A stretch of DNA of 64,000 bases from Rhizobiaceae bacterium (GTDB lineage: Bacteria; Pseudomonadota; Alphaproteobacteria; Rhizobiales; Rhizobiaceae), in the NCBI GenBank assembly GCA_016763155.1, contig JAESUH010000217.1:1-64000 (forward strand), read 5' to 3'. The notes under the pieces were generated by a model, which worked only from the letters and a program-made list of their open reading frames with translations, did not search any database and was not told the origin of the DNA. How positions within the stretch are numbered: position 1 is the first letter of the stretch; every line of letters begins with the position of its first letter. Positions 1 to 64,000 of this stretch are shown piece after piece. The position numbers were made by a program, and so were the translations under genes.

Positions 1-675
1 GCGCAGGCAAGTTGGGCTTTCTTAGCCGGCTCAACGATTATTCATCTGTTCTATTATGTATTTTTGGTGGCTTCTTACCGGTTCGGTGACTTAAGTCAGG
101 TCTACCCCATATCGCGCGGTATATCGCCGGTGATCGTTGCTACTGCCGCGTGGTATTTTGCCGGCGAAGTAATGTCTACAAAAGCCTGGATCGGTTTATT
201 CTTGATTACCGGCGGCATCGCCATTATTTTCTTTGCCCGGCTGAAAGGGCACTCCAACTGGAAGGCGATTACGGCGGCCCTTTTTACCGGGCTGACAATT
301 GCCTGTTATACGGTCGTTGATGGTTTGGGAATTCGGGCATCTGATAGCCCGCTTGGATATATTGGCTGGTTATTTGTGCTGGAGTTTATTTCCAGCATCG
401 CGATTCTCTCCTATCGCTGGCGATCTCTGACACGAATATCATTCAAGGTTTATGGCATTGGGACAATTGGCGGCGTGGTCTCAGCGATTGCTTATGGATT
501 GGCGATGTATGCGCAAAATCTGGCACCCTTGGGGGCTGTTTCAGCGATACGGGAATCAAGCGTTCTTATTGCTGCTTTGATCGGTGTAATCTGGTTCAAG
601 GAACGCCCGTGGAAGCCACGAGTAATTGCAGCTCTGGTGGTCGTTTCAGGGGTGATAATTCTGGCCACAAGTTAA
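1..675 (+). CDS. EamA/DMT-family permease, 5' truncated by window edge
   Basis: Reading frame 1 is open from base 1 (AQASWAFLAGSTIIHLFYYVFLVASYRFGDLSQVYPISRG...). Multiple TM segments and the EamA-like 'VYPISRG' motif. Confidence 0.85.
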   Translation, partial: AQASWAFLAGSTIIHLFYYVFLVASYRFGDLSQVYPISRGISPVIVATAAWYFAGEVMSTKAWIGLFLITGGIAIIFFARLKGHSNWKAITAALFTGLTIACYTVVDGLGIRASDSPLGYIGWLFVLEFISSIAILSYRWRSLTRISFKVYGIGTIGGVVSAIAYGLAMYAQNLAPLGAVSAIRESSVLIAALIGVIWFKERPWKPRVIAALVVVSGVIILATS

Positions 676-772
676 GGTCATGCACAGGACCAATAAAACT
701 ACCACAGAACTATTGAATAGGACTGACAAAGAGTTAAGATATATTTTTCAGCACTCCAGGGAGGAATGATAA

Positions 773-1795
773 ATGAAAAAATTACTGTTAAGTCTGGGAC
801 TCGGGGCCACATTAATGATGGCTGCAGCACCAGCAACTCTTGCAGGCGAATTGACCGTTTATACGGCTGTTGAGGCGGAAGATCTCAAAAAATACGCTGC
901 AAAATTCAATGAAGACCATCCAGATATCACAATCAAATGGGTTCGCGATTCCACCGGCATCGTAACCGCCAAATTGCTGGCTGAAAAAGATAATCCGCAG
1001 GCTGATGTGATCTGGGGACTGGCTGGCACTTCGCTGCTATTGATGAAGAGCGAAGGCATGCTGGAAGCCTATGCTCCGGCAGGCCTTGATAAGCTCGACA
1101 AGAAATTTGTCGATTCATCCAACCCTCCAAGCTGGGTAGGCATGGATGCATGGGTGGCCGCGGTTTGCTTCAACACTGTGGAAGCTGCGAAGATTGGTTT
1201 GACCCAGCCGAAGAGCTGGAAAGACCTGCTTGACCCTATGTATAAAGGCCATGTGATCATGCCGAACCCGAATTCATCGGGTACCGGATTTCTGGACGTT
1301 TCCAGTTGGATACAAATGTTTGGTGAAGACGATGCATGGAAATTCATGGATGGCCTGCACGCCAATATTGCACGCTACACCCATTCAGGTTCCAAGCCTT
1401 GCAAACTGGCAGCCGCTGGCGAAATTCCGATCGGTATTTCCTTTGCATTTCGCGGCGCCAAATCTAAAGCCAAGGGCGCGCCGATTGAAATCATCGTGCC
1501 TGAAGAAGGTGTTGGCTGGGAAATGGAAGCAACAGCAATTGTGGCCGGCACTGACAATCTAGCCGACGCCAAAACATTGGTTGATTGGTCTGTGACCAAG
1601 AAAGCCAACGAGATGTACAATGCCGGTTATGCGGTTGTTGCTTACCCTGGCGTTGCAAAACCTGTTGAACATTTTCCGGCAAATCTGCTGGAAAAAATGA
1701 TCGATAATGATTTTGAAGCCGCTGCCAATAATCGTAAGAAAATACTTACTGAATGGCAAAAGCGCTATGACGGTAAGTCTGAGCCAAAAGGTTAG
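773..1795 (+). CDS. ABC transporter substrate-binding protein, putative 2-aminoethylphosphonate type (Fbp-like fold)
   Basis: Signal peptide, 'ELTVYTAVEAEDLKKY..F' Fbp-like start, good RBS (gggagg), followed by matching ATPase and fused permease. Confidence 0.82.
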   Translation: MKKLLLSLGLGATLMMAAAPATLAGELTVYTAVEAEDLKKYAAKFNEDHPDITIKWVRDSTGIVTAKLLAEKDNPQADVIWGLAGTSLLLMKSEGMLEAYAPAGLDKLDKKFVDSSNPPSWVGMDAWVAAVCFNTVEAAKIGLTQPKSWKDLLDPMYKGHVIMPNPNSSGTGFLDVSSWIQMFGEDDAWKFMDGLHANIARYTHSGSKPCKLAAAGEIPIGISFAFRGAKSKAKGAPIEIIVPEEGVGWEMEATAIVAGTDNLADAKTLVDWSVTKKANEMYNAGYAVVAYPGVAKPVEHFPANLLEKMIDNDFEAAANNRKKILTEWQKRYDGKSEPKG

Positions 1796-1814
1796 TCAAA
1801 ATTTGAAAATCACG

Positions 1815-1842
1815 AAAAGGGGCATTTGTTTGCCCCTTTTTG
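1815..1842 (+). terminator. Hairpin AAAAGGGGCA-TTTGTT-TGCCCCTTTT between substrate-binding protein and ATPase genes
   Basis: Perfect 10-bp stem read directly (1815-1824 / 1831-1840). Ends in a T-run. Confidence 0.75.
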
Positions 1843-1861
1843 ATATTTAATAAAAACAATA

Positions 1862-2977
1862 ATGGGTGACGGGGAAATGGGCGAGAAATCAGACCGTAAA
1901 CAAGCGTTTTTGCAGGTGCGAAACCTGACGAAAATGTTTGGCTCATTCACCGCGCTCAAAGACATTTCGCTTGATGTTGCAGAGAAAGAATTCATCTGTT
2001 TTCTGGGGCCATCTGGTTGCGGCAAGACAACTTTTTTGCGCGCTATTGCCGGGCTTGATATTCAAACCGCAGGCACCATCAAACAGGCGGGCAAAGACAT
2101 TTCTAACCTGCCACCGGCGGAGCGTGACTTTGGAATTGTGTTTCAATCCTATGCGCTGTTTCCCAACCTCACCGTGAACCGAAACGTTGCTTATGGCCTT
2201 GAAAGTGCGGGCGAGGGAAAAGAGACCATTAGTGCCCGGGTAAACGAACTTCTGGAACTGGTCGGATTGGCAGATCAGGGCGATAAATATCCGGCGCAAT
2301 TATCAGGCGGGCAGCAGCAGCGTATCGCGCTTGCCCGTGCGCTTGCCACATCACCGGGTCTGTTGCTGCTTGATGAGCCGCTGTCAGCGCTCGATGCGCG
2401 GGTGCGTACCCATTTGCGCCGTGAGATTAAAACTCTACAGGAAGACCTTGGCATCACCACCATCATGGTCACCCATGATCAGGAAGAGGCGCTGACCATG
2501 GCCGATAAGATCGTGGTGATGAACCACGGCACCATCGAGCAAGTGGGAACGCCGTTGGAAATTTACCGCGAACCGGCAACCTTGTTTGTTGCTGATTTTG
2601 TTGGCGAGATGAACCAGATACCTGCCGTCTTGGGCACAAAAGGCACTGTGAACATCAACGGAATTTCTCTTCAATGCAATTCTTTCAAAGGGAAAAAGGG
2701 GTCGTCAGGCATCGTCACTATTCGGCCGGAAGACATTGTTCCGATAAAAAAATCCGCGGCGGCAAAAACCAAGAATATCATGGATGTGACCATCTCGGAA
2801 ATGGAATTTCTCGGCTCGTTCTGGCGTGCCACGCTGAGCAGTAAAAAGCTGGGAGACACCTCACTGATCGCTGATTTTTCTGCTAATGCTGCCCGGCGAT
2901 TATCGCTTGTCGAGGGGGCCTCGATCAGGATAGAATTGCCACAGGATGCCCTTCGTTTTTATGAAGATGGCGCTTAG
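1862..2977 (+). CDS. ABC transporter ATP-binding protein (2-aminoethylphosphonate/Fe3+-spermidine type)
   Basis: Walker A GPSGCGKTT, signature LSGGQQQR, Walker B LLLLDEP, C-terminal TOBE-like region. Confidence 0.88.
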   Translation: MGDGEMGEKSDRKQAFLQVRNLTKMFGSFTALKDISLDVAEKEFICFLGPSGCGKTTFLRAIAGLDIQTAGTIKQAGKDISNLPPAERDFGIVFQSYALFPNLTVNRNVAYGLESAGEGKETISARVNELLELVGLADQGDKYPAQLSGGQQQRIALARALATSPGLLLLDEPLSALDARVRTHLRREIKTLQEDLGITTIMVTHDQEEALTMADKIVVMNHGTIEQVGTPLEIYREPATLFVADFVGEMNQIPAVLGTKGTVNINGISLQCNSFKGKKGSSGIVTIRPEDIVPIKKSAAAKTKNIMDVTISEMEFLGSFWRATLSSKKLGDTSLIADFSANAARRLSLVEGASIRIELPQDALRFYEDGA

Positions 2978-2979
2978 AG

Positions 2980-4980
2980 ATGGCGGATACTTCGACCCTT
3001 TCCGCTCCTAGAATCAAGCCGAAAGTCGGGCGTGACGACCGGATCATGCGGGCGTTCATTTTGGTCATCGGGCTTTATCTCGTGGTCACGCTGGCCCTTC
3101 CGCTTTATACGATGCTTTCCAAATCATTCAATACCTACTCCTTTGATTTGACCCGCTTTGAAATTCAAATTGATAAGGGCGATGGTTGGGGTGAAACGAT
3201 CACGCCGCAAACCCTCAATGAAGCGACCGGGAAATATAAACCGGAAGATTTGAAAACATCATCTGATGGCCGATTATCGGTTGTCAGTATGATTGAGGGT
3301 TTTAGCTTTCGTGCAAAAACTCTTTACCGATTGCGCAATATCGAAGCAGGTGGCGCGTTTCTTTCCGGTAGCGAACGTGTGACCGATAGTGAATGGCACG
3401 AATATACCAGCAATGAATTTCGCCGCGTGGTGCTGAAACCGGTTAAGGCGACAGGGCTCGACAATTTCGTTCAATATTTTTCCAATCCGTCCTTGTTCAA
3501 TTCGATTTTCAATTCGCTGTTCATTGCCATCACCACAACGATCATCACCATCACGCTGGCCTTCACCTTTGCCTATGCGCTGGCGCGCAGTCGCATGCGC
3601 TATAAGGGGTTGTTTCGCGTTATCGCCATGGCGCCGATTCTGGTGCCATCCCTGCTGCCCGGCATTGCGCTGGTTTACCTGTTTGGCAGGCAGGGCATGT
3701 TGCATGATTTGATGGGAGATCAATCGATTTACGGGCCTATCGGAATCATTGCCGGGTCGGTGTTTTTCACTTTTCCCCATGCAATGATTATCATTCAAAC
3801 GGCGCTTTCGATTTCCGATGCTCGACTTTTTGAAGCTTCCGATGTGCTTGGGGCCAGCAAGACCAAAACCTTTTTCACGGTCACCCTGCCGGGTGCTCGT
3901 TATGGCCTGATCTCGGCAAGCTTTGTGGTTTTCAATCTGGTGATTACCGATTTTGGCCTGCCCAAGGTGATTGGCGGCCAGTTTAATGTGCTGGCGGTAG
4001 ATATCTATAAGCAGGTGATTGGCCAGCAGAATTTTGAGATGGGGGCGGTTGTTTCCGTGGTGCTCTTGATTCCTGCTTTGCTGGCATTTTCGATCGACCG
4101 AATTATGCAAAAGAAACAGGTGGCATTGTTGTCATCGCGCTCTGTTCCCTATGAACCGAAGGTTAATAAACGCTTCGACCGGATCATGTTCTCTTATGCT
4201 CTATTGGTCGGTGGATTGATTGTCGGGACGCTGGCGGTTTGCCAATATGCGGCGCTGATAAAATTCTGGCCCTATGATCTCACTTTGTCGCTTACGAACT
4301 ATGATTTTGATGTGATGGATGGCGGCGGCTGGGGTTCGTTTTATAATTCAATCAAGCTTGCCATCATGGTCGCAATCATTGGCACGGTGGTGGTTTTCAC
4401 CGGGGCCTATATGGTGGAAAAAGCTCCCGGCTTCGGGCTTGGGCGCGGCATATTCCAATTTTTGGCGATGCTGCCCATGGCCATTCCCGGCATGGTGCTG
4501 GGCCTTGCCTATATCTTCTTTTTTAATAATCCGGACAATCCGTTCAACTTCATTTACGGCACTTTGGCCATATTGGTGATTTGTACGGTGACCCACTTTT
4601 ATACGGTCTCACATCTCACGGCGCTCACAGCGCTCAAGCAGATGGATAAGGAATTTGAATCGGTTTCAGCTTCCCTCAAACAGCCGTTTTACAAACTATT
4701 TTCGCGGGTCACGGTGCCCGTTTGTCTGCCAGCAATTTTGGATATTTCGATCTACCTGTTCGTCAACGCGATGACCACTGTCTCTGCGTTGATTTTCATC
4801 TATAGCCCGGATACGACGCTTGCCTCCGTTGCTATGCTCAACATGGATGATGCGGGTGACATTGCACCCGCAGCTGCCATGGGCATGATGATATTTTACG
4901 CCAATTCGCTGGCGCGCCTGATACATCACTTTGCGTCCAAAGGTTTGTACGCGAAAACTCAGGCTTGGCGAAAGCGATAG
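2980..4980 (+). CDS. ABC transporter permease with two fused BPD_transp_1-like halves (2-aminoethylphosphonate type)
   Basis: 666 aa, two permease halves each with an EAA-like loop, adjacent to cognate ATPase. Confidence 0.85.
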   Translation: MADTSTLSAPRIKPKVGRDDRIMRAFILVIGLYLVVTLALPLYTMLSKSFNTYSFDLTRFEIQIDKGDGWGETITPQTLNEATGKYKPEDLKTSSDGRLSVVSMIEGFSFRAKTLYRLRNIEAGGAFLSGSERVTDSEWHEYTSNEFRRVVLKPVKATGLDNFVQYFSNPSLFNSIFNSLFIAITTTIITITLAFTFAYALARSRMRYKGLFRVIAMAPILVPSLLPGIALVYLFGRQGMLHDLMGDQSIYGPIGIIAGSVFFTFPHAMIIIQTALSISDARLFEASDVLGASKTKTFFTVTLPGARYGLISASFVVFNLVITDFGLPKVIGGQFNVLAVDIYKQVIGQQNFEMGAVVSVVLLIPALLAFSIDRIMQKKQVALLSSRSVPYEPKVNKRFDRIMFSYALLVGGLIVGTLAVCQYAALIKFWPYDLTLSLTNYDFDVMDGGGWGSFYNSIKLAIMVAIIGTVVVFTGAYMVEKAPGFGLGRGIFQFLAMLPMAIPGMVLGLAYIFFFNNPDNPFNFIYGTLAILVICTVTHFYTVSHLTALTALKQMDKEFESVSASLKQPFYKLFSRVTVPVCLPAILDISIYLFVNAMTTVSALIFIYSPDTTLASVAMLNMDDAGDIAPAAAMGMMIFYANSLARLIHHFASKGLYAKTQAWRKR

Positions 4981-5093
4981 GATATTTCTTGGCTCACGGC
5001 GTATCCTCGACATTCTAAGTAGCATGTCTTCGACATGACGCTCGGGCCTCCGCATGGGCGGCGCAGCTAGCGCCGGGCGGCTCTTCGCCACCT

Positions 5094-5127
5094 CGAACGT
5101 ATCCATTTAGTAAAATGGATACGTTCG
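5094..5127. terminator. Strong hairpin CGAACGTATCCATTT-AGTA-AAATGGATACGTTCG between convergent genes
   Basis: Perfect 15-bp inverted repeat with 4-nt loop in the intergenic space between a + gene ending 4980 and a - gene ending 5137. Confidence 0.55.
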
Positions 5128-5136
5128 GAAGCTGAA

Positions 5137-7458
5137 TTAGCTTCCCTGACGTGCTGCCGTTTGTGCTTCAACCACGGCCAGTGCCGTCACATTCACCACG
5201 CCGCGTGTGGTAACAAATGGTGCCAGAATATGGACTGGAGCTGCTGCACCCAACAGGATTGGGCCGATGTGCAGACCGTTGGTCATAACCTTGGCCACAT
5301 TGAGCGAGATATTGGCTGAATCGAGATTTGGGAAAATCAGAAGATTTGCCTCTGCTTTCAATTCCGAGTTTGGCATGATGTTTTCGCGATGTATCCGGGA
5401 TAAAGCAGAATCCGCATGCATCTCGCCATCCACTTCCAGTTCCGGATCGGCTTCTTTGATCAATGCCAGTGCTTCACGCATTTTTAGCGCACTTGCAGAA
5501 TCCCTTGAACCGAAATTGGAATGGGATACCAGCGCAACGCTTGGCTTGATGCCGAAGCGCTCGATTTCGCGGGCGCACAGAATACTCATTTCCGCCAACT
5601 CTTCTGCAGTGTGATCTTCGTTGACATAGGTGTCGGCAAAGAAGGTGGCGAATTTCTGGGTGATGAGCAAGCTCATAGCGGAGAAATCATGCACCCCATC
5701 AGCCTTGCCGATGATCGTGTTGACGTGGCGCAAATGCTTGGTGTAGCGACCTTCAAGGCCACAGATTACAGCATCCGCATCGCCGCGTTTAAGAGCAACA
5801 CAAGCAATCACAGTGTTATCGGTACGAACAATCGTACGCGCAGCTTCTGTACTCACACCAGCGCGGCAGGCAAGCTCTGCATAGGTTTCCACGTAATCAC
5901 GATAGCGATCATCCTGTTCCGGATTGATGCATTCAAAATCCGTACCGGGTCTGATTTTCAAACCATATTGCTCCAGTCGGTGCGTAATGATTTGCGGGCG
6001 GCCAATCAGGATTGGTTTGGCAATGCCATCTTCGAGCAACACTTGAGCCGCACGCATGACGCGCTCATCTTCGCCTTCTGCAAAGATTACTCTTGTTTCG
6101 GGGCCAGATTTTGCCGCAGCAAATAGTGGCTTCATCACGATGCCGGAGCGGTATACGAAGCGATTCAGGCGATCAAGATAGGCGTCCATATCTTCAATTG
6201 GTCGTCTGGCAACACCGCTATCCATAGCAGCCTGCGCAACGGCAGGTGCGATGCGCAGAATCAGGCGCGGATCAAACGGCGAAGGAATGAGATAGTCCAG
6301 CCCGAAGATTGGTGCTTCGCCGCCATAGGCCTGCGCCACCACATCTGAACTTTCTTCACGGGCAAGTTCGGCAATGGCGCGAACTGCGGCCATTTTCATT
6401 TCTTCGTTGATTGCTGATGCACTCACATCCAGCGCACCACGGAACAAGAACGGGAAACACAAAACGTTGTTCACCTGATTGGGATAATCTGAGCGACCGG
6501 TACAAATCATCGCGTCAGGCCGAACCTCACTGGCATCTTCCGGCAGAATTTCAGGATCAGGGTTGGCCAGAGCCATGATCATTGGTTGCTTAGCCATGCC
6601 TTTGACCATTTCCTTGGTCAGTACACCAGCAGCGGAGAGGCCCAAGAACAGATCAGCATCAGGCATGCAATCGGCCAGAGTACGACAATCGGTATCCTGC
6701 GCATAAACCTCTTTCCATCGATCCATCGTGCTCGGATTGCGGCCGGTATAAACCGTACCCTCGCGATCATTGACCAGAATATTTTCGCGTTTCGCGCCAA
6801 GCTCCACCAACAAATTAAGGCAGGCAAGGGATGCTGCGCCTGCGCCGGAAGCAACAATTTTGATGTCTTCAAGTTTTTTGCCGGAAAGCTCAAGCCCGTT
6901 AAGAATGGCGGCGGCAACGATGATGGCCGTACCATGCTGATCGTCGTGGAATACCGGAATATCCATTTTCTCGCGCAATTGCTGCTCGACTTCGAAACAT
7001 TCAGGAGCCTTGATGTCTTCAAGGTTGATGCCGCCGAAAGTTGGTTCAAGCGCGCCAATCACGCTTACCATTTCATCGACGGTTTTTGCGTCGATCTCGA
7101 TATCAAATACGTCAATGCCTGCGAACTTTTTGAACAGTACGGCCTTGCCCTCCATCACTGGTTTGGCTGCGAGCGGGCCGATATCGCCAAGTCCCAAAAC
7201 AGCGGTGCCGTTGGTTACAACGGCAACCAGATTTGCCCGGATCGTATAATCTGCTGCCAGCAGAGGGTCTTTTTCGATTGCAAGACAGGGGGCCGCAACG
7301 CCCGGAGAATATGCAAGAGCCAGATCGCGCTGATTGCCCAGCGGCTTTGTAGCCGTAATTTCCAGCTTGCCTGGCTTTGGATATTTGTGAAAATGGAGAG
7401 CGGCCTCTTCCAGATTACCGGTATCAAGCTTGGTCGTTTTCGGGGTCTTGCTGTTCAT
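5137..7458 (-). CDS. maeB: NADP-dependent malic enzyme with C-terminal phosphotransacetylase-like domain
   Basis: Malic enzyme motifs ([19 protein letters not shown]) and C-terminal PTA-like domain. Preferred start is MNSKTPKT at 7458; the ORF track start is 7497. Confidence 0.9.
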
Positions 7459-7470
7459 CGTCGGGGCTTT

Positions 7471-7506
7471 CAAAATTATGGGCAAAATTACGGGCAAAAT
7501 TACGGG
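7471..7506. repeat. Three tandem copies of a 12-bp unit (CAAAATTAYGGG)
   Basis: CAAAATTATGGG CAAAATTACGGG CAAAATTACGGG read directly, just upstream of the maeB start. Confidence 0.9.
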
Positions 7507-7916
7507 GCTTAAACCCTCAAAAATTCACTGTTCAGTTTTTTGCGGTTGATTGCAAATTTCTACTACTAAAGGATGTAACTGTTTTCTGTTTCGCCAGTTT
7601 AGGCAAGAGCCAAAATGCGTTTGGCTTGAATGGTCGCACAAAAAATCCAAAATTAACAGATATTCAGTTAATTTTTATCGGTAATTTTCGATAGTATCAA
7701 CATCACAAAATAGAACCGAATCATAAATGAAACTGCTTCAAAAAAACCGTCATAAAATCATCATGCAATTTAATCGATTGAACTTTTTTGAAGGGCAAGC
7801 CAGCTGTTGCAACGACCGCTTAAACGCAGTATTGCAAGCGCAATTCAGCAATTTTCCTATGAGCATGTGCTCTACTGCCAATGATAAATTTGGCCCAACC
7901 CTTAAGGAATAACGGC

Positions 7917-10577
7917 ATGACAAAGTGGGTTTATACATTCGGCGACGGTAAGGCCGAAGGTGCAGCCGACATGAAGAACCTTCTTGGAGGCAAGGGCGCG
8001 AACCTTGCTGAAATGAGTTCTTTGGGAATTCCGGTCCCTCCCGGACTGACGATTACCACCGAGGTTTGTTCTGCCTATTACGATGACAACAACACCTATC
8101 CAGCTGAACTTGAAGGTCAGGTGGATTCGGCGCTTGAAGCAATTTCCACCATAACTGGTAGGAAACTTGGCGATCCATCGGCCCCCTTGCTGGTTTCTGT
8201 GCGCTCCGGTGCAAGGGCTTCCATGCCCGGCATGATGGATACGGTTTTGAACCTCGGGCTGAACGACGAGACCGTTGAAGCGCTGGCCGCTGAATCTGGC
8301 GATGCCCGCTTTGCCTATGACAGCTATCGCCGGTTTATCCAGATGTATTGCGATGTGGTGCTTGGGGTTGAACATGAATTGTTTGAAGAAATTCTGGAAG
8401 ATGCCAAGGCTAATAAGGGCTTTGAGCTCGATACAGAACTAAGCGCCGATGACTGGAGAGCGGTTATTATTCGCTTTAAAAAACTGGTCGAAGCAGAGCT
8501 TGGTGAAGCCTTTCCGCAAGACCCTAAAAAGCAACTCTGGGGTGCCATTAGCGCCGTCTTCCGCTCATGGATGAACCAGCGTGCCGACACCTATCGGCGA
8601 CTGCATAATATCCCTGCAAGTTGGGGTACGGCTGTTAACGTACAGGCAATGGTGTTTGGCAATATGGGCGAAAGTTCCGCCACCGGCGTTGCCTTCACCA
8701 GAGACCCTTCCACGGGCGAAAACCGGCTTTACGGAGAATTTCTGATCAATGCTCAGGGCGAAGACGTGGTGGCGGGCATTCGCACGCCGCAGGATTTGAC
8801 CGAAGAGGCCCGCGAAGCTGCATATTCTGACAAGCCCTCGCTTGAGACTTTGATGCCGGAAGCGTTCGCGGAATTTGTGTCTCTGGCCAACAAGCTGGAA
8901 GTGCATTACCGCGATATGCAGGATATCGAATTCACCATCGAGAAAAATAAATTATGGATTTTGCAGACCCGTTCCGGCAAGCGCACCGCCAAAGCTGCCT
9001 TGCGCATGGCGGTGGAAATGGCTGAGAGCGATTTGATTTCCAAACCCGAGGCGGTTGCAAGGATTGATCCTGCATCCCTCGATCAATTGCTCCACCCAAC
9101 CATCGATCCGGCAGCAAAGCGCGATGTGATCGGCAAGGGCCTGCCAGCATCCCCTGGCGCTGCCACTGGCGGTATCGTGTTTTCCTCTAATGAGGCAGAA
9201 CAGATGAAGGCGCAAGGCAAGCCGGTTATTCTGGTTCGCATTGAAACCAGCCCGGAAGACATTCATGGCATGCATGCGGCCGAAGGCATTCTCACCACCA
9301 GAGGCGGCATGACTTCGCACGCAGCAGTGGTAGCGCGCGGCATGGGCACCCCTTGTATTTCGGGGGCCTCCAGCGTCAAAGTGGATTACACCAATGAAAC
9401 GCTTGTGGCCGGTGGCCGTAATTTTGCCAAGGGCGATATCATCACCATTGATGGCTCTAATGGCCAAATTTTGGCGGGCTCCGTTGATATGGTGCAGCCG
9501 GAACTATCAGGCTATTTCGGCACCATTATGGAATGGGCCGATGGCAGCCGCCGCATGAAAGTGCGCACCAATGCCGATACGCCAGCAGATGCACGCGCCG
9601 CACGTTCCTTTGGCGCAGAAGGTATCGGCCTTTGCCGCACGGAACATATGTTCTTTGACGGTGATCGGATTATCGCTGTGCGCGAAATGATCCTTTCAGA
9701 AGACGAAGCAGGAAGACGCGCAGCACTTGATAAACTGCTGCCGATGCAGCGCTCGGATTTCACTGAATTGTTCGAAATCATGGCTGGCCTGCCGGTAACC
9801 ATCCGTCTGCTTGATCCGCCTCTGCATGAATTTTTGCCGAACACTGATGAAGATATTGCGATAGTGGCAAAGGTGATGAATGTGGACCCGGCGAAACTTC
9901 GTGAGCGCGTAGAATCCTTGCACGAGGTAAACCCGATGCTTGGCCACCGCGGTTGCCGTTTGGCGATTTCCTATCCCGAAATTGCCGAAATGCAAACCCG
10001 CGCCGTCATCGAAGCTGCGATTGCTGCGGAGAAGAAAACCGGCGAGGCAATTGAACCTGAAATCATGGTGCCTTTGGTAGCGCTGGAAGAAGAGTTCACC
10101 TTTGTCAAAGATTTGATTGACCGGGTCGCACGCGAGGTTATCGAAGAAGCGGGCGTTGATTTGAAATATTCCGTTGGTACGATGATTGAACTTCCCCGCG
10201 CTATTTTCCGGGCCGGTGAAATCGCTGAGACGGCAGAGTTTTTCTCCTTCGGCAGCAATGATCTCACCCAAACTACCTTCGGCATTTCAAGAGATGATGC
10301 GGGCTCGTTCCTCGGCACCTATGAGGCACAAAACATCATCGAGCGTGATCCGTTCGTAACCATCGATATAAAAGGCGTCGGCGAACTCATGCGCATCGGC
10401 GCAGAACGCGGCCGCGCCACCCGCCCCGACATAAAACTCGGAATTTGCGGCGAACATGGCGGTGATCCGGATTCGATTTTCTTCTGCGAAACGCTGGGGC
10501 TGGACTATGTTTCGTGTTCACCGTTCAGGGTGCCAATTGCAAGGCTGGCTGCGGCGCAAGCGACAACGAAGAGGTAA
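7917..10577 (+). CDS. ppdK: Pyruvate, phosphate dikinase
   Basis: MTKWVYTFGDGKAEG..LLGGKGANLAEM start, phosphohistidine region TRGGMTSHAAVVARGMG, PEP-utilising C-terminal domain. ATG at 7917 preferred over 7881. Confidence 0.95.
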   Translation: MTKWVYTFGDGKAEGAADMKNLLGGKGANLAEMSSLGIPVPPGLTITTEVCSAYYDDNNTYPAELEGQVDSALEAISTITGRKLGDPSAPLLVSVRSGARASMPGMMDTVLNLGLNDETVEALAAESGDARFAYDSYRRFIQMYCDVVLGVEHELFEEILEDAKANKGFELDTELSADDWRAVIIRFKKLVEAELGEAFPQDPKKQLWGAISAVFRSWMNQRADTYRRLHNIPASWGTAVNVQAMVFGNMGESSATGVAFTRDPSTGENRLYGEFLINAQGEDVVAGIRTPQDLTEEAREAAYSDKPSLETLMPEAFAEFVSLANKLEVHYRDMQDIEFTIEKNKLWILQTRSGKRTAKAALRMAVEMAESDLISKPEAVARIDPASLDQLLHPTIDPAAKRDVIGKGLPASPGAATGGIVFSSNEAEQMKAQGKPVILVRIETSPEDIHGMHAAEGILTTRGGMTSHAAVVARGMGTPCISGASSVKVDYTNETLVAGGRNFAKGDIITIDGSNGQILAGSVDMVQPELSGYFGTIMEWADGSRRMKVRTNADTPADARAARSFGAEGIGLCRTEHMFFDGDRIIAVREMILSEDEAGRRAALDKLLPMQRSDFTELFEIMAGLPVTIRLLDPPLHEFLPNTDEDIAIVAKVMNVDPAKLRERVESLHEVNPMLGHRGCRLAISYPEIAEMQTRAVIEAAIAAEKKTGEAIEPEIMVPLVALEEEFTFVKDLIDRVAREVIEEAGVDLKYSVGTMIELPRAIFRAGEIAETAEFFSFGSNDLTQTTFGISRDDAGSFLGTYEAQNIIERDPFVTIDIKGVGELMRIGAERGRATRPDIKLGICGEHGGDPDSIFFCETLGLDYVSCSPFRVPIARLAAAQATTKR

Positions 10578-10586
10578 TTCCTTAAA

Positions 10587-11363
10587 ATGTTCTGGCGCGC
10601 CAAACCGACTATCGACAAGGATGACGAGGGTTGGCAGCTTGAGGCATGGGGTTGGCTATTGGAAAATCTGGGAGGTGTTGAGGGGCTAAAAAGTTACCCG
10701 GCCTTAAAGCCTTCGCAAGCCGATTTCCCGCCTTCTGGAAAAAAACAAATTGCACATGCCGAATTTGTGTTTGAGCAAGTTGCCTCTCGGCTTAATGTTG
10801 ACCCTGGCGATTTTGAACTGGCGCTTCAAGACGAGGATGTTGATCCGATAGTTGGTCCGCTGGCTATTGTCGCAAACGTGCCAAATACTCCTCTTGGCAC
10901 ATATCAACTTGATGGCAATCACAAACACATAATTACCGTCAATCCCAGCAGCCTTAAAGATTTAGAACAATTAATTGCCACCATTGCTCATGAGATTTGT
11001 CACCCAATTCTTCTCACCTTTCCTGAAGCCCCTCCGGGAGGAGCGGAGGCCGAGGAATATGCAACTGACCTTGCGATGGCATTTTTCGGGTTTGGTGTAT
11101 TTGGCGGCAATTCTGCTTTTGTTCATAATCAATTCAATGATAACGCGACCGGGACGCAGGGATGGTCAATCAGCCGCTCGGGATATCTCACGCAGAATGA
11201 ATGGGGCTATGCATTAGCCCTCCGGCATTTGCTAACGCAAGCACCGGAAGAAAGCTGGTTAGAATATCTGGTCGAAGGTCCAATGATTAATTTTCAAAAG
11301 AACCTCAAATATCTCAGGAAGAATATGGATATTGTTGAAGATCTACGTCAACGATTTTCTTGA
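10587..11363 (+). CDS. Uncharacterised protein with HExxH zincin-like motif
   Basis: IATIAHEICHPILL followed by EAEEYATDLAMAFFGFGVF. Begins 10 nt after the ppdK stop. Confidence 0.7.
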   Translation: MFWRAKPTIDKDDEGWQLEAWGWLLENLGGVEGLKSYPALKPSQADFPPSGKKQIAHAEFVFEQVASRLNVDPGDFELALQDEDVDPIVGPLAIVANVPNTPLGTYQLDGNHKHIITVNPSSLKDLEQLIATIAHEICHPILLTFPEAPPGGAEAEEYATDLAMAFFGFGVFGGNSAFVHNQFNDNATGTQGWSISRSGYLTQNEWGYALALRHLLTQAPEESWLEYLVEGPMINFQKNLKYLRKNMDIVEDLRQRFS

Positions 11364-11399
11364 TTGTAACATTCCTCCCTTTGCGTATAGATTACGCTA

Positions 11400-12131
11400 A
11401 TGAAAACAACGTCCAATTCCCAAATGGAAGTTCGCATCTGGCGCGGTAAGGCTGAGGGGGCGTTTTCCTCTTATCATGTGCCGGTGCGCGACAATCAAAC
11501 CATATTGGATGTGGTGACTGAAATTCAACGGGAGCAGGAACCTGCTCTGGCTTATCGTTTTGCCTGTCGGGTCGGGGTTTGTGGCTCCTGTGCCATGACC
11601 GTGAATGGCAAGCCGCGCTGGACTTGTCGTACCCATGTTACCCGCGTTGCCCATGAGGGCGTGCTGACGATTGAACCTTTGCGCAATCTGCCTCGTATCA
11701 AAGATCTTGTTTGCGATATGGGCGATTTTTTTCAAAAATGGCAAAAGGCTGGCGGCAAGCATTCGGGTTCGCTCACGCGGGCGGATAAGCCTGCGCTGGT
11801 TGATATAACCAACCCCGCGCGTGTTACTGCCAATGCAGCGATTGAATGTATCAACTGCGCGATCTGTTATAGCGCTTGCGATGTGGTGGCGTGGGATAAG
11901 GATTATCTTGGGCCTGCTGCGCTTAACCGCGCTTGGACGCTGGTCAATGACGAGCGTCATAGCGAGCGCGAAGAAACCTTTGATAAATCCTTTGGCGAAG
12001 GGGGCTGCGGTTCTTGTCATTCTCAGGGGAACTGTACGCGCCACTGTCCCGTGGAAATTAGTCCGTCTGAAAGCATTGCCGGGTTGAAACGGGCTGCGTT
12101 TTCCGGCTTGCCGAAAATGGATGGCAATTGA
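11400..12131 (+). CDS. Succinate dehydrogenase/fumarate reductase iron-sulfur subunit
   Basis: Ferredoxin-like CRVGVCGSCAM motif plus C-terminal Cys clusters (CINCAICYSAC, CGSCHSQGNCTRHCP). Confidence 0.9.
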   Translation: MKTTSNSQMEVRIWRGKAEGAFSSYHVPVRDNQTILDVVTEIQREQEPALAYRFACRVGVCGSCAMTVNGKPRWTCRTHVTRVAHEGVLTIEPLRNLPRIKDLVCDMGDFFQKWQKAGGKHSGSLTRADKPALVDITNPARVTANAAIECINCAICYSACDVVAWDKDYLGPAALNRAWTLVNDERHSEREETFDKSFGEGGCGSCHSQGNCTRHCPVEISPSESIAGLKRAAFSGLPKMDGN

Positions 12132-12457
12132 TGGAGCGTACTCTTTTCAAAGCCCAGCGTATCAGCGCGATATTATTGGCGCCGTGGGTGCTAATCCATC
12201 TGGGGCTAATTCTTTATGCGGTACGTGGCGGATTGACCGCTGCTGAAATTCTCGATCGGACGCAGGGCAGTCTCTTTTGGGGATTGTTTTACGGCAGCTT
12301 CGTGCTGCTGGTGACCGTTCATGCGCCGATTGGCCTGCGCAATATTTTGCGCGAATGGACACCGCTGAAAAGCGATAACATTAACCCGATGTGCTTCATG
12401 TTCGGGCTGTTTATTTTGGTGATGGGCATTCGCGCTGTCGCGGCGGTGGTAGGATGA
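12131..12457 (+). CDS. Succinate dehydrogenase/fumarate reductase membrane anchor subunit
   Basis: About 108 aa, three TM segments, overlaps the stop of the Fe-S subunit gene. Confidence 0.75.
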   Translation: MERTLFKAQRISAILLAPWVLIHLGLILYAVRGGLTAAEILDRTQGSLFWGLFYGSFVLLVTVHAPIGLRNILREWTPLKSDNINPMCFMFGLFILVMGIRAVAAVVG

Positions 12458-12816
12458 ACAAACTTGGTTTGGGCAAACACCGCCTTCACAAATCTTACTT
12501 CGCATTTCTTGGCCACAGGCTTTCGGGACTGGCGCTGGCGATCTTTTTGCCGTTTCATTTTCTGGCCCTTGGGCTGGCGATGGAGGGGGATAATGCCCTC
12601 GACCAAATGCTTGCGTTTACCGATAACCCAATCGTGAAATTTGCCGAATGGGGGCTGGTGATTTTGCTGGCACTGCATTTCTCTTTCGGGCTGCGTGTGC
12701 TGCTGCTTGAATTCACACCTTGGCCGAGCCGCACTGACCCGAGGCTCGGCTGGATACTCCCCGGCCTGTTTGCTGCGGCTTTCATTGGGTTAATATTTAT
12801 TGTGCAGGTGATGTGA
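12454..12816 (+). CDS. Succinate dehydrogenase cytochrome b556-like subunit
   Basis: MNKLGLGKHRLHKSYFAFLGHRLSGLALAIFLPFHF resembles SdhC. ATG at 12454 overlaps the previous stop. Confidence 0.75.
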   Translation: MNKLGLGKHRLHKSYFAFLGHRLSGLALAIFLPFHFLALGLAMEGDNALDQMLAFTDNPIVKFAEWGLVILLALHFSFGLRVLLLEFTPWPSRTDPRLGWILPGLFAAAFIGLIFIVQVM

Positions 12817-14555
12817 TGCAGATTGAACGTCATGAGACGGATATTCTGGTGCTTGGCACGGGCGGCGCGGGGTTGTTTGCAGCGCTCCATGCCAAGCAAA
12901 CTAACCCTGATGTGAAAATCACCATCGCTGCCAAAGGCTTGCTTGGCAAAAGTGGCTGCACCCGCATGGTTCAGGGCGGCTACAATGTGGCGCTGGCTGA
13001 TGGGGATTCCGTCGAGCGCCATTTCATGGATACGATTGTCGGTGGCAAATGGTTGCCACGGCAAGATTTGGCATGGAATTTATGTGTCAAAGCGGTAGAG
13101 CGCGTTCAGGAACTTGAAAATGAGCTTGGCTGTTTTTTTGATCGCAATACCGATGGCAGCCTGCACCAAAAAGCCTTTGCCGGACAAAGCTTTGACCGCA
13201 CGGTACACAAGGGTGATCTCACCGGCATTGAAATCATTAACCGGCTAATGGAACAGGTCTGGGCTCTGGAATTTGATGCGCTGGAGGAACACCGCGCTAT
13301 TGAACTGATCCCGGCGAAGGATGGTTCAGGTATTTCCGGTGTGCTGCTGGTTGATGTCCGTACGGGTGGCTATCGTTTTGTGAAAGCAAAAGCGGTGTTG
13401 CTTGGCACCGGGGCCGGGCCGACCATGTATCTCTATCACACACCATCGGGGGATAAATCCTGCGATGGGTTGGCGATGGCGCTGCGTTATGGCCTTAAAT
13501 TGCGAGATATGGAGATGGTGCAATTCCATCCGACCGGACTGCTTGGCGGGCCAAATACGCGCATGACCGGCACGGTTCTCGAAGAAGGCCTGCGCGGAGC
13601 CGGAGGGCATTTGCTCAATGGGGACGGTGAGCGTTTCATGCAGAATTATCACCCCAATGGCGAACGGGCGACACGCGATATTGTTTCGCGCGCGATCTAT
13701 TCCGAAATGCGCGATGGGCGCACCACTTCCATGGGCGGTGTCTATATCAAGATGGGTCACCTTGGACCGGAAATGGTGGCGAAGAAATTCCCCGGCATGG
13801 TCAAGCGTTGTGCCGATTGCGGATTCGATCTGGCGGGAGGCCTAGTGGAGGTGGTTCCGACCGCGCATTATATGATGGGCGGCGTCGAATTCGAGATGGA
13901 TTGCTCCACCGCCTCGCCGGGGCTTTATGCGGCCGGTGAGGATTGTGGCGGTGTGCATGGGGCCAACCGGCTCGGCGGCAACGGGGTTGCTAACTCCACT
14001 GTCTATGGCGGCATTGCTGGTGAAACCATGGCTCGGTTTGTTGCCAAAGAGGGTGTTTTGCGCGATCCGGATGAGAGCATTATCGATCAAGGCATTGCAC
14101 GAGCCGAACGGCCCTTCGGGCAAAAATCCGGCAATCTGAATGCTTTACGCGAAAACCTTTGGCAGGATATGTGGAATGAGGTGGGCATTATGCGCACCGC
14201 CGATAGTCTTGCCAAAGGCCAACAGGCGCTCTCGCAGCACCGGCAAGAACTTGTAAAAACCGGACTTGCCGATGGCGACCGTGCTTTTAATCTCACATGG
14301 CATGACTGGTTGAATATGGACAGCCTACTCGAAATTTCTTCGGTGATTACCACCGCTTCGCAATTGCGCGAAGATAGCCGTGGCGCGCATTTCAGGGAAG
14401 ATTTTCCTGATACGGGCGATCTCGATACGACCAAATATACGCAAATCCATCTAAAAGGTGATACGCTCGAAACGGATATGGTTCCGGTGGAATTTACAAT
14501 CGTGAAACCGGGCGAATCCCTGATTGATGATGAGGCAGGAGCACCTCCCAAATGA
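12816..14555 (+). CDS. FAD-binding succinate dehydrogenase/fumarate reductase flavoprotein subunit
   Basis: Dinucleotide-binding VLGTGGAGLFAAL, active-site region HPTG, GANRLGGNGVANSTVYGG. Confidence 0.88.
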   Translation: MQIERHETDILVLGTGGAGLFAALHAKQTNPDVKITIAAKGLLGKSGCTRMVQGGYNVALADGDSVERHFMDTIVGGKWLPRQDLAWNLCVKAVERVQELENELGCFFDRNTDGSLHQKAFAGQSFDRTVHKGDLTGIEIINRLMEQVWALEFDALEEHRAIELIPAKDGSGISGVLLVDVRTGGYRFVKAKAVLLGTGAGPTMYLYHTPSGDKSCDGLAMALRYGLKLRDMEMVQFHPTGLLGGPNTRMTGTVLEEGLRGAGGHLLNGDGERFMQNYHPNGERATRDIVSRAIYSEMRDGRTTSMGGVYIKMGHLGPEMVAKKFPGMVKRCADCGFDLAGGLVEVVPTAHYMMGGVEFEMDCSTASPGLYAAGEDCGGVHGANRLGGNGVANSTVYGGIAGETMARFVAKEGVLRDPDESIIDQGIARAERPFGQKSGNLNALRENLWQDMWNEVGIMRTADSLAKGQQALSQHRQELVKTGLADGDRAFNLTWHDWLNMDSLLEISSVITTASQLREDSRGAHFREDFPDTGDLDTTKYTQIHLKGDTLETDMVPVEFTIVKPGESLIDDEAGAPPK

Positions 14556-15508
14556 TACTGATAGAAACCCTCGAAGAGGCCGCATACGAAATCACAAAGA
14601 AGGCGGCCATTGATATTCCCGAGGACTATTATACCGGCATTCGCGGTATGATTGATCTGGAAAAGGGCGACCTATCCTCCTTCGTATTGGAGGCCATGTG
14701 CGACAATTGGGAGGCAGCTACCGCTGATCGGCGGCCCATGTGTGCTGATACCGGTCTGCCGCGTTACTATGTAAAAATGGGCGATGATGCGTCTTTCAGT
14801 GGTGGCTTCACCGGACTGGAACGCGCGCTTCGTAGCGCCACGGCTCGCGCCACCCATGATGTTCCCCTGCGGCCAAACCGGGTGCATCCGCTTTGGCGCA
14901 CGGAGCATAATAATAATGTAGGGCTGAACGCACCGGAGATTGACTGGTCGTTTGAGCCTGGTGTGGACTGGATTGATATTACCACCGTGCAAAAAGGTGG
15001 TCTGTTTGGCACCGATTACCGGATGCTTTTCCCCGGTGATGGCATTGATGGCATCAAACGGTTTTTCCTTGATACGTTGATTGCCTTCGGCAAGCGCGGT
15101 CTCGCCTGTCAGCCAGCAATTGTTGGCGTGGGCGTTGGTGGTTCGAAAGATACCTGCATGCAATTGGGCAAGCAGGCGGCATGTCTGCGCACAGTTGGCA
15201 ACCGCAATCCTGACCCGAAAATTGCCGAGCTTGAACTGGAACTCAAAGATCTTGGCAATTCTATCGGCATGGGGCCGATGGGTTTTGTTGGTTCTTCGAT
15301 GGTTGTTGATTGTCATATCGAAGCGGGTTTTACCCATACGGGCGGGATGCCTGTGAGCATTCACACATTTTGCTTATCATCGCGCCGCGCCACGGCTCGT
15401 ATTCATAAAGACGGCAGCATTGAATACAGAACGAACCCGGAATGGTTCACCCCTTATATGAGACGGGAGACGATAGATTGGCCCACACCCTTAAGCAAGT
15501 CAGCCTGA
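14552..15508 (+). CDS. Class I fumarate hydratase (or tartrate dehydratase-like) alpha subunit
   Basis: Class I fumarase N-terminal domain motifs (CADTGLPRYYVK, GVGVGGSKDTC). Confidence 0.85.
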   Translation: MILIETLEEAAYEITKKAAIDIPEDYYTGIRGMIDLEKGDLSSFVLEAMCDNWEAATADRRPMCADTGLPRYYVKMGDDASFSGGFTGLERALRSATARATHDVPLRPNRVHPLWRTEHNNNVGLNAPEIDWSFEPGVDWIDITTVQKGGLFGTDYRMLFPGDGIDGIKRFFLDTLIAFGKRGLACQPAIVGVGVGGSKDTCMQLGKQAACLRTVGNRNPDPKIAELELELKDLGNSIGMGPMGFVGSSMVVDCHIEAGFTHTGGMPVSIHTFCLSSRRATARIHKDGSIEYRTNPEWFTPYMRRETIDWPTPLSKSA

Positions 15509-16149
15509 ATATTCCAGCAAGCCCGGAAGATATTGCAGCGCTGGAAATCGGTTCCATCGTATTCCTCAACGGCGTGGTCTATACCGCCCGCGAGGGGGTT
15601 TACGACATGGTGATGAATAAGGGCCGTGTGCTTCCCAATGACCTTAAAGAACTGACCAATGTCAATTTTCATTGTTCGCCAGCTGCTGCATCCAATGAGG
15701 ATGGCAGCTATAGGATTGGCGGCGTTACGGCCACGGCCAGCTTCCGGTTTTCAAAGCAAATGCCAGATTGGCTTGATCTTACCGAAACCAAAATCATCAT
15801 CGGCAAAGGCGGCATGCGCAAGGAAGATTACAAGAACGTGCTTGCTCCGCGCAAAGTGGTTTATCTTTCTACGGTTGGTTACGGCACCGGTGCCTTGCTC
15901 GGGCGCGGGGTGAAAAATGTGCATGCGGTGCATTGGCTCGATGAACTAGGAATTGCTCAGGCACTGTGGATGTTTCAGGTGGAAAATTTCGGTCCGTTCA
16001 TTGTCGATAGCGATATCGAAGGCAATTCCTTGTTTGTTAATCAGGGTGAGCTTGTAAACAAGAATATAGACAAGCTTTATGAAGATCTCAAAAAACCAGC
16101 GCTGCATCGCTATGGCGAGACAGATGATCGCAAAGACGAATTGATGTAA
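15478..16149 (+). CDS. Class I fumarate hydratase beta subunit
   Basis: C-terminal fumarase fold (GKGGM, PRKVVYLSTVGYGTGAL). Likely TTG start at 15478 after a GGGAG-type RBS; ORF track start is 15442. Confidence 0.83.
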   Translation: MAHTLKQVSLNIPASPEDIAALEIGSIVFLNGVVYTAREGVYDMVMNKGRVLPNDLKELTNVNFHCSPAAASNEDGSYRIGGVTATASFRFSKQMPDWLDLTETKIIIGKGGMRKEDYKNVLAPRKVVYLSTVGYGTGALLGRGVKNVHAVHWLDELGIAQALWMFQVENFGPFIVDSDIEGNSLFVNQGELVNKNIDKLYEDLKKPALHRYGETDDRKDELM

Positions 16150-16269
16150 GATGATGAGATAACTCGGCATCTTAACCCTATTGTTCTGAATCTGTATCTC
16201 CACCTGAATCCGCTTGACTGACCGTCATTTCGCAATAGTATCTTCATTATTCTAAATGGGAGGAATAAA

Positions 16270-17493
16270 ATGAAGAAGACTCTTTCTTTCGCAGGGGCGC
16301 TCACCGCAGCTCTTCTTGCGACGACAGGCATTGCAGCTGCAATGGATTGTGGAGAGATCAAGCTGGGTTCAGCAATCTCGCTCACAGGCAAATATTCATC
16401 GGCGGGCATTCATGCTCAGCATGGTTATGAATTTGCCATTAAAAAAATCAAAGACGCCGGTGGCATTAAATTTGGCGGTAAATGCTATAATTTCAACGTC
16501 ATCTACTATGATGATGAGTCCAAAGGCGATCGTGGTGCAACCCTTGCCGAGCGTTTGATCAATCAGGATAAAGTTCAATATATGCTTGGGCCTTATTCAT
16601 CAGGTCTCACCAAGGCGATTGCGCCAATTACTGAGAAATACAAAATTCCGATGGTTGAAGCAGAAGGCGCGTCGCGCTCACTGTTTAACAAAGGCCGCAA
16701 ATATCTGTTTGCTGTGCTTTCAACCTCAGAACAGTACCTAGCCTCTGCGATTACTCTTGCAGGCGAGCAGGCTGTGGCCAACGGTGGAAAAGCAAGCGAC
16801 GTTAAAGTCGCGATTGCCGTTGAAAACGACCCGTTCTCACTGGATATTCGTGCCGGTGTTCTTGCTGACGCTAAAAAAGCGGGCATGACGGTTGTGATCG
16901 ATGAAAAATTGCCTCGTGATCTTTCCGACATGGGCGCGATCCTGACCAAAGTAAAATTGCTTAAGCCAGACGTGCTGATCGTTTCCGGTCACACAAAAGG
17001 TGCTGCAACTGCAGTTCGTCAAGTTGGCGAAATGAAGATCAAGGTGCCAATGTTTGCAATCACTCATTGTGAATCAGCAGACGTTGTTGGTAAATTTGGC
17101 GATTATGCCAATGATGTTTTATGTGCCACCCAGTGGGCTGAAACTTTGACCTATAAAGACGATATCTTTGGCTCAGCGGCTGAATATAACAGCGACATCA
17201 AAGCAAAAGTTGCACATTACTCTGACCGTTCGGTTCCTTACCAAACTGCTCAGGCTTCTGCTGCGGTTTTGGTTTTCAAAGATGCATTTGAGCGCGCTGG
17301 TTCCCTTGATAAGGAAAAAGTGCGTGACGCGATTGCAGCGACTGATCTTGCTACTTTCTACGGCCATATCAAATTTGCCCCTGAAGGTAACAATATGGCG
17401 AAACCAATGGTTTTGCGTCAGATTCAGAACGGCGAATATAAAGTGGTTGCACCAACTGCTTTTGCTACCGACAAGCTGAATTGGCCTCGCTAA
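16270..17493 (+). CDS. Liv-type (HAAT) ABC transporter substrate-binding protein
   Basis: Signal peptide, periplasmic-binding type I features (IKLGSAISLTGKYSSAG), followed by LivHMGF-like genes. Confidence 0.87.
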   Translation: MKKTLSFAGALTAALLATTGIAAAMDCGEIKLGSAISLTGKYSSAGIHAQHGYEFAIKKIKDAGGIKFGGKCYNFNVIYYDDESKGDRGATLAERLINQDKVQYMLGPYSSGLTKAIAPITEKYKIPMVEAEGASRSLFNKGRKYLFAVLSTSEQYLASAITLAGEQAVANGGKASDVKVAIAVENDPFSLDIRAGVLADAKKAGMTVVIDEKLPRDLSDMGAILTKVKLLKPDVLIVSGHTKGAATAVRQVGEMKIKVPMFAITHCESADVVGKFGDYANDVLCATQWAETLTYKDDIFGSAAEYNSDIKAKVAHYSDRSVPYQTAQASAAVLVFKDAFERAGSLDKEKVRDAIAATDLATFYGHIKFAPEGNNMAKPMVLRQIQNGEYKVVAPTAFATDKLNWPR

Positions 17494-17523
17494 GCTAGAA
17501 AATCCCGGCAATAATCAGCCGGA

Positions 17524-17560
17524 ACATCGGGGGCCTTTGATGATCCCCGATGTCATTTTT
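17524..17560 (+). terminator. Hairpin ACATCGGGG..CCCCGATGT followed by T-run
   Basis: Perfect 9-bp stem 17524-17532/17545-17553 then CATTTTTT, between substrate-binding protein and LivH genes. Confidence 0.75.
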
Positions 17561-17627
17561 TAAGATGTATGTTGCTCAAAAAAAACAAGCTGGAATAACC
17601 GGCTGAGAGCGCATTCAGGGGAACATT

Positions 17628-18539
17628 ATGAATCAGATTTTCTCAAACATCTCTTTGTTGTTTGAATTTCCAGTCGTCAATATTTCAATTCTACTTGAAG
17701 GTTTGATGATCGGCTCACTATTCGCGCTATCTGCCTACGGTTTGGCATTAGTATGGGGCGTAATGAACGTCAAAAACCTTGCACAGGGCGACTTTGTGGT
17801 TGCTGGCGGTTACGTTTCCTGGTTTTTCTCCCAATATGGCATGCACCCGCTTTTCGGCGTCCCGCTGGCATTTGTAATAATGTGGGGCATTGGCTGGGTC
17901 ATTTACAAAACAGTTATTTCCCGCGTGATCGAACGCGATCTCTTCACCTCGCTTCTTGCCACATTTGGTCTGGCAATTATGATGGCGCAGTTGATGAATT
18001 TGATGTTTGGTTCCGATACGCAAAGTATCAAGCTGGAATTTGAAACCCTCTATTTCTTCGATGATTTTGTAAGCATACCCATCGCTAAACTCATCGGTGT
18101 CATCATGGCCCTGTCATTGGCAGCTGCCGTTATCACTTTCATGAAAACCAGCCGTATGGGCCAGGCGATCCGCGCTACAGCGCAGGATGCACGCGCTGCA
18201 CGGGTGATGGGAATTGATACGGAAAAAATTTACGCCTTCACATTCTCGCTCAACTCCGCAATTTGCGGTGCTGCAGGCGCGATCATCGTGATGGTCTGGC
18301 TGATCCAGCCATTCTACGGCATCACCTATTCCATTCGTGCCTTTGTGATTGTGACGGCAGCAGGCCTTGGCAATCTGCCGGGCGTGATTGCAGCAGGCCT
18401 CGGCATTGGCGCGCTGGAACAATATGGTTCGCACATTTTCGGCATTGGCTATCAGCAGGCAATTGCCGTGTTGCTGTTGCTCTTTGTTCTATTCATCCGA
18501 CTGTTGCAACAGCGCCGGTCCCGACAGGCATTGCGGTAG
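17628..18539 (+). CDS. Branched-chain amino acid-type ABC permease (LivH family)
   Basis: Hydrophobic LivH-type sequence (GLALVWGVMNVKNLAQGDFV). Confidence 0.88.
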   Translation: MNQIFSNISLLFEFPVVNISILLEGLMIGSLFALSAYGLALVWGVMNVKNLAQGDFVVAGGYVSWFFSQYGMHPLFGVPLAFVIMWGIGWVIYKTVISRVIERDLFTSLLATFGLAIMMAQLMNLMFGSDTQSIKLEFETLYFFDDFVSIPIAKLIGVIMALSLAAAVITFMKTSRMGQAIRATAQDARAARVMGIDTEKIYAFTFSLNSAICGAAGAIIVMVWLIQPFYGITYSIRAFVIVTAAGLGNLPGVIAAGLGIGALEQYGSHIFGIGYQQAIAVLLLLFVLFIRLLQQRRSRQALR

Positions 18540-18548
18540 GAGGCGATC

Positions 18549-19595
18549 ATGATTACTCAAAAACCAATATTTTACGCAGGCCTTCTTGCGCTTATCATTG
18601 TGTTGCCATTTCTGTTTCCAACATATGGCGTACAACTTGCGGCCATGTGGCTGATGATTATTGTCGCCATGACATGGGATATGACCGGCGGCCAAATGGG
18701 CTATAATTCCCTGGGCAATATCTTCTTTTATGGCACCGGCATGTATGTGGCGGCACTGGTGTTCATTGGCTTCTCCCATGATATCGGCCAGTATACCGAT
18801 GCATCTGGCGGCGGATCGTTCCAGTTTACCGATGCACAGTATTTCACCGGGCTTTTCCTCGGACTTATTGCGGCAGGATTCTTTTGTGCTGTAAGCGCTG
18901 TCGTCATTGGCATGCTGATCTTTGGATTGCGCGGGCCTTATTTTGCCATTGGAACGCTAGCCGTGGCGATTGCTGCAGGTGAACTGGTATCCAACTGGGA
19001 CTGGGTTGGTGGCGGTCAGGGCATCGCCCTACCAATTTATCCGGGTGACATCGATGTGGGTAAGAAGTTCTTCTACTTCATGTTTGCCGGGCTCGGGGTC
19101 AGTGTATTCATATTCTTAAAATGGCTCTACACCACGCGCTTTGGTGCTGCGATTAATGCCATTCGTGATGACGAAGAAAAAGCAGAAGCCATGGGCATTC
19201 ATACCATGTGGTACAAACTCACCACATGGGCGATTTCAGCATTCTTCGTGGGCATTGCAGGCGGGTTATCAGCCTTCCAGCTAATCCACTTCGAACCTCT
19301 TGAGTCGGCTTACCAAACCATCAACCTTGGAATTTTCATGGTGGTCTGCGTTTTATTAGGCGGCAAAGGAACCCTTTGGGGACCGGTTATTGGTGCGATT
19401 GTATTTCACCTTTTCAAGGAAATCACATGGGCTTATTTGCTCGGTTGGCAATGGGTGGCACTTGGCGGCCTGATCGTTGTTACCGTGGTTTATTTTCAAG
19501 ACGGCTTTATGGGCTGGCTTAAACATCAAAAACCGGAATGGTTTGGCATTCGTGTGGAAGATAGTTCCACAGGAAAAGCGGGGACAGCCGAATGA
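18549..19595 (+). CDS. Branched-chain amino acid-type ABC permease (LivM family)
   Basis: LivM-type TM protein with the INAIRDDEEKAEAMGI loop motif. Confidence 0.88.
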   Translation: MITQKPIFYAGLLALIIVLPFLFPTYGVQLAAMWLMIIVAMTWDMTGGQMGYNSLGNIFFYGTGMYVAALVFIGFSHDIGQYTDASGGGSFQFTDAQYFTGLFLGLIAAGFFCAVSAVVIGMLIFGLRGPYFAIGTLAVAIAAGELVSNWDWVGGGQGIALPIYPGDIDVGKKFFYFMFAGLGVSVFIFLKWLYTTRFGAAINAIRDDEEKAEAMGIHTMWYKLTTWAISAFFVGIAGGLSAFQLIHFEPLESAYQTINLGIFMVVCVLLGGKGTLWGPVIGAIVFHLFKEITWAYLLGWQWVALGGLIVVTVVYFQDGFMGWLKHQKPEWFGIRVEDSSTGKAGTAE

Positions 19596-20335
19596 CCAAA
19601 ATTATTGAAGTTAGCAATGTCTCCAAATCTTACGGCGGTGTGATCGCCAATAAGGATGTATCACTGAGCGTGAAAAAGGGCACCATTACCGGGCTGATTG
19701 GTCCCAATGGTTCCGGTAAAACCACCCTGTTTAATTCGATTGTCGGCTATCACCCGATTGATAGTGGTTCGATCAAATTTGAAAACAACGAAATTTCAAA
19801 TTTGCAGGTTCAGGAAATCGCCCGTTTAGGAATGCTGAGAACTTTCCAGCAAACCCGTATTTACGGCGAAATGAACTGCGTGGAAAATATGCTGATTTCA
19901 TTGCCGCACCGCAAGATGAGTTGGCGCGATCGCTTTGCCAGCAATACCAAAACTGATTATGAACGTGCCGATCATTTGCTGGAATTTGTCGGGCTTTATG
20001 AAAAGCGGTTTTTGCGCTCTGGATCACTTTCCTTTGGGCAGCAAAAATTGCTGGAATTTGCCATGGCACTGATGAATGAGCCAACGGTTCTGCTGCTTGA
20101 CGAACCAACGGCGGGCATTAACCCGACCTTGATTAATGGTCTGATTGATCGGCTGAAGCGGGCGAATACAGAGTTTGGCATTACGCTGTTTATCATCGAG
20201 CATAATATGCGGGTGATTATGAATATGGCTGACACCATTTATTGCTTGGCCCATGGGGAGATGCTGGCTTCCGGCACACCAGACGAAATTCAAAACAACC
20301 AAAATGTGGTTGATGCCTATCTTGGAGCACATTAA
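19592..20335 (+). CDS. ABC transporter ATP-binding protein (LivG family)
   Basis: Walker A GPNGSGKTT, LSFGQQKL signature, Walker B LLLDEPTAG. Confidence 0.9.
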   Translation: MTKIIEVSNVSKSYGGVIANKDVSLSVKKGTITGLIGPNGSGKTTLFNSIVGYHPIDSGSIKFENNEISNLQVQEIARLGMLRTFQQTRIYGEMNCVENMLISLPHRKMSWRDRFASNTKTDYERADHLLEFVGLYEKRFLRSGSLSFGQQKLLEFAMALMNEPTVLLLDEPTAGINPTLINGLIDRLKRANTEFGITLFIIEHNMRVIMNMADTIYCLAHGEMLASGTPDEIQNNQNVVDAYLGAH

Positions 20336-21264
20336 TGGCTGATAAAAAAACACCCAAAAAAAGCGCCTCGAAGAAGCCCAAGAAAAAGGCCGCCAAAAAA
20401 ACTTCGGCAAAAAGTGTTAGCGGCTATGCCTCTGGTGGCGTCGATTCAATTATTTCGGTTGAGGATGTTAACCGTCAGGCCAAGGCCATTGCTGAGGACA
20501 TTTCCATCGAGCAACTTGACGATTTGGCAGGTAACGATGCCTTCATTTCTATCGAGAACCTCACAGCTGGCTATGGCAAAATGGAGATTTTGCACAACCT
20601 TAACCTTCGGGTTGGACGCAAACAATCTCTTTGCCTAATTGGTCCAAACGGGGCGGGTAAATCAACCATTCTCCATGCAATATTTGGCTTCAATGATATT
20701 TTTAGCGGCAGTATTTTTATCGGCGAAGGTGCTAATCGCCGCGATGTCACCAAATTGTCTCCAAGCGAAAAACTGTCAGAGGCAGGCATCGCCTATATTT
20801 TGCAGGATAAATCCGTATTTCCCGGTATGACGGTGGAAGAGAATTTGTGGATGGGCGGATTTCTGAAAGACAAGCCCACTGAAGCTAAACGGGCAGCGGA
20901 AGCAGTCTTTGATAAATATCCTCGCCTAGCCGCTCGCAGAAAACATTTGGCAAAAGTGCTTTCTGGCGGCGAGCGACGTCTGTTGGAAATTTCCCGTGCA
21001 TTGGTAATGAACCCTGAAGTGCTGCTGGTGGATGAACCCTCTATTGGGCTTGAACCACGGTTTATCGACATGGTTTTTGAAATCTTGCATGATCTGCAAC
21101 ATAAGGAAGGCAAGACCATCATTATGGTTGAGCAGAACGCCAAAAAGGGCCTTGAATTTGCTGATCTTGGTTATGTTCTGGTATCGGGAGAAGTTGCAAT
21201 TGCGGGAACTGGCGATGAATTGCTTGCAAATCCAAAAGTTGGCCAGCTCTTCCTTGGTGGCTAA
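20335..21264 (+). CDS. ABC transporter ATP-binding protein (LivF family) with Lys-rich N-terminal extension
   Basis: TAATG overlap with previous stop. About 69-aa N-terminal extension precedes the LivF domain (Walker A GPNGAGKST, LSGGERRL, LLVDEPS). Confidence 0.9.
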   Translation: MADKKTPKKSASKKPKKKAAKKTSAKSVSGYASGGVDSIISVEDVNRQAKAIAEDISIEQLDDLAGNDAFISIENLTAGYGKMEILHNLNLRVGRKQSLCLIGPNGAGKSTILHAIFGFNDIFSGSIFIGEGANRRDVTKLSPSEKLSEAGIAYILQDKSVFPGMTVEENLWMGGFLKDKPTEAKRAAEAVFDKYPRLAARRKHLAKVLSGGERRLLEISRALVMNPEVLLVDEPSIGLEPRFIDMVFEILHDLQHKEGKTIIMVEQNAKKGLEFADLGYVLVSGEVAIAGTGDELLANPKVGQLFLGG

Positions 21265-21276
21265 GAAGGTGGCAGC

Positions 21277-21987
21277 ATGAACGTTAAGGCGATCCTGTTT
21301 GACAAGGATGGCACGCTGATTGATTTCCATGCCACATGGGATCGCGCGACCTTTGATGTTTTTGAACACCTTGCCAAAGGTGATATGGACCTCGTTGCAA
21401 AGCTGGCCGAAATCTCTGATCTTGATATGGAAACCAAAGCCATTGGCGCTAATTCCATTCTGGTGGCTGAAAGCTCTGAGGAGATCGGCAGACGCTGGGC
21501 GACAGTCCTCTCCAGAGAAGCCGACCAAGATTTCCTTGATGAGGTTGATGTTCTTTACGGCAGATTTGGCGAAAAATACCTGACCAGCTTCCCAAGCACC
21601 CAAGGTGTTTTGAAGTCGCTGCAAGAGCATGGCTATTTGCTGGGTATTGCTACCAATGATAGCGAACGAAACGCCGTCACCCAGATGGATAATTTGGGCT
21701 GGCACAAATATTTCACCGCAATTTACGGCTATGATAGTGGCCATGGCGAAAAGCCTGGCCCCGGCATGGTTAACGCCTTTTGTGAACTCACCGGTTTCAA
21801 GCCTGAAGAAATCCTCATGGTTGGCGACACCCTCCATGACATTTCGGCTGGAACGAATGCGGGCGCGTTGACCATTGGTGTCACCACCGGTCCCGCAAAG
21901 GGCGCAGATTTGCCGGGTAAAGCCCATGCTATAATTGATGATCTGGATGAGCTATTGCATGTGTTGCAACAATCCCCATTTTGCTGA
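21277..21987 (+). CDS. HAD-superfamily hydrolase (phosphoglycolate phosphatase-like)
   Basis: HAD motif I LFDKDGTLIDF and motif IV VGDTLHDI. Confidence 0.88.
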   Translation: MNVKAILFDKDGTLIDFHATWDRATFDVFEHLAKGDMDLVAKLAEISDLDMETKAIGANSILVAESSEEIGRRWATVLSREADQDFLDEVDVLYGRFGEKYLTSFPSTQGVLKSLQEHGYLLGIATNDSERNAVTQMDNLGWHKYFTAIYGYDSGHGEKPGPGMVNAFCELTGFKPEEILMVGDTLHDISAGTNAGALTIGVTTGPAKGADLPGKAHAIIDDLDELLHVLQQSPFC

Positions 21988-22021
21988 TACTTGCATTAAA
22001 ATATTCTAACAAGGCGAATAA

Positions 22022-22711
22022 ATGAAAATTGGAATTCTGCTAACCGGGCATGTGCCACCGGAACTAATTGATAAGCACGGCCCCTATATGGAAATGTTTG
22101 CCAAGCTGCTTGATGGACACGACTTTACCTTCACCAATTACGCGGTGGTGGATAATGAATTTCCAAAATCCGTTGAGGAAATGGATGGCTGGTTGGTGAC
22201 GGGTTCAAAACACGGATCCTATGAAGACCTTGAATGGATACCACCTTTGGAGGCATTTATTCGCGAGAGCTATGCAGCTGGAATTCCAATTATCGGAATT
22301 TGCTTTGGCCATCAGGTGATGGCTCAGGCGCTGGGTGGCAAGGTAGAGAAATTTTCTGGTGGCTGGAGCATTGGCCGAACCGACTATGCACTCGTTGGAG
22401 AAGATGAAAAATCTTTGCTCGCCATGCATCAGGATCAAGTTGTTCAAATACCCGAAGATGCAACGGTCATTGCCAGCAATGATTTTTGTGCCAATGCGGG
22501 CCTTGCCTATAAGGGCAGCGCCCTAAGCTTCCAGCCTCATCCGGAATTTTCACCGGAATACGCAGAAGATTTGATCCGGATGCGCGCTGGTGTCGCGTTG
22601 CCGCAAGAGCTTGCGGATGATGCGTTGGCAAAATTAAATATACCAAATGATTCAAAAGAAATTGCCGACAAGATGGCTGGCTTTTTTAAGGAAAATAAAC
22701 AGGATAGATAA
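22022..22711 (+). CDS. Class I (type 1) glutamine amidotransferase-like protein
   Basis: GICFGHQVMAQALGG nucleophile elbow and FQPHPEFSPE His-Glu motif. Confidence 0.88.
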   Translation: MKIGILLTGHVPPELIDKHGPYMEMFAKLLDGHDFTFTNYAVVDNEFPKSVEEMDGWLVTGSKHGSYEDLEWIPPLEAFIRESYAAGIPIIGICFGHQVMAQALGGKVEKFSGGWSIGRTDYALVGEDEKSLLAMHQDQVVQIPEDATVIASNDFCANAGLAYKGSALSFQPHPEFSPEYAEDLIRMRAGVALPQELADDALAKLNIPNDSKEIADKMAGFFKENKQDR

Positions 22712-22716
22712 GCGCC

Positions 22717-23520
22717 ATGGATGAAGCAGCCGAGCCACTTGTTACACGCGAGATAACCGATAATATTTTACGCTTGCGCCTAAATAATCCTGGTCGGGCG
22801 AATGTTTTATCTGAGGCAATGCTGGACGCATTACGTGAAGCATTTGAATTTGCTGAAAATGAGAAATCAATTCGTGTTGTGATACTCGCGGCAAATGGCA
22901 GGATTTTTTGCTCGGGGCACGATCTGAAGGAATTGAACGCTGCCCGCCAAAACCAAGACGGTGGCCGTGAAAACTTCGCCAGAACCATGGAGAAATGTTC
23001 GGCCCTGATGCAGCAAATCGTTGGGCTGTCCAAGCCGGTTATCGCTGACATTCGGGCGGTGGCATCTGCCGCCGGATGCCAGTTGATTGCCAGTTGTGAT
23101 CTGGCGCTGGCTACTGAAGAAGCAAAATTTTCGACCCCCGGCGTGAATATCGGGTTGTTTTGCTCAACGCCTATGGTGGCAATATCGCGCAATGTCTCGA
23201 ACAAACATGCAATGGAAATGCTATTAACCGGCGACTTCATTAACGCCCAACGCGCGGCCGAAATCGGGTTGATCAACCAAGCTTTACCTTTGGAAAAAAT
23301 TGACGCAGCCCTTGAAGAACTCGCCGCAAAAATCGCATCCAAATCCGCCATGACATTAGCAATTGGAAAGAAGGCATTCTATCTCCAAAAGGAATTGCCA
23401 CTGGCGCAGGCATATGAATATACTTCTTCAGTGATGGTTGAAAACATGATGAAACAGGATGCCGATGAAGGTATCCGGGCCTTCATCGAAAAACGTTCCC
23501 CGGAATGGCGCGACGAATAG
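22717..23520 (+). CDS. Enoyl-CoA hydratase/isomerase family protein
   Basis: Crotonase fold motifs (ANGRIFCSGHDLKEL, IADIRAVASAAGCQLIASCDLALA). Confidence 0.88.
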   Translation: MDEAAEPLVTREITDNILRLRLNNPGRANVLSEAMLDALREAFEFAENEKSIRVVILAANGRIFCSGHDLKELNAARQNQDGGRENFARTMEKCSALMQQIVGLSKPVIADIRAVASAAGCQLIASCDLALATEEAKFSTPGVNIGLFCSTPMVAISRNVSNKHAMEMLLTGDFINAQRAAEIGLINQALPLEKIDAALEELAAKIASKSAMTLAIGKKAFYLQKELPLAQAYEYTSSVMVENMMKQDADEGIRAFIEKRSPEWRDE

Positions 23521-23522
23521 AG

Positions 23523-25151
23523 GTGAATTTGAGCAATCAGTATAATACGGATTTGGACCGGAACCCGGCCAATTATCAGCCCCTGACGCCGCTTACTTTT
23601 CTGGAACGTGCGGCATCGGTATTCCCCGAAAAAACGGCAATTGTGCATGGCAATTCCCGAACTGGATATCGGGAATTTTATGCCCGTTCACGCCAACTTG
23701 CCTCGGCTTTGAGCGCTCATGGTGTCAGTCGCGGAGATACGGTTTCGGTGATGTTGGCCAATACGCCCGTCATGCTGGAAGCCCATTACGGTGTGCCCAT
23801 GGCTGGAGCGGTCTTACATTCAATGAATACCAGACTGGATGCCGCAATCATCGCATTTCAGATGGATCACGCAGAAACCAAAGTCCTGATTACCGACCGC
23901 GAATTTGCGCCTGTCATCAAAGATGCTTTGGCGCTGGCTAAAGTGAAACCTTTCATTATAGATTACGATGATCTGGAGTTCCCTCAAACCGGCGAATTGC
24001 TGGGCTCGATTGAGTATGAAGATTTTATCGCCAAGGGCGACCCAGAATTTAAATGGTTGATGCCGGAAGATGAGTGGGATGCAATCTCGCTGAACTATAC
24101 GTCTGGCACGACCGGCAACCCCAAGGGCGTCGTCTATCATCATCGCGGTGCCTATCTGTTGGCACAGGGAAACGCTCTTACAGCGTCCATGCCGAAACAC
24201 GCAGTCTATCTTTGGACCCTGCCGATGTTTCATTGCAATGGCTGGTGTTTTCCGTGGACCTTATCTGTTATTTCCGGCACCCATATCTGCCTGCGCTGGG
24301 TACGCCAAAAGGCGATCTGGGATGCATTGGCCGATGAAAAGGTTACCCATCTATGTGGTGCGCCGATTGTCATGTCGACCATTCTTGCGGCCGAAGACAA
24401 GCGTTCGATCGACCATGTTGTAGAATTTCTAACCGCTGCTGCTCCTCCACCGGAAGCCGTTTTGGCCGCCATGAAAGAGGGTGGATTTAATGTTACCCAT
24501 CTTTATGGGCTGACGGAGAGTTATGGTCCTGCAGTCGTAAATGACTGGCACGAGGAATGGGATAAACTTCCCCTGGCGGCCCAGGCTGCCCGCAAAGCCA
24601 GGCAGGGGGTCAGATATGTTTCGCTTGAAGGATTAAGCGTGCGCGACCCGGAAACTCTAGAACTCATGCCTGCCGATGGCGAAAGCATCGGCGAAGTTAT
24701 GATGCAGGGCAATGTGGTGATGAAGGGGTATCTCAAAAACCTACAGGCAAGTAATGACGCATTTGCCGGGGGCTGGTTTCACACCGGCGATTTGGGAGTT
24801 TTGCACGAAGATGGATATATCCAGCTAAAAGATCGCTCCAAGGACATCATAATTTCAGGTGGTGAAAATATTTCATCCATCGAAGTCGAAGATGCGCTTT
24901 ATAAACATGAAGGGGTGGCTGCAGCAGCGGTCGTTGCCCGGGCTGATGATAAATGGGGTGAAACCCCCGTCGCCTTTGTTGAAAAGAACAGTGGATTTGA
25001 TGATTTGAATGAGGCTGATCTGGTGGCTTGGTGCAGCACTTTGTTGGCCGGGTTCAAAGTTCCCAAAACCATATTGTTTGAAGAAATTCCAAAAACCTCC
25101 ACCGGCAAAATCCAAAAATTTGTCCTCCGGGAACGGGTAAAAGAATTGTAG
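23523..25151 (+). CDS. Acyl-CoA synthetase (AMP-dependent ligase)
   Basis: AMP-binding motif YTSGTTGNPKGV and C-terminal GGENISSIEVED. Start uncertain (GTG 23523; track start 23505 overlaps the previous gene). Confidence 0.88.
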   Translation: MNLSNQYNTDLDRNPANYQPLTPLTFLERAASVFPEKTAIVHGNSRTGYREFYARSRQLASALSAHGVSRGDTVSVMLANTPVMLEAHYGVPMAGAVLHSMNTRLDAAIIAFQMDHAETKVLITDREFAPVIKDALALAKVKPFIIDYDDLEFPQTGELLGSIEYEDFIAKGDPEFKWLMPEDEWDAISLNYTSGTTGNPKGVVYHHRGAYLLAQGNALTASMPKHAVYLWTLPMFHCNGWCFPWTLSVISGTHICLRWVRQKAIWDALADEKVTHLCGAPIVMSTILAAEDKRSIDHVVEFLTAAAPPPEAVLAAMKEGGFNVTHLYGLTESYGPAVVNDWHEEWDKLPLAAQAARKARQGVRYVSLEGLSVRDPETLELMPADGESIGEVMMQGNVVMKGYLKNLQASNDAFAGGWFHTGDLGVLHEDGYIQLKDRSKDIIISGGENISSIEVEDALYKHEGVAAAAVVARADDKWGETPVAFVEKNSGFDDLNEADLVAWCSTLLAGFKVPKTILFEEIPKTSTGKIQKFVLRERVKEL

Positions 25152-25156
25152 ATCAG

Positions 25157-25690
25157 ATGAACCACGATACTTATTCAGACGCTTATATCCAAGACATTCT
25201 GACTTCTGTCAAAACCATTGCCATGGTGGGTGCCAGTGCAAAGCAGAACAGGCCATCTTACTTTGTCCTGCAATATTTGTTGTCGAAGGGGTTTGATGTC
25301 ATTCCGGTTAACCCCGGACAGACGGGCAAGGAAATTTGTGGCGTGATGACCTATGCGTCCCTGGCAGAAATTCCAAGGCCCGTGGATATGGTGGATATTT
25401 TCCGCAATAGCGAGGCAGCACACAGCGTTACTCTGGAGACGTTGAAACTTTCTCCCCTGCCAAAAGTAATCTGGATGCAACTGACCGTGCGCAATGAAGA
25501 GGCTGCCGAAATTGCCGAGGCGCAGGGTGTCAAAATGATTATGAATCGTTGCCCAAAGATAGAATATGCCCGACTATCCCGGGAAATCGGTTGGGCCGGG
25601 GTTAGTTCTGGAATTATATCCTCAAAAAAACCCAAACTACGCAATAATTTTCAGCAATATGGACTGGCGGAGCGGCCAAATAGGAAATAA
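25157..25690 (+). CDS. CoA-binding domain protein (YccU-like)
   Basis: Rossmann-type CoA-binding sequence TIAMVGASAKQNRPSYFVLQYLLSKGFDVIPVNPG. Confidence 0.85.
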   Translation: MNHDTYSDAYIQDILTSVKTIAMVGASAKQNRPSYFVLQYLLSKGFDVIPVNPGQTGKEICGVMTYASLAEIPRPVDMVDIFRNSEAAHSVTLETLKLSPLPKVIWMQLTVRNEEAAEIAEAQGVKMIMNRCPKIEYARLSREIGWAGVSSGIISSKKPKLRNNFQQYGLAERPNRK

Positions 25691-25728
25691 GTTCTAATCC
25701 AATTTATAACAATAATTGGAGAACGACT

Positions 25729-27012
25729 ATGGCTGATCAAAACCCGGGATTTTCAACCCTTGCTGTACATGCGGGCGCGACCCCAGATCCAGCAACCGGT
25801 GCCCGAGCGACTCCAATTTATCAAACCACCAGCTTTGTTTTTGAAGATGTGGATCAGGCCGCAGCCCTTTTTGGATTGCAGGCATTCGGCAATATTTACA
25901 CCCGCATCACCAACCCGACCACGGCTGTACTAGAAGAGCGGGTTGCAGCGCTTGAAGGCGGGACAGCAGCCGTTGCTTTCGCTTCCGGCCACGCCGCTCA
26001 GTTGGGCGTGTTTCACACCTTGATGGAACCGGGAGATGATTTTGTTGCATCCAACAAGCTCTATGGCGGATCAATCAACCAGTTTAATCATTCTTTTAAA
26101 AACTTTGACTGGAACGTGATTTGGGTTGATGCGGATGAGCCACAGAATATTGCGGATGCAATCACGCCAAAGACCAAAGCAATTTTCATTGAAAGCATTG
26201 CCAATCCTGGCGGTGTGATCAGCGATATTGCTGCGATTGCAAAAATTGCGGATGCGGCTGGTATTCCGCTGATTGTCGACAACACACTGGCAACTCCTTA
26301 CCTTTGCCGTCCGTTTAAACATGGTGCTCATATTGTTATCCATTCCCTGACCAAATTTATGGGCGGGCAAGGCAATTCCATGGGTGGCATCATTGTTGAT
26401 GGTGGAAATTTGGACTGGTCTGCCTCCGACAAATATCCAATGCTTTCCAAACCTCGCCCGGAATATGATAGTCTGGTTATTCACGAGACCTTCGGCAATT
26501 TTGGTTTTGCCATTGCTTGCCGCGTTTTGGGCTTGCGTGATTTGGGCGGTGCGATCTCTCCATTCAATTCATTCCTGATTTTGAACGGCATTGAAACACT
26601 TCCCTTACGGATGGAAAAACATTGCGCCAATGCACTAAAGGTAGCGGAATATCTATCTGCTCATGATGCGATTGAGTGGGTCCGTTATGCGGGGCTGAAA
26701 GATAATCCTTATCATGCACTTGCAGAAAAATATCTTGATCATGGTGCCGGTGCCGTATTTACCATCGCTCTAAAGGGCGGCTATGAAGCGGGCATAAAAC
26801 TGGTCTCATCGGTGGAAATGTTCTCCCACCTTGCCAATATCGGTGATACAAAAAGCCTGATCATCCACCCGGCTTCCACTACCCATAAACAGCTTAGCGA
26901 CGAGCAAAAAACTGCAGCTGGTGCAGGACCGGACGTGGTGCGCTTATCCATCGGCATTGAAGATGCCGATGATATTATTGCTGATTTGGAGCAGGCACTT
27001 TCAGCTGGCTAA
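25729..27012 (+). CDS. O-acetylhomoserine aminocarboxypropyltransferase/sulfhydrylase
   Basis: Cys/Met metabolism PLP enzyme: ATPIYQTTSFVF, PLP-Lys region HSLTKFMGGQGNSMGG. Confidence 0.9.
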   Translation: MADQNPGFSTLAVHAGATPDPATGARATPIYQTTSFVFEDVDQAAALFGLQAFGNIYTRITNPTTAVLEERVAALEGGTAAVAFASGHAAQLGVFHTLMEPGDDFVASNKLYGGSINQFNHSFKNFDWNVIWVDADEPQNIADAITPKTKAIFIESIANPGGVISDIAAIAKIADAAGIPLIVDNTLATPYLCRPFKHGAHIVIHSLTKFMGGQGNSMGGIIVDGGNLDWSASDKYPMLSKPRPEYDSLVIHETFGNFGFAIACRVLGLRDLGGAISPFNSFLILNGIETLPLRMEKHCANALKVAEYLSAHDAIEWVRYAGLKDNPYHALAEKYLDHGAGAVFTIALKGGYEAGIKLVSSVEMFSHLANIGDTKSLIIHPASTTHKQLSDEQKTAAGAGPDVVRLSIGIEDADDIIADLEQALSAG

Positions 27013-27023
27013 CATTAGTTTGA

Positions 27024-28268
27024 TCAGCTGGAATAGTCCCGCTGATCATCAATGACTTTGCCATCATTGGGCAGCTCCGCAACCACCGTGGCGCTGCCCT
27101 TTATTTTTGTGATCGCTGCCAGTTTTTGTTCAATTGCTGCGATATCCGGCGTGGCGCCGTCGCTGGCAAGCACCTGCAATTGCATGACATCGCGGTCACT
27201 CTCGCGCGCAATAACTAATCTGGCCTTTGCGATTTCAGGGATTGCCTTCACCAACTCATCCACCTGTTTAGGGTCAATAAACATGCCCTTAACTTTGGTG
27301 CGCTGATCGGCGCGGCCCATCCATCCTGCGATACGCATATTGGTGCGCCCACACGGTGAAGGCTCTGCTAACTGGGCAGAAAGGTCGCCTGTGCCAAATC
27401 GGATCAATGGATAGGCACGGTTGAGGCTGGTTACTACCAGTTCACCAACTTCGCCTGCGGGAACCTGTTCATTGGTTCCAGGGCGCACAATTTCCACGAT
27501 CATATTTTCGCTGCACACCATGCCATCGCATAATTTGCCATTAGCACTGGTTTCATAGGCGATAACGCCTAAATCAGCGGTGGCGTAGCATTGCATGACT
27601 TCAACATTTCTTGATGCATATTCCTCCCGCATGGATGGAAACAATGCTCCCCCAGAAACCAACGCTTTTTTGATGGATGATAAATCGAGACCCAATTCAT
27701 CAGCCTTATCGAGCATAGTTTTCAAAAAATCTGGCGTGCCTACATAGGCGACCGGTTTTAGGGTATGGGCTGCTTCAACCTGCCCTTCAGTATTCCCGAC
27801 ACCGCCCGGAAAAATCCTCGCACCAAGCGCTTTTGCGCCCTCATCCATAATGAACCCACCCGGCGTCATATGGTATGAAAGGGCCGTATGGATAAGATCT
27901 CCCTCTCTTATTCCTGCTGCAAACATTGCGCGCGCCGCATGCCATGGGTCGGCACCCGGACCTTGCGGCTCCCAGACGGGACCGGGCGACATGAAAATCC
28001 TAGTGCCATTGAGCATTGTTTCATCGACAAACCCGCCGAATGGTGGCTTGGCAGATTGCGCTTCCATCAATTCTGCTTTGCGCAATACGGGCAGTTGTTC
28101 GAGCGCTTCGCGGGTATCAATTTTTGTCAGGTCGAGGTTTGATAGCCTGTCGGCCCAGCCCGGAATCGATTTGCTGATTTTTGCCAGAAACGCTGGTAGT
28201 TGGGAAAACACTTCTTTCTCGCGGGATTGCGATTCTTGCGTTTCCTGAGCATCGAAAAAGTCACTCAT
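27024..28268 (-). CDS. Phenylacetate-CoA ligase (PaaK)-like AMP-dependent enzyme
   Basis: PaaK-like layout (ELVVTSLNRAYPLIRFGTGDLS, GRADQRTKVKGMFIDPKQV). Confidence 0.85.
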   Translation of the reverse strand: MSDFFDAQETQESQSREKEVFSQLPAFLAKISKSIPGWADRLSNLDLTKIDTREALEQLPVLRKAELMEAQSAKPPFGGFVDETMLNGTRIFMSPGPVWEPQGPGADPWHAARAMFAAGIREGDLIHTALSYHMTPGGFIMDEGAKALGARIFPGGVGNTEGQVEAAHTLKPVAYVGTPDFLKTMLDKADELGLDLSSIKKALVSGGALFPSMREEYASRNVEVMQCYATADLGVIAYETSANGKLCDGMVCSENMIVEIVRPGTNEQVPAGEVGELVVTSLNRAYPLIRFGTGDLSAQLAEPSPCGRTNMRIAGWMGRADQRTKVKGMFIDPKQVDELVKAIPEIAKARLVIARESDRDVMQLQVLASDGATPDIAAIEQKLAAITKIKGSATVVAELPNDGKVIDDQRDYSS

Positions 28269-28321
28269 TTCAATAGTTCCTCAATGTTAAATCTATCCGG
28301 GTTCAATCAAGCTTAGGCCAA

Positions 28322-28795
28322 TTACGCTTGGCGAACTTTGGCATGACCGCTGATTGCCTGCATGAGATCGTCAATTCCAATTTCAAAAGGCTCCAGATCA
28401 ATGGTCAGTGGTTTCTTGGGTTTCTTATTCTTACCCACAGTTCCACTACCAGACATTGGCCAAAGGACAATTTCCAATTGGAATTCATTTTCCCTTTGCA
28501 GCAAAACCACTTCCTTGATTTCTTCCCAATTTATGATTTTTCGTCTTAAACGTTTATCAAATAGCCCTGTCTGCCGAACGGCCAAAATGACCTCGTCCCG
28601 ATAATAGCGCGACAGCATTCCGATAGAGCAAAATACGAAGAAAACCAGCGCCACTCCGGCTGTGATGTAGGTTGAATAGACATAGGCCAACCGGATCGAC
28701 AACATCCATGCAAGAGCAGTAATCATCGCCGTCAAAAGGATTGCGCTAAGCAAGGTGAACTGGAATTTTTTTCTTGAGTAGCGCAACTCAATCAT
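28322..28795 (-). CDS. Small membrane protein with two TM segments and PH-like C-terminal region, function unknown
   Basis: 157 aa, N-terminal TM pair and a soluble domain with NWEEIKEVVLLQRENEFQLEI. Codirectional with neighbouring transporter genes. Confidence 0.6.
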   Translation of the reverse strand: MIELRYSRKKFQFTLLSAILLTAMITALAWMLSIRLAYVYSTYITAGVALVFFVFCSIGMLSRYYRDEVILAVRQTGLFDKRLRRKIINWEEIKEVVLLQRENEFQLEIVLWPMSGSGTVGKNKKPKKPLTIDLEPFEIGIDDLMQAISGHAKVRQA

Positions 28796-28829
28796 GGTGC
28801 CTCTAAGTCCTGTTTATGAGGCCATAGCC

Positions 28830-29654
28830 TTAGGCCAGCCAGCGTTTACGACGTTTATAGTGTTTCACATCTCTGAAGGATTTGCGACCTTCTCCGCCAA
28901 CACCAAGATAGAATTCCTTGACGTCCTCGTTTTCACGCAAGTCTTTAGCAACCCCATCCATCACCACGCGGCCATTTTCAAGAATATATCCGTAGGTTGC
29001 ATATTTTAGCGCGATATTGGTGTTTTGCTCCGCCAACAGGAAGGAAACGCCTTCCTGAATATTGAGGTTTTTAACAATTTCAAAAATTTCCTCAACCAAT
29101 TGCGGTGCAAGGCCCATGCTGGGTTCATCCAGCAGGATCATGGAAGGGCTAGCCATCAGCGCTCTGCCAACTGCACACATTTGCTGTTCGCCGCCAGAAG
29201 TATAGCCAGCCAGAGATTTTCGGCGAGTTTTCAGGCGCGGAAAATACTCATATACTTTTTCCATATCTCTGGCGATGGCAGCCCGTCCGTCTTTTCTGGT
29301 ATAGGCGCCAGTGAGCAGATTTTCTTCAATGGTCAAATGGCCGAAACAATGACGACCCTCCATCACCTGAATGCAGCCACGGCGCACCAATTCATTGGGC
29401 GTCAGAGATTGAATTTCATCGTCGTTAAATTTGATCGTCCCTTTGGTAACCTCACCACGCTCTGCGTTGAGCAAATTGGAAATGGCTTTCAGCGTTGTTG
29501 TTTTACCCGCTCCATTTGCACCCAGGATAGAAACGATTCCACCTCTCGGCACGGTCAGGGAAACACCTTTGAGGACCAATATTACGTGATTATAAATGAC
29601 TTCAATATTGTTCACTTCCAGAATGTTATCGGCTGATTTGGTTTCTTTGCTCAT
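28830..29654 (-). CDS. ABC transporter ATP-binding protein (LivF family)
   Basis: Walker A GANGAGKTT, signature TSGGEQQM, Walker B ILLDEPSMGLAPQ. Confidence 0.9.
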   Translation of the reverse strand: MSKETKSADNILEVNNIEVIYNHVILVLKGVSLTVPRGGIVSILGANGAGKTTTLKAISNLLNAERGEVTKGTIKFNDDEIQSLTPNELVRRGCIQVMEGRHCFGHLTIEENLLTGAYTRKDGRAAIARDMEKVYEYFPRLKTRRKSLAGYTSGGEQQMCAVGRALMASPSMILLDEPSMGLAPQLVEEIFEIVKNLNIQEGVSFLLAEQNTNIALKYATYGYILENGRVVMDGVAKDLRENEDVKEFYLGVGGEGRKSFRDVKHYKRRKRWLA

Positions 29655-29690
29655 GGGACAATTCCGAAAATGTTGAATTAGATTAGGTGA

Positions 29691-29721
29691 CCAGCCCCGG
29701 TCTGAACTTGAACGGGGCTGG
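29691..29721 (-). terminator. Hairpin CCAGCCCCG..CGGGGCTGG between substrate-binding protein and LivF genes
   Basis: Perfect 9-bp inverted repeat. No clear U-tract, so it may stabilise or attenuate mRNA rather than terminate. Confidence 0.55.
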
Positions 29722-29735
29722 CCGTATTTACTCGA

Positions 29736-31037
29736 CTATGAGCAAGTTTGCGTTTTCCACTCAGGCTTGTCAGCAACATAATTTTTTGCTGCTTCTTCAA
29801 GCAATGGACGAACAACATCTGTCATAGGTGTGATTGAATCGGTCACTTTTTCCCAGGCTGAACCATTCCATTGTTGAATGAAAATGCTTCCTCCGCCTTC
29901 GTGATCCTTACAAGAAGCCTTGATTGGAGCTGTGAAACCTTCAAGTCCAAGCTCTTTCAAGCGAGCCTCAGAAAGGTCAAAGGATTCTAGACCAACACGC
30001 ATGTCTTCGCCGGTAATAACCTTCTTGCCAGTGGCTTTTTGAGCCGCTGCAATTGCTTCAGCAAGAACTACCGCATTAAACATGCCACGATTGTAAAGCA
30101 CATGGCCTACTTCGCTTTTGTCTTTAACCAGAGAATTTCCGGCGTCTACGACATGTTTGATGATGTCCTGAACGGCTGGGAAATCGGTTCCAAGACCTGA
30201 GAAGTTGGCTGCGAGGTAACCTTTACCTGCTTTACCAACTGGTCCAAGATCTGCGTCCCCACCAGACCACCAGTTTCCGATGAAGTGATCCAAAGGAAAT
30301 CTGATTTTTACGGCTTCTTTAATGGCAGTAGAGTTCATTGCACCCCAGCCCCACATGATCATCCAGTCTGGACGTTCTTTGCGAACATTCAGCCAATGAG
30401 ATGCCTGGTTTTGCATTTCTTTGCCAGCAACCGGGAATTTGGCGACTGTGAAGCCCATGGATTCGGAAAGTTTATCCAGCAGAGGAATTGGTTCTTTGCC
30501 ATAACCGGCATCAAGATAGATAAAGCCAATTTTCTTGCCTTTAATGCCTTCTTTGGAATCAATATATTTCAGGATCGCTGAAAGCTGGCTCCAATAGGTT
30601 GTTGGATAGTTGAAAATCCACGGGAAGCTTTCACCAACTGCTGCTGCTGAAAGACCATAGCCCATTGAAAATACCGGGATTTTATCAACAGCGGCTTTCG
30701 GGATTAACTGTAGGGTAATGCCTGTAGAAAGAGGGCTATAAGCCAATGGGCCTTTGCCCTTGGTGCTTTCATAGCACTCAACGCCTTTTTGGCTGTTATA
30801 GCCAGTTTCGCATTCTTCAACGACAATTTTCACACCGCCAATGCCGCCATCGCGTGCATTCAGCATGTTGAAATAATCGGCATAGCCATTTGCAAATGGT
30901 GTGCCATTACCGGCATAGGGGCCAGTACGATAGGTAAGTGACGGTATATAAAGCGAATCTTCCGCACTCGCAGTTGTAACCTGCATACTACCTGCTGCCA
31001 CAATGGCTGCAGCACCCAGAATGAGCTTCTTGAACAT
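29736..31037 (-). CDS. Liv-type ABC transporter substrate-binding protein
   Basis: Signal peptide and type I periplasmic-binding protein sequence (YRTGPYAGNGTPFANGYADYFNMLNARDGGIGG). Confidence 0.87.
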   Translation of the reverse strand: MFKKLILGAAAIVAAGSMQVTTASAEDSLYIPSLTYRTGPYAGNGTPFANGYADYFNMLNARDGGIGGVKIVVEECETGYNSQKGVECYESTKGKGPLAYSPLSTGITLQLIPKAAVDKIPVFSMGYGLSAAAVGESFPWIFNYPTTYWSQLSAILKYIDSKEGIKGKKIGFIYLDAGYGKEPIPLLDKLSESMGFTVAKFPVAGKEMQNQASHWLNVRKERPDWMIMWGWGAMNSTAIKEAVKIRFPLDHFIGNWWSGGDADLGPVGKAGKGYLAANFSGLGTDFPAVQDIIKHVVDAGNSLVKDKSEVGHVLYNRGMFNAVVLAEAIAAAQKATGKKVITGEDMRVGLESFDLSEARLKELGLEGFTAPIKASCKDHEGGGSIFIQQWNGSAWEKVTDSITPMTDVVRPLLEEAAKNYVADKPEWKTQTCS

Positions 31038-31152
31038 CGTATGTTCCTCCCAAACTCTGCGGGTAGCATTATTGCTAACCGCTTCTATATTTGAAACCTG
31101 TATTCCTAAACCTGACAGGCCCGGTTCCCCGGCATGTCAGAAATCTGTTTCC

Positions 31153-32229
31153 CTAATAAGGGAATGGCCAAACGCGTAATTTTTGTTTGGCGAGAGACCA
31201 TAGTCGCGCCAAGCCATGGGGCTCCATTATCAAAAAGAATATAATCAAGCCACCGATCATCATGAAGTTGATGTGTTCAACGGTTGCAGCATTGATATCC
31301 AGGCCGAAAATGCTCGGAGCTATTGTGATCATGATTGGAAGCATCCAGATGAACGCAGCGCCCATATAACAACCTACCAAACTTCCAAGACCACCCAGCA
31401 CAACCATAAACAGGATTCGGAAGGATTGGTTCACATCGAAACTCTCGACCTCAGCAGCACCCAGCCAGAAAAACACCATCATGGCACCGGCAACGCCGCA
31501 ATAGAATGAAGATACAGCGAACGCAGACAGCTTTGCCTGTAGCGGACGTACTCCCATCAATTCAGCGGCGATATCCATATCGCGTATCATCATCCATGAA
31601 CGGCCAATTCGACCCTGAATAATGTTTGAAGCTATCCACGTCATTACCACCACGACCGATAGGACGACCAAATAGCGAGCGGTAGGACTGGCCGAAGCAC
31701 CCGTAATGATTACGCCCATTATTTCGCGCTGAGGAACTTCAATGGCACCAGATATGTTGTAATTATATAACCAGGGTATGCGGATGAAACACCATTCGAG
31801 AAAGAATTGCGCAGCCAGCGTGGTGACCACAAGATAGAAGCCTTTAATTCGCAAGGATGGCAGACCAAATATAGCTCCAATTCCCGCAGAAAAGACCCCA
31901 GAAAGAACGACCAAAATAATAATGTTTATGTCAGGAAAGATGGTCGTCATCTTGTAACAGGCATAGGCTCCCACTCCCATGAACGCGCCGGTTCCCAGTG
32001 ATAATTGCCCAGTGTAGCCAGTTAATATATTCAGACCGATGGCTGCGAGGGTAAAAATCAGAAACGGAATCATCATGGAATTGATGAAAAAGTCGTTGCC
32101 AAAAATTGGGATTGCCACAAAGGCAATCACCAGATAGATGCCGATGGCGATACGATCCTGAAGGATCGGGAAAGTTGCCAGATCATCTTTATAGTTTGTT
32201 TTGTATTGGCCTGCTTCACGGTAAAACAC
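31153..32229 (-). CDS. Branched-chain amino acid-type ABC permease (LivM family)
   Basis: LivM-like TM protein (NILTGYTGQLSLGTGAFMGVGAYA). Confidence 0.88.
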   Translation of the reverse strand: MFYREAGQYKTNYKDDLATFPILQDRIAIGIYLVIAFVAIPIFGNDFFINSMMIPFLIFTLAAIGLNILTGYTGQLSLGTGAFMGVGAYACYKMTTIFPDINIIILVVLSGVFSAGIGAIFGLPSLRIKGFYLVVTTLAAQFFLEWCFIRIPWLYNYNISGAIEVPQREIMGVIITGASASPTARYLVVLSVVVVMTWIASNIIQGRIGRSWMMIRDMDIAAELMGVRPLQAKLSAFAVSSFYCGVAGAMMVFFWLGAAEVESFDVNQSFRILFMVVLGGLGSLVGCYMGAAFIWMLPIMITIAPSIFGLDINAATVEHINFMMIGGLIIFFLIMEPHGLARLWSLAKQKLRVWPFPY

Positions 32230-32232
32230 GGA

Positions 32233-33189
32233 TTATACCCTCTCGATAATTTTTTCGCCGAACAGACCCTGTGGCCTGAACAACAGGAAGATCAGGGCGA
32301 TAACATAGGCAAACCAGCCTTCTACACCGCCACCGAGCAATCCGCCCCAATAGACTTCGAATAGTTTTTCACCAAAGCCGATGATTAATCCGCCGACAAT
32401 TGCGCCAGGTACTGAGGTGAACCCACCCAGAATGAGAACTGGCAAAGCTTTGAGGGCAACAATTTGCAGAGCAAAGGAAACATCTGATTTGGCACCCCAC
32501 ATGATACCGGTCGCCAGCGCGACAATGCCTGAAGCAAACCAGACAATCGCCCATATTTGATTGAGGGAAATACCAACGGACAGCGCCGCCTGATGGTCAT
32601 CTGCCACTGCACGAAGACCGCGACCGATGCGGGTTTTGCTGAAGAAGATTGCCAGCACCGCCACCAATATGGCTGCAATAACTGCGGCAGCAATATCGAT
32701 ATGTTGCAGGATCAAGATACCGTCAAAAATATCGAATGTGGTTGAGCCGGTAGGCAAACCCAATTCCTCGGTAATCATAGCTTTGGGTTCGCCACCAAAT
32801 ATCAATTCGCCAAACCCAATCAGGAAATAGGAAAGCCCGATGGTCGCCATGAACAAAATGATATCATCCTGATTGACCAAATGACGAAGCACGACCCGTT
32901 CTATGGTGACAGCCAGAGCTGCCATTATCAAAATCGCCAAGGCCAGCGCTATATATGCCGGAACTCCCGCTGCATAAAGACTTACAAGTGAAAGGGCCGA
33001 AAACACGACCATGATGCCCTGAGCAAAGTTGAATACGCCAGACGCTTTGAAGATCAGCACAAAACCTAGCGCAAGCAGCGCGTAAAGAATGCCTGAAACA
33101 AACCCTTCCCACAGCACCTGCAGCAGAAAATCAGGCATGGCACCCATTTGTACGAATGGGTCGATGAAAATATTGTAGAGCAGTTCCAT
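32233..33189 (-). CDS. Branched-chain amino acid-type ABC permease (LivH family)
   Basis: LivH-like TM protein (ALLALGFVLIFKASGVFNFAQG). Confidence 0.88.
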   Translation of the reverse strand: MELLYNIFIDPFVQMGAMPDFLLQVLWEGFVSGILYALLALGFVLIFKASGVFNFAQGIMVVFSALSLVSLYAAGVPAYIALALAILIMAALAVTIERVVLRHLVNQDDIILFMATIGLSYFLIGFGELIFGGEPKAMITEELGLPTGSTTFDIFDGILILQHIDIAAAVIAAILVAVLAIFFSKTRIGRGLRAVADDHQAALSVGISLNQIWAIVWFASGIVALATGIMWGAKSDVSFALQIVALKALPVLILGGFTSVPGAIVGGLIIGFGEKLFEVYWGGLLGGGVEGWFAYVIALIFLLFRPQGLFGEKIIERV

Positions 33190-34010
33190 TAGTGTGCCAC
33201 TCCCAAATACGCATCAATCACATTTTGATCGGCCTGCACTTCAGCAGGTTTGCCATCGGCAATTTTCTTGCCATAATCGAGGACCACAACCCGGTCCGCC
33301 AGATCCATTACCACGCCCATATCATGCTCAATCAGAGCGATGGTTGTGCCGAATTGTTCATTTACCTCAATGATAAAGCGGCTCATGTCTTCTTTTTCTT
33401 CCAAATTCATTCCCGCCATCGGTTCGTCCAACAAAAGCAAGATCGGTTCTGCCGCCAGTGCGCGGGCGAGTTCCACCCGTTTTTGCAACCCATAGGGAAG
33501 TGCGCCCACGGGATCTTTGCGAATGTGTTCGATTTCAAGAAATTCAATAATGTCTTCCACCACTTTGCGGTGTTCAATTTCTTCATCGAGCGCCGGGCCA
33601 TGCCTAAAAATTTGCCAGAAAAAACTCTTATGCATTTTCAAACAACGCCCTGCCATGATGTTATCCAGCGTGCTCATTCCGCTAAACAGGGCAACATTTT
33701 GAAAGGTACGTGAAATGCCCTGACTGGCAGCCACATAGGGACGCATTTTGGTACGCTGCTGCCCCATAAAACTGATCGTGCCTTCTTGCGGATGGTAGAA
33801 CCCATTTATGACGTTCAGCATGGAGGTTTTACCGGCACCGTTTGGCCCGATAATAGCTCGAATTTCACCTTTCCGGATATCGAAGGAAATATCGGTAATC
33901 GCCTTCACACCGCCAAAGGAGAGAGAAATATTATCCACCTGCAATAACACATCGCCCTTGGCAATATTATCGATCGCAGATACAGAGTTCTGGTTTACAT
34001 GCGCGTTCAT
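33189..34010 (-). CDS. ABC transporter ATP-binding protein (LivG family)
   Basis: Walker A GPNGAGKTS, LPYGLQKRVELARAL, LLLLDEPMAGMN. Confidence 0.9.
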   Translation of the reverse strand: MNAHVNQNSVSAIDNIAKGDVLLQVDNISLSFGGVKAITDISFDIRKGEIRAIIGPNGAGKTSMLNVINGFYHPQEGTISFMGQQRTKMRPYVAASQGISRTFQNVALFSGMSTLDNIMAGRCLKMHKSFFWQIFRHGPALDEEIEHRKVVEDIIEFLEIEHIRKDPVGALPYGLQKRVELARALAAEPILLLLDEPMAGMNLEEKEDMSRFIIEVNEQFGTTIALIEHDMGVVMDLADRVVVLDYGKKIADGKPAEVQADQNVIDAYLGVAH

Positions 34011-35989
34011 TCGGCAGCCTCATTTTGAGAGAAAGTGGCCGGGAACGTTTTGACATCGCCGATATTCACAGTGGCTGAAATATTGCCCTTACGGCCGTCT
34101 TCAAACACCACTTCGGTCTCAACAAACTGTTCTTTCGAACCGTCGTAAAGGGCATCAATCAACACGTCATAACGTTCGGCAATGAAACTACGACGAACCT
34201 TTTGGGTCCGGGTCAGTTCACCATCATCGGGATCAAGTTCCTTGTGCAGAACCAAAAAGCGATGAATTTGCGCACCAGCCATCAGTTCTTCGTCGGCCAG
34301 ATCCTTGTTCACCTGTTCAATATGGCTTTCCATCGTGGCATAAACCTCAGGATGGGCGGCCAATTCCTGATAACTGGCATAGGAAATATTGTTGCGTTCA
34401 GCCCAGTTACCAACGGAAGTCAGATCGATATTCAAGAATACGCAAACCATATTGCGTCCGTCGCCAAATGCCACGGCTTCCTTGATATTAGGGAAAAACT
34501 TCAACTTGTTTTCAATATATTTCGGAGCAAACAGGCTGCCATCTTCGAGCTTGCCCACATCTTTGGCACGATCGATAATTTTCAAATGGCCATCATGATC
34601 AAGGAAACCAGCGTCGCCTGTGCGCACCCAACCTTCTTTATTCTTGGTGGAAGCGGTGGCTTTTTCGTCTTTGTAATAACCCACAAAAACGCCAGGTGAG
34701 CGGTAAAGCACCTCGCCACTATCATCAATTTCAATTTCTACTCCCGGAGAAGGACGACCCACCGTATCAGCCCTAATTTCACCATCGGGTTGAGCAGAAA
34801 TATAAACGGATGCTTCCGTTTGGCCGTAAAGCTGTTTGAGGTTTAACCCCAGCGAGCGGTAAAACTTGAAAATTTCGGGTCCGATGGCTTCACCAGCGGT
34901 ATAACCCACCTTCAACCGGGTGAACCCCATGCGATTTTTCAGCGGACCGTAAACGAAGAACTCGCCGAGGCTATATATCAACCGGTCCAAAAACCCGACA
35001 GATTCACCATTCAAAATGGGCTCACCAACTTTGTTTGCATGCGCCATGAAATAGTCAAACATCTTCTTCTTGATTTTTCCTGCATCCTCCATCTGAACGA
35101 TGATCGAGGTAAGCAGGACTTCAAATACCCTTGGGGGTGCGAAGAAATAAGTGGGTGCGATTTCGCGACGGTTTTCTTCCACCGTATCCGGACTTTCCGG
35201 GCAACAAACGCAATAGCCGCAGAGGTAGGTTTGCGCATAAGAAAATACGTGGTCGCCTACCCATGCCAAAGGCAGATAGGCGAGAATTTCCTCGCTGCTA
35301 TCCAGATGATCGAACTCATTGGCATTGCGGGCAGAAATTACCAGATTGTCAAAAGATAACATCACACCTTTAGGTTTGCCTGTGGTGCCGGATGTATAAA
35401 GCATGACCGCAAGATCATCGCCTTTTCCATTCGCAACACCTTCCAACCAGTGCGCATCACCTTCGCGTTCCAGCACGACCTCACCCAGTTTCTTTACATC
35501 CTCAATCGAATGCAAATTGGTGTGATCATAATCACGCAGACCTTTGGTCTCGTCATAAATGATTTTCTTCAGTTTGGAGAGCTGATCACCGATAGATAAA
35601 ACCTTATCGACCTGCTCCTGATCCTGACACAGAGCCATGGATGCTTCGGCATGCTCCAGCACATAAACCATCTCTTCTGCGACACTATCTGCGTAGACTG
35701 GAACAGGTATTGCGCCCAGCGCCTGTGCTGCACAAAAGGTCCAGTAGAGCCAGGGACGGTTTTGACCGACGATGGCAATCTTATCGCCGGGCTTCAGACC
35801 CAGCTCAGAAAGACCGATAGAAAACACGCGAATTTGCAGATAGGCCTCAGCCCATGTCCAGCTTTGCCAGATGCCTTTATCCTTGTGGCGCATGGCCGTC
35901 AGGTCAGCAAAACGCGTGGAATTCAGCAGCATATATTGTGGCAGCGTTACGGGCTCATTGCCCTCGATGAAATTGCCCTTTGATGGCAT
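34007..35989 (-). CDS. Long-chain acyl-CoA synthetase-like AMP-dependent ligase
   Basis: YTSGTTGKPKGVMLSFDN motif, C-terminal TGDAGFLDHDGHLKIIDRAKDV. ATG at 35989 preferred. Confidence 0.87.
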   Translation of the reverse strand: MPSKGNFIEGNEPVTLPQYMLLNSTRFADLTAMRHKDKGIWQSWTWAEAYLQIRVFSIGLSELGLKPGDKIAIVGQNRPWLYWTFCAAQALGAIPVPVYADSVAEEMVYVLEHAEASMALCQDQEQVDKVLSIGDQLSKLKKIIYDETKGLRDYDHTNLHSIEDVKKLGEVVLEREGDAHWLEGVANGKGDDLAVMLYTSGTTGKPKGVMLSFDNLVISARNANEFDHLDSSEEILAYLPLAWVGDHVFSYAQTYLCGYCVCCPESPDTVEENRREIAPTYFFAPPRVFEVLLTSIIVQMEDAGKIKKKMFDYFMAHANKVGEPILNGESVGFLDRLIYSLGEFFVYGPLKNRMGFTRLKVGYTAGEAIGPEIFKFYRSLGLNLKQLYGQTEASVYISAQPDGEIRADTVGRPSPGVEIEIDDSGEVLYRSPGVFVGYYKDEKATASTKNKEGWVRTGDAGFLDHDGHLKIIDRAKDVGKLEDGSLFAPKYIENKLKFFPNIKEAVAFGDGRNMVCVFLNIDLTSVGNWAERNNISYASYQELAAHPEVYATMESHIEQVNKDLADEELMAGAQIHRFLVLHKELDPDDGELTRTQKVRRSFIAERYDVLIDALYDGSKEQFVETEVVFEDGRKGNISATVNIGDVKTFPATFSQNEAAE

Positions 35990-36194
35990 TTCCAAGTCCT
36001 CCCTCAAGGCCTCTTATTAATCCTTCCAGGTCCCCCAACCCGATATAAAAGCCGCATCTTCGAATATTTTTCCGATTTGCGGATTCCTCACCTTTTACTG
36101 AACGTAAATCTTCACGATGAATCAACCCGTTAAATCGATTAGGTAGCGAAATAAATTTGCATTATGGACCTGCAAAAATAAACCGACCTCAATT

Positions 36195-37034
36195 TTATTG
36201 ATGTACGTCTTTGATTTTATTAGCGAAAAATATATTTACCAGTTGCGCAGCAACCAGAGCTGCAATTACTTGCGGGCGCTTATCATTGGCCCCACCGGCA
36301 CCTATCGGGCAGGTTAACTTTTCCAATAATTCTGGAATATGCCCGTTTTTGAGAAATTGTCGGCGGAATGTCCCCAATTTGGTATCAGAGCCGATCATTC
36401 CAACAAAAGCTGCGTCCTGACGATGCAGGGCAGTCTCGGTGATTAGAAAATCCTGGGCATGATCATGGGTAAGAATAATAAAGGCAGAATTCGACCTGGC
36501 TTGAGCAATTATGCTTTCTGGAATCGCCAAATGTTTGTGTTCACAACCTTCTTTCGCTCGGGGTAATTGCCGCAACTGGTCCAGTCGTGAATCGATAATG
36601 ACTATATTAAGTGGCAAGAGTGAAAGCGCTTCAAGCAGTGCTTTGCCCACATGTCCCGCACCAAAGATATAAACCGTTGGGGCCTCGCATTTTTCCTGAT
36701 CTTGTAACCGTATTAGAGCCTCGGCAATTTTCTTGTTTTGCGCCTGATTGATGTATTCAAATTCCAGTTCAACAAAGCCGCCACAGCATTGTCCAATTTC
36801 CGGCCCCAGAGGCAGACTAAGGATAGAGGAGGCGCTTGTATCAAACAACAATTTCCGGGCATGTTGAATGGCAAGATGCTCCATCTCGCCGCCGCCAATG
36901 GTTTCAAAAATATCTGCATTACCCACCAACATCCAGGTTCCACCAGAACGGGGTGTGGAACCTTTGGCACTTGTTATTGTAACCTTGATCGAGGATGCAT
37001 TAGCCTTCAAAAAAGCCTGTACCCCTTCAGCCAT
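36195..37034 (-). CDS. xdhC: Xanthine dehydrogenase accessory protein XdhC
   Basis: XdhC features (GSTPRSGGTWMLV, IFGAGHVGKAL, GGANDKRPQVIAAL), adjacent to xdhAB. Confidence 0.9.
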   Translation of the reverse strand: MAEGVQAFLKANASSIKVTITSAKGSTPRSGGTWMLVGNADIFETIGGGEMEHLAIQHARKLLFDTSASSILSLPLGPEIGQCCGGFVELEFEYINQAQNKKIAEALIRLQDQEKCEAPTVYIFGAGHVGKALLEALSLLPLNIVIIDSRLDQLRQLPRAKEGCEHKHLAIPESIIAQARSNSAFIILTHDHAQDFLITETALHRQDAAFVGMIGSDTKLGTFRRQFLKNGHIPELLEKLTCPIGAGGANDKRPQVIAALVAAQLVNIFFANKIKDVHQ

Positions 37035-39345
37035 TGGAGACTTGATTTCTCATGCGCTCTACCGCCTTTAATATGCGCTCCGGCGTGGCGGGTGTATCAA
37101 GCTTGGGGCAGGTTTTATAATCAGCTACACTGGCCACAGCCATGGAAAGCGCCTCAAGAACGGACATCGCCAACATGAATGGTGGTTCGCCTACGGCTTT
37201 TGAACGACGAATGGTGCGCTCTTTATTTTGCGACCATTCTGCCAGTGTCACATTGAAAACCAATGGTCGATCTGAAGCCAATGGAATTTTATAGGTGGAT
37301 GGTGCATGGGTGCGCAAGCGACCGTCATTATCCCACCAAAGCTCCTCGGTGGTGAGCCATCCCATGCCCTGAATAAAGCCACCTTCAACCTGCCCTTTAT
37401 CAATGGCAGGGTTCAAAGATTTTCCCACATCGTGCAAAATATCTACCCGGTCTACCTGATATTCTCCAGTGAGTGTATCAATGGCAACTTCGGAAACTGA
37501 CGCACCGTAGGAGAAATAAAAGAACGGCCGACCCGTGCCCTTTTCCCTGTCCCAGTGAATTTTTGGCGTTTTATAAAACCCGGTAGCTGAAAGATGGATG
37601 CGGGCCATATAGGCCCGGTTCACCAAATCTGCGAAAGAAATTTTGTGCTGGCCGATATGCACTTCATTTCCAAAAAATTCTATTTGATCATTAGCGTTCC
37701 CAATTACTGCCTTTGCAAAATCGGTAAGCCGTTGCTTGATCTGCTCCACTGCATCAAGTGCAGCCATGGCATTCAAATCTGTGCCTGAGGAGGCCGCAGT
37801 TGCCGAAGTGTTTGGCACTTTGGATGTATTGGTAGCAGTGATTTTTATCCGGCTCATATCCACGCCGAAACCATCGGCCACAATCTGGGCAACTTTGGTA
37901 TTTAGCCCCTGGCCCATTTCGGTACCGCCATGATTGATCTGGATGGAACCATCCCGGTAAACATGGAGCAGGGCAGATGCCTGATTATACCAGGTGGCAG
38001 TGAAGGATATGCCGAACTTTACCGGCGTCAGGGCGATACCGCGCTTGATGATCTTGCTTGATTGATTGAATTTCAGAATTTCTTCGCGACGTTTTTGGTA
38101 GTCAGCGCTTTGTTCCAGCTCATCCACCAATCGGTGGATGATATTATCTTCAACGATCTGATGATACGGCGTGACGCAACGCGCCACATCGTCATAAAAA
38201 TTTGCCTTGCGGATTTCCAGCGGGTCTTTTCCCAACGCATAGGCAATTTCTTCAATTACCCGCTCGCCGGCAATCATACCTTGAGGACCACCGAACCCGC
38301 GAAAGGCGGTGTTGGAAACCGTATTGGTTTTCATCGGGCGAGATTGCAGTTTTACGTTTGGAAGAAAATAGCAATTATCCACATGGAACAATGCCCGGTC
38401 GGTAACCGGACCTGACAAATCCGAGGAATAACCACAACGCGCTGCGAGAACCGCATCGAGTGCTGAAATTACACCGTTCTCATCAAAGCCAACTTCATAT
38501 TGAGCAAGGAAATCATGGCGCTTTCCTGTGGCGATCATGTCGTCATCACGGTCCGGTCGAATCTTGACTGCACGTCCATATTTCTTCGCTGCAAGTGCTG
38601 CAACAACTGCAAATGCATTGGACTGGGTTTCCTTGCCGCCAAAGCCACCACCCATACGACGAATATTCACCGTGACTGCGTTAGATGGCACATCCAGCAC
38701 ATGAGCGACCATGTGTTGAACTTCGCTTGGGTGCTGGGTGGAGGAATAAACGAGCACATCATCATCTTCACCGGGAATGACCATGGCTATATGGCCTTCC
38801 AGATAGAAGTGATCCTGTCCGCCAATTTCCATCTCGCCTTTGATGTTGTGTTCAGCTTTGGAAAGTGCCGATTTGGCATCCCCATATTTCAAGGTCAACG
38901 GTTCTGTGACATGGGGGTAATCAGCTTCCATTGCTGATTTTACATCAATCACCGGAGTTTGTTTATCATAGGTAATTTCAGCCAGCTTCGCGGCGCTGCG
39001 CGCTTCATCTCTCGTTTGGGCCAATACTGCAAATATCGGCTGACCATAAAATTCGATTTTACCCTCGGAAAAAACCGGCTCATCATCGCGCCCGGTAGGG
39101 CTCACATCATTGACGCCTGGAATATCGGCTGCGGTGAGCACTGCGACCACTCCTTTTGCCTCAGCTACGGCCTCTAGTTTGATCTCCGTAATGGAGCCAT
39201 TGGCAACTTCAGAAAGACCGAAATAAAGGTGCAACATTCCCGCAGGTTCTGGAATGTCATCGATATATTCTGCGCTGCCGGAAACGTGTTTATGGCCGGA
39301 ATCGTGGGGAATGGAGGTGTGCACTGCGCCTTTGAATTCATTCAT
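37027..39345 (-). CDS. xdhB: Xanthine dehydrogenase molybdopterin-binding subunit
   Basis: Mo-binding motifs (RMGGGFGGKETQ, AFRGFGGPQG), 772 aa. Confidence 0.93.
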   Translation of the reverse strand: MNEFKGAVHTSIPHDSGHKHVSGSAEYIDDIPEPAGMLHLYFGLSEVANGSITEIKLEAVAEAKGVVAVLTAADIPGVNDVSPTGRDDEPVFSEGKIEFYGQPIFAVLAQTRDEARSAAKLAEITYDKQTPVIDVKSAMEADYPHVTEPLTLKYGDAKSALSKAEHNIKGEMEIGGQDHFYLEGHIAMVIPGEDDDVLVYSSTQHPSEVQHMVAHVLDVPSNAVTVNIRRMGGGFGGKETQSNAFAVVAALAAKKYGRAVKIRPDRDDDMIATGKRHDFLAQYEVGFDENGVISALDAVLAARCGYSSDLSGPVTDRALFHVDNCYFLPNVKLQSRPMKTNTVSNTAFRGFGGPQGMIAGERVIEEIAYALGKDPLEIRKANFYDDVARCVTPYHQIVEDNIIHRLVDELEQSADYQKRREEILKFNQSSKIIKRGIALTPVKFGISFTATWYNQASALLHVYRDGSIQINHGGTEMGQGLNTKVAQIVADGFGVDMSRIKITATNTSKVPNTSATAASSGTDLNAMAALDAVEQIKQRLTDFAKAVIGNANDQIEFFGNEVHIGQHKISFADLVNRAYMARIHLSATGFYKTPKIHWDREKGTGRPFFYFSYGASVSEVAIDTLTGEYQVDRVDILHDVGKSLNPAIDKGQVEGGFIQGMGWLTTEELWWDNDGRLRTHAPSTYKIPLASDRPLVFNVTLAEWSQNKERTIRRSKAVGEPPFMLAMSVLEALSMAVASVADYKTCPKLDTPATPERILKAVERMRNQVSNG

Positions 39346-40820
39346 TACGCAACTCCTTCCATATGGGTTGGATGGCTGCGGGAAAGCTGTGCCACCTCAC
39401 CCGTAGTCTCAAGATAAAAACGACGGAGCAGATTTTTTGCAACATTCATGCGGTATTCAGCCGAGGCACGCCAATCACCCAATGGGGTGTAGTCATTTTC
39501 AAATGATGCCAAGGCATTTTCAATTGTTGCCTCATTCCATTCGCTTCCCAACAGAGCCTGTTCAACACTGGATGCGCGCAGAGGTGTGGCCGCCATACCA
39601 CCAAAAGCGATGCGGCAGGTTTCTACCTTACCCTCTCCATCCAGTGAAATTTTGAAAGCACCACAAAGGGCAGAGATATCTTCGTCGCGGCGTTTTGAAA
39701 TTTTGTAGACTTCAAATTTTTCACCGTCCTGAAGAGCCGGAACAAACAAGGATTGAACAAATTCGCCCGGCTGCAAATTCTGTTTGCCATAGGCAATGAA
39801 AAAATCTTCCAGCGGAAGGTCGCGGGTTTCGTTTCCCTTGCGAAGGGTCAATTTTGCATCAAGGGCAATGAAGGCTGGAGGCAAATCGCCGATTGGAGAG
39901 CCATTGGCAATGTTGCCGCCAATCGTTCCCATATTGCGCACCTGCTCGCCACCAATACGATTCCAGAAATTACTAAGGGCTGGAAATGTTTTAGTCACTG
40001 CTTCAAAGGCCGTGGTGTAGGGCAGGCAAGCTCCCAATACCACTCCCTCAGGCGTGACGGAGATTTCGGCCAACTCATCCAGATGGGCAATGAATATTGC
40101 AGGCGCGATATCATGAAAATGTTTGGTCACCCAAAGGCCCACATCGGTAGAACCGGCGATGATGGTTGCATCAGGTTTTTGCTGTAGTAAGTCGGCAAAA
40201 TCATCCAGATTTGCGGGAATGGAGAAGCTATCTGTTTCCACCCGGCTGCCATCATTCCAGCCCTGCAAAATGTCGGTAATTTCTGATGGAGCAAGTAACG
40301 CATCTTCATTCATGGCATTGCTGGCAGCGACTTCAAGGGCGGCGTTTATGATAGGTTCATAACCGGTACAGCGACAGAGGTTTCCCTGTAGTGCTTTTTC
40401 AATTTCGAACACATCCGGATTGGGGTTCGACAAAAACAAACCATAGAGCGACATGACAAAACCCGGCGTACAAAAGCCACATTGGGAACCATGGTTTGTG
40501 ACCATTGCTTGTTGAATTGGATGGAGCGCGCCACCCTTCCCTGTCAGATGTTCCACGCTCACCACATGACAATTATCGAGTGACCCAATAAAACGGATAC
40601 ATGCGTTGATCGCCATATAGCGCAACTTGCCCGCAATGAGCTTACCCACCAACACCGTACAAGCGCCACAATCACCCTCGGCGCAGCCTTCTTTCGTGCC
40701 TGTAAGGTTTTTTTCCAGACGCAAAAAATCAAGTAATGTTTTATCAGCGCCTACATTATTCAGGCTAATTTTTTTATCGTTGAGAACAAATCTGATTTCA
40801 GTTCGAGATTTCAATATCAT
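39345..40820 (-). CDS. xdhA: Xanthine dehydrogenase small subunit (2Fe-2S and FAD domains)
   Basis: GCAEGDCGACTV, CGFCTPGF, LCRCTGYEPI and FAD domain (GGNIANGSPIGDLPP). Confidence 0.93.
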   Translation of the reverse strand: MILKSRTEIRFVLNDKKISLNNVGADKTLLDFLRLEKNLTGTKEGCAEGDCGACTVLVGKLIAGKLRYMAINACIRFIGSLDNCHVVSVEHLTGKGGALHPIQQAMVTNHGSQCGFCTPGFVMSLYGLFLSNPNPDVFEIEKALQGNLCRCTGYEPIINAALEVAASNAMNEDALLAPSEITDILQGWNDGSRVETDSFSIPANLDDFADLLQQKPDATIIAGSTDVGLWVTKHFHDIAPAIFIAHLDELAEISVTPEGVVLGACLPYTTAFEAVTKTFPALSNFWNRIGGEQVRNMGTIGGNIANGSPIGDLPPAFIALDAKLTLRKGNETRDLPLEDFFIAYGKQNLQPGEFVQSLFVPALQDGEKFEVYKISKRRDEDISALCGAFKISLDGEGKVETCRIAFGGMAATPLRASSVEQALLGSEWNEATIENALASFENDYTPLGDWRASAEYRMNVAKNLLRRFYLETTGEVAQLSRSHPTHMEGVA

Positions 40821-40951
40821 AGGCCTTCTTTGCTAAGCGTGTCCTGTGCCCATGTTCCCTTATTCTTGCAGTCTGGTCAAACCGAATTATTGCACTCATA
40901 AGGTGAGTTAATGTATGTAGACAGTGGTTGTTTTTTAACGAGGTTTTTTTG

Positions 40952-42169
40952 ATGGGTCAGCAGGTAATTATTGTGGGTGCAGGACAGGCGGCCTGTTCGA
41001 TGGCGGCGAAACTTCGTGAGTTGGATAGCGATGCTAAAATCACCATTATTGGGGAAGAATCCCATCTGCCTTATCAAAGGCCTCCTCTATCAAAAAAGTA
41101 TGCCACTGGCGAAATGGACCTTGATAGTTTGATGCTGCGTCCTGCGGATTGGTATGAGGTAAATGACATCCAATGCATTACTGGTTTACGCGTCGAAAGC
41201 ATTGATACCAATGCCAAATCAATATTGTTGAGCGATGGAAAATCGCTCAACTATGACAAGCTGGCGCTGACCACCGGCTCGCGCCCGCGGGCTTTGCCTG
41301 CCTCTATAGGCGGTGAACTTGATGGCGTTTACGTCGTTCGCGGGATTGATCATGTGGATAGTTTCGCTTCCGAAATGGTAGAAGGCAGAAGTGCCCTTGT
41401 GATAGGCGGCGGATATATCGGGCTTGAAGCTGCGGCGGTATTAGCCCGCAAGGGATTGAAAGTTCGGGTGGTTGAGATGTCTGATCGCATCCTGCAACGG
41501 GTGGCCTGTAGTGCTACCTCCGATTTTTTCCGTGCCCTACATAGTGGCCATGAGGTAGAAATTAGTGAGAATCTTGGGCTGGCTCGTTTGATCGAGAAAG
41601 ATGGCCGTGTCTGCGGTGCTGAATTTTCCGACGGCAGTTCTGGTGAATATGATTTTGTGCTGGTTGGCATCGGTGTTTTGGCTAATTCAGAACTTGCCGA
41701 AGAGGCAGGTATCGCATGTGATAATGGGATCACTGTGAATGGGTTTGGGCAAACGAGTAATTCAGATATTTATGCCGCCGGTGACTGCGCAAAATTTGAA
41801 TATAAGAGCCAGTTTATCCGCCTTGAATCTGTGCAAAATGCCATTGATCAGGCTGAATGTGCCGCGAAAAATATAGCGGGTGTGGAAACTGATTATCACC
41901 CGCATCCATGGTTCTGGTCAGATCAATATGATGTGAAACTACAAATCGCAGGATTGAACCTTGGCTATGATCAAGTGGTTCTGCGCCCCGGGGCAAGGGA
42001 GGGAACCCAGTCCATTTGGTATTTTGATCAGGGCAAGTTTATTTCTGTTGATGCCATGAATGATCCACGATCTTTCATGGTTGGGAAAAGGCTGTTGGAA
42101 AAGGGATTACCAATTACGCCGGAGCAGGCTGGAGATGTTGATCTCGAACTCAAGACCTTGATGAAATAA
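40952..42169 (+). CDS. NAD(P)/FAD-dependent ferredoxin reductase-like oxidoreductase
   Basis: GAGQAACSMAAKLRE, YQRPPLSKKY, C-terminal reductase domain. ATG at 40952 preferred. Confidence 0.88.
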   Translation: MGQQVIIVGAGQAACSMAAKLRELDSDAKITIIGEESHLPYQRPPLSKKYATGEMDLDSLMLRPADWYEVNDIQCITGLRVESIDTNAKSILLSDGKSLNYDKLALTTGSRPRALPASIGGELDGVYVVRGIDHVDSFASEMVEGRSALVIGGGYIGLEAAAVLARKGLKVRVVEMSDRILQRVACSATSDFFRALHSGHEVEISENLGLARLIEKDGRVCGAEFSDGSSGEYDFVLVGIGVLANSELAEEAGIACDNGITVNGFGQTSNSDIYAAGDCAKFEYKSQFIRLESVQNAIDQAECAAKNIAGVETDYHPHPWFWSDQYDVKLQIAGLNLGYDQVVLRPGAREGTQSIWYFDQGKFISVDAMNDPRSFMVGKRLLEKGLPITPEQAGDVDLELKTLMK

Positions 42170-42237
42170 CCCGCAATATCATTGCGCCATCCCTCTCTAT
42201 TCTCGGCACAGCTGATCCATCGAATTTGATGAATACT

Positions 42238-42276
42238 CCAATGGCATGGATTCCTGTGACAAGCACAGGAATGACG
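42238..42276. repeat. Palindromic interspersed repeat (ATGGCATGGATTCCTGTGACAAGCACAGGAATGACG)
   Basis: Internal 9-bp stem ATTCCTGTG/CACAGGAAT. Near-identical copies at 42462, 48377 and 48457. Confidence 0.85.
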
Positions 42277-42461
42277 TGGAGTTGGGGAGCCAGCAAGAAT
42301 GGCACGGTAGCCAGAGTGCTGTGCGCTTGCGATCCATAAACGACGCGATCTCCCTGACTTCTGGCGGCACTTCGGTGAATGGTGATAAGGATTATTCTGT
42401 TACGCAATTAAAATATGGTTGGCACTAGATGGAAACGAGGGTGGGTTTGATCTCTCTCCAA

Positions 42462-42506
42462 CGTCATCCCTGTGCTTGTCACAGGGATCCATTCTCGGCA
42501 CAGTTG
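42462..42506. repeat. Palindromic interspersed repeat, opposite orientation (CGTCATCCCTGTGCTTGTCACAGGGATCCATTC)
   Basis: Same family as 42238-42276, inverted, with stem ATCCCTGTG/CACAGGGAT. Confidence 0.85.
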
Positions 42507-42542
42507 GTATTATCGAATTGGACAAGGTGAACTGCATTTAAC

Positions 42543-42568
42543 AAAAAGGGCGACCCGTGGGCCGCCCT
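42543..42568 (-). terminator. GC-rich hairpin with T-run on minus strand downstream of ABC substrate-binding protein
   Basis: AAAAAGGGCG..CGCCCT on plus strand reads as stem followed by TTTTT on minus. Confidence 0.65.
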
Positions 42569-42594
42569 CTTCAAAAATTATCTGAAAAACCAGA

Positions 42595-43587
42595 TTACAT
42601 TTTCAATGCTTTATCAGTGATTGCATGAGTCCATGCACCTTCAGGTGCTTTGGAAATCACAGGATCTGAACCAGCTGAAAGCAGTGTTTTCACAGTACGC
42701 TCATAATCAGCTACATCGAGTGCGCCATTTGAACCGGCAGTCAATTTAGCAATTTCGCGCATCATGCGTCTTTGATGTTTGGCAGTTTGAGCGCCGGAAG
42801 CATCGTTTTCCAGAATGATATCAGCTGCACCATCTGGATTTTCTTCAGCCCATTTCCAACCTTTCATGGAAGCGCGCACGAAGCGAACCAGTTTATCAAC
42901 CATGACAGGGTCTTTCAGGCTGGCTTCGTTGACATACATGCCATCTTCCAGCGTGGAAACGCCCTGTTCTTCATATTTGAACACGATCAGTTCGTCTGGG
43001 CTAAGGCCCGCATCAATGATCTGCCAATATTCATTATAGGTCATGGTAGAAACGCAATCGGCCTGTTTTTGCAGGATTGGATCAACGTTGAAACCCTGTT
43101 TCAATACGGTTACGCCATCTGGACCACCTTCGGTTTTAAGACCGAGTTTGCTCATCCATGACAGGAACGGATATTCATTGCCGAAGAACCAAACACCAAG
43201 AGTTTTACCCTTGAAATCTGCAGGAGATGCAATGCCTGAATCCTTGCGGCAGGTCAGCATCATGCCAGAGCTTTTGAAAGGCTGGGCAATGTTTACCAAA
43301 GGCAGGCCTTTTTCGCGAGTTGCCAATGCAGAAGGCATCCAGTCAAGAACGACGTCAGCGCCGCCACCAGCAAGAACCTGAGCCGGAGCAATATCTGGTC
43401 CGCCCGGTTTGATTTCAACGTCGAGATTTTCAGCGTCGTAAAAACCTTTATCCTTGGCCACATAGTAACCGGCAAATTGTGCCTGGGTTACCCATTTAAG
43501 CTGCAATGTCAGCTTATCGGCAGCAAGTGCATATGACGCGCTCAGCGCCATAGCACCCGCCATCAATAGAGTTGTAATTTTTTTCAT
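42595..43587 (-). CDS. ABC transporter substrate-binding protein, ThiY/NMT1-like
   Basis: NMT1-like sequence (LTLQLKWVTQAQFAGYYVAKDKGFYDAENLDVEI). Sits in pyrimidine catabolism cluster. Confidence 0.88.
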   Translation of the reverse strand: MKKITTLLMAGAMALSASYALAADKLTLQLKWVTQAQFAGYYVAKDKGFYDAENLDVEIKPGGPDIAPAQVLAGGGADVVLDWMPSALATREKGLPLVNIAQPFKSSGMMLTCRKDSGIASPADFKGKTLGVWFFGNEYPFLSWMSKLGLKTEGGPDGVTVLKQGFNVDPILQKQADCVSTMTYNEYWQIIDAGLSPDELIVFKYEEQGVSTLEDGMYVNEASLKDPVMVDKLVRFVRASMKGWKWAEENPDGAADIILENDASGAQTAKHQRRMMREIAKLTAGSNGALDVADYERTVKTLLSAGSDPVISKAPEGAWTHAITDKALKM

Positions 43588-43624
43588 TTGTTTTCCCTTT
43601 TTTGTTTTTATTGTAATTCAGTGC

Positions 43625-44752
43625 TTATCCTGCACGTATTGACGGGTGCCAGAAGGTGACAGCCCTTTCTGTGAGTGCGATTATTCCATAAAATGTAGAG
43701 CCTGCCAACGCCGCCATAGCAATTTCTGCCCACACCATGTCGATATTCATTCGGCCCACTTCGGTGGAAATTCTAAAGCCCATGCCGACAGTCGGAGTGC
43801 CGAAAAATTCGGCCACGATGCCTCCGATCAGAGCCAATGTAGAATTGATTTTTAGCGCATTGAAAATGAAGGGTGCGGCCACTGGCAAGCGCAGTTTAAA
43901 CAATGTTTGCCAATAGCCCGCCGCATAGGTACGCATCAAATCCTGCTGCATGTTCGTTGCCACAGTCAGGCCGGTAAGCGTGTTCACCAGCATTGGGAAA
44001 AACGTCATGATGACGATCACCGCAGCTTTGGATTCCCAGTCAAAGCCAAACCACATCACCATGATTGGTGCCATGCCGACAATTGGCAGGGCCGCAACAA
44101 AATTGCCAACCGGCAACAAGCCGCGCTGCAGGAATGGGCTGCGATCAATGGCGATTGCTGCCAAAAACGCGCTGCCGCAACCCATCACATATCCGCTGAG
44201 GACTGCCTTCAAAATTGTTTGTTGAAAGTCTGCCCAAAGGATGGAAAGCGAAGTGGTGATTTTTACCCAGACCATGCTTGGAGGCGGCAACAGAACGAAG
44301 GGTACATTAGCGCCGCGCGTAATTGCTTCCCACAAAACTAAAATCCAGATGCCAAAAAAGACTGGTGTTATCAACCCAATCAGGCGGGTCAAGAAGACGT
44401 TCAAACCAGTCACATTGGAGAGGCGCTCAATGTATAGCCAGCCAAAGGCCCAGGCCGCAACAAGCAGCATCCAAAACCCGAAACTGGCTTTATCAATGCC
44501 GTTCAAAATGACCATGATGCCCCAAATGCCAAGCACTGACATGATGCCATCAAAGGCAATCGAGAATTTGAGCTTGAAGCGGATAATTGTTGCAAGCCCT
44601 GCCAAAGCAAAGGTCATTGCAATGGGGTGGGAGAGGGTTGAAACCGTGGTTTCACCTATCATTGCCAAGGGAGAAAGAAGGGCTGCAAGAGAAGCACCAA
44701 TTGCAATCAATGCCAGAACTTTCTGCAAACTACTCATGGTTCCAAATTTCAT
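43625..44752 (-). CDS. ABC transporter permease (ThiX/SsuC-like)
   Basis: BPD-type permease, C-terminal six-TM region. Confidence 0.85.
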   Translation of the reverse strand: MKFGTMSSLQKVLALIAIGASLAALLSPLAMIGETTVSTLSHPIAMTFALAGLATIIRFKLKFSIAFDGIMSVLGIWGIMVILNGIDKASFGFWMLLVAAWAFGWLYIERLSNVTGLNVFLTRLIGLITPVFFGIWILVLWEAITRGANVPFVLLPPPSMVWVKITTSLSILWADFQQTILKAVLSGYVMGCGSAFLAAIAIDRSPFLQRGLLPVGNFVAALPIVGMAPIMVMWFGFDWESKAAVIVIMTFFPMLVNTLTGLTVATNMQQDLMRTYAAGYWQTLFKLRLPVAAPFIFNALKINSTLALIGGIVAEFFGTPTVGMGFRISTEVGRMNIDMVWAEIAMAALAGSTFYGIIALTERAVTFWHPSIRAG

Positions 44753-45627
44753 TGGCTCATCCCCATACGTTTGAGAACGACATTATTTGCAACTCCCACC
44801 AGCATCACCAACACGGCGGCAAGTACGGCCGCTGAAATCAGTGCCGACCAAATTTGGATGGTCTGGCCGTAATAGGAACCGGCAAGAAGTCTAGCGCCAA
44901 GACCGGCAATGGCGCCCGTTGGCAACTCGCCAACGATGGCACCGACCAGCGAAATTGCCACGGCGACCTTCATGGAAGTGAACAAAAATGGCACTGAGTT
45001 GGGCCAGCGCAATTTCCAAAATGTCTGGGCCGCGCTGGCATTATACGTATGCATCAAATCGAGCTGTTGTTGATCAGGGCTGCGCAAGCCCTTGACCATG
45101 CCAACAGCAATCGGGAAAAAACTGAGATAGGTGGAAATCAACGCTTTTGGCAGCAGGCCTGAAACGCCGATGGCGTTTAGCACCACAATCACCATGGGCG
45201 CGATCGCCAATATGGGGATGGTCTGGCTGGTGATAATCCACGGCATGAGACTCTTATCCAACGCCTTATTATGGACGATGAGTACTGCGAGCGTGATGCC
45301 GAGAATTGTACCGAACAGAAAGCCAAGCAGGGTCGCTGAGAGCGTGATCCAGCCATGATAAATCAGGCTGCGCTTGGAGGTGATGTTTTTGTTTACCGTG
45401 GTTTGCCAGATTTCAACCACCACCTGATGCACCGCTGGTAGAACCGGGCGGTCTTGCTTCATTGTATCAGTGATAAGCTGGGAATAGGTCCAGTCCGTAC
45501 CTGCTTTTTCATAACGATCTAACTGCCACGGGGTGTTCAGATAGACGGTAAAACAATACCAGATTGCGATGAGTACCGAGACAACCACAACAACTGGAGC
45601 AATTTTTCCTTCGAGCAATTTATTCAT
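44749..45627 (-). CDS. ABC transporter permease (ThiX/SsuC-like)
   Basis: BPD-type permease. Start MNKLLEGKIAPV at 45627 preferred (track start 45735). Confidence 0.85.
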   Translation of the reverse strand: MNKLLEGKIAPVVVVVSVLIAIWYCFTVYLNTPWQLDRYEKAGTDWTYSQLITDTMKQDRPVLPAVHQVVVEIWQTTVNKNITSKRSLIYHGWITLSATLLGFLFGTILGITLAVLIVHNKALDKSLMPWIITSQTIPILAIAPMVIVVLNAIGVSGLLPKALISTYLSFFPIAVGMVKGLRSPDQQQLDLMHTYNASAAQTFWKLRWPNSVPFLFTSMKVAVAISLVGAIVGELPTGAIAGLGARLLAGSYYGQTIQIWSALISAAVLAAVLVMLVGVANNVVLKRMGMSQ

Positions 45628-46411
45628 CGTAGGAGTGTCCTGCCCGCAGGCCATCGCGAACACGGTGGGCAAGCTCCAGAAATTTCGGGCTTTCGCGAAT
45701 ATCGAGCGAACGATCTTTCGGCAAGGTGCTTTCAATCACATCAATCACCCGACCCGGACGTGGTGACATAACGACGATTTTTGTCGAAAGATATACAGCT
45801 TCGGGAATGGAGTGGGTGACGAAACAGATGGTTTTATTGGTGCGATCCCAGAGCTTCAACAATTGCTCGTTGAGATGATCGCGGACGATTTCATCGAGCG
45901 CACCGAAGGGTTCGTCCATCAGCAATAAATCTGCGTCGAAGGCCAGAGCCCGGGCAATCGAAGCACGCTGCTGCATGCCGCCGGAAAGCTGCCAGGGGAA
46001 TTTTTTGCCGAATTCATCCAGATCAACAAGCTCCAGCACACGTCGTGTGCGTTCTTGAATTTCGGATTTTGAAAAACCCATAATTTCCAACGGCAAGGCA
46101 ATATTTTTTTCAATGCTGCGCCAAGGATATAGCGAGGCTGCCTGAAATACAAAACCATAAGCTCGCGCCAAACGCGCTTCTTCCGGGCTGACACCACCAA
46201 CGGTAATCTCGCCACCAGTGGGCTTTTCCAGATCAGCAATCACCCGCAAAAATGTAGTCTTGCCGCAACCGGATGGCCCGATGAAAGATACAAATTCGCC
46301 CTTGGCAATATCCAGATCGATTTCGGATAATGCATGAACCGGCCCGTCATTCGTTTCGAATGTGAGCGATAGTTTCTTGGCCGATACGACTGGTGACGCG
46401 TCTTTACTCAT
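45620..46411 (-). CDS. ABC transporter ATP-binding protein (ThiZ/SsuB-like)
   Basis: GPSGCGKTTFLR, LSGGMQQRASIARAL, LLMDEPFGALD. Confidence 0.9.
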   Translation of the reverse strand: MSKDASPVVSAKKLSLTFETNDGPVHALSEIDLDIAKGEFVSFIGPSGCGKTTFLRVIADLEKPTGGEITVGGVSPEEARLARAYGFVFQAASLYPWRSIEKNIALPLEIMGFSKSEIQERTRRVLELVDLDEFGKKFPWQLSGGMQQRASIARALAFDADLLLMDEPFGALDEIVRDHLNEQLLKLWDRTNKTICFVTHSIPEAVYLSTKIVVMSPRPGRVIDVIESTLPKDRSLDIRESPKFLELAHRVRDGLRAGHSYDE

Positions 46412-46860
46412 TAATTGCTTTCATCTGGATCATAGTCCCATAATTTTGGTTCGGCGAATTCAAGACTGTTGCCAGCAGGATCACGGAAATAGACAGAGCG
46501 GGCGCCATTCGGCCAAGTAATTTTTGACTCAATTTCAATGTCATTTTTCTGCAAATGAGCCGTCCATGATTCAATGGCTCCCGGAGGGGCCGAAAAACAA
46601 ACATGGATTGGGCCATTGGAACCATGGGGCGGAATTGGTAATGACTTTTCGAAGGGCTGTTTCACAGTTTCATTCGGGTTGAAAACCAGAACCATTGTCT
46701 TGCCGCAACGAAAGAAAACATGACGACCTTCTGTCGCTGTCACTTCTTCCATGCCCAAAATGCCGCCATAAAACTCTCGCGCCACATCAAGGTCTTCGGC
46801 ATAAACCGCCGTTTCCAAAATGCCATTTAAGGCAGGAGAAATATTTTGGCTCAATTGCAT
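46411..46860 (-). CDS. VOC-family (glyoxalase/dioxygenase fold) protein
   Basis: ETAVYAEDLDVAREFYGGILGMEE..VYFRDPAGNSLEFAEP, VOC signature. ATG at 46860 preferred. Confidence 0.85.
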   Translation of the reverse strand: MQLSQNISPALNGILETAVYAEDLDVAREFYGGILGMEEVTATEGRHVFFRCGKTMVLVFNPNETVKQPFEKSLPIPPHGSNGPIHVCFSAPPGAIESWTAHLQKNDIEIESKITWPNGARSVYFRDPAGNSLEFAEPKLWDYDPDESN

Positions 46861-46868
46861 AGACCGCC

Positions 46869-48323
46869 TTATACTCCCGAAGCCGGAATGCCCGTGCGCT
46901 GAACTTTGCGTGGGGCGGTGACTTCTTTCCATTTGGAAAGGGCTTTGTTGACGGCCTGGAAGGGTTCGCGTTTTACGAATTCTCCGTGGCCTTCCTGAGT
47001 TTTGACTGCACCTTCTTCAACGGCCACATAACCTCTGGTCAATGTGTAGCGCGGCAGGCCTTTGACCTTTTTGCCTTCAAACACATTATAGTCGATGGCC
47101 GATTGTTGTTTGTCTGCGGTGATAGTTTTTTCAAGGCTTGGGTCCCAAACCACAATATCCGCGTCAGAGCCCACAAGGATTGCGCCTTTTTTGGGATAAA
47201 TATTGAGAATTTTGGCGATGTTGGTGGAGGTGACCGCGACGAATTCATTCATGGTCAGGCGACCGGTTGCAACGCCGTAGGTCCATAACATTGGCAAACG
47301 ATCTTCAAGGCCACCTGTGCCATTTGGAATTTGGGTGAAGTCGCCAACGCCGTAGCGTTTTTGCTCGGTGGTGAAGGCACAGTGATCGGTTGCGACCACT
47401 TGCAGCGATCCTGCTTGCAGGCCTGCCCAAAGCGAATCCTGATGCATTTTATTGCGGAATGGGGGTGACATGACACGGCGTGCGGCATGATCCCAATCTG
47501 GGTTTGCGTATTCGCTTTCATCCAAGGTCAAATGCTGGATTAGCGGCTCGCCATAAACGCGCTTGCCGTTTTGGCGGGCGCGGCGGATGGCTTCATGTGA
47601 TTGTTCGCAAGAGGTATGCACCACATAAAGCGGCACGCCTGCCATATCGGCAATCATGATGGCGCGGTTTGTGGCTTCGCCTTCTACTTCCGGTGGGCGC
47701 GAATAGGCATGGGCTTCCGGGCCGTTATTGCCTTCTGCCATAAGTTTAGCTTGCAATTGGGCAACCACATCGCCGTTTTCGGCATGAACCATCGGCAAAG
47801 CGCCAAGCTCAGCGCAGCGCTGGAAGGATGAATACATCTCATCATCATCCACCATCAAGGCACCCTTGTAAGCCATGAAGTGTTTGAAAGTATTGATGCC
47901 TTTTTCTTTGACGACGGTTTCCATCTCATCAAAAACCTGCTCACTCCACCAGGTGATCGCCATGTGGAAGGAATAATCACAATTGGCACGACCAGATTTA
48001 TTATCCCACATCTGAATGGCTTCAAGCAGGGATTGGCCAGGAGCTGGTAGCGCAAAATCAACCACCATTGTGGTGCCGCCGGAAAGTGCGGCACGGGTGC
48101 CCGATTCAAAATCATCGGAGGAATAAGTGCCCATAAATGGCATTTCCAAATGGGTGTGCGGATCAATGCCGCCGGGCATGACATAGCAACCTGTAGCATC
48201 CAGCGTCTCGTCACCGGAAAGGTTCTGGCCGATTTCGGTAATAATACCGTCTTCGATTTTTACGTCTGCTTTATAGGTACGATCAGCGGTAACAATGGTG
48301 CCGCCTTTGATTACTTTGGTCAT
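46869..48323 (-). CDS. hydA: Dihydropyrimidinase
   Basis: Cyclic amidohydrolase motifs (GGIDPHTHLEMPFMG, FKHFMAYKGALMVDD, HAENGDV). Confidence 0.93.
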   Translation of the reverse strand: MTKVIKGGTIVTADRTYKADVKIEDGIITEIGQNLSGDETLDATGCYVMPGGIDPHTHLEMPFMGTYSSDDFESGTRAALSGGTTMVVDFALPAPGQSLLEAIQMWDNKSGRANCDYSFHMAITWWSEQVFDEMETVVKEKGINTFKHFMAYKGALMVDDDEMYSSFQRCAELGALPMVHAENGDVVAQLQAKLMAEGNNGPEAHAYSRPPEVEGEATNRAIMIADMAGVPLYVVHTSCEQSHEAIRRARQNGKRVYGEPLIQHLTLDESEYANPDWDHAARRVMSPPFRNKMHQDSLWAGLQAGSLQVVATDHCAFTTEQKRYGVGDFTQIPNGTGGLEDRLPMLWTYGVATGRLTMNEFVAVTSTNIAKILNIYPKKGAILVGSDADIVVWDPSLEKTITADKQQSAIDYNVFEGKKVKGLPRYTLTRGYVAVEEGAVKTQEGHGEFVKREPFQAVNKALSKWKEVTAPRKVQRTGIPASGV

Positions 48324-48376
48324 TTTGTTTTTCCCTCAATTCTTCCAGTTTTCCTCAACGGAGCTTCCAGATAATG

Positions 48377-48493
48377 CGTCATCCCTGTGCTTGTCACAGG
48401 GATCCATTCCTCTTCCCTATCAGCGCAATGGCACTTCCGAATGAACCGCTGCCCTCAATGGCATGGATTCCTGTGACAAGCACAGGAATGACG
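48377..48493. repeat. Composite repeat: two inverted copies of the palindromic CTGTGCTTGTCACAG element
   Basis: CGTCATCCCTGTGCTTGTCACAGGGATCCATT (48377-48408) and its reverse-complement relative (48457-48493). Confidence 0.85.
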
Positions 48494-48517
48494 CGGGGGT
48501 GAATGGCGTGGAAAAAC

Positions 48518-49768
48518 TCACTCCACAATCTCCGCAGTTTCTACCACCGCGTGGAACAGTACATCTGTTCCGGCTCTGGCCCATTCCTGCGAGATGTCTT
48601 CTGCTTCGTTATGGCTTAAGCCATCGACGCAGGGGCACATTACCATGGAGGTTGGGGCGACACGGTTGATCCAGCAGGCGTCGTGGCCAGCGCCGGAAAT
48701 TAGATCGCGGTGGGAATAGCCCAGGCGTTCGGCGGCGTTGCGTACAGCAGTGACACAGCCTTCATCGAAGGTCACCGGATCAAAACCGCCGACGGTTTCC
48801 ATTTCGATTTCGAGACCCATATCATCGCAGATTTTCTTGGCGCCCTCTGCCAGTTGTTTTTCCATATCTTTAATGGTGGCAAGATTTGGTGAGCGAAAAT
48901 CAACGGTGAATACCACCTTGCCGGGGATAACATTACGCGAATTTGGGAACACATCGATATGGCCAGCAGCACCCACCGCATCGGGGGCTTGGGACCATGC
49001 GATTTTATCGACTAAATCCAAAATTCTTGCCATGCCAAGCCCTGCATTTTTGCGCATGGGCATAGGGGTAGAGCCGGTGTGACTGTCCTTACCTGTAACG
49101 GTAATTTGCGTCCATGAAAGGCCCTGACCGTGGGTGACCACGCCAATGTCTTTTCCTTCGTTTTCCAGGATTGGGCCCTGCTCAATGTGAAGCTCGAAAA
49201 AGGCGTGCATCTTGCGTTCGCCGACTGTTTCTTCGCCCTTCCAGCCAATGCGCTCTAATTCGTCGCCGAACTTTTTGCCATCGGCATCTTCCAGTTCATA
49301 GGCCCAGTCTTGCTTATGCATATCGGCAAATACACCGGAGGCCAGCATGGCGGGGGCGTATCTTGTGCCCTCTTCATTGGTCCAGTTGGTAACGACAATC
49401 GGGTGTTTGGTTTTGATATCCAGATCGTTAAGAGTGCGCACGATCTCAAGACCTGCAAGCACACCAAGGACACCATCATATTTGCCGCCGGTTGGCTGGG
49501 TATCCAAATGGCTACCCACATAAACGGGCAGTGCATCGGGATCAGTTCCCTCGCGACGCATGAACATGGTGCCCATCTGGTCGACACCCATGGTGAGACT
49601 AGCTTCTTCGCACCATTTGCGGAAAAGGTGACGGCCTTCACCGTCTTCATCGGTCACGGTCTGGCGATTATTACCACCGGCAATGCCGGGGCCAATCTTT
49701 GCCATTTCCATGAGTGTTTCCCAGAGTCTGTCTGAGTTAATGCGTAGATTTTCGCCCGGTGCGGCCAT
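48518..49768 (-). CDS. Zn-dependent N-carbamoyl amidohydrolase (beta-ureidopropionase type)
   Basis: M20-type motifs (YVGSHLDTQPTGGKYDGVLG, NWTNEEGTRYAPAM, LHIEQGP). Next to hydA. Confidence 0.9.
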   Translation of the reverse strand: MAAPGENLRINSDRLWETLMEMAKIGPGIAGGNNRQTVTDEDGEGRHLFRKWCEEASLTMGVDQMGTMFMRREGTDPDALPVYVGSHLDTQPTGGKYDGVLGVLAGLEIVRTLNDLDIKTKHPIVVTNWTNEEGTRYAPAMLASGVFADMHKQDWAYELEDADGKKFGDELERIGWKGEETVGERKMHAFFELHIEQGPILENEGKDIGVVTHGQGLSWTQITVTGKDSHTGSTPMPMRKNAGLGMARILDLVDKIAWSQAPDAVGAAGHIDVFPNSRNVIPGKVVFTVDFRSPNLATIKDMEKQLAEGAKKICDDMGLEIEMETVGGFDPVTFDEGCVTAVRNAAERLGYSHRDLISGAGHDACWINRVAPTSMVMCPCVDGLSHNEAEDISQEWARAGTDVLFHAVVETAEIVE

Positions 49769-49837
49769 GATATTTCCTCTTCCAGCGGTCGTTCGACCGC
49801 GCCTGTTTGGGCACTTTCGCTATCCTTCGAATTGCTC

Positions 49838-49907
49838 AAGCGCTCTAACTTTTGTTTTTACGCACTTCTATCCGAAAACTGGCTACCACTTTTCGGGAAG
49901 CGCTCTA
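49838..49907. repeat. Rhizobiales-like interspersed repeat (AAGCGCTCTAAC...GTTTTTACGCA...CCGAAAA..TTTTCGGGAAGCGCTCTAG)
   Basis: Ends in matching GCGCTCTA motifs, inner 7-bp stem CCGAAAA/TTTTCGG. Resembles intergenic elements I recall from Rhizobiales genomes. Confidence 0.65.
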
Positions 49908-51233
49908 GTCCACCTCGTTTAATACCTTTCTCAGGCAATCCATCAATTCGTCGATGTGACTTTTCTCAATGATTAGCGGTGGGGATAATGCAATCGTATC
50001 TGCGGTTACGCGGATCAGACAGCCTTTTTCAAAGGCGTTGACGAAGGCAGCAAAGCCACGCTTTGCCGGCTCACCTTTAATGGGCGATAGCTCAATCGCG
50101 CCGATCAAGCCGACGTTGCGAATGTCTATGACGTTGGGACAGTCTTTGAGATCGTGCAGCGCGTCTTCCCAGTAGGAAGCCATTTCGCTGGCGCGGGTCA
50201 AAAGCCCCTCTTCCGCGTAAGTATCTAGCGTGCCAAGTGCTGCAGCGCAGGCCATCGGATTACCTGAATAGGTATAGCCGTGGAAAAACTCAATCAGATG
50301 TTCCGGGCCGGTCATGAAGGCGTCGTGAATTTCTTTCTTCACGAAAACAGCACCCATAGGAATGACCCCATTGGTAATGCCTTTAGCTGTTGTCATCAAA
50401 TCTGGCGTCACACCAAAAAAATCTGAACCAAAGGGCGAGCCCAGCCTGCCAAAGCCAGTGATAACTTCATCAAAAATTAGAATAATGCCATGCTTGTCGC
50501 AAATTTTGCGCAGGCGCTGGAGATATCCCTGAGGCGGGATCAATACGCCGGTGGAACCAGCTACCGGCTCAACAATCACTGCCGCGATGGTCGAAGGATC
50601 ATGCAGGGCGCAAATTCTCTCAAGCTCATCAGCAATATTCTCGCCATGCTCCGGCACGCCTCTAGTAAAGGCGTTTTGCTCGGGCAAATGTGTGTGAGGC
50701 ATGTGGTCGACGCCGTTCAGCATGGAGCCAAACATTTTGCGGTTGCCACTGATACCACCAACAGAAATGCCGCCGAAATTTACCCCGTGATAACCGCGCT
50801 CGCGACCAATCAAACGAGTGCGTTCGCCTTGGCCATTTACACGGTGATAGGCCAGCGCAATCTTCAGCGCTGTATCAACAGATTCCGAACCGGAATTTGT
50901 GAAGAAAACATGATCCATTCCATCGGGAGCCAAATCGACCAGACGGTTGGCAAGTTCAAATGCTTTTGGATGGCCAATCTGGAAAGCAGGCGCATAGTCC
51001 AGCTCTTCCGCCTGCTTTTGAATGGCTTCGGTAATTAGTGGACGGCCATGGCCAGCATTACAACACCAAAGACCAGATGTACCATCCAGAACCAGACGGT
51101 TTTCTGTAGTGGTATAATGCATGTCCTTTGCAGCAGCGAACATACGAGGTTGTTTTTTAAATTGCCGGTTTGCCGTGAAAGGCATCCAAAAGGCGCGCAA
51201 ATCATTTGGCGCAGGCTGCAACCTATCTGACAT
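49905..51233 (-). CDS. Class III aminotransferase (beta-alanine/omega-amino acid:pyruvate type)
   Basis: Class III aminotransferase motifs (NSGSESVDTALKIALAYHR, ILIFDEVITGFGRLG). Confidence 0.9.
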   Translation of the reverse strand: MSDRLQPAPNDLRAFWMPFTANRQFKKQPRMFAAAKDMHYTTTENRLVLDGTSGLWCCNAGHGRPLITEAIQKQAEELDYAPAFQIGHPKAFELANRLVDLAPDGMDHVFFTNSGSESVDTALKIALAYHRVNGQGERTRLIGRERGYHGVNFGGISVGGISGNRKMFGSMLNGVDHMPHTHLPEQNAFTRGVPEHGENIADELERICALHDPSTIAAVIVEPVAGSTGVLIPPQGYLQRLRKICDKHGIILIFDEVITGFGRLGSPFGSDFFGVTPDLMTTAKGITNGVIPMGAVFVKKEIHDAFMTGPEHLIEFFHGYTYSGNPMACAAALGTLDTYAEEGLLTRASEMASYWEDALHDLKDCPNVIDIRNVGLIGAIELSPIKGEPAKRGFAAFVNAFEKGCLIRVTADTIALSPPLIIEKSHIDELMDCLRKVLNEVD

Positions 51234-51337
51234 GCAAGTTCTCCCAAATTGCTTCTCAAAATCGCCTTAACTAGCCGCCTGATCTAATCTTTTACTCAAA
51301 CGATTTTGACGATTTAGATTAATTCATGTTACAAATT

Positions 51338-51353
51338 TTTACCAGTTGGACAA
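51338..51353. promoter_or_regulatory. Predicted RutR operator TTTACCAGTTGGACAA
   Basis: 12 of 14 defined positions match TTGACCANNTGGTCAA. Lies in the divergent aminotransferase/rutR intergenic region. Confidence 0.7.
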
Positions 51354-51365
51354 ATATTAGCATTG

Positions 51366-51381
51366 TTGGCCTTTGGGTCAA
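51366..51381. promoter_or_regulatory. Second, weaker RutR-like site TTGGCCTTTGGGTCAA
   Basis: 11 of 14 consensus positions match. Centre 28 bp from the first site. Confidence 0.45.
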
Positions 51382-51419
51382 GATATATTTCGCTAGGGAA
51401 TTCGGAGACTAACGGGCAG

Positions 51420-52052
51420 ATGAAACCACGGGCAGCAAGCACTCAGCGACGCACGCGTATTCAAAAAGAAAACGAGGAAATTATCCTTGAATCTGCGTTG
51501 GAAATTTTTTCAACCAACGGTTTTCGCGGCACGACAATTGATCAAATTGCAGCAGCTGCCGGCATGTCTAAACCGAATTTGCTTTACTATTTCCGGCGCA
51601 AGGAAGACATGCATCAGGCCTTGCTCGATCAACTTTTGACCAATTGGCTGGCTCCCCTTGAAGAAATGGACCCCGGTGGCGAGCCGCTTGAGGAAATCTG
51701 TAAATATATCAGACGTAAACTTGAAATGGCTGAAAAATATCCTCGCGAAAGCCGCCTCTTTGCCAATGAAATTCTTCAAGGCGCGCCGCACATAAAAGAA
51801 CAGTTGGAAGGCGCATTACGCGAATTGGTTGATGAAAAATCCATGCTGATTGAAAACTGGATCGAACAGAAAAAACTTGCCCCCTGCGATCCCCGCCATG
51901 TGATCTTTTCGATCTGGGCGACCACGCAGCATTACGCAGATTTTGACGTGCAAATTTGTGCCATTCTAGCTGAAGAAGAACGCATCAAAACTCGCTTTGA
52001 AGATGCAGCAAAAATGCTTGAAGGTCTCTATGTGAACGGACTTAAACCCTAG
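51420..52052 (+). CDS. rutR: TetR-family regulator, RutR-like
   Basis: TetR HTH (GFRGTTIDQIAAAAGMSKPNLLYYFRRKED) and RutR-like C-terminus. Linked to pyrimidine genes. Confidence 0.85.
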   Translation: MKPRAASTQRRTRIQKENEEIILESALEIFSTNGFRGTTIDQIAAAAGMSKPNLLYYFRRKEDMHQALLDQLLTNWLAPLEEMDPGGEPLEEICKYIRRKLEMAEKYPRESRLFANEILQGAPHIKEQLEGALRELVDEKSMLIENWIEQKKLAPCDPRHVIFSIWATTQHYADFDVQICAILAEEERIKTRFEDAAKMLEGLYVNGLKP

Positions 52053-52055
52053 TCA

Positions 52056-53000
52056 TTATTCGTCTGGCGAGACAACCAGAATCACCAGCCCCATAACGAT
52101 AACAACAGCACCGACAGCTACCGACATACTGGTCCAGCCATGACCCGCCACACCTTCCAGCACGATCACAATGACCGGCACCAGATAAGCATAAGCAAGG
52201 ACTTTTGCAGCCGGTAGCCTGAGAGAGGCAAATTTCAAAAGGTAGAAGGTTACTGCGGTGGTAAAGGTGGCCAGATAGGCAATGACACCCCAAACGAATA
52301 GCGGAATATTTGTCCAATCGGTCGCAATAATGTCGTTAAAACCGTAAACGGCAACAAAAATAAATATCCCTATTACAGTCCACAGGGTGAATAATATCAG
52401 GGGTTCACCACGGCTAAACTTCTTGATAAGGGGCGCATAGATCGCATGGCCGACACAGCCTGCAAAAAAGATCAGCTCGCCTTCCCCGACATGAAAACCA
52501 AGAATAGCCTCCAAATCCCCGCGAAAAATTACCCAAACAGATCCGATAGCACCAACAGTTAGGGCAAACAGCATTAAGGGTTTAGATGGTTGGCGCAGTA
52601 TCAGATAGCCGAACCCGGCTGTCATAAAGGGCACCAGTGTAAATACCGCACCTGTTGCCACCGGCGTGGTGGTTTGCAGGGCCGCAAACATGGTGATGAA
52701 ATAGAGCGCCATCAAACTGCCAAGTATCAAAAAGCGCCAAGGGGCGGGAGGGAAATATACTCCGCCGGGTAGGATAAAATGACAGGGAACGGCGATTAAA
52801 ACCGCCCCAATTAGAAACCGCACGGCGTTAAGCGCCGAAGGCTCCAAATAAGGAGCCGCTATACCACCAAGGGAAAATGAACCGGCTATCAGTGAAGCAA
52901 ACAAAATCAACGCCAAATGGCCCAGAATTTTCTGTTTACCAGTCGCGTAGTTATGCTCAGGTGCGGAAACCCGCATTTTTACACGTTGATTGATATTCAT
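52056..53000 (-). CDS. EamA/DMT-family permease
   Basis: About 10 TM segments, EamA-type sequence. Confidence 0.85.
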   Translation of the reverse strand: MNINQRVKMRVSAPEHNYATGKQKILGHLALILFASLIAGSFSLGGIAAPYLEPSALNAVRFLIGAVLIAVPCHFILPGGVYFPPAPWRFLILGSLMALYFITMFAALQTTTPVATGAVFTLVPFMTAGFGYLILRQPSKPLMLFALTVGAIGSVWVIFRGDLEAILGFHVGEGELIFFAGCVGHAIYAPLIKKFSRGEPLILFTLWTVIGIFIFVAVYGFNDIIATDWTNIPLFVWGVIAYLATFTTAVTFYLLKFASLRLPAAKVLAYAYLVPVIVIVLEGVAGHGWTSMSVAVGAVVIVMGLVILVVSPDE

Positions 53001-53052
53001 TCCCGCCTTGTAGCGAATGGTAGCCCGAAATTCTAGTTCCTGAACATATTAA

Positions 53053-54378
53053 TTACTCGGCAGGCTCCGATTGAAAATTCGGTGATGACGGATTATTCAC
53101 GTGCTGAGTCCAGTTAGCATATTCCGGATCAACTTTTTTGCCTGTTCGTGGATCTACGCTACCTGCTGCCATTGGTTCCATAGTGATGCAGTTTTCCACT
53201 GGGCAAACGCTGACACAAAGGTTGCAGCCGACGCATTCTTCATCAATGATTTCAAAATGGCGCTCGCCATCAAACATATGCGTAATCGCCTGATGGGACG
53301 TGTCTTCGCAGGCGATATAACAACGGCCACATTTGATGCAAGCGTCCTGATCGATCACCGCTTTGGCGATATAATTGAGATTGAGATATTGCCAATCGGT
53401 GACATTGGGTACCGCTCTGGAAATTACGTCATCCAGAGTTTTGTGACCGGCCTCATCCATCCAATTGTTCAAACCATCGGTCAGTTCATCAATGATTTTA
53501 AAACCGTAGGTCATGGCTGCGGTACAGACCTGAACGTTACCTGCACCAAGGGCCAAGAATTCTGCCGCATCGCGCCAAGTGGTAATGCCGCCAATACCGG
53601 AAATTGGCAGGCCGCGCGTGTCTTCATTACGGGCAATTTCTGAAACCATGCTGAGTGCAATAGGCTTAACCGCAGGGCCGCAATAGCCGCCGTGCGAACC
53701 CTTGCCATCAACGCTTGGCTCCGGAGAAAAAGTATCGAGATTAACCGAAGTGATTGAATTGATGGTATTAATCAGGGATACCGCGTCCGCACCGCCACTC
53801 TTGGCGGCTTCGGCTGGTCGGCGGATATCTGAAATATTCGGCGTTAGTTTCACGATCACCGGCATTGAGGTGGTTTGCTTGCACCAGCGGGTAACCATCT
53901 CGATATATTCTGGCACCTGGCCAACGGCTGCACCCATGCCGCGCTCGCTCATACCGTGGGGACAACCGAAATTCAGTTCGATGCCATCGGCTTCCGTTTC
54001 TTCAACTACCGGCAGGATGGTTTTCCAAGCATCTTCTTCACAAGGCACCATAAGGGAAACAATCAGAGCCCGATCGGGCCAGCTTTTCTTTACCCGTTTG
54101 ATTTCCTGCAAATTTAATTGCAGCGGCCGGTCGGTGATCAGCTCGATATTATTGAGACCGAGCAAACGGCGATCGCCGCCATAAATTGCGCCGTAGCGAG
54201 GGCCGTTGACATTCACCACTGGCGGGCCATCTTCGCCTAGAGTTTTCCAGACAACACCGCCCCATCCAGCTTCATAGGCGCGCACTACGTTATATTCTTT
54301 GTCGGTGGGTGGAGCGGAAGCGAGCCAGAATGGGTTGGGAGATTTTATTCCGGCGAAATTATTACGGATATCGGCCAT
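53053..54378 (-). CDS. preA: NAD-dependent dihydropyrimidine dehydrogenase subunit PreA
   Basis: Dihydroorotate dehydrogenase-like domain plus two 4Fe-4S motifs (CIKCGRCYIAC, CVGCNLCVSVCP). Confidence 0.93.
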   Translation of the reverse strand: MADIRNNFAGIKSPNPFWLASAPPTDKEYNVVRAYEAGWGGVVWKTLGEDGPPVVNVNGPRYGAIYGGDRRLLGLNNIELITDRPLQLNLQEIKRVKKSWPDRALIVSLMVPCEEDAWKTILPVVEETEADGIELNFGCPHGMSERGMGAAVGQVPEYIEMVTRWCKQTTSMPVIVKLTPNISDIRRPAEAAKSGGADAVSLINTINSITSVNLDTFSPEPSVDGKGSHGGYCGPAVKPIALSMVSEIARNEDTRGLPISGIGGITTWRDAAEFLALGAGNVQVCTAAMTYGFKIIDELTDGLNNWMDEAGHKTLDDVISRAVPNVTDWQYLNLNYIAKAVIDQDACIKCGRCYIACEDTSHQAITHMFDGERHFEIIDEECVGCNLCVSVCPVENCITMEPMAAGSVDPRTGKKVDPEYANWTQHVNNPSSPNFQSEPAE

Positions 54379-55733
54379 TATGCTGCTCCTCCGGTCAAAG
54401 TCTGATGGATATTTTCTGCGGCATCACGCCCATCGGCAACGGCTGAAACCGTCAAATCATCTCCGCCTGCAACACAGTCGCCGCCCGCCCAGACATTGGA
54501 CAAAGAGGTTTTGCAATTGTCGTCGGTTTTGATACGCCCAGATTGCAATTCCGGAATATCATCGCTGCCGTCAAAAATTGAAGGCAAAAAGAATTGCCCA
54601 ATGGCAGAAAACACCTGATCTGCTGACAGGATCACAATTTCACCAGTGCCTGAAAACTTGCCACCGACATTTGTGGTGTATTCCATCTCGATTGCGGAGA
54701 GTTTGCCACCATCAGCCACAAGACTTTTGGGTTGAAGCCAGTGACGGATGGACACCCCTTTGGAGGTTGCAAGATCCTGCTCAAATTCTGAAGCGTTCAT
54801 GGCCTCCTTGCCACGGCGATAACAGAGCGTCACCACTTCCGCGCCAAGCAATTTGGCCTGCACAGCAGCGTCAATGGCAGTCATGCCACCACCGATAACC
54901 ACCACATTGCGACCAATAGGTAGCTTGGACAAATCATCGGACTGACGCAGATCAGAGATAAAGTCGATTGCATCATCAAGGCCGGTTACATCATCATCGA
55001 AGAGCGCATTCGCCCCGCCTAGACCGGCACCAATGAAGACTGCATCATAGTCTTTTGCCAATTGGCTCAAATGACAGTTATCGCCAAGCCTTTGATCATG
55101 TTTGATTTCAATCCCGCCAATTGACAGAACATATGCAACTTCACTTGCAGCAAATCCATCAATGCTCTTATAGGCAGCAATGCCATACTCATTCAGGCCA
55201 CCAGGTTTTTCTCTGGCTTCAAAAATTGTAACTCCATGACCATAGGTAGCCAGGCGATGGGCGCAGGCCAGACCGGATGGTCCAGCGCCAATGATAGCTA
55301 TTTTTTTGCCGCTTTCCGGTGCACGCACATAGAATTGTGCATTTTCTCGCATGGCCACATCGGTGGCAAAGCGTTGTAGTTCGCCGATTTTTACAGGCTT
55401 GCCTTCAGCCGTTTCACGCACACAGACCTCTTCACATAAGGTCTCGGTGGGACAGACCCGGGCACACATGCCTCCAAGAATGTTTTGGTCGAAAATGGTT
55501 TTGGCAGAACCCAGAGGGTTATCGGTAGAAATCTGTCGGATGAAAAGCGGGATATCGATTTCGGTCGGACAGGCATTCATGCAGGGTGCATCGTAGCAAA
55601 AATAGCACCTATCAGCCTCCACACGGGCCTCATGCTTGTTCAAAGGAGGATGTAAATCACCAAAATTTTCATCACACGCCTGTTCGGACAAGCGCCCGGC
55701 GTGAATACCATTTTGCAAAGGGTTTACGGACAT
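54378..55733 (-). CDS. preT: NAD-dependent dihydropyrimidine dehydrogenase subunit PreT
   Basis: GltD-like oxidoreductase (CYFCYDAPCMNACPTEIDIP, IGAGPSGLACAHRLATYGH). Overlaps preA start. Confidence 0.92.
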   Translation of the reverse strand: MSVNPLQNGIHAGRLSEQACDENFGDLHPPLNKHEARVEADRCYFCYDAPCMNACPTEIDIPLFIRQISTDNPLGSAKTIFDQNILGGMCARVCPTETLCEEVCVRETAEGKPVKIGELQRFATDVAMRENAQFYVRAPESGKKIAIIGAGPSGLACAHRLATYGHGVTIFEAREKPGGLNEYGIAAYKSIDGFAASEVAYVLSIGGIEIKHDQRLGDNCHLSQLAKDYDAVFIGAGLGGANALFDDDVTGLDDAIDFISDLRQSDDLSKLPIGRNVVVIGGGMTAIDAAVQAKLLGAEVVTLCYRRGKEAMNASEFEQDLATSKGVSIRHWLQPKSLVADGGKLSAIEMEYTTNVGGKFSGTGEIVILSADQVFSAIGQFFLPSIFDGSDDIPELQSGRIKTDDNCKTSLSNVWAGGDCVAGGDDLTVSAVADGRDAAENIHQTLTGGAA

Positions 55734-55786
55734 TAAACCTCCCAATTCTCGAGTACCATTAGAAAAACATAGGCCAAATCAATAAA

Positions 55787-55802
55787 TTTATCAAATGGTA
55801 AA
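55787..55802. promoter_or_regulatory. Predicted RutR-like operator TTTATCAAATGGTAAA upstream of preT
   Basis: 11 of 14 positions match TTGACCANNTGGTCAA. Near-perfect dyad about 54 bp upstream of the preT start. Confidence 0.5.
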
Positions 55803-55942
55803 TTTTTGGACCCGGTAACTGATTGCAAACAAGTATTTTTGTTTTGTCCGGCTGCAAAGCCAAGTGCTTCTTGAACCTGCCATACATTTGTTTATGTTGG
55901 GTTAGATAATAAAGCCTCTTAACGAGGCCCGAAGGACGTACA

Positions 55943-57865
55943 TTGAAAAAACCTCATACACCATTGCTGGATACGATCGACTCTCTGGATAACCTCAGAA
56001 GTCTGAGCGATGGGCAATTGCCGCAATTGGCAACGGAATTACGTGAAGAACTGGTGGATGCCGTATCTCAAACCGGCGGCCATTTAGGTGCGGGACTTGG
56101 GGTTGTGGAACTGACCATTGCCATTCACGCCATCTTTAACACTCCCCATGACAGGCTGATTTGGGATGTAGGGCATCAGTGCTATCCTCATAAAATCCTT
56201 ACAGGCCGACGAGAACGTATCCGCACCCTACGGCAAGTGGATGGCGTTTCTGGATTTACCAAACGCCGTGAAAGTGAATTTGATCCGTTTGGTGCGGGAC
56301 ATTCCTCCACCTCCATTTCTGCTGGACTTGGCATGGCAGTTGCAAGCGAGATCAAGGGCATAGACCGTCAGGTTATTTCAGTTATCGGAGATGGCGCGAT
56401 GTCTGCGGGCATGGCCTATGAGGCCATGAACAATGCGGGCGCTCTGGATGCACGCATGATTGTGATCCTGAACGATAATGATATGTCTATTGCCCCGCCA
56501 ACGGGTGCCATGAGCGCTTATCTGGCACGCTTGGTTTCCGGTAAAACCTATTTATCCATACGTGAAACCGCAAAACAGATCGCAGAAAAACTACCGCGTT
56601 TTCTACACGAAAAAGCCCGCAGAACGGAAGAATTCGCCCGTGGCTTCTGGTCCGGCGGAACCCTGTTTGATGAATTGGGATTTTATTACGTAGGGCCAAT
56701 CGATGGCCATGATTTTGACCATTTATTGCCCGTATTGCGCAATGCGCGCGATGCCGGTATCGGGCCAATTCTGGTGCATGTGATAACCAAAAAAGGCAAG
56801 GGATACGCACCTGCGGAAGCCTCGGCTGATAAATATCACGGGGTCTCCAAATTTGACGTAATTACCGGGACTCAGGCCAAACCTGTACCCAATGCGCCGA
56901 GCTATACCAAGGTATTTGCCCAGGCGCTGGTGGAAGAAGCCCGGCTGGACGACAAAATTGTCGGTGTAACAGCGGCCATGCCAGATGGCACAGGGCTTGA
57001 TACGCTTGCTGAAGCTTTTCCAAAACGCTGCTTTGATGTGGGGATTGCCGAACAGCACGCCGTGACATTTGCTGCGGGTCTTGCAAGTGAAGGGTTGAAG
57101 CCATTTGTGGCAATTTATTCGACCTTCCTGCAGCGGGCCTATGATCAGGTGGTGCATGACGTATCCATCCAGAATTTGCCAGTGCGCTTCCCCATCGATC
57201 GGGCAGGTTATGTGGGGGCTGACGGCCCTACCCATGCGGGTACTTTTGACACCACGTTTCTGGCAACCCTTCCGGGTTTTGTCGTGATGGCAGCCAGTGA
57301 TGAGGCTGAATTGAAACATATGGTGCGAACCGCTGCGGCCTATGATGAAGGCCCGATTTCATTTCGCTATCCGCGCGGTGAAGGGGTTGGCGTTGAATTG
57401 CCCGAACGTGGCGATCTGCTTGAAATTGGCAAGGGCCGTATCGTCAAAGAGGGTACCAGAGTTGCTCTGTTATCCTTTGGTACACGCCTGCAAGAATGTC
57501 TCATGGCTGCCGAGGAATTGGAAAGCTACGGCCTTTCAACCACGGTTGCCGATGCACGATTTGCTAAACCACTGGATCATGATTTGATTGCAAGACTGGC
57601 CAGCGAACATGAGGTGTTGATCACCGTCGAAGAAGGTTCAGTCGGTGGTTTTGGCTCTCATGTGGCTCAGGCATTGGTTGAAAATGGCAAGCTCGATAAT
57701 GGAGCTCTGCGCTTTAGAAGCGTCTTCATGGAAGATGACTACGTCAATCAGATGAGCCCTGACGCCATGTATGCCAGTTCAAATCTCGATGCACGCGGCA
57801 TTGTTGCGAAAGTATTCGAAGCATTGGGCAAAGAGCTGGGTGACCAAGCACAATTGGGAGCCTGA
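55943..57865 (+). CDS. dxs: 1-deoxy-D-xylulose-5-phosphate synthase
   Basis: DXS motifs ([52 protein letters not shown]). TTG start after a GAAGGA-type RBS. Confidence 0.95.
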
Positions 57866-57881
57866 TTGTCTTTCGACAATC
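57864..57881. terminator. Hairpin GATTGTC-TTTC-GACAATC at the dxs stop codon
   Basis: Perfect 7-bp stem in the convergent gap. No strong T-run. Confidence 0.35.
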
Positions 57882-57917
57882 ACTTCATTTCACTCGAATC
57901 TGTCTTAGGATCAAACC

Positions 57918-58913
57918 CTAGCTATCAATCGGCAAAACCCGGTCTGGTGGCCGATGGCCGTCATATAATGTTCTAATATTTATGATTACCCGGTCGCCCA
58001 TTTCAAGGCGGCCTTCGATGGTGGCTGAACCCATATGGGGCAAGATGACGGCTTTGCCTTCATCCACCAATTTCATCATTTCAGAACTAACGGCGGGTTC
58101 ATGTTCGAAGACATCGAGGCCAGCGCCTGCCAGCTTTCCATCGTTCAAAGCTTTGACCATAGCGATCTCATCAATGATTTCACCGCGAGCGGTATTGATG
58201 ATGGTTGCCTCTGGCTGCATCAAGGCGAGCCGCCTTGTGGATAAAAGGTGAAAGGTTGCCGGCGTATAAGGGCAATTGATGGAAATAATATCCATTCTGG
58301 CCAGCATCTGGTCCAGGCTATCCCAATAGGTTGCCTCCAACTCGTCTTCTATCTGTTGGGCAACACGGTTGCGGTTATGATAGTGAATGGCCAGACCAAA
58401 CGCTTTGGCGCGCCTTGCCACAGCACTACCGATTCGCCCCATTCCAATAATTCCCAGACGCTTGCCCCAGATGCGTTGGCCAAGCATCCATGTGGGGGAC
58501 CAACCGTTCCAGTTTCCTTTTTCAAGTGTCTTTGCCCCTTCCAATATCCGCCTGGACACAGCAATCATCAGACCAACGGTCATATCTGCGGTATCTTCGG
58601 TCAAAACATTTGGGGTGTTGGTAACTGTCACACCTTTACGAGCAGCAGCGGACACATCAATATTATCGACTCCATTGCCGAAATTTGCGATCAGTTTGAG
58701 TTTTTCTCCGGCCTGTGAAATGAGCGCCGCATCAATTTTATCGGTAACCGTTGGCACCAGCACATCAGCGTTCTTAACGGCTTCTATCAATTCGGCCTGG
58801 CTCATGGGGTGATCATCAAGATTCAATTTGGCGTTAAAAAGCTCGCACATTCGTGTTTCTACTGCATCCGGGAGTTTCCGTGTCACGACGACAACAGGCT
58901 TTTTAACTGACAT
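57918..58913 (-). CDS. D-isomer-specific 2-hydroxyacid dehydrogenase (glyoxylate/hydroxypyruvate reductase-like)
   Basis: GxGxxG region LGIIGMGRIGSAVARRAKAFG, catalytic region NTARGEIIDE, C-terminal LPHMGSAT. Confidence 0.9.
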   Translation of the reverse strand: MSVKKPVVVVTRKLPDAVETRMCELFNAKLNLDDHPMSQAELIEAVKNADVLVPTVTDKIDAALISQAGEKLKLIANFGNGVDNIDVSAAARKGVTVTNTPNVLTEDTADMTVGLMIAVSRRILEGAKTLEKGNWNGWSPTWMLGQRIWGKRLGIIGMGRIGSAVARRAKAFGLAIHYHNRNRVAQQIEDELEATYWDSLDQMLARMDIISINCPYTPATFHLLSTRRLALMQPEATIINTARGEIIDEIAMVKALNDGKLAGAGLDVFEHEPAVSSEMMKLVDEGKAVILPHMGSATIEGRLEMGDRVIINIRTLYDGHRPPDRVLPIDS

Positions 58914-59057
58914 ATATTTCTATCCAATTGTTGACGGCTCTTTAACTATGATCCGTCACACTGCGCCAATCAGGCCCAATTTAGATTGTTACTGTTTGAA
59001 ATGTAGCAGACCATATTTGGAGCTCAAAGCAAATCAGAAAATTTACAGGGCAAATCA

Positions 59058-59630
59058 TTGAAAACTCCGCATTTAGCTGCCAATGGACGAAAGCGACCGA
59101 TTAAAACTGGAACATTGTTGGCTTTTGCGATCAGCTTTGCTGTTGCTTCTTTAGCTCTAACCATTGGGAAAGCAGAGGCTGAAACAGGAAAAACCGGCCT
59201 ACCACTGCCGCGCTTTGCCAGTTTGAAATCCAGCAGGGTAAATATGCGGGTTGGACCGGGCAGCGAATATCAGGTGTTATGGCTGTATGTTAAGCGGGGA
59301 TTACCTGTTGAAATCATACAAGAATTTGATAATTGGCGGAAAGTTCGCGATCCACAGGGAAACGAAGGCTGGATGCTACATTCCCTTCTTTCAGGACGAC
59401 GTACGGCGATAGTCACTCCGTGGAACCGCGGTGTCGATGATCAAATGATTTCCATGCTTGATGCACCTGATGGTGACGCGCATTTGATGGCCAAGGTTGA
59501 ACCTGGCGTGGTTGCAAAAGTCAGCTATTGCGAAAACCAGTGGTGCAAACTGTCAGCGGAAGATGCGCATGGATTTGTAAAGCAAGATTTACTTTGGGGT
59601 GTTTATCCCGACGAAACCATTAACGACTAG
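59058..59630 (+). CDS. Exported SH3-like domain protein
   Basis: N-terminal TM/signal, two SH3b-like segments (VNMRVGPGSEYQVLWLYVKRGLPVEIIQEFDNWRKV). TTG start. Confidence 0.82.
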   Translation: MKTPHLAANGRKRPIKTGTLLAFAISFAVASLALTIGKAEAETGKTGLPLPRFASLKSSRVNMRVGPGSEYQVLWLYVKRGLPVEIIQEFDNWRKVRDPQGNEGWMLHSLLSGRRTAIVTPWNRGVDDQMISMLDAPDGDAHLMAKVEPGVVAKVSYCENQWCKLSAEDAHGFVKQDLLWGVYPDETIND

Positions 59631-59693
59631 CAATCTGCGATTCGGCGGACTTGTTTTAAATTAACTGGCCAAAACCCACCACAAATGTTTGCT

Positions 59694-60131
59694 TTATGAT
59701 TTCCGGCTTGGCCGGATGCGTACCACTATATCCATGCCGCTAATTTCCATCCCTTCGGGGGGAGAAGGAAGGTTTTCGATGCGGATTTCACATTCCGGCA
59801 TATCAATCAGTTCATCAGTACCTTCAATGTAGAAGTGGTTGTGGTCACCAACATTGGTATCAAAATAGGTACGGTTGGAATCAATCGCGATTGCCTTTAG
59901 CAATTTGGATTCTGTAAATTGGTGCAAGGTGTTATAAACGGTTGCAAGTGAAATCGCGACGCCGGCCTGTTTTGCCTCTTCAAAGAGATTTTCAGCCGAG
60001 ACATGCCTATCTCCTTTAGCAAATAACAGATCCGCAAGGGCCAGACGTTGTTTGGTCGGGCGTAAATTTACAGCGCGAAGACGTGAGCAATTATCTTCTA
60101 AAAGGTTCATATCAGTCCGACTATCAATCAT
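59694..60131 (-). CDS. irr: Fur-family regulator, Irr (iron response regulator)
   Basis: LRPTKQRLALADLLFAKGDRHVSAENLFEEA..ISLATVYNTLHQF. Neighbour of fabA as in Rhizobiales. Confidence 0.88.
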   Translation of the reverse strand: MIDSRTDMNLLEDNCSRLRAVNLRPTKQRLALADLLFAKGDRHVSAENLFEEAKQAGVAISLATVYNTLHQFTESKLLKAIAIDSNRTYFDTNVGDHNHFYIEGTDELIDMPECEIRIENLPSPPEGMEISGMDIVVRIRPSRKS

Positions 60132-60182
60132 CGAATTCTCTTCGCCATCGTTTTATCGCAGGATTTATATACGTTTATTATA

Positions 60183-60199
60183 ATGAGAATGGTTCTCAT
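60183..60199. promoter_or_regulatory. Palindrome ATGAGAA-TGG-TTCTCAT, candidate iron-responsive operator of irr
   Basis: Perfect 7-bp dyad 52 bp upstream of irr, abutting a TATAAT-like element. Confidence 0.5.
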
Positions 60200-60428
60200 C
60201 TGCAATAGGGTGTGCCCATTGACCGCATGACCGGGTTTTTGCCGATATTTGCAATCTAAATCGCTGGTTAAACCACGGACTAAATCATTAATTCCCATTT
60301 CACCAATTCGTTACCTGTTATTTGCACCCGATTGTTCTGGATTTCACAATCTTTCTTTTGGCGAAGGCAAAAGCTTGTGCTAATAAGTTAAAGAAAATTA
60401 AGAAGTTTACCAGTGAAGGCAGGCGCAA

Positions 60429-60938
60429 ATGGCCGAACAGAAATCCAGCTACACCTATGAAGAAATACTGACCTGCTCCAGCGGGGAAATGTTTGGACCG
60501 GGCAATGCCCAATTACCGATGCCGCCCATGTTGATGGTGCATCGCATTACCGATATCAGCGAAACTGGTGGAGAATTCGGCAAAGGATATATCCGAGCGG
60601 AGTTTGATATCACCGATGACCTTTGGTTCTTTGAATGCCATTTTCCTGGTGATCCGGTAATGCCTGGTTGCCTTGGGCTTGATGGTCTTTGGCAATTGAC
60701 CGGTTTTTACCTGGGTTGGCTGGGTGAACCTGGAAAAGGCCGCGCTATTGCTACTGGCGAAGTGAAGTTTAAAGGCATGGTTACCCCCTCCACCAAAAAA
60801 TTGGAGTTTGGCATTGATTTTCGCCGGGTTATGCGCGGAAAACTGGTGCTTGGCATCGCAAATGGATGGGTCAAAGCTGATGGCGAAACAATCTTTACAG
60901 CAAAAGATCTAAAAGTTTGCTTGTTTCAGGACGCCTGA
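60429..60938 (+). CDS. fabA: 3-hydroxyacyl-[ACP] dehydratase FabA
   Basis: [30 protein letters not shown], FabA signature. Confidence 0.95.
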
Positions 60939-61033
60939 TCTGCTTCAAAACAATTCGACATTATATACACATATTGGAGCCTTAGAACTCCTTTGAACAC
61001 TTTTTAGTCTCCTTAGAGAAAGGATCGTCCGCC

Positions 61034-62248
61034 ATGAAACGCGTAGTAATAACCGGCATGGGTGTTGTTTCTTCAATCGGCAATAACCATCAGGAAGTGC
61101 TTTCTTCCCTGAAAGAAGCAAGATCTGGAATCACACCTGCGGAAGACTATAAAAAGTACGACTTTCGCTGTCAGGTGCACGGAGCGCCAGACCTTGATCC
61201 GTTCGAGGTTCTTGATCGCCGGACGGCTCGTTTTATGTCTAAGGGCACTGCGTGGAACTATATTGCCATGGAAGAGGCAATTACTGATTCAGGCCTTGAA
61301 GAAAGTGACATTATCAATCCGCGTACCGGTATTATTATGGGATCGGGCGGACCTTCCACCAAGATAATTGTAGAAGCTGCGGCAACGACAGTAGAACGCG
61401 GACCAAAACGCATTGGGCCAACGGCCGTGCCAAAGGCCATGAGTTCTACCGCATCTGCGGTGCTGGCAACCCAGTTTAAGATCAAGGGCGTGAATTATTC
61501 GATTTCATCTGCCTGTGCCACATCCAATCACTGCATTGGCAATGCTTATGAAACCATCCAAATTGGCAAGCAGGAAGTTATTTTTGCCGGTGGGTCTGAG
61601 GATCTCGATTGGACCATGTCCAATATTTTTGATGCTATGGGCGCCATGTCGAAACACAATGACACACCTTTAACCGCTTCACGTCCTTATGATGTGACAC
61701 GGGACGGATTTGTTATTGCGGGTGGTGCAGGTGTTCTGGTGCTTGAAGAATTGGAACATGCCAAAGCGCGTGGCGCAAAAATTTACGGTGAAATTGTTGG
61801 TTATGGCGCCACATCTGATGGCGCTGATATGGTTGCACCATCCGGCGAAGGTGCTGTTCGTTGCATGCAAATGGCGCTGGATACCGTTAATGATCCAATC
61901 GACTACATCAACCCTCATGGCACCTCGACCCCTGTGGGCGATCTCAAGGAAATTGAGTCCATTCGGAAAGTCTTCGGCGCAAATTGCCCACCAATTTCCG
62001 GAACGAAAGCCCTGACCGGCCATTCACTTGGCGCAACTGGTGTTCAGGAAGCGATTTACTCCCTTATGATGATGAATAACGATTTCATTTGTGAAAGCGC
62101 GCATATTACCGAACTTGACCCGGCTTTTGCCGACATGAACATTGTGCGTGAGCGCATTGATGGGGTGAAACTCAACACCGTTCTTTCTAACTCCTTCGGT
62201 TTTGGTGGCACCAATGCCACACTGGCATTTCAGCGCTATAATGGTTGA
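61034..62248 (+). CDS. fabB: 3-oxoacyl-[ACP] synthase I FabB
   Basis: KAS motifs ([36 protein letters not shown]). Confidence 0.95.
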
Positions 62249-62260
62249 TTGGATCGGTTG

Positions 62261-63067
62261 ATGAGCACATTGATGAAAGGCAAACGCGGCCTGATAATGG
62301 GGGTTGCCAATAACCACTCCATTGCTTGGGGTATTGCGAAAAAGCTTTCCGAGGCCGGTGCTGAACTGGCCTTTACCTATCAAGGTGACATGTTTGCCAA
62401 GCGCGTTAAACCGCTAGCCGAAAGCCTTGGTTCAGATTTGCTCATTTCATGTGACGTGGAAGACATTGCCTCTGTCGACGCATTGTTTGAAACCCTGAAG
62501 GAAAAATGGGGAAAAATTGATTTTGTCGTCCATGCAATTGCATTTTCTGACAAGAATGAACTCAAAGGCCTTTATGCAGATACCAGCCGCGAGAACTTTA
62601 CCAAAACCATGTTGATATCCTGCTTTTCGTTTACAGAAATCGCTAAACGCGCAGCGGAAATGATGAATGATGGCGGAGCAATGCTCACCCTTACATATGG
62701 CGGATCAACAAGGGTAATGCCCAATTACAACGTGATGGGAGTTGCCAAGGCGGCGCTGGAGGCAAGTGTTAGATATCTTGCCACTGATTATGGACCGCAG
62801 GGTATTCGGGTGAACGCGATATCCGCAGGCCCTGTACGCACTCTTGCAGGCTCTGGGGTAGCTGACGCCCGTGCCATGTACAATTTTCAAAAGAACAACG
62901 CCCCCTTACGGCGCACCGTTGAACTTTCTGAAATTGGCGGATCAGCATTATACCTATTGTCAGAATTGTCTTCAGGGGTGACGGGTGAAATTCACTATGT
63001 GGATAGCGGTTATTCAACCCTCTCCATGCCGCGCGCAGAAATAATGCAGAAGCTGGATAAGTTTTAG
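62261..63067 (+). CDS. fabI: Enoyl-[ACP] reductase FabI
   Basis: GVANNHSIAWGIAKKLSEAGAELAFTYQ, YNVMGVAKAALEASVRYLA. ATG at 62261 preferred. Confidence 0.93.
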   Translation: MSTLMKGKRGLIMGVANNHSIAWGIAKKLSEAGAELAFTYQGDMFAKRVKPLAESLGSDLLISCDVEDIASVDALFETLKEKWGKIDFVVHAIAFSDKNELKGLYADTSRENFTKTMLISCFSFTEIAKRAAEMMNDGGAMLTLTYGGSTRVMPNYNVMGVAKAALEASVRYLATDYGPQGIRVNAISAGPVRTLAGSGVADARAMYNFQKNNAPLRRTVELSEIGGSALYLLSELSSGVTGEIHYVDSGYSTLSMPRAEIMQKLDKF

Positions 63068-63073
63068 AGCGCT

Positions 63074-63214
63074 CTAACTCTGCTCATGCCCCCTCTTCAA
63101 GAATGATGGAATGATCGTTATTAAACCTTGAACTGCTGATTCCCACTCAGCTTCATCGCCATCATATTCATAGATAATTGCGATTCCATGCGTTGGACTT
63201 CTCCATACAGCTAG
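63074..63214 (-). pseudogene. Short C-terminal coding remnant without start codon (LAVWRSPTHGIAIIYEYDGDEAEWESAVQGLITIIPSFLKRGHEQS*)
   Basis: Manual translation gives 46 protein-like codons bounded upstream by an in-frame stop and lacking ATG. Absent from the ORF track. Confidence 0.4.
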
Positions 63215-63250
63215 TTAGTTAATTACGCCGCGGCAGCTTTAAGAAGCAAT

Positions 63251-64000
63251 TCAATTTCCAAATATCATGGCATCCTGGCGCTTACGCATTTCTACGAGTG
63301 CTGAATTAGCCGGCAAAGTAATGTTTTCACTTGTTATTAAGCCGCCTTTGGAAATTGGTGCCGTTACAGTAGCGCCCTTTAACAGGCCACAGGGAATGGC
63401 CATTTGGCTGCGCGCTTCAGGTACGCTCATTACCCAGGAGCGGTAACAATATTCACCGATTGCATCGAGGGTATCGCCGGCTTTTAAGCTTTTCTTTGCA
63501 ACGGCGCACACTTCTGCCACAGGCTTTGCCAGCGGCACCATATCCGCCTTACCGTAAAGCACGACCTTGGCACATGTGAGCGGCACTTCGAGGGAGGTCA
63601 AATGGTAAGGCCGATGGAAAGTGAAATACGGACCTTTGCCGATTTTCAAATCTTCCATGCGCTCACTCACTCGCGGATGAGACATTTTTGCCACGACAAA
63701 TACGCCGGGCGACACGCCTTTACCGATGGAAAAATCAACACAGCCAACCCTTGATAATACGCCCCCATCAGATTTGGGTATCAGGACTGAGGATAATTCA
63801 TCTACTGAAGCTGCCGGTCCATGCATGCCCGGTTTATCGGGCAACAAGCCGGTAGCATTGGCAATGGCTGCCATTTCCACCATGGTTTTCGAGCCATCAA
63901 TGAATTCCACGAGAAGGCGCACATTCATGTTTCGCGCTTCGGCTTCTTCTCTGTAATCGTCGGGCACGGCATCAAAATCCAGCGGATTATTTTTGCCCTT
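63251..64000 (-). CDS. COG4091-type predicted homoserine dehydrogenase/SAF-domain oxidoreductase, N-terminus beyond window
   Basis: Frame stays open past 63967 to the window edge (KGKNNPLDFDAVPDDYREEAEARN..). SAF-like C-terminus. Confidence 0.75.
   Translation of the reverse strand, partial: KGKNNPLDFDAVPDDYREEAEARNMNVRLLVEFIDGSKTMVEMAAIANATGLLPDKPGMHGPAASVDELSSVLIPKSDGGVLSRVGCVDFSIGKGVSPGVFVVAKMSHPRVSERMEDLKIGKGPYFTFHRPYHLTSLEVPLTCAKVVLYGKADMVPLAKPVAEVCAVAKKSLKAGDTLDAIGEYCYRSWVMSVPEARSQMAIPCGLLKGATVTAPISKGGLITSENITLPANSALVEMRKRQDAMIFGN

Follow-up and report, generated by a model that had tools for sequence, protein, structure and literature searches.

In a cyanobacterium, PII binds UrtE, the LivF-type ATPase of the urea importer, and controls the uptake of urea, so that a LivF-type subunit can be a regulatory target (PMC6603209). 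Lysine-rich tails are described on AlgP and PhaF; DNA is bound by peptides of the KPAA-repeat type, and AlgP is found at polyphosphate granules (PMC9239181). We report here on a LivF-type ATPase with a 67-residue N-terminal extension, encoded in a 64,000-nucleotide stretch (the window; positions 1–64,000 of contig JAESUH010000217.1, assembly GCA_016763155.1) from a Rhizobiaceae bacterium. Literature searches found no account of such an extension on LivF.

Organization of the importer locus

The ATPase gene closes a set of five genes, whose positions in the window are as follows.

16270–17493, plus strand: livK-like periplasmic binding protein (Peripla_BP_6)
17628–18539, plus strand: livH-like permease
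18549–19595, plus strand: livM-like permease
19592–20335, plus strand: livG, the partner ATPase
20536–21261, plus strand: LivF-type ABC ATPase domain, with Walker A GPNGAGKST, signature LSGGE, Walker B LLVDEP and VEQN at the switch

The set has the make-up of a LivKHMGF importer, in that it encodes two ATPases, two permeases and one type I binding protein. Among solved structures, the binding protein is best matched by PDB entry 8wch, a probable Leu/Ile/Val-binding protein (85.6 bits), and the ATPase domain is nearest to 1ji0. GPNGAGKST, LSGGE and VDEP are invariant in 75 aligned orthologues, as in an ABC-type ATPase, and the Pfam model ABC_tran matches residues 86–235 with 96.6 bits against a cut-off of 25. 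The score for the LivF equivalog NF008626 is 189 bits (curated cut-off 441) and that for the UrtE equivalog TIGR03410 is 169.4 bits (curated cut-off 285.8). To judge from these scores, the window ATPase is LivF-like and is not an equivalog of Escherichia coli LivF.

The genes livK, livH, livM, livG and livF are found together, with their order kept, in nearly all loci that have room for them, while the genes flanking them vary from locus to locus. A partner for the extension is therefore to be expected within the transporter or in an unlinked regulator. We note that genes resembling succinate dehydrogenase/fumarate reductase, followed by a fumarase alpha/beta pair, occupy positions 11400–16146 of the window directly upstream of livK, and that a fumarate reductase-like and fumarase block also lies near livK in the gamma-labelled MAGs L046, L057, L066, L072 and L105. 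This recurrence suggests a shared function or transfer of the block. The window genes downstream of livF (HAD hydrolase, GATase, enoyl-CoA hydratase and acyl-CoA synthetase) were considered as functional clues and set aside, as these neighbours are not conserved.

Reading frame and translation start

The features of the ATPase gene that bear on the extension are listed below.

20324–20327, plus strand: GGAG, probable ribosome-binding site inside the last livG codons
20333–20337, plus strand: TAATG, overlap of the livG stop and livF start
20335–21264, plus strand: livF-type open reading frame, 309 amino acids
20335–20421, plus strand: variable tip, residues 1–29
20422–20457, plus strand: motif GYxxGxVDxVIS, residues 30–41, with strongly conserved columns
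20458–20529, plus strand: two short predicted helices, residues 42–51 and 58–65

The sequence-only reading had relied on the TAATG overlap and the upstream GGAG for the start, and both are present, with 7 nucleotides between GGAG and the livF start. Most orthologues show the same G-rich stretch ahead of the start, and in most of them the livF start adjoins the livG stop at a distance of -1 (GGGAGCGCACTGATG and similar; 80 loci from species genomes together with loci from the search for relatives). That extra residues precede the ABC domain is likewise borne out, since the best NCBIfam matches begin at residues 69–72, ahead of the Pfam match, and the domain runs from about residue 70 on.

The same assembly contains a syntenic contig (C215, with loci L031 and L165) that shares 82.8% DNA identity with the window across 10.5 kb. 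Across window positions 7915–22057 the identity of this contig is 78–83%, and it is 95% identical to a contig of the congener G002; it is probably a contaminating congener in the G000 MAG rather than the source of a paralogue. The tip of its orthologue, MADKKKPKKSAVKKTKKKSAVKSKIKTKAKTTEKAIS, keeps the reading frame of the window tip and is separated from it by an 8-residue indel. Between the two congeners, synonymous and non-synonymous codon changes number 10 and 8 in the tip, 15 and 10 in the conserved element that follows it, and 115 and 11 in the ATPase core.

The extension is very probably translated, because the frame is conserved in the diverged congener and the start adjoins the livG stop in most orthologues. 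We consider it extremely improbable that the true start lies downstream and that the tail is never made. A TTG at 20524 is the only downstream start listed before the ABC domain, and its use would remove an element that is itself conserved; the position of the start beside livG in most orthologues and the preserved frame in the congener both argue against it. Neither a downstream start nor a local artefact, which had been foreseen as possible objections, is borne out, and close orthologues also carry an extension.

Sequence and predicted structure of the extension

The extension, taken as a whole in the sequence-only reading, falls into two parts, the variable tip and a conserved element at residues 30–67. 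The element has the form GYxxGxVDxVISVEEVxRQAxxIAE followed by a second short helix, and it is present in 122 of 123 orthologues. The sole orthologue lacking GYxxGxVDxVISVEEV is L096:3299–4183, in which no frameshift was seen. In the aligned columns, Gly30 is found in 86/87 sequences, Tyr31 in 83/87, Gly34 in 81/87, Val39 and Ile40 each in 84/87, Ser41 in 88/88, Val42 in 87/88, Val45 in 88/88, Gln48 in 77/88, Ala53 in 79/88 and Leu64 in 86/88. The best conserved of these residues are as invariant as catalytic motifs such as Walker A. As 80 of the orthologue loci were picked by exact peptide patterns of the window protein, that set is biased to close relatives; the later genome samples were not chosen in this way. 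Residues 28–67 of the window protein hold eight Asp or Glu and two Lys or Arg, and across orthologues the element is acidic, with a median net charge of -6. An acidic segment after the lysines had indeed been noticed, but the strong conservation of the element lying there had been missed. With the element alone as query, Pfam and PDB searches gave no credible match.

An AlphaFold2 model was calculated with a 75-row orthologue alignment (A1) as input. Residues 1–38 have pLDDT values below 50, the helices at 42–51 and 58–65 have block means of 79–92, and the ABC fold follows; the invariant Ser41 directly precedes the first helix. From model confidence alone, we infer that the two short helices pack on the ATPase domain. 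To look for docking of the motif on LivG, LivG and LivF were modelled together from locus L046, in which both genes share a frame, by reading through the in-frame livG stop. The two helices recur in this model and the motif again falls below 50, with a pTM of 0.52 and 10 sequences in the alignment. A larger alignment was dropped when its LivF rows aligned on LivG. A conserved motif of low confidence beside confident helices is the appearance expected of a segment that folds on binding.

The tip of the window protein contains 12 Lys in its first 26 residues, and the translation of 20335–20580 agrees with the sequence-only reading in this count. The binomial probability of at least 12 Lys in 29 residues is about 4e-9 against a sampled background of 4.8% Lys, taken from 225 open reading frames in 274 kb of the same genome; the highest count listed for the first 29 residues of the other N-termini in this sample is 8. 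We also note a further Lys-rich N-terminus in the same genome, MATKVKEKKTDKKQKAEAPDG (L132:15726–17741), on what is presumably a housekeeping sigma factor, and a 358-residue open reading frame (L115:1133–2206) with an internal 29-residue stretch containing 14 Lys (KPSPQVKKKPIKKKKRAEKKKPRKKKSAS). The window tip has the composition of the Lys/Ala/Pro-rich disordered tails known as histone H1-like bacterial tails (12 Lys of 29, pLDDT about 30–34), but no tandem repeat was found in it, nor the KPAA-type repeat of the AlgP and PhaF tails.

Among 88 aligned orthologues the tip, taken as the residues before Gly30, ranges from 5 to 154 residues, with a median length of 14.5 and a median net charge of 0. 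A net charge of +6 or more, which we call strongly cationic, is found in eight of these, and two of the eight are the same congener sequence. Over all orthologues the length is 4–154 residues and the net charge is -5 to +33. Tips of at least 37 residues are mostly strongly cationic, with L006 and L075 as near-neutral exceptions. The description of the extension as histone-tail-like thus suits the Lys-rich tip in several lineages but not the conserved residues 30–67 behind it, and fits only the variable part. The alignments indicate that selection keeps the conserved part of the extension and not the lysines.

Distribution of the element and evolution of the lysines

A profile of the element alone (A3) was run on 1,082 genome draws, in which some genomes were drawn more than once, and gave matches in 25 of 298 genomes of the order, 29 of 385 of the class and 10 of 399 of the phylum. 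Every strong match (E below 1e-5) whose locus was read lies directly before the same LivF core; L155, cut by a contig end, and a second match in G696 (E = 1.5e-8) stand outside this count. The matches weaker than E = 5e-4 lack such a core and look fortuitous. Among the matches listed, LivF relatives are either at least 70% or at most 45% identical to the window protein, and the alignments of the latter generally begin near residue 60–70. Five LivF homologues matching upstream of the domain (L159–L163) were considered as carriers of a related extension; their loci were read and none proved related. Alignment of LivF orthologues, the check that the sequence-only reading had proposed, places an extension in the close orthologues, which excludes a local artefact. 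Judged by sequence, the extension is a widespread and real feature of one LivF subfamily.

When the genome samples are included, strongly cationic tips number 14 of 121. They comprise the window, the congener copy (L031), the Rhizobiaceae-like MAGs L033 (a tip of 154 residues) and L043, five members of Hyphomicrobiales or the same order (L045, L048, L052, L141 and L143), L156, whose tip is truncated at a contig end, and the four members found in another family, f226 (L182, L183, L185 and L196), all of which carry AKKA-type arrays of 56–96 residues. Family f226 belongs to the same class and its genomes measure 2.0–2.8 Mb. Weak repeat units of about 13–16 bases are present in the tips of L182, L183 and L185. 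On a quick tree built from the ATPase domain alone, many forks of which are weakly supported, the cationic label requires at least six changes, and a single cationic clade is rejected by the AU test (p-AU 0.006). The phylogeny therefore indicates that the lysine tail arose, or disappeared, more than once.

Possible roles of the extension

In our view, with a probability of about one half, the window protein is the LivF-type subunit of a distinct five-gene importer of the branched-chain/amide family, in which the element has a docking or regulatory role and the tip acts as a permissive spacer with lysines that may contact lipid. The element would act as a docking or regulatory segment specific to the subfamily. 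Its flexible GYxxGxVDxVIS motif would probably fold on meeting a partner, which could be the coupling face of a permease, LivG or a regulator, and the two short helices would then sit beside the ATPase domain. The element is conserved, flexible, confined to one subfamily and tied to no genes but those of its own operon, so that its docking partner most likely lies in the transporter itself or is an unlinked regulator. The tip would serve as a flexible spacer, able to vary widely in length and charge. Where it has evolved a Lys/Ala-rich composition, as it appears to have done repeatedly in the window genus and in other lineages, it may give weak, non-specific electrostatic contact, for which the likeliest partner would be the membrane's acidic inner surface, at which the ATPase operates.

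The two leading readings of the tip are that it makes such a contact at the inner leaflet and that it has no function at all. In the latter case it would be a neutral disordered spacer running from the livG overlap to the element and growing by low-complexity codon repeats, with unimportant lysines, a tentative alternative to which we give appreciable weight. The wide range of lengths and charges among orthologues favours it, as do the short repeat units in the three f226 tips and, between the congeners, the relatively greater share of non-synonymous change together with the indel. However, the charge shifts repeatedly in one direction and the longer tips are mostly strongly cationic; moreover, the window tip has no tandem repeat and lysines are kept in two congeners despite 17% DNA divergence. 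The sequence-only reading had suggested tethering to nucleic acid or acidic lipid, but since most orthologue tips are short and near-neutral such binding cannot be what the extension is conserved for. A tether of the transporter to DNA, RNA or polyphosphate in those proteins that do have a Lys-rich tip, like the supposed role of the AlgP and PhaF tails, is possible by analogy with the properties reported for those proteins (PMC9239181), and the H1-type composition is clearest in L033, L182, L183 and L185. We nevertheless regard it as improbable: composition alone is unspecific, neighbouring genes lend no support, most orthologues have no cationic tip and a membrane-held ATPase has no known reason for gripping the nucleoid.

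The element could also be where a soluble regulator docks, much as PII acts on UrtE (PMC6603209), and its conservation, acidity and partial disorder would suit this. We think it unlikely, as no regulator gene conserved beside the operon was found in the orthologue loci and the PII–UrtE site is not known to lie in an N-terminal extension. Slightly more doubtful is the bolder proposal that the element is an undescribed regulatory module and the tip a convergent polycationic tether toward acidic lipid, polyphosphate or nucleic acid. Docking of the element and lipid contact of the tip are the roles that we infer. The orthologues provide a natural series of tails on one ATPase, from neutral to +33, for tests of polycationic disordered tails at the bacterial membrane.

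Comparison with described systems

The AlgP and PhaF tails share with the window protein a disordered, Lys-rich, low-complexity tail on a folded protein. Those tails are C-terminal and repeat-based, whereas the window tail is N-terminal, short, devoid of tandem repeats and attached to a transporter ATPase. PII–UrtE (PMC6603209) offers a LivF-type ATPase as a point of regulation, but PII is not known to bind UrtE at an extension of this kind, and no PII link was found in the window system. With the LivF- and UrtE-type ATPases (NF008626 and TIGR03410; 1ji0) the window protein has in common the ATPase domain, the livKHMGF order and the partner LivG, yet both of its scores fall far short of the curated cut-offs, and its 67-residue extension is not matched by LivF homologues at or below about 45% identity. 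The conserved extra segment, which has no match in the Pfam library, defines a subfamily within a very common class of importers.
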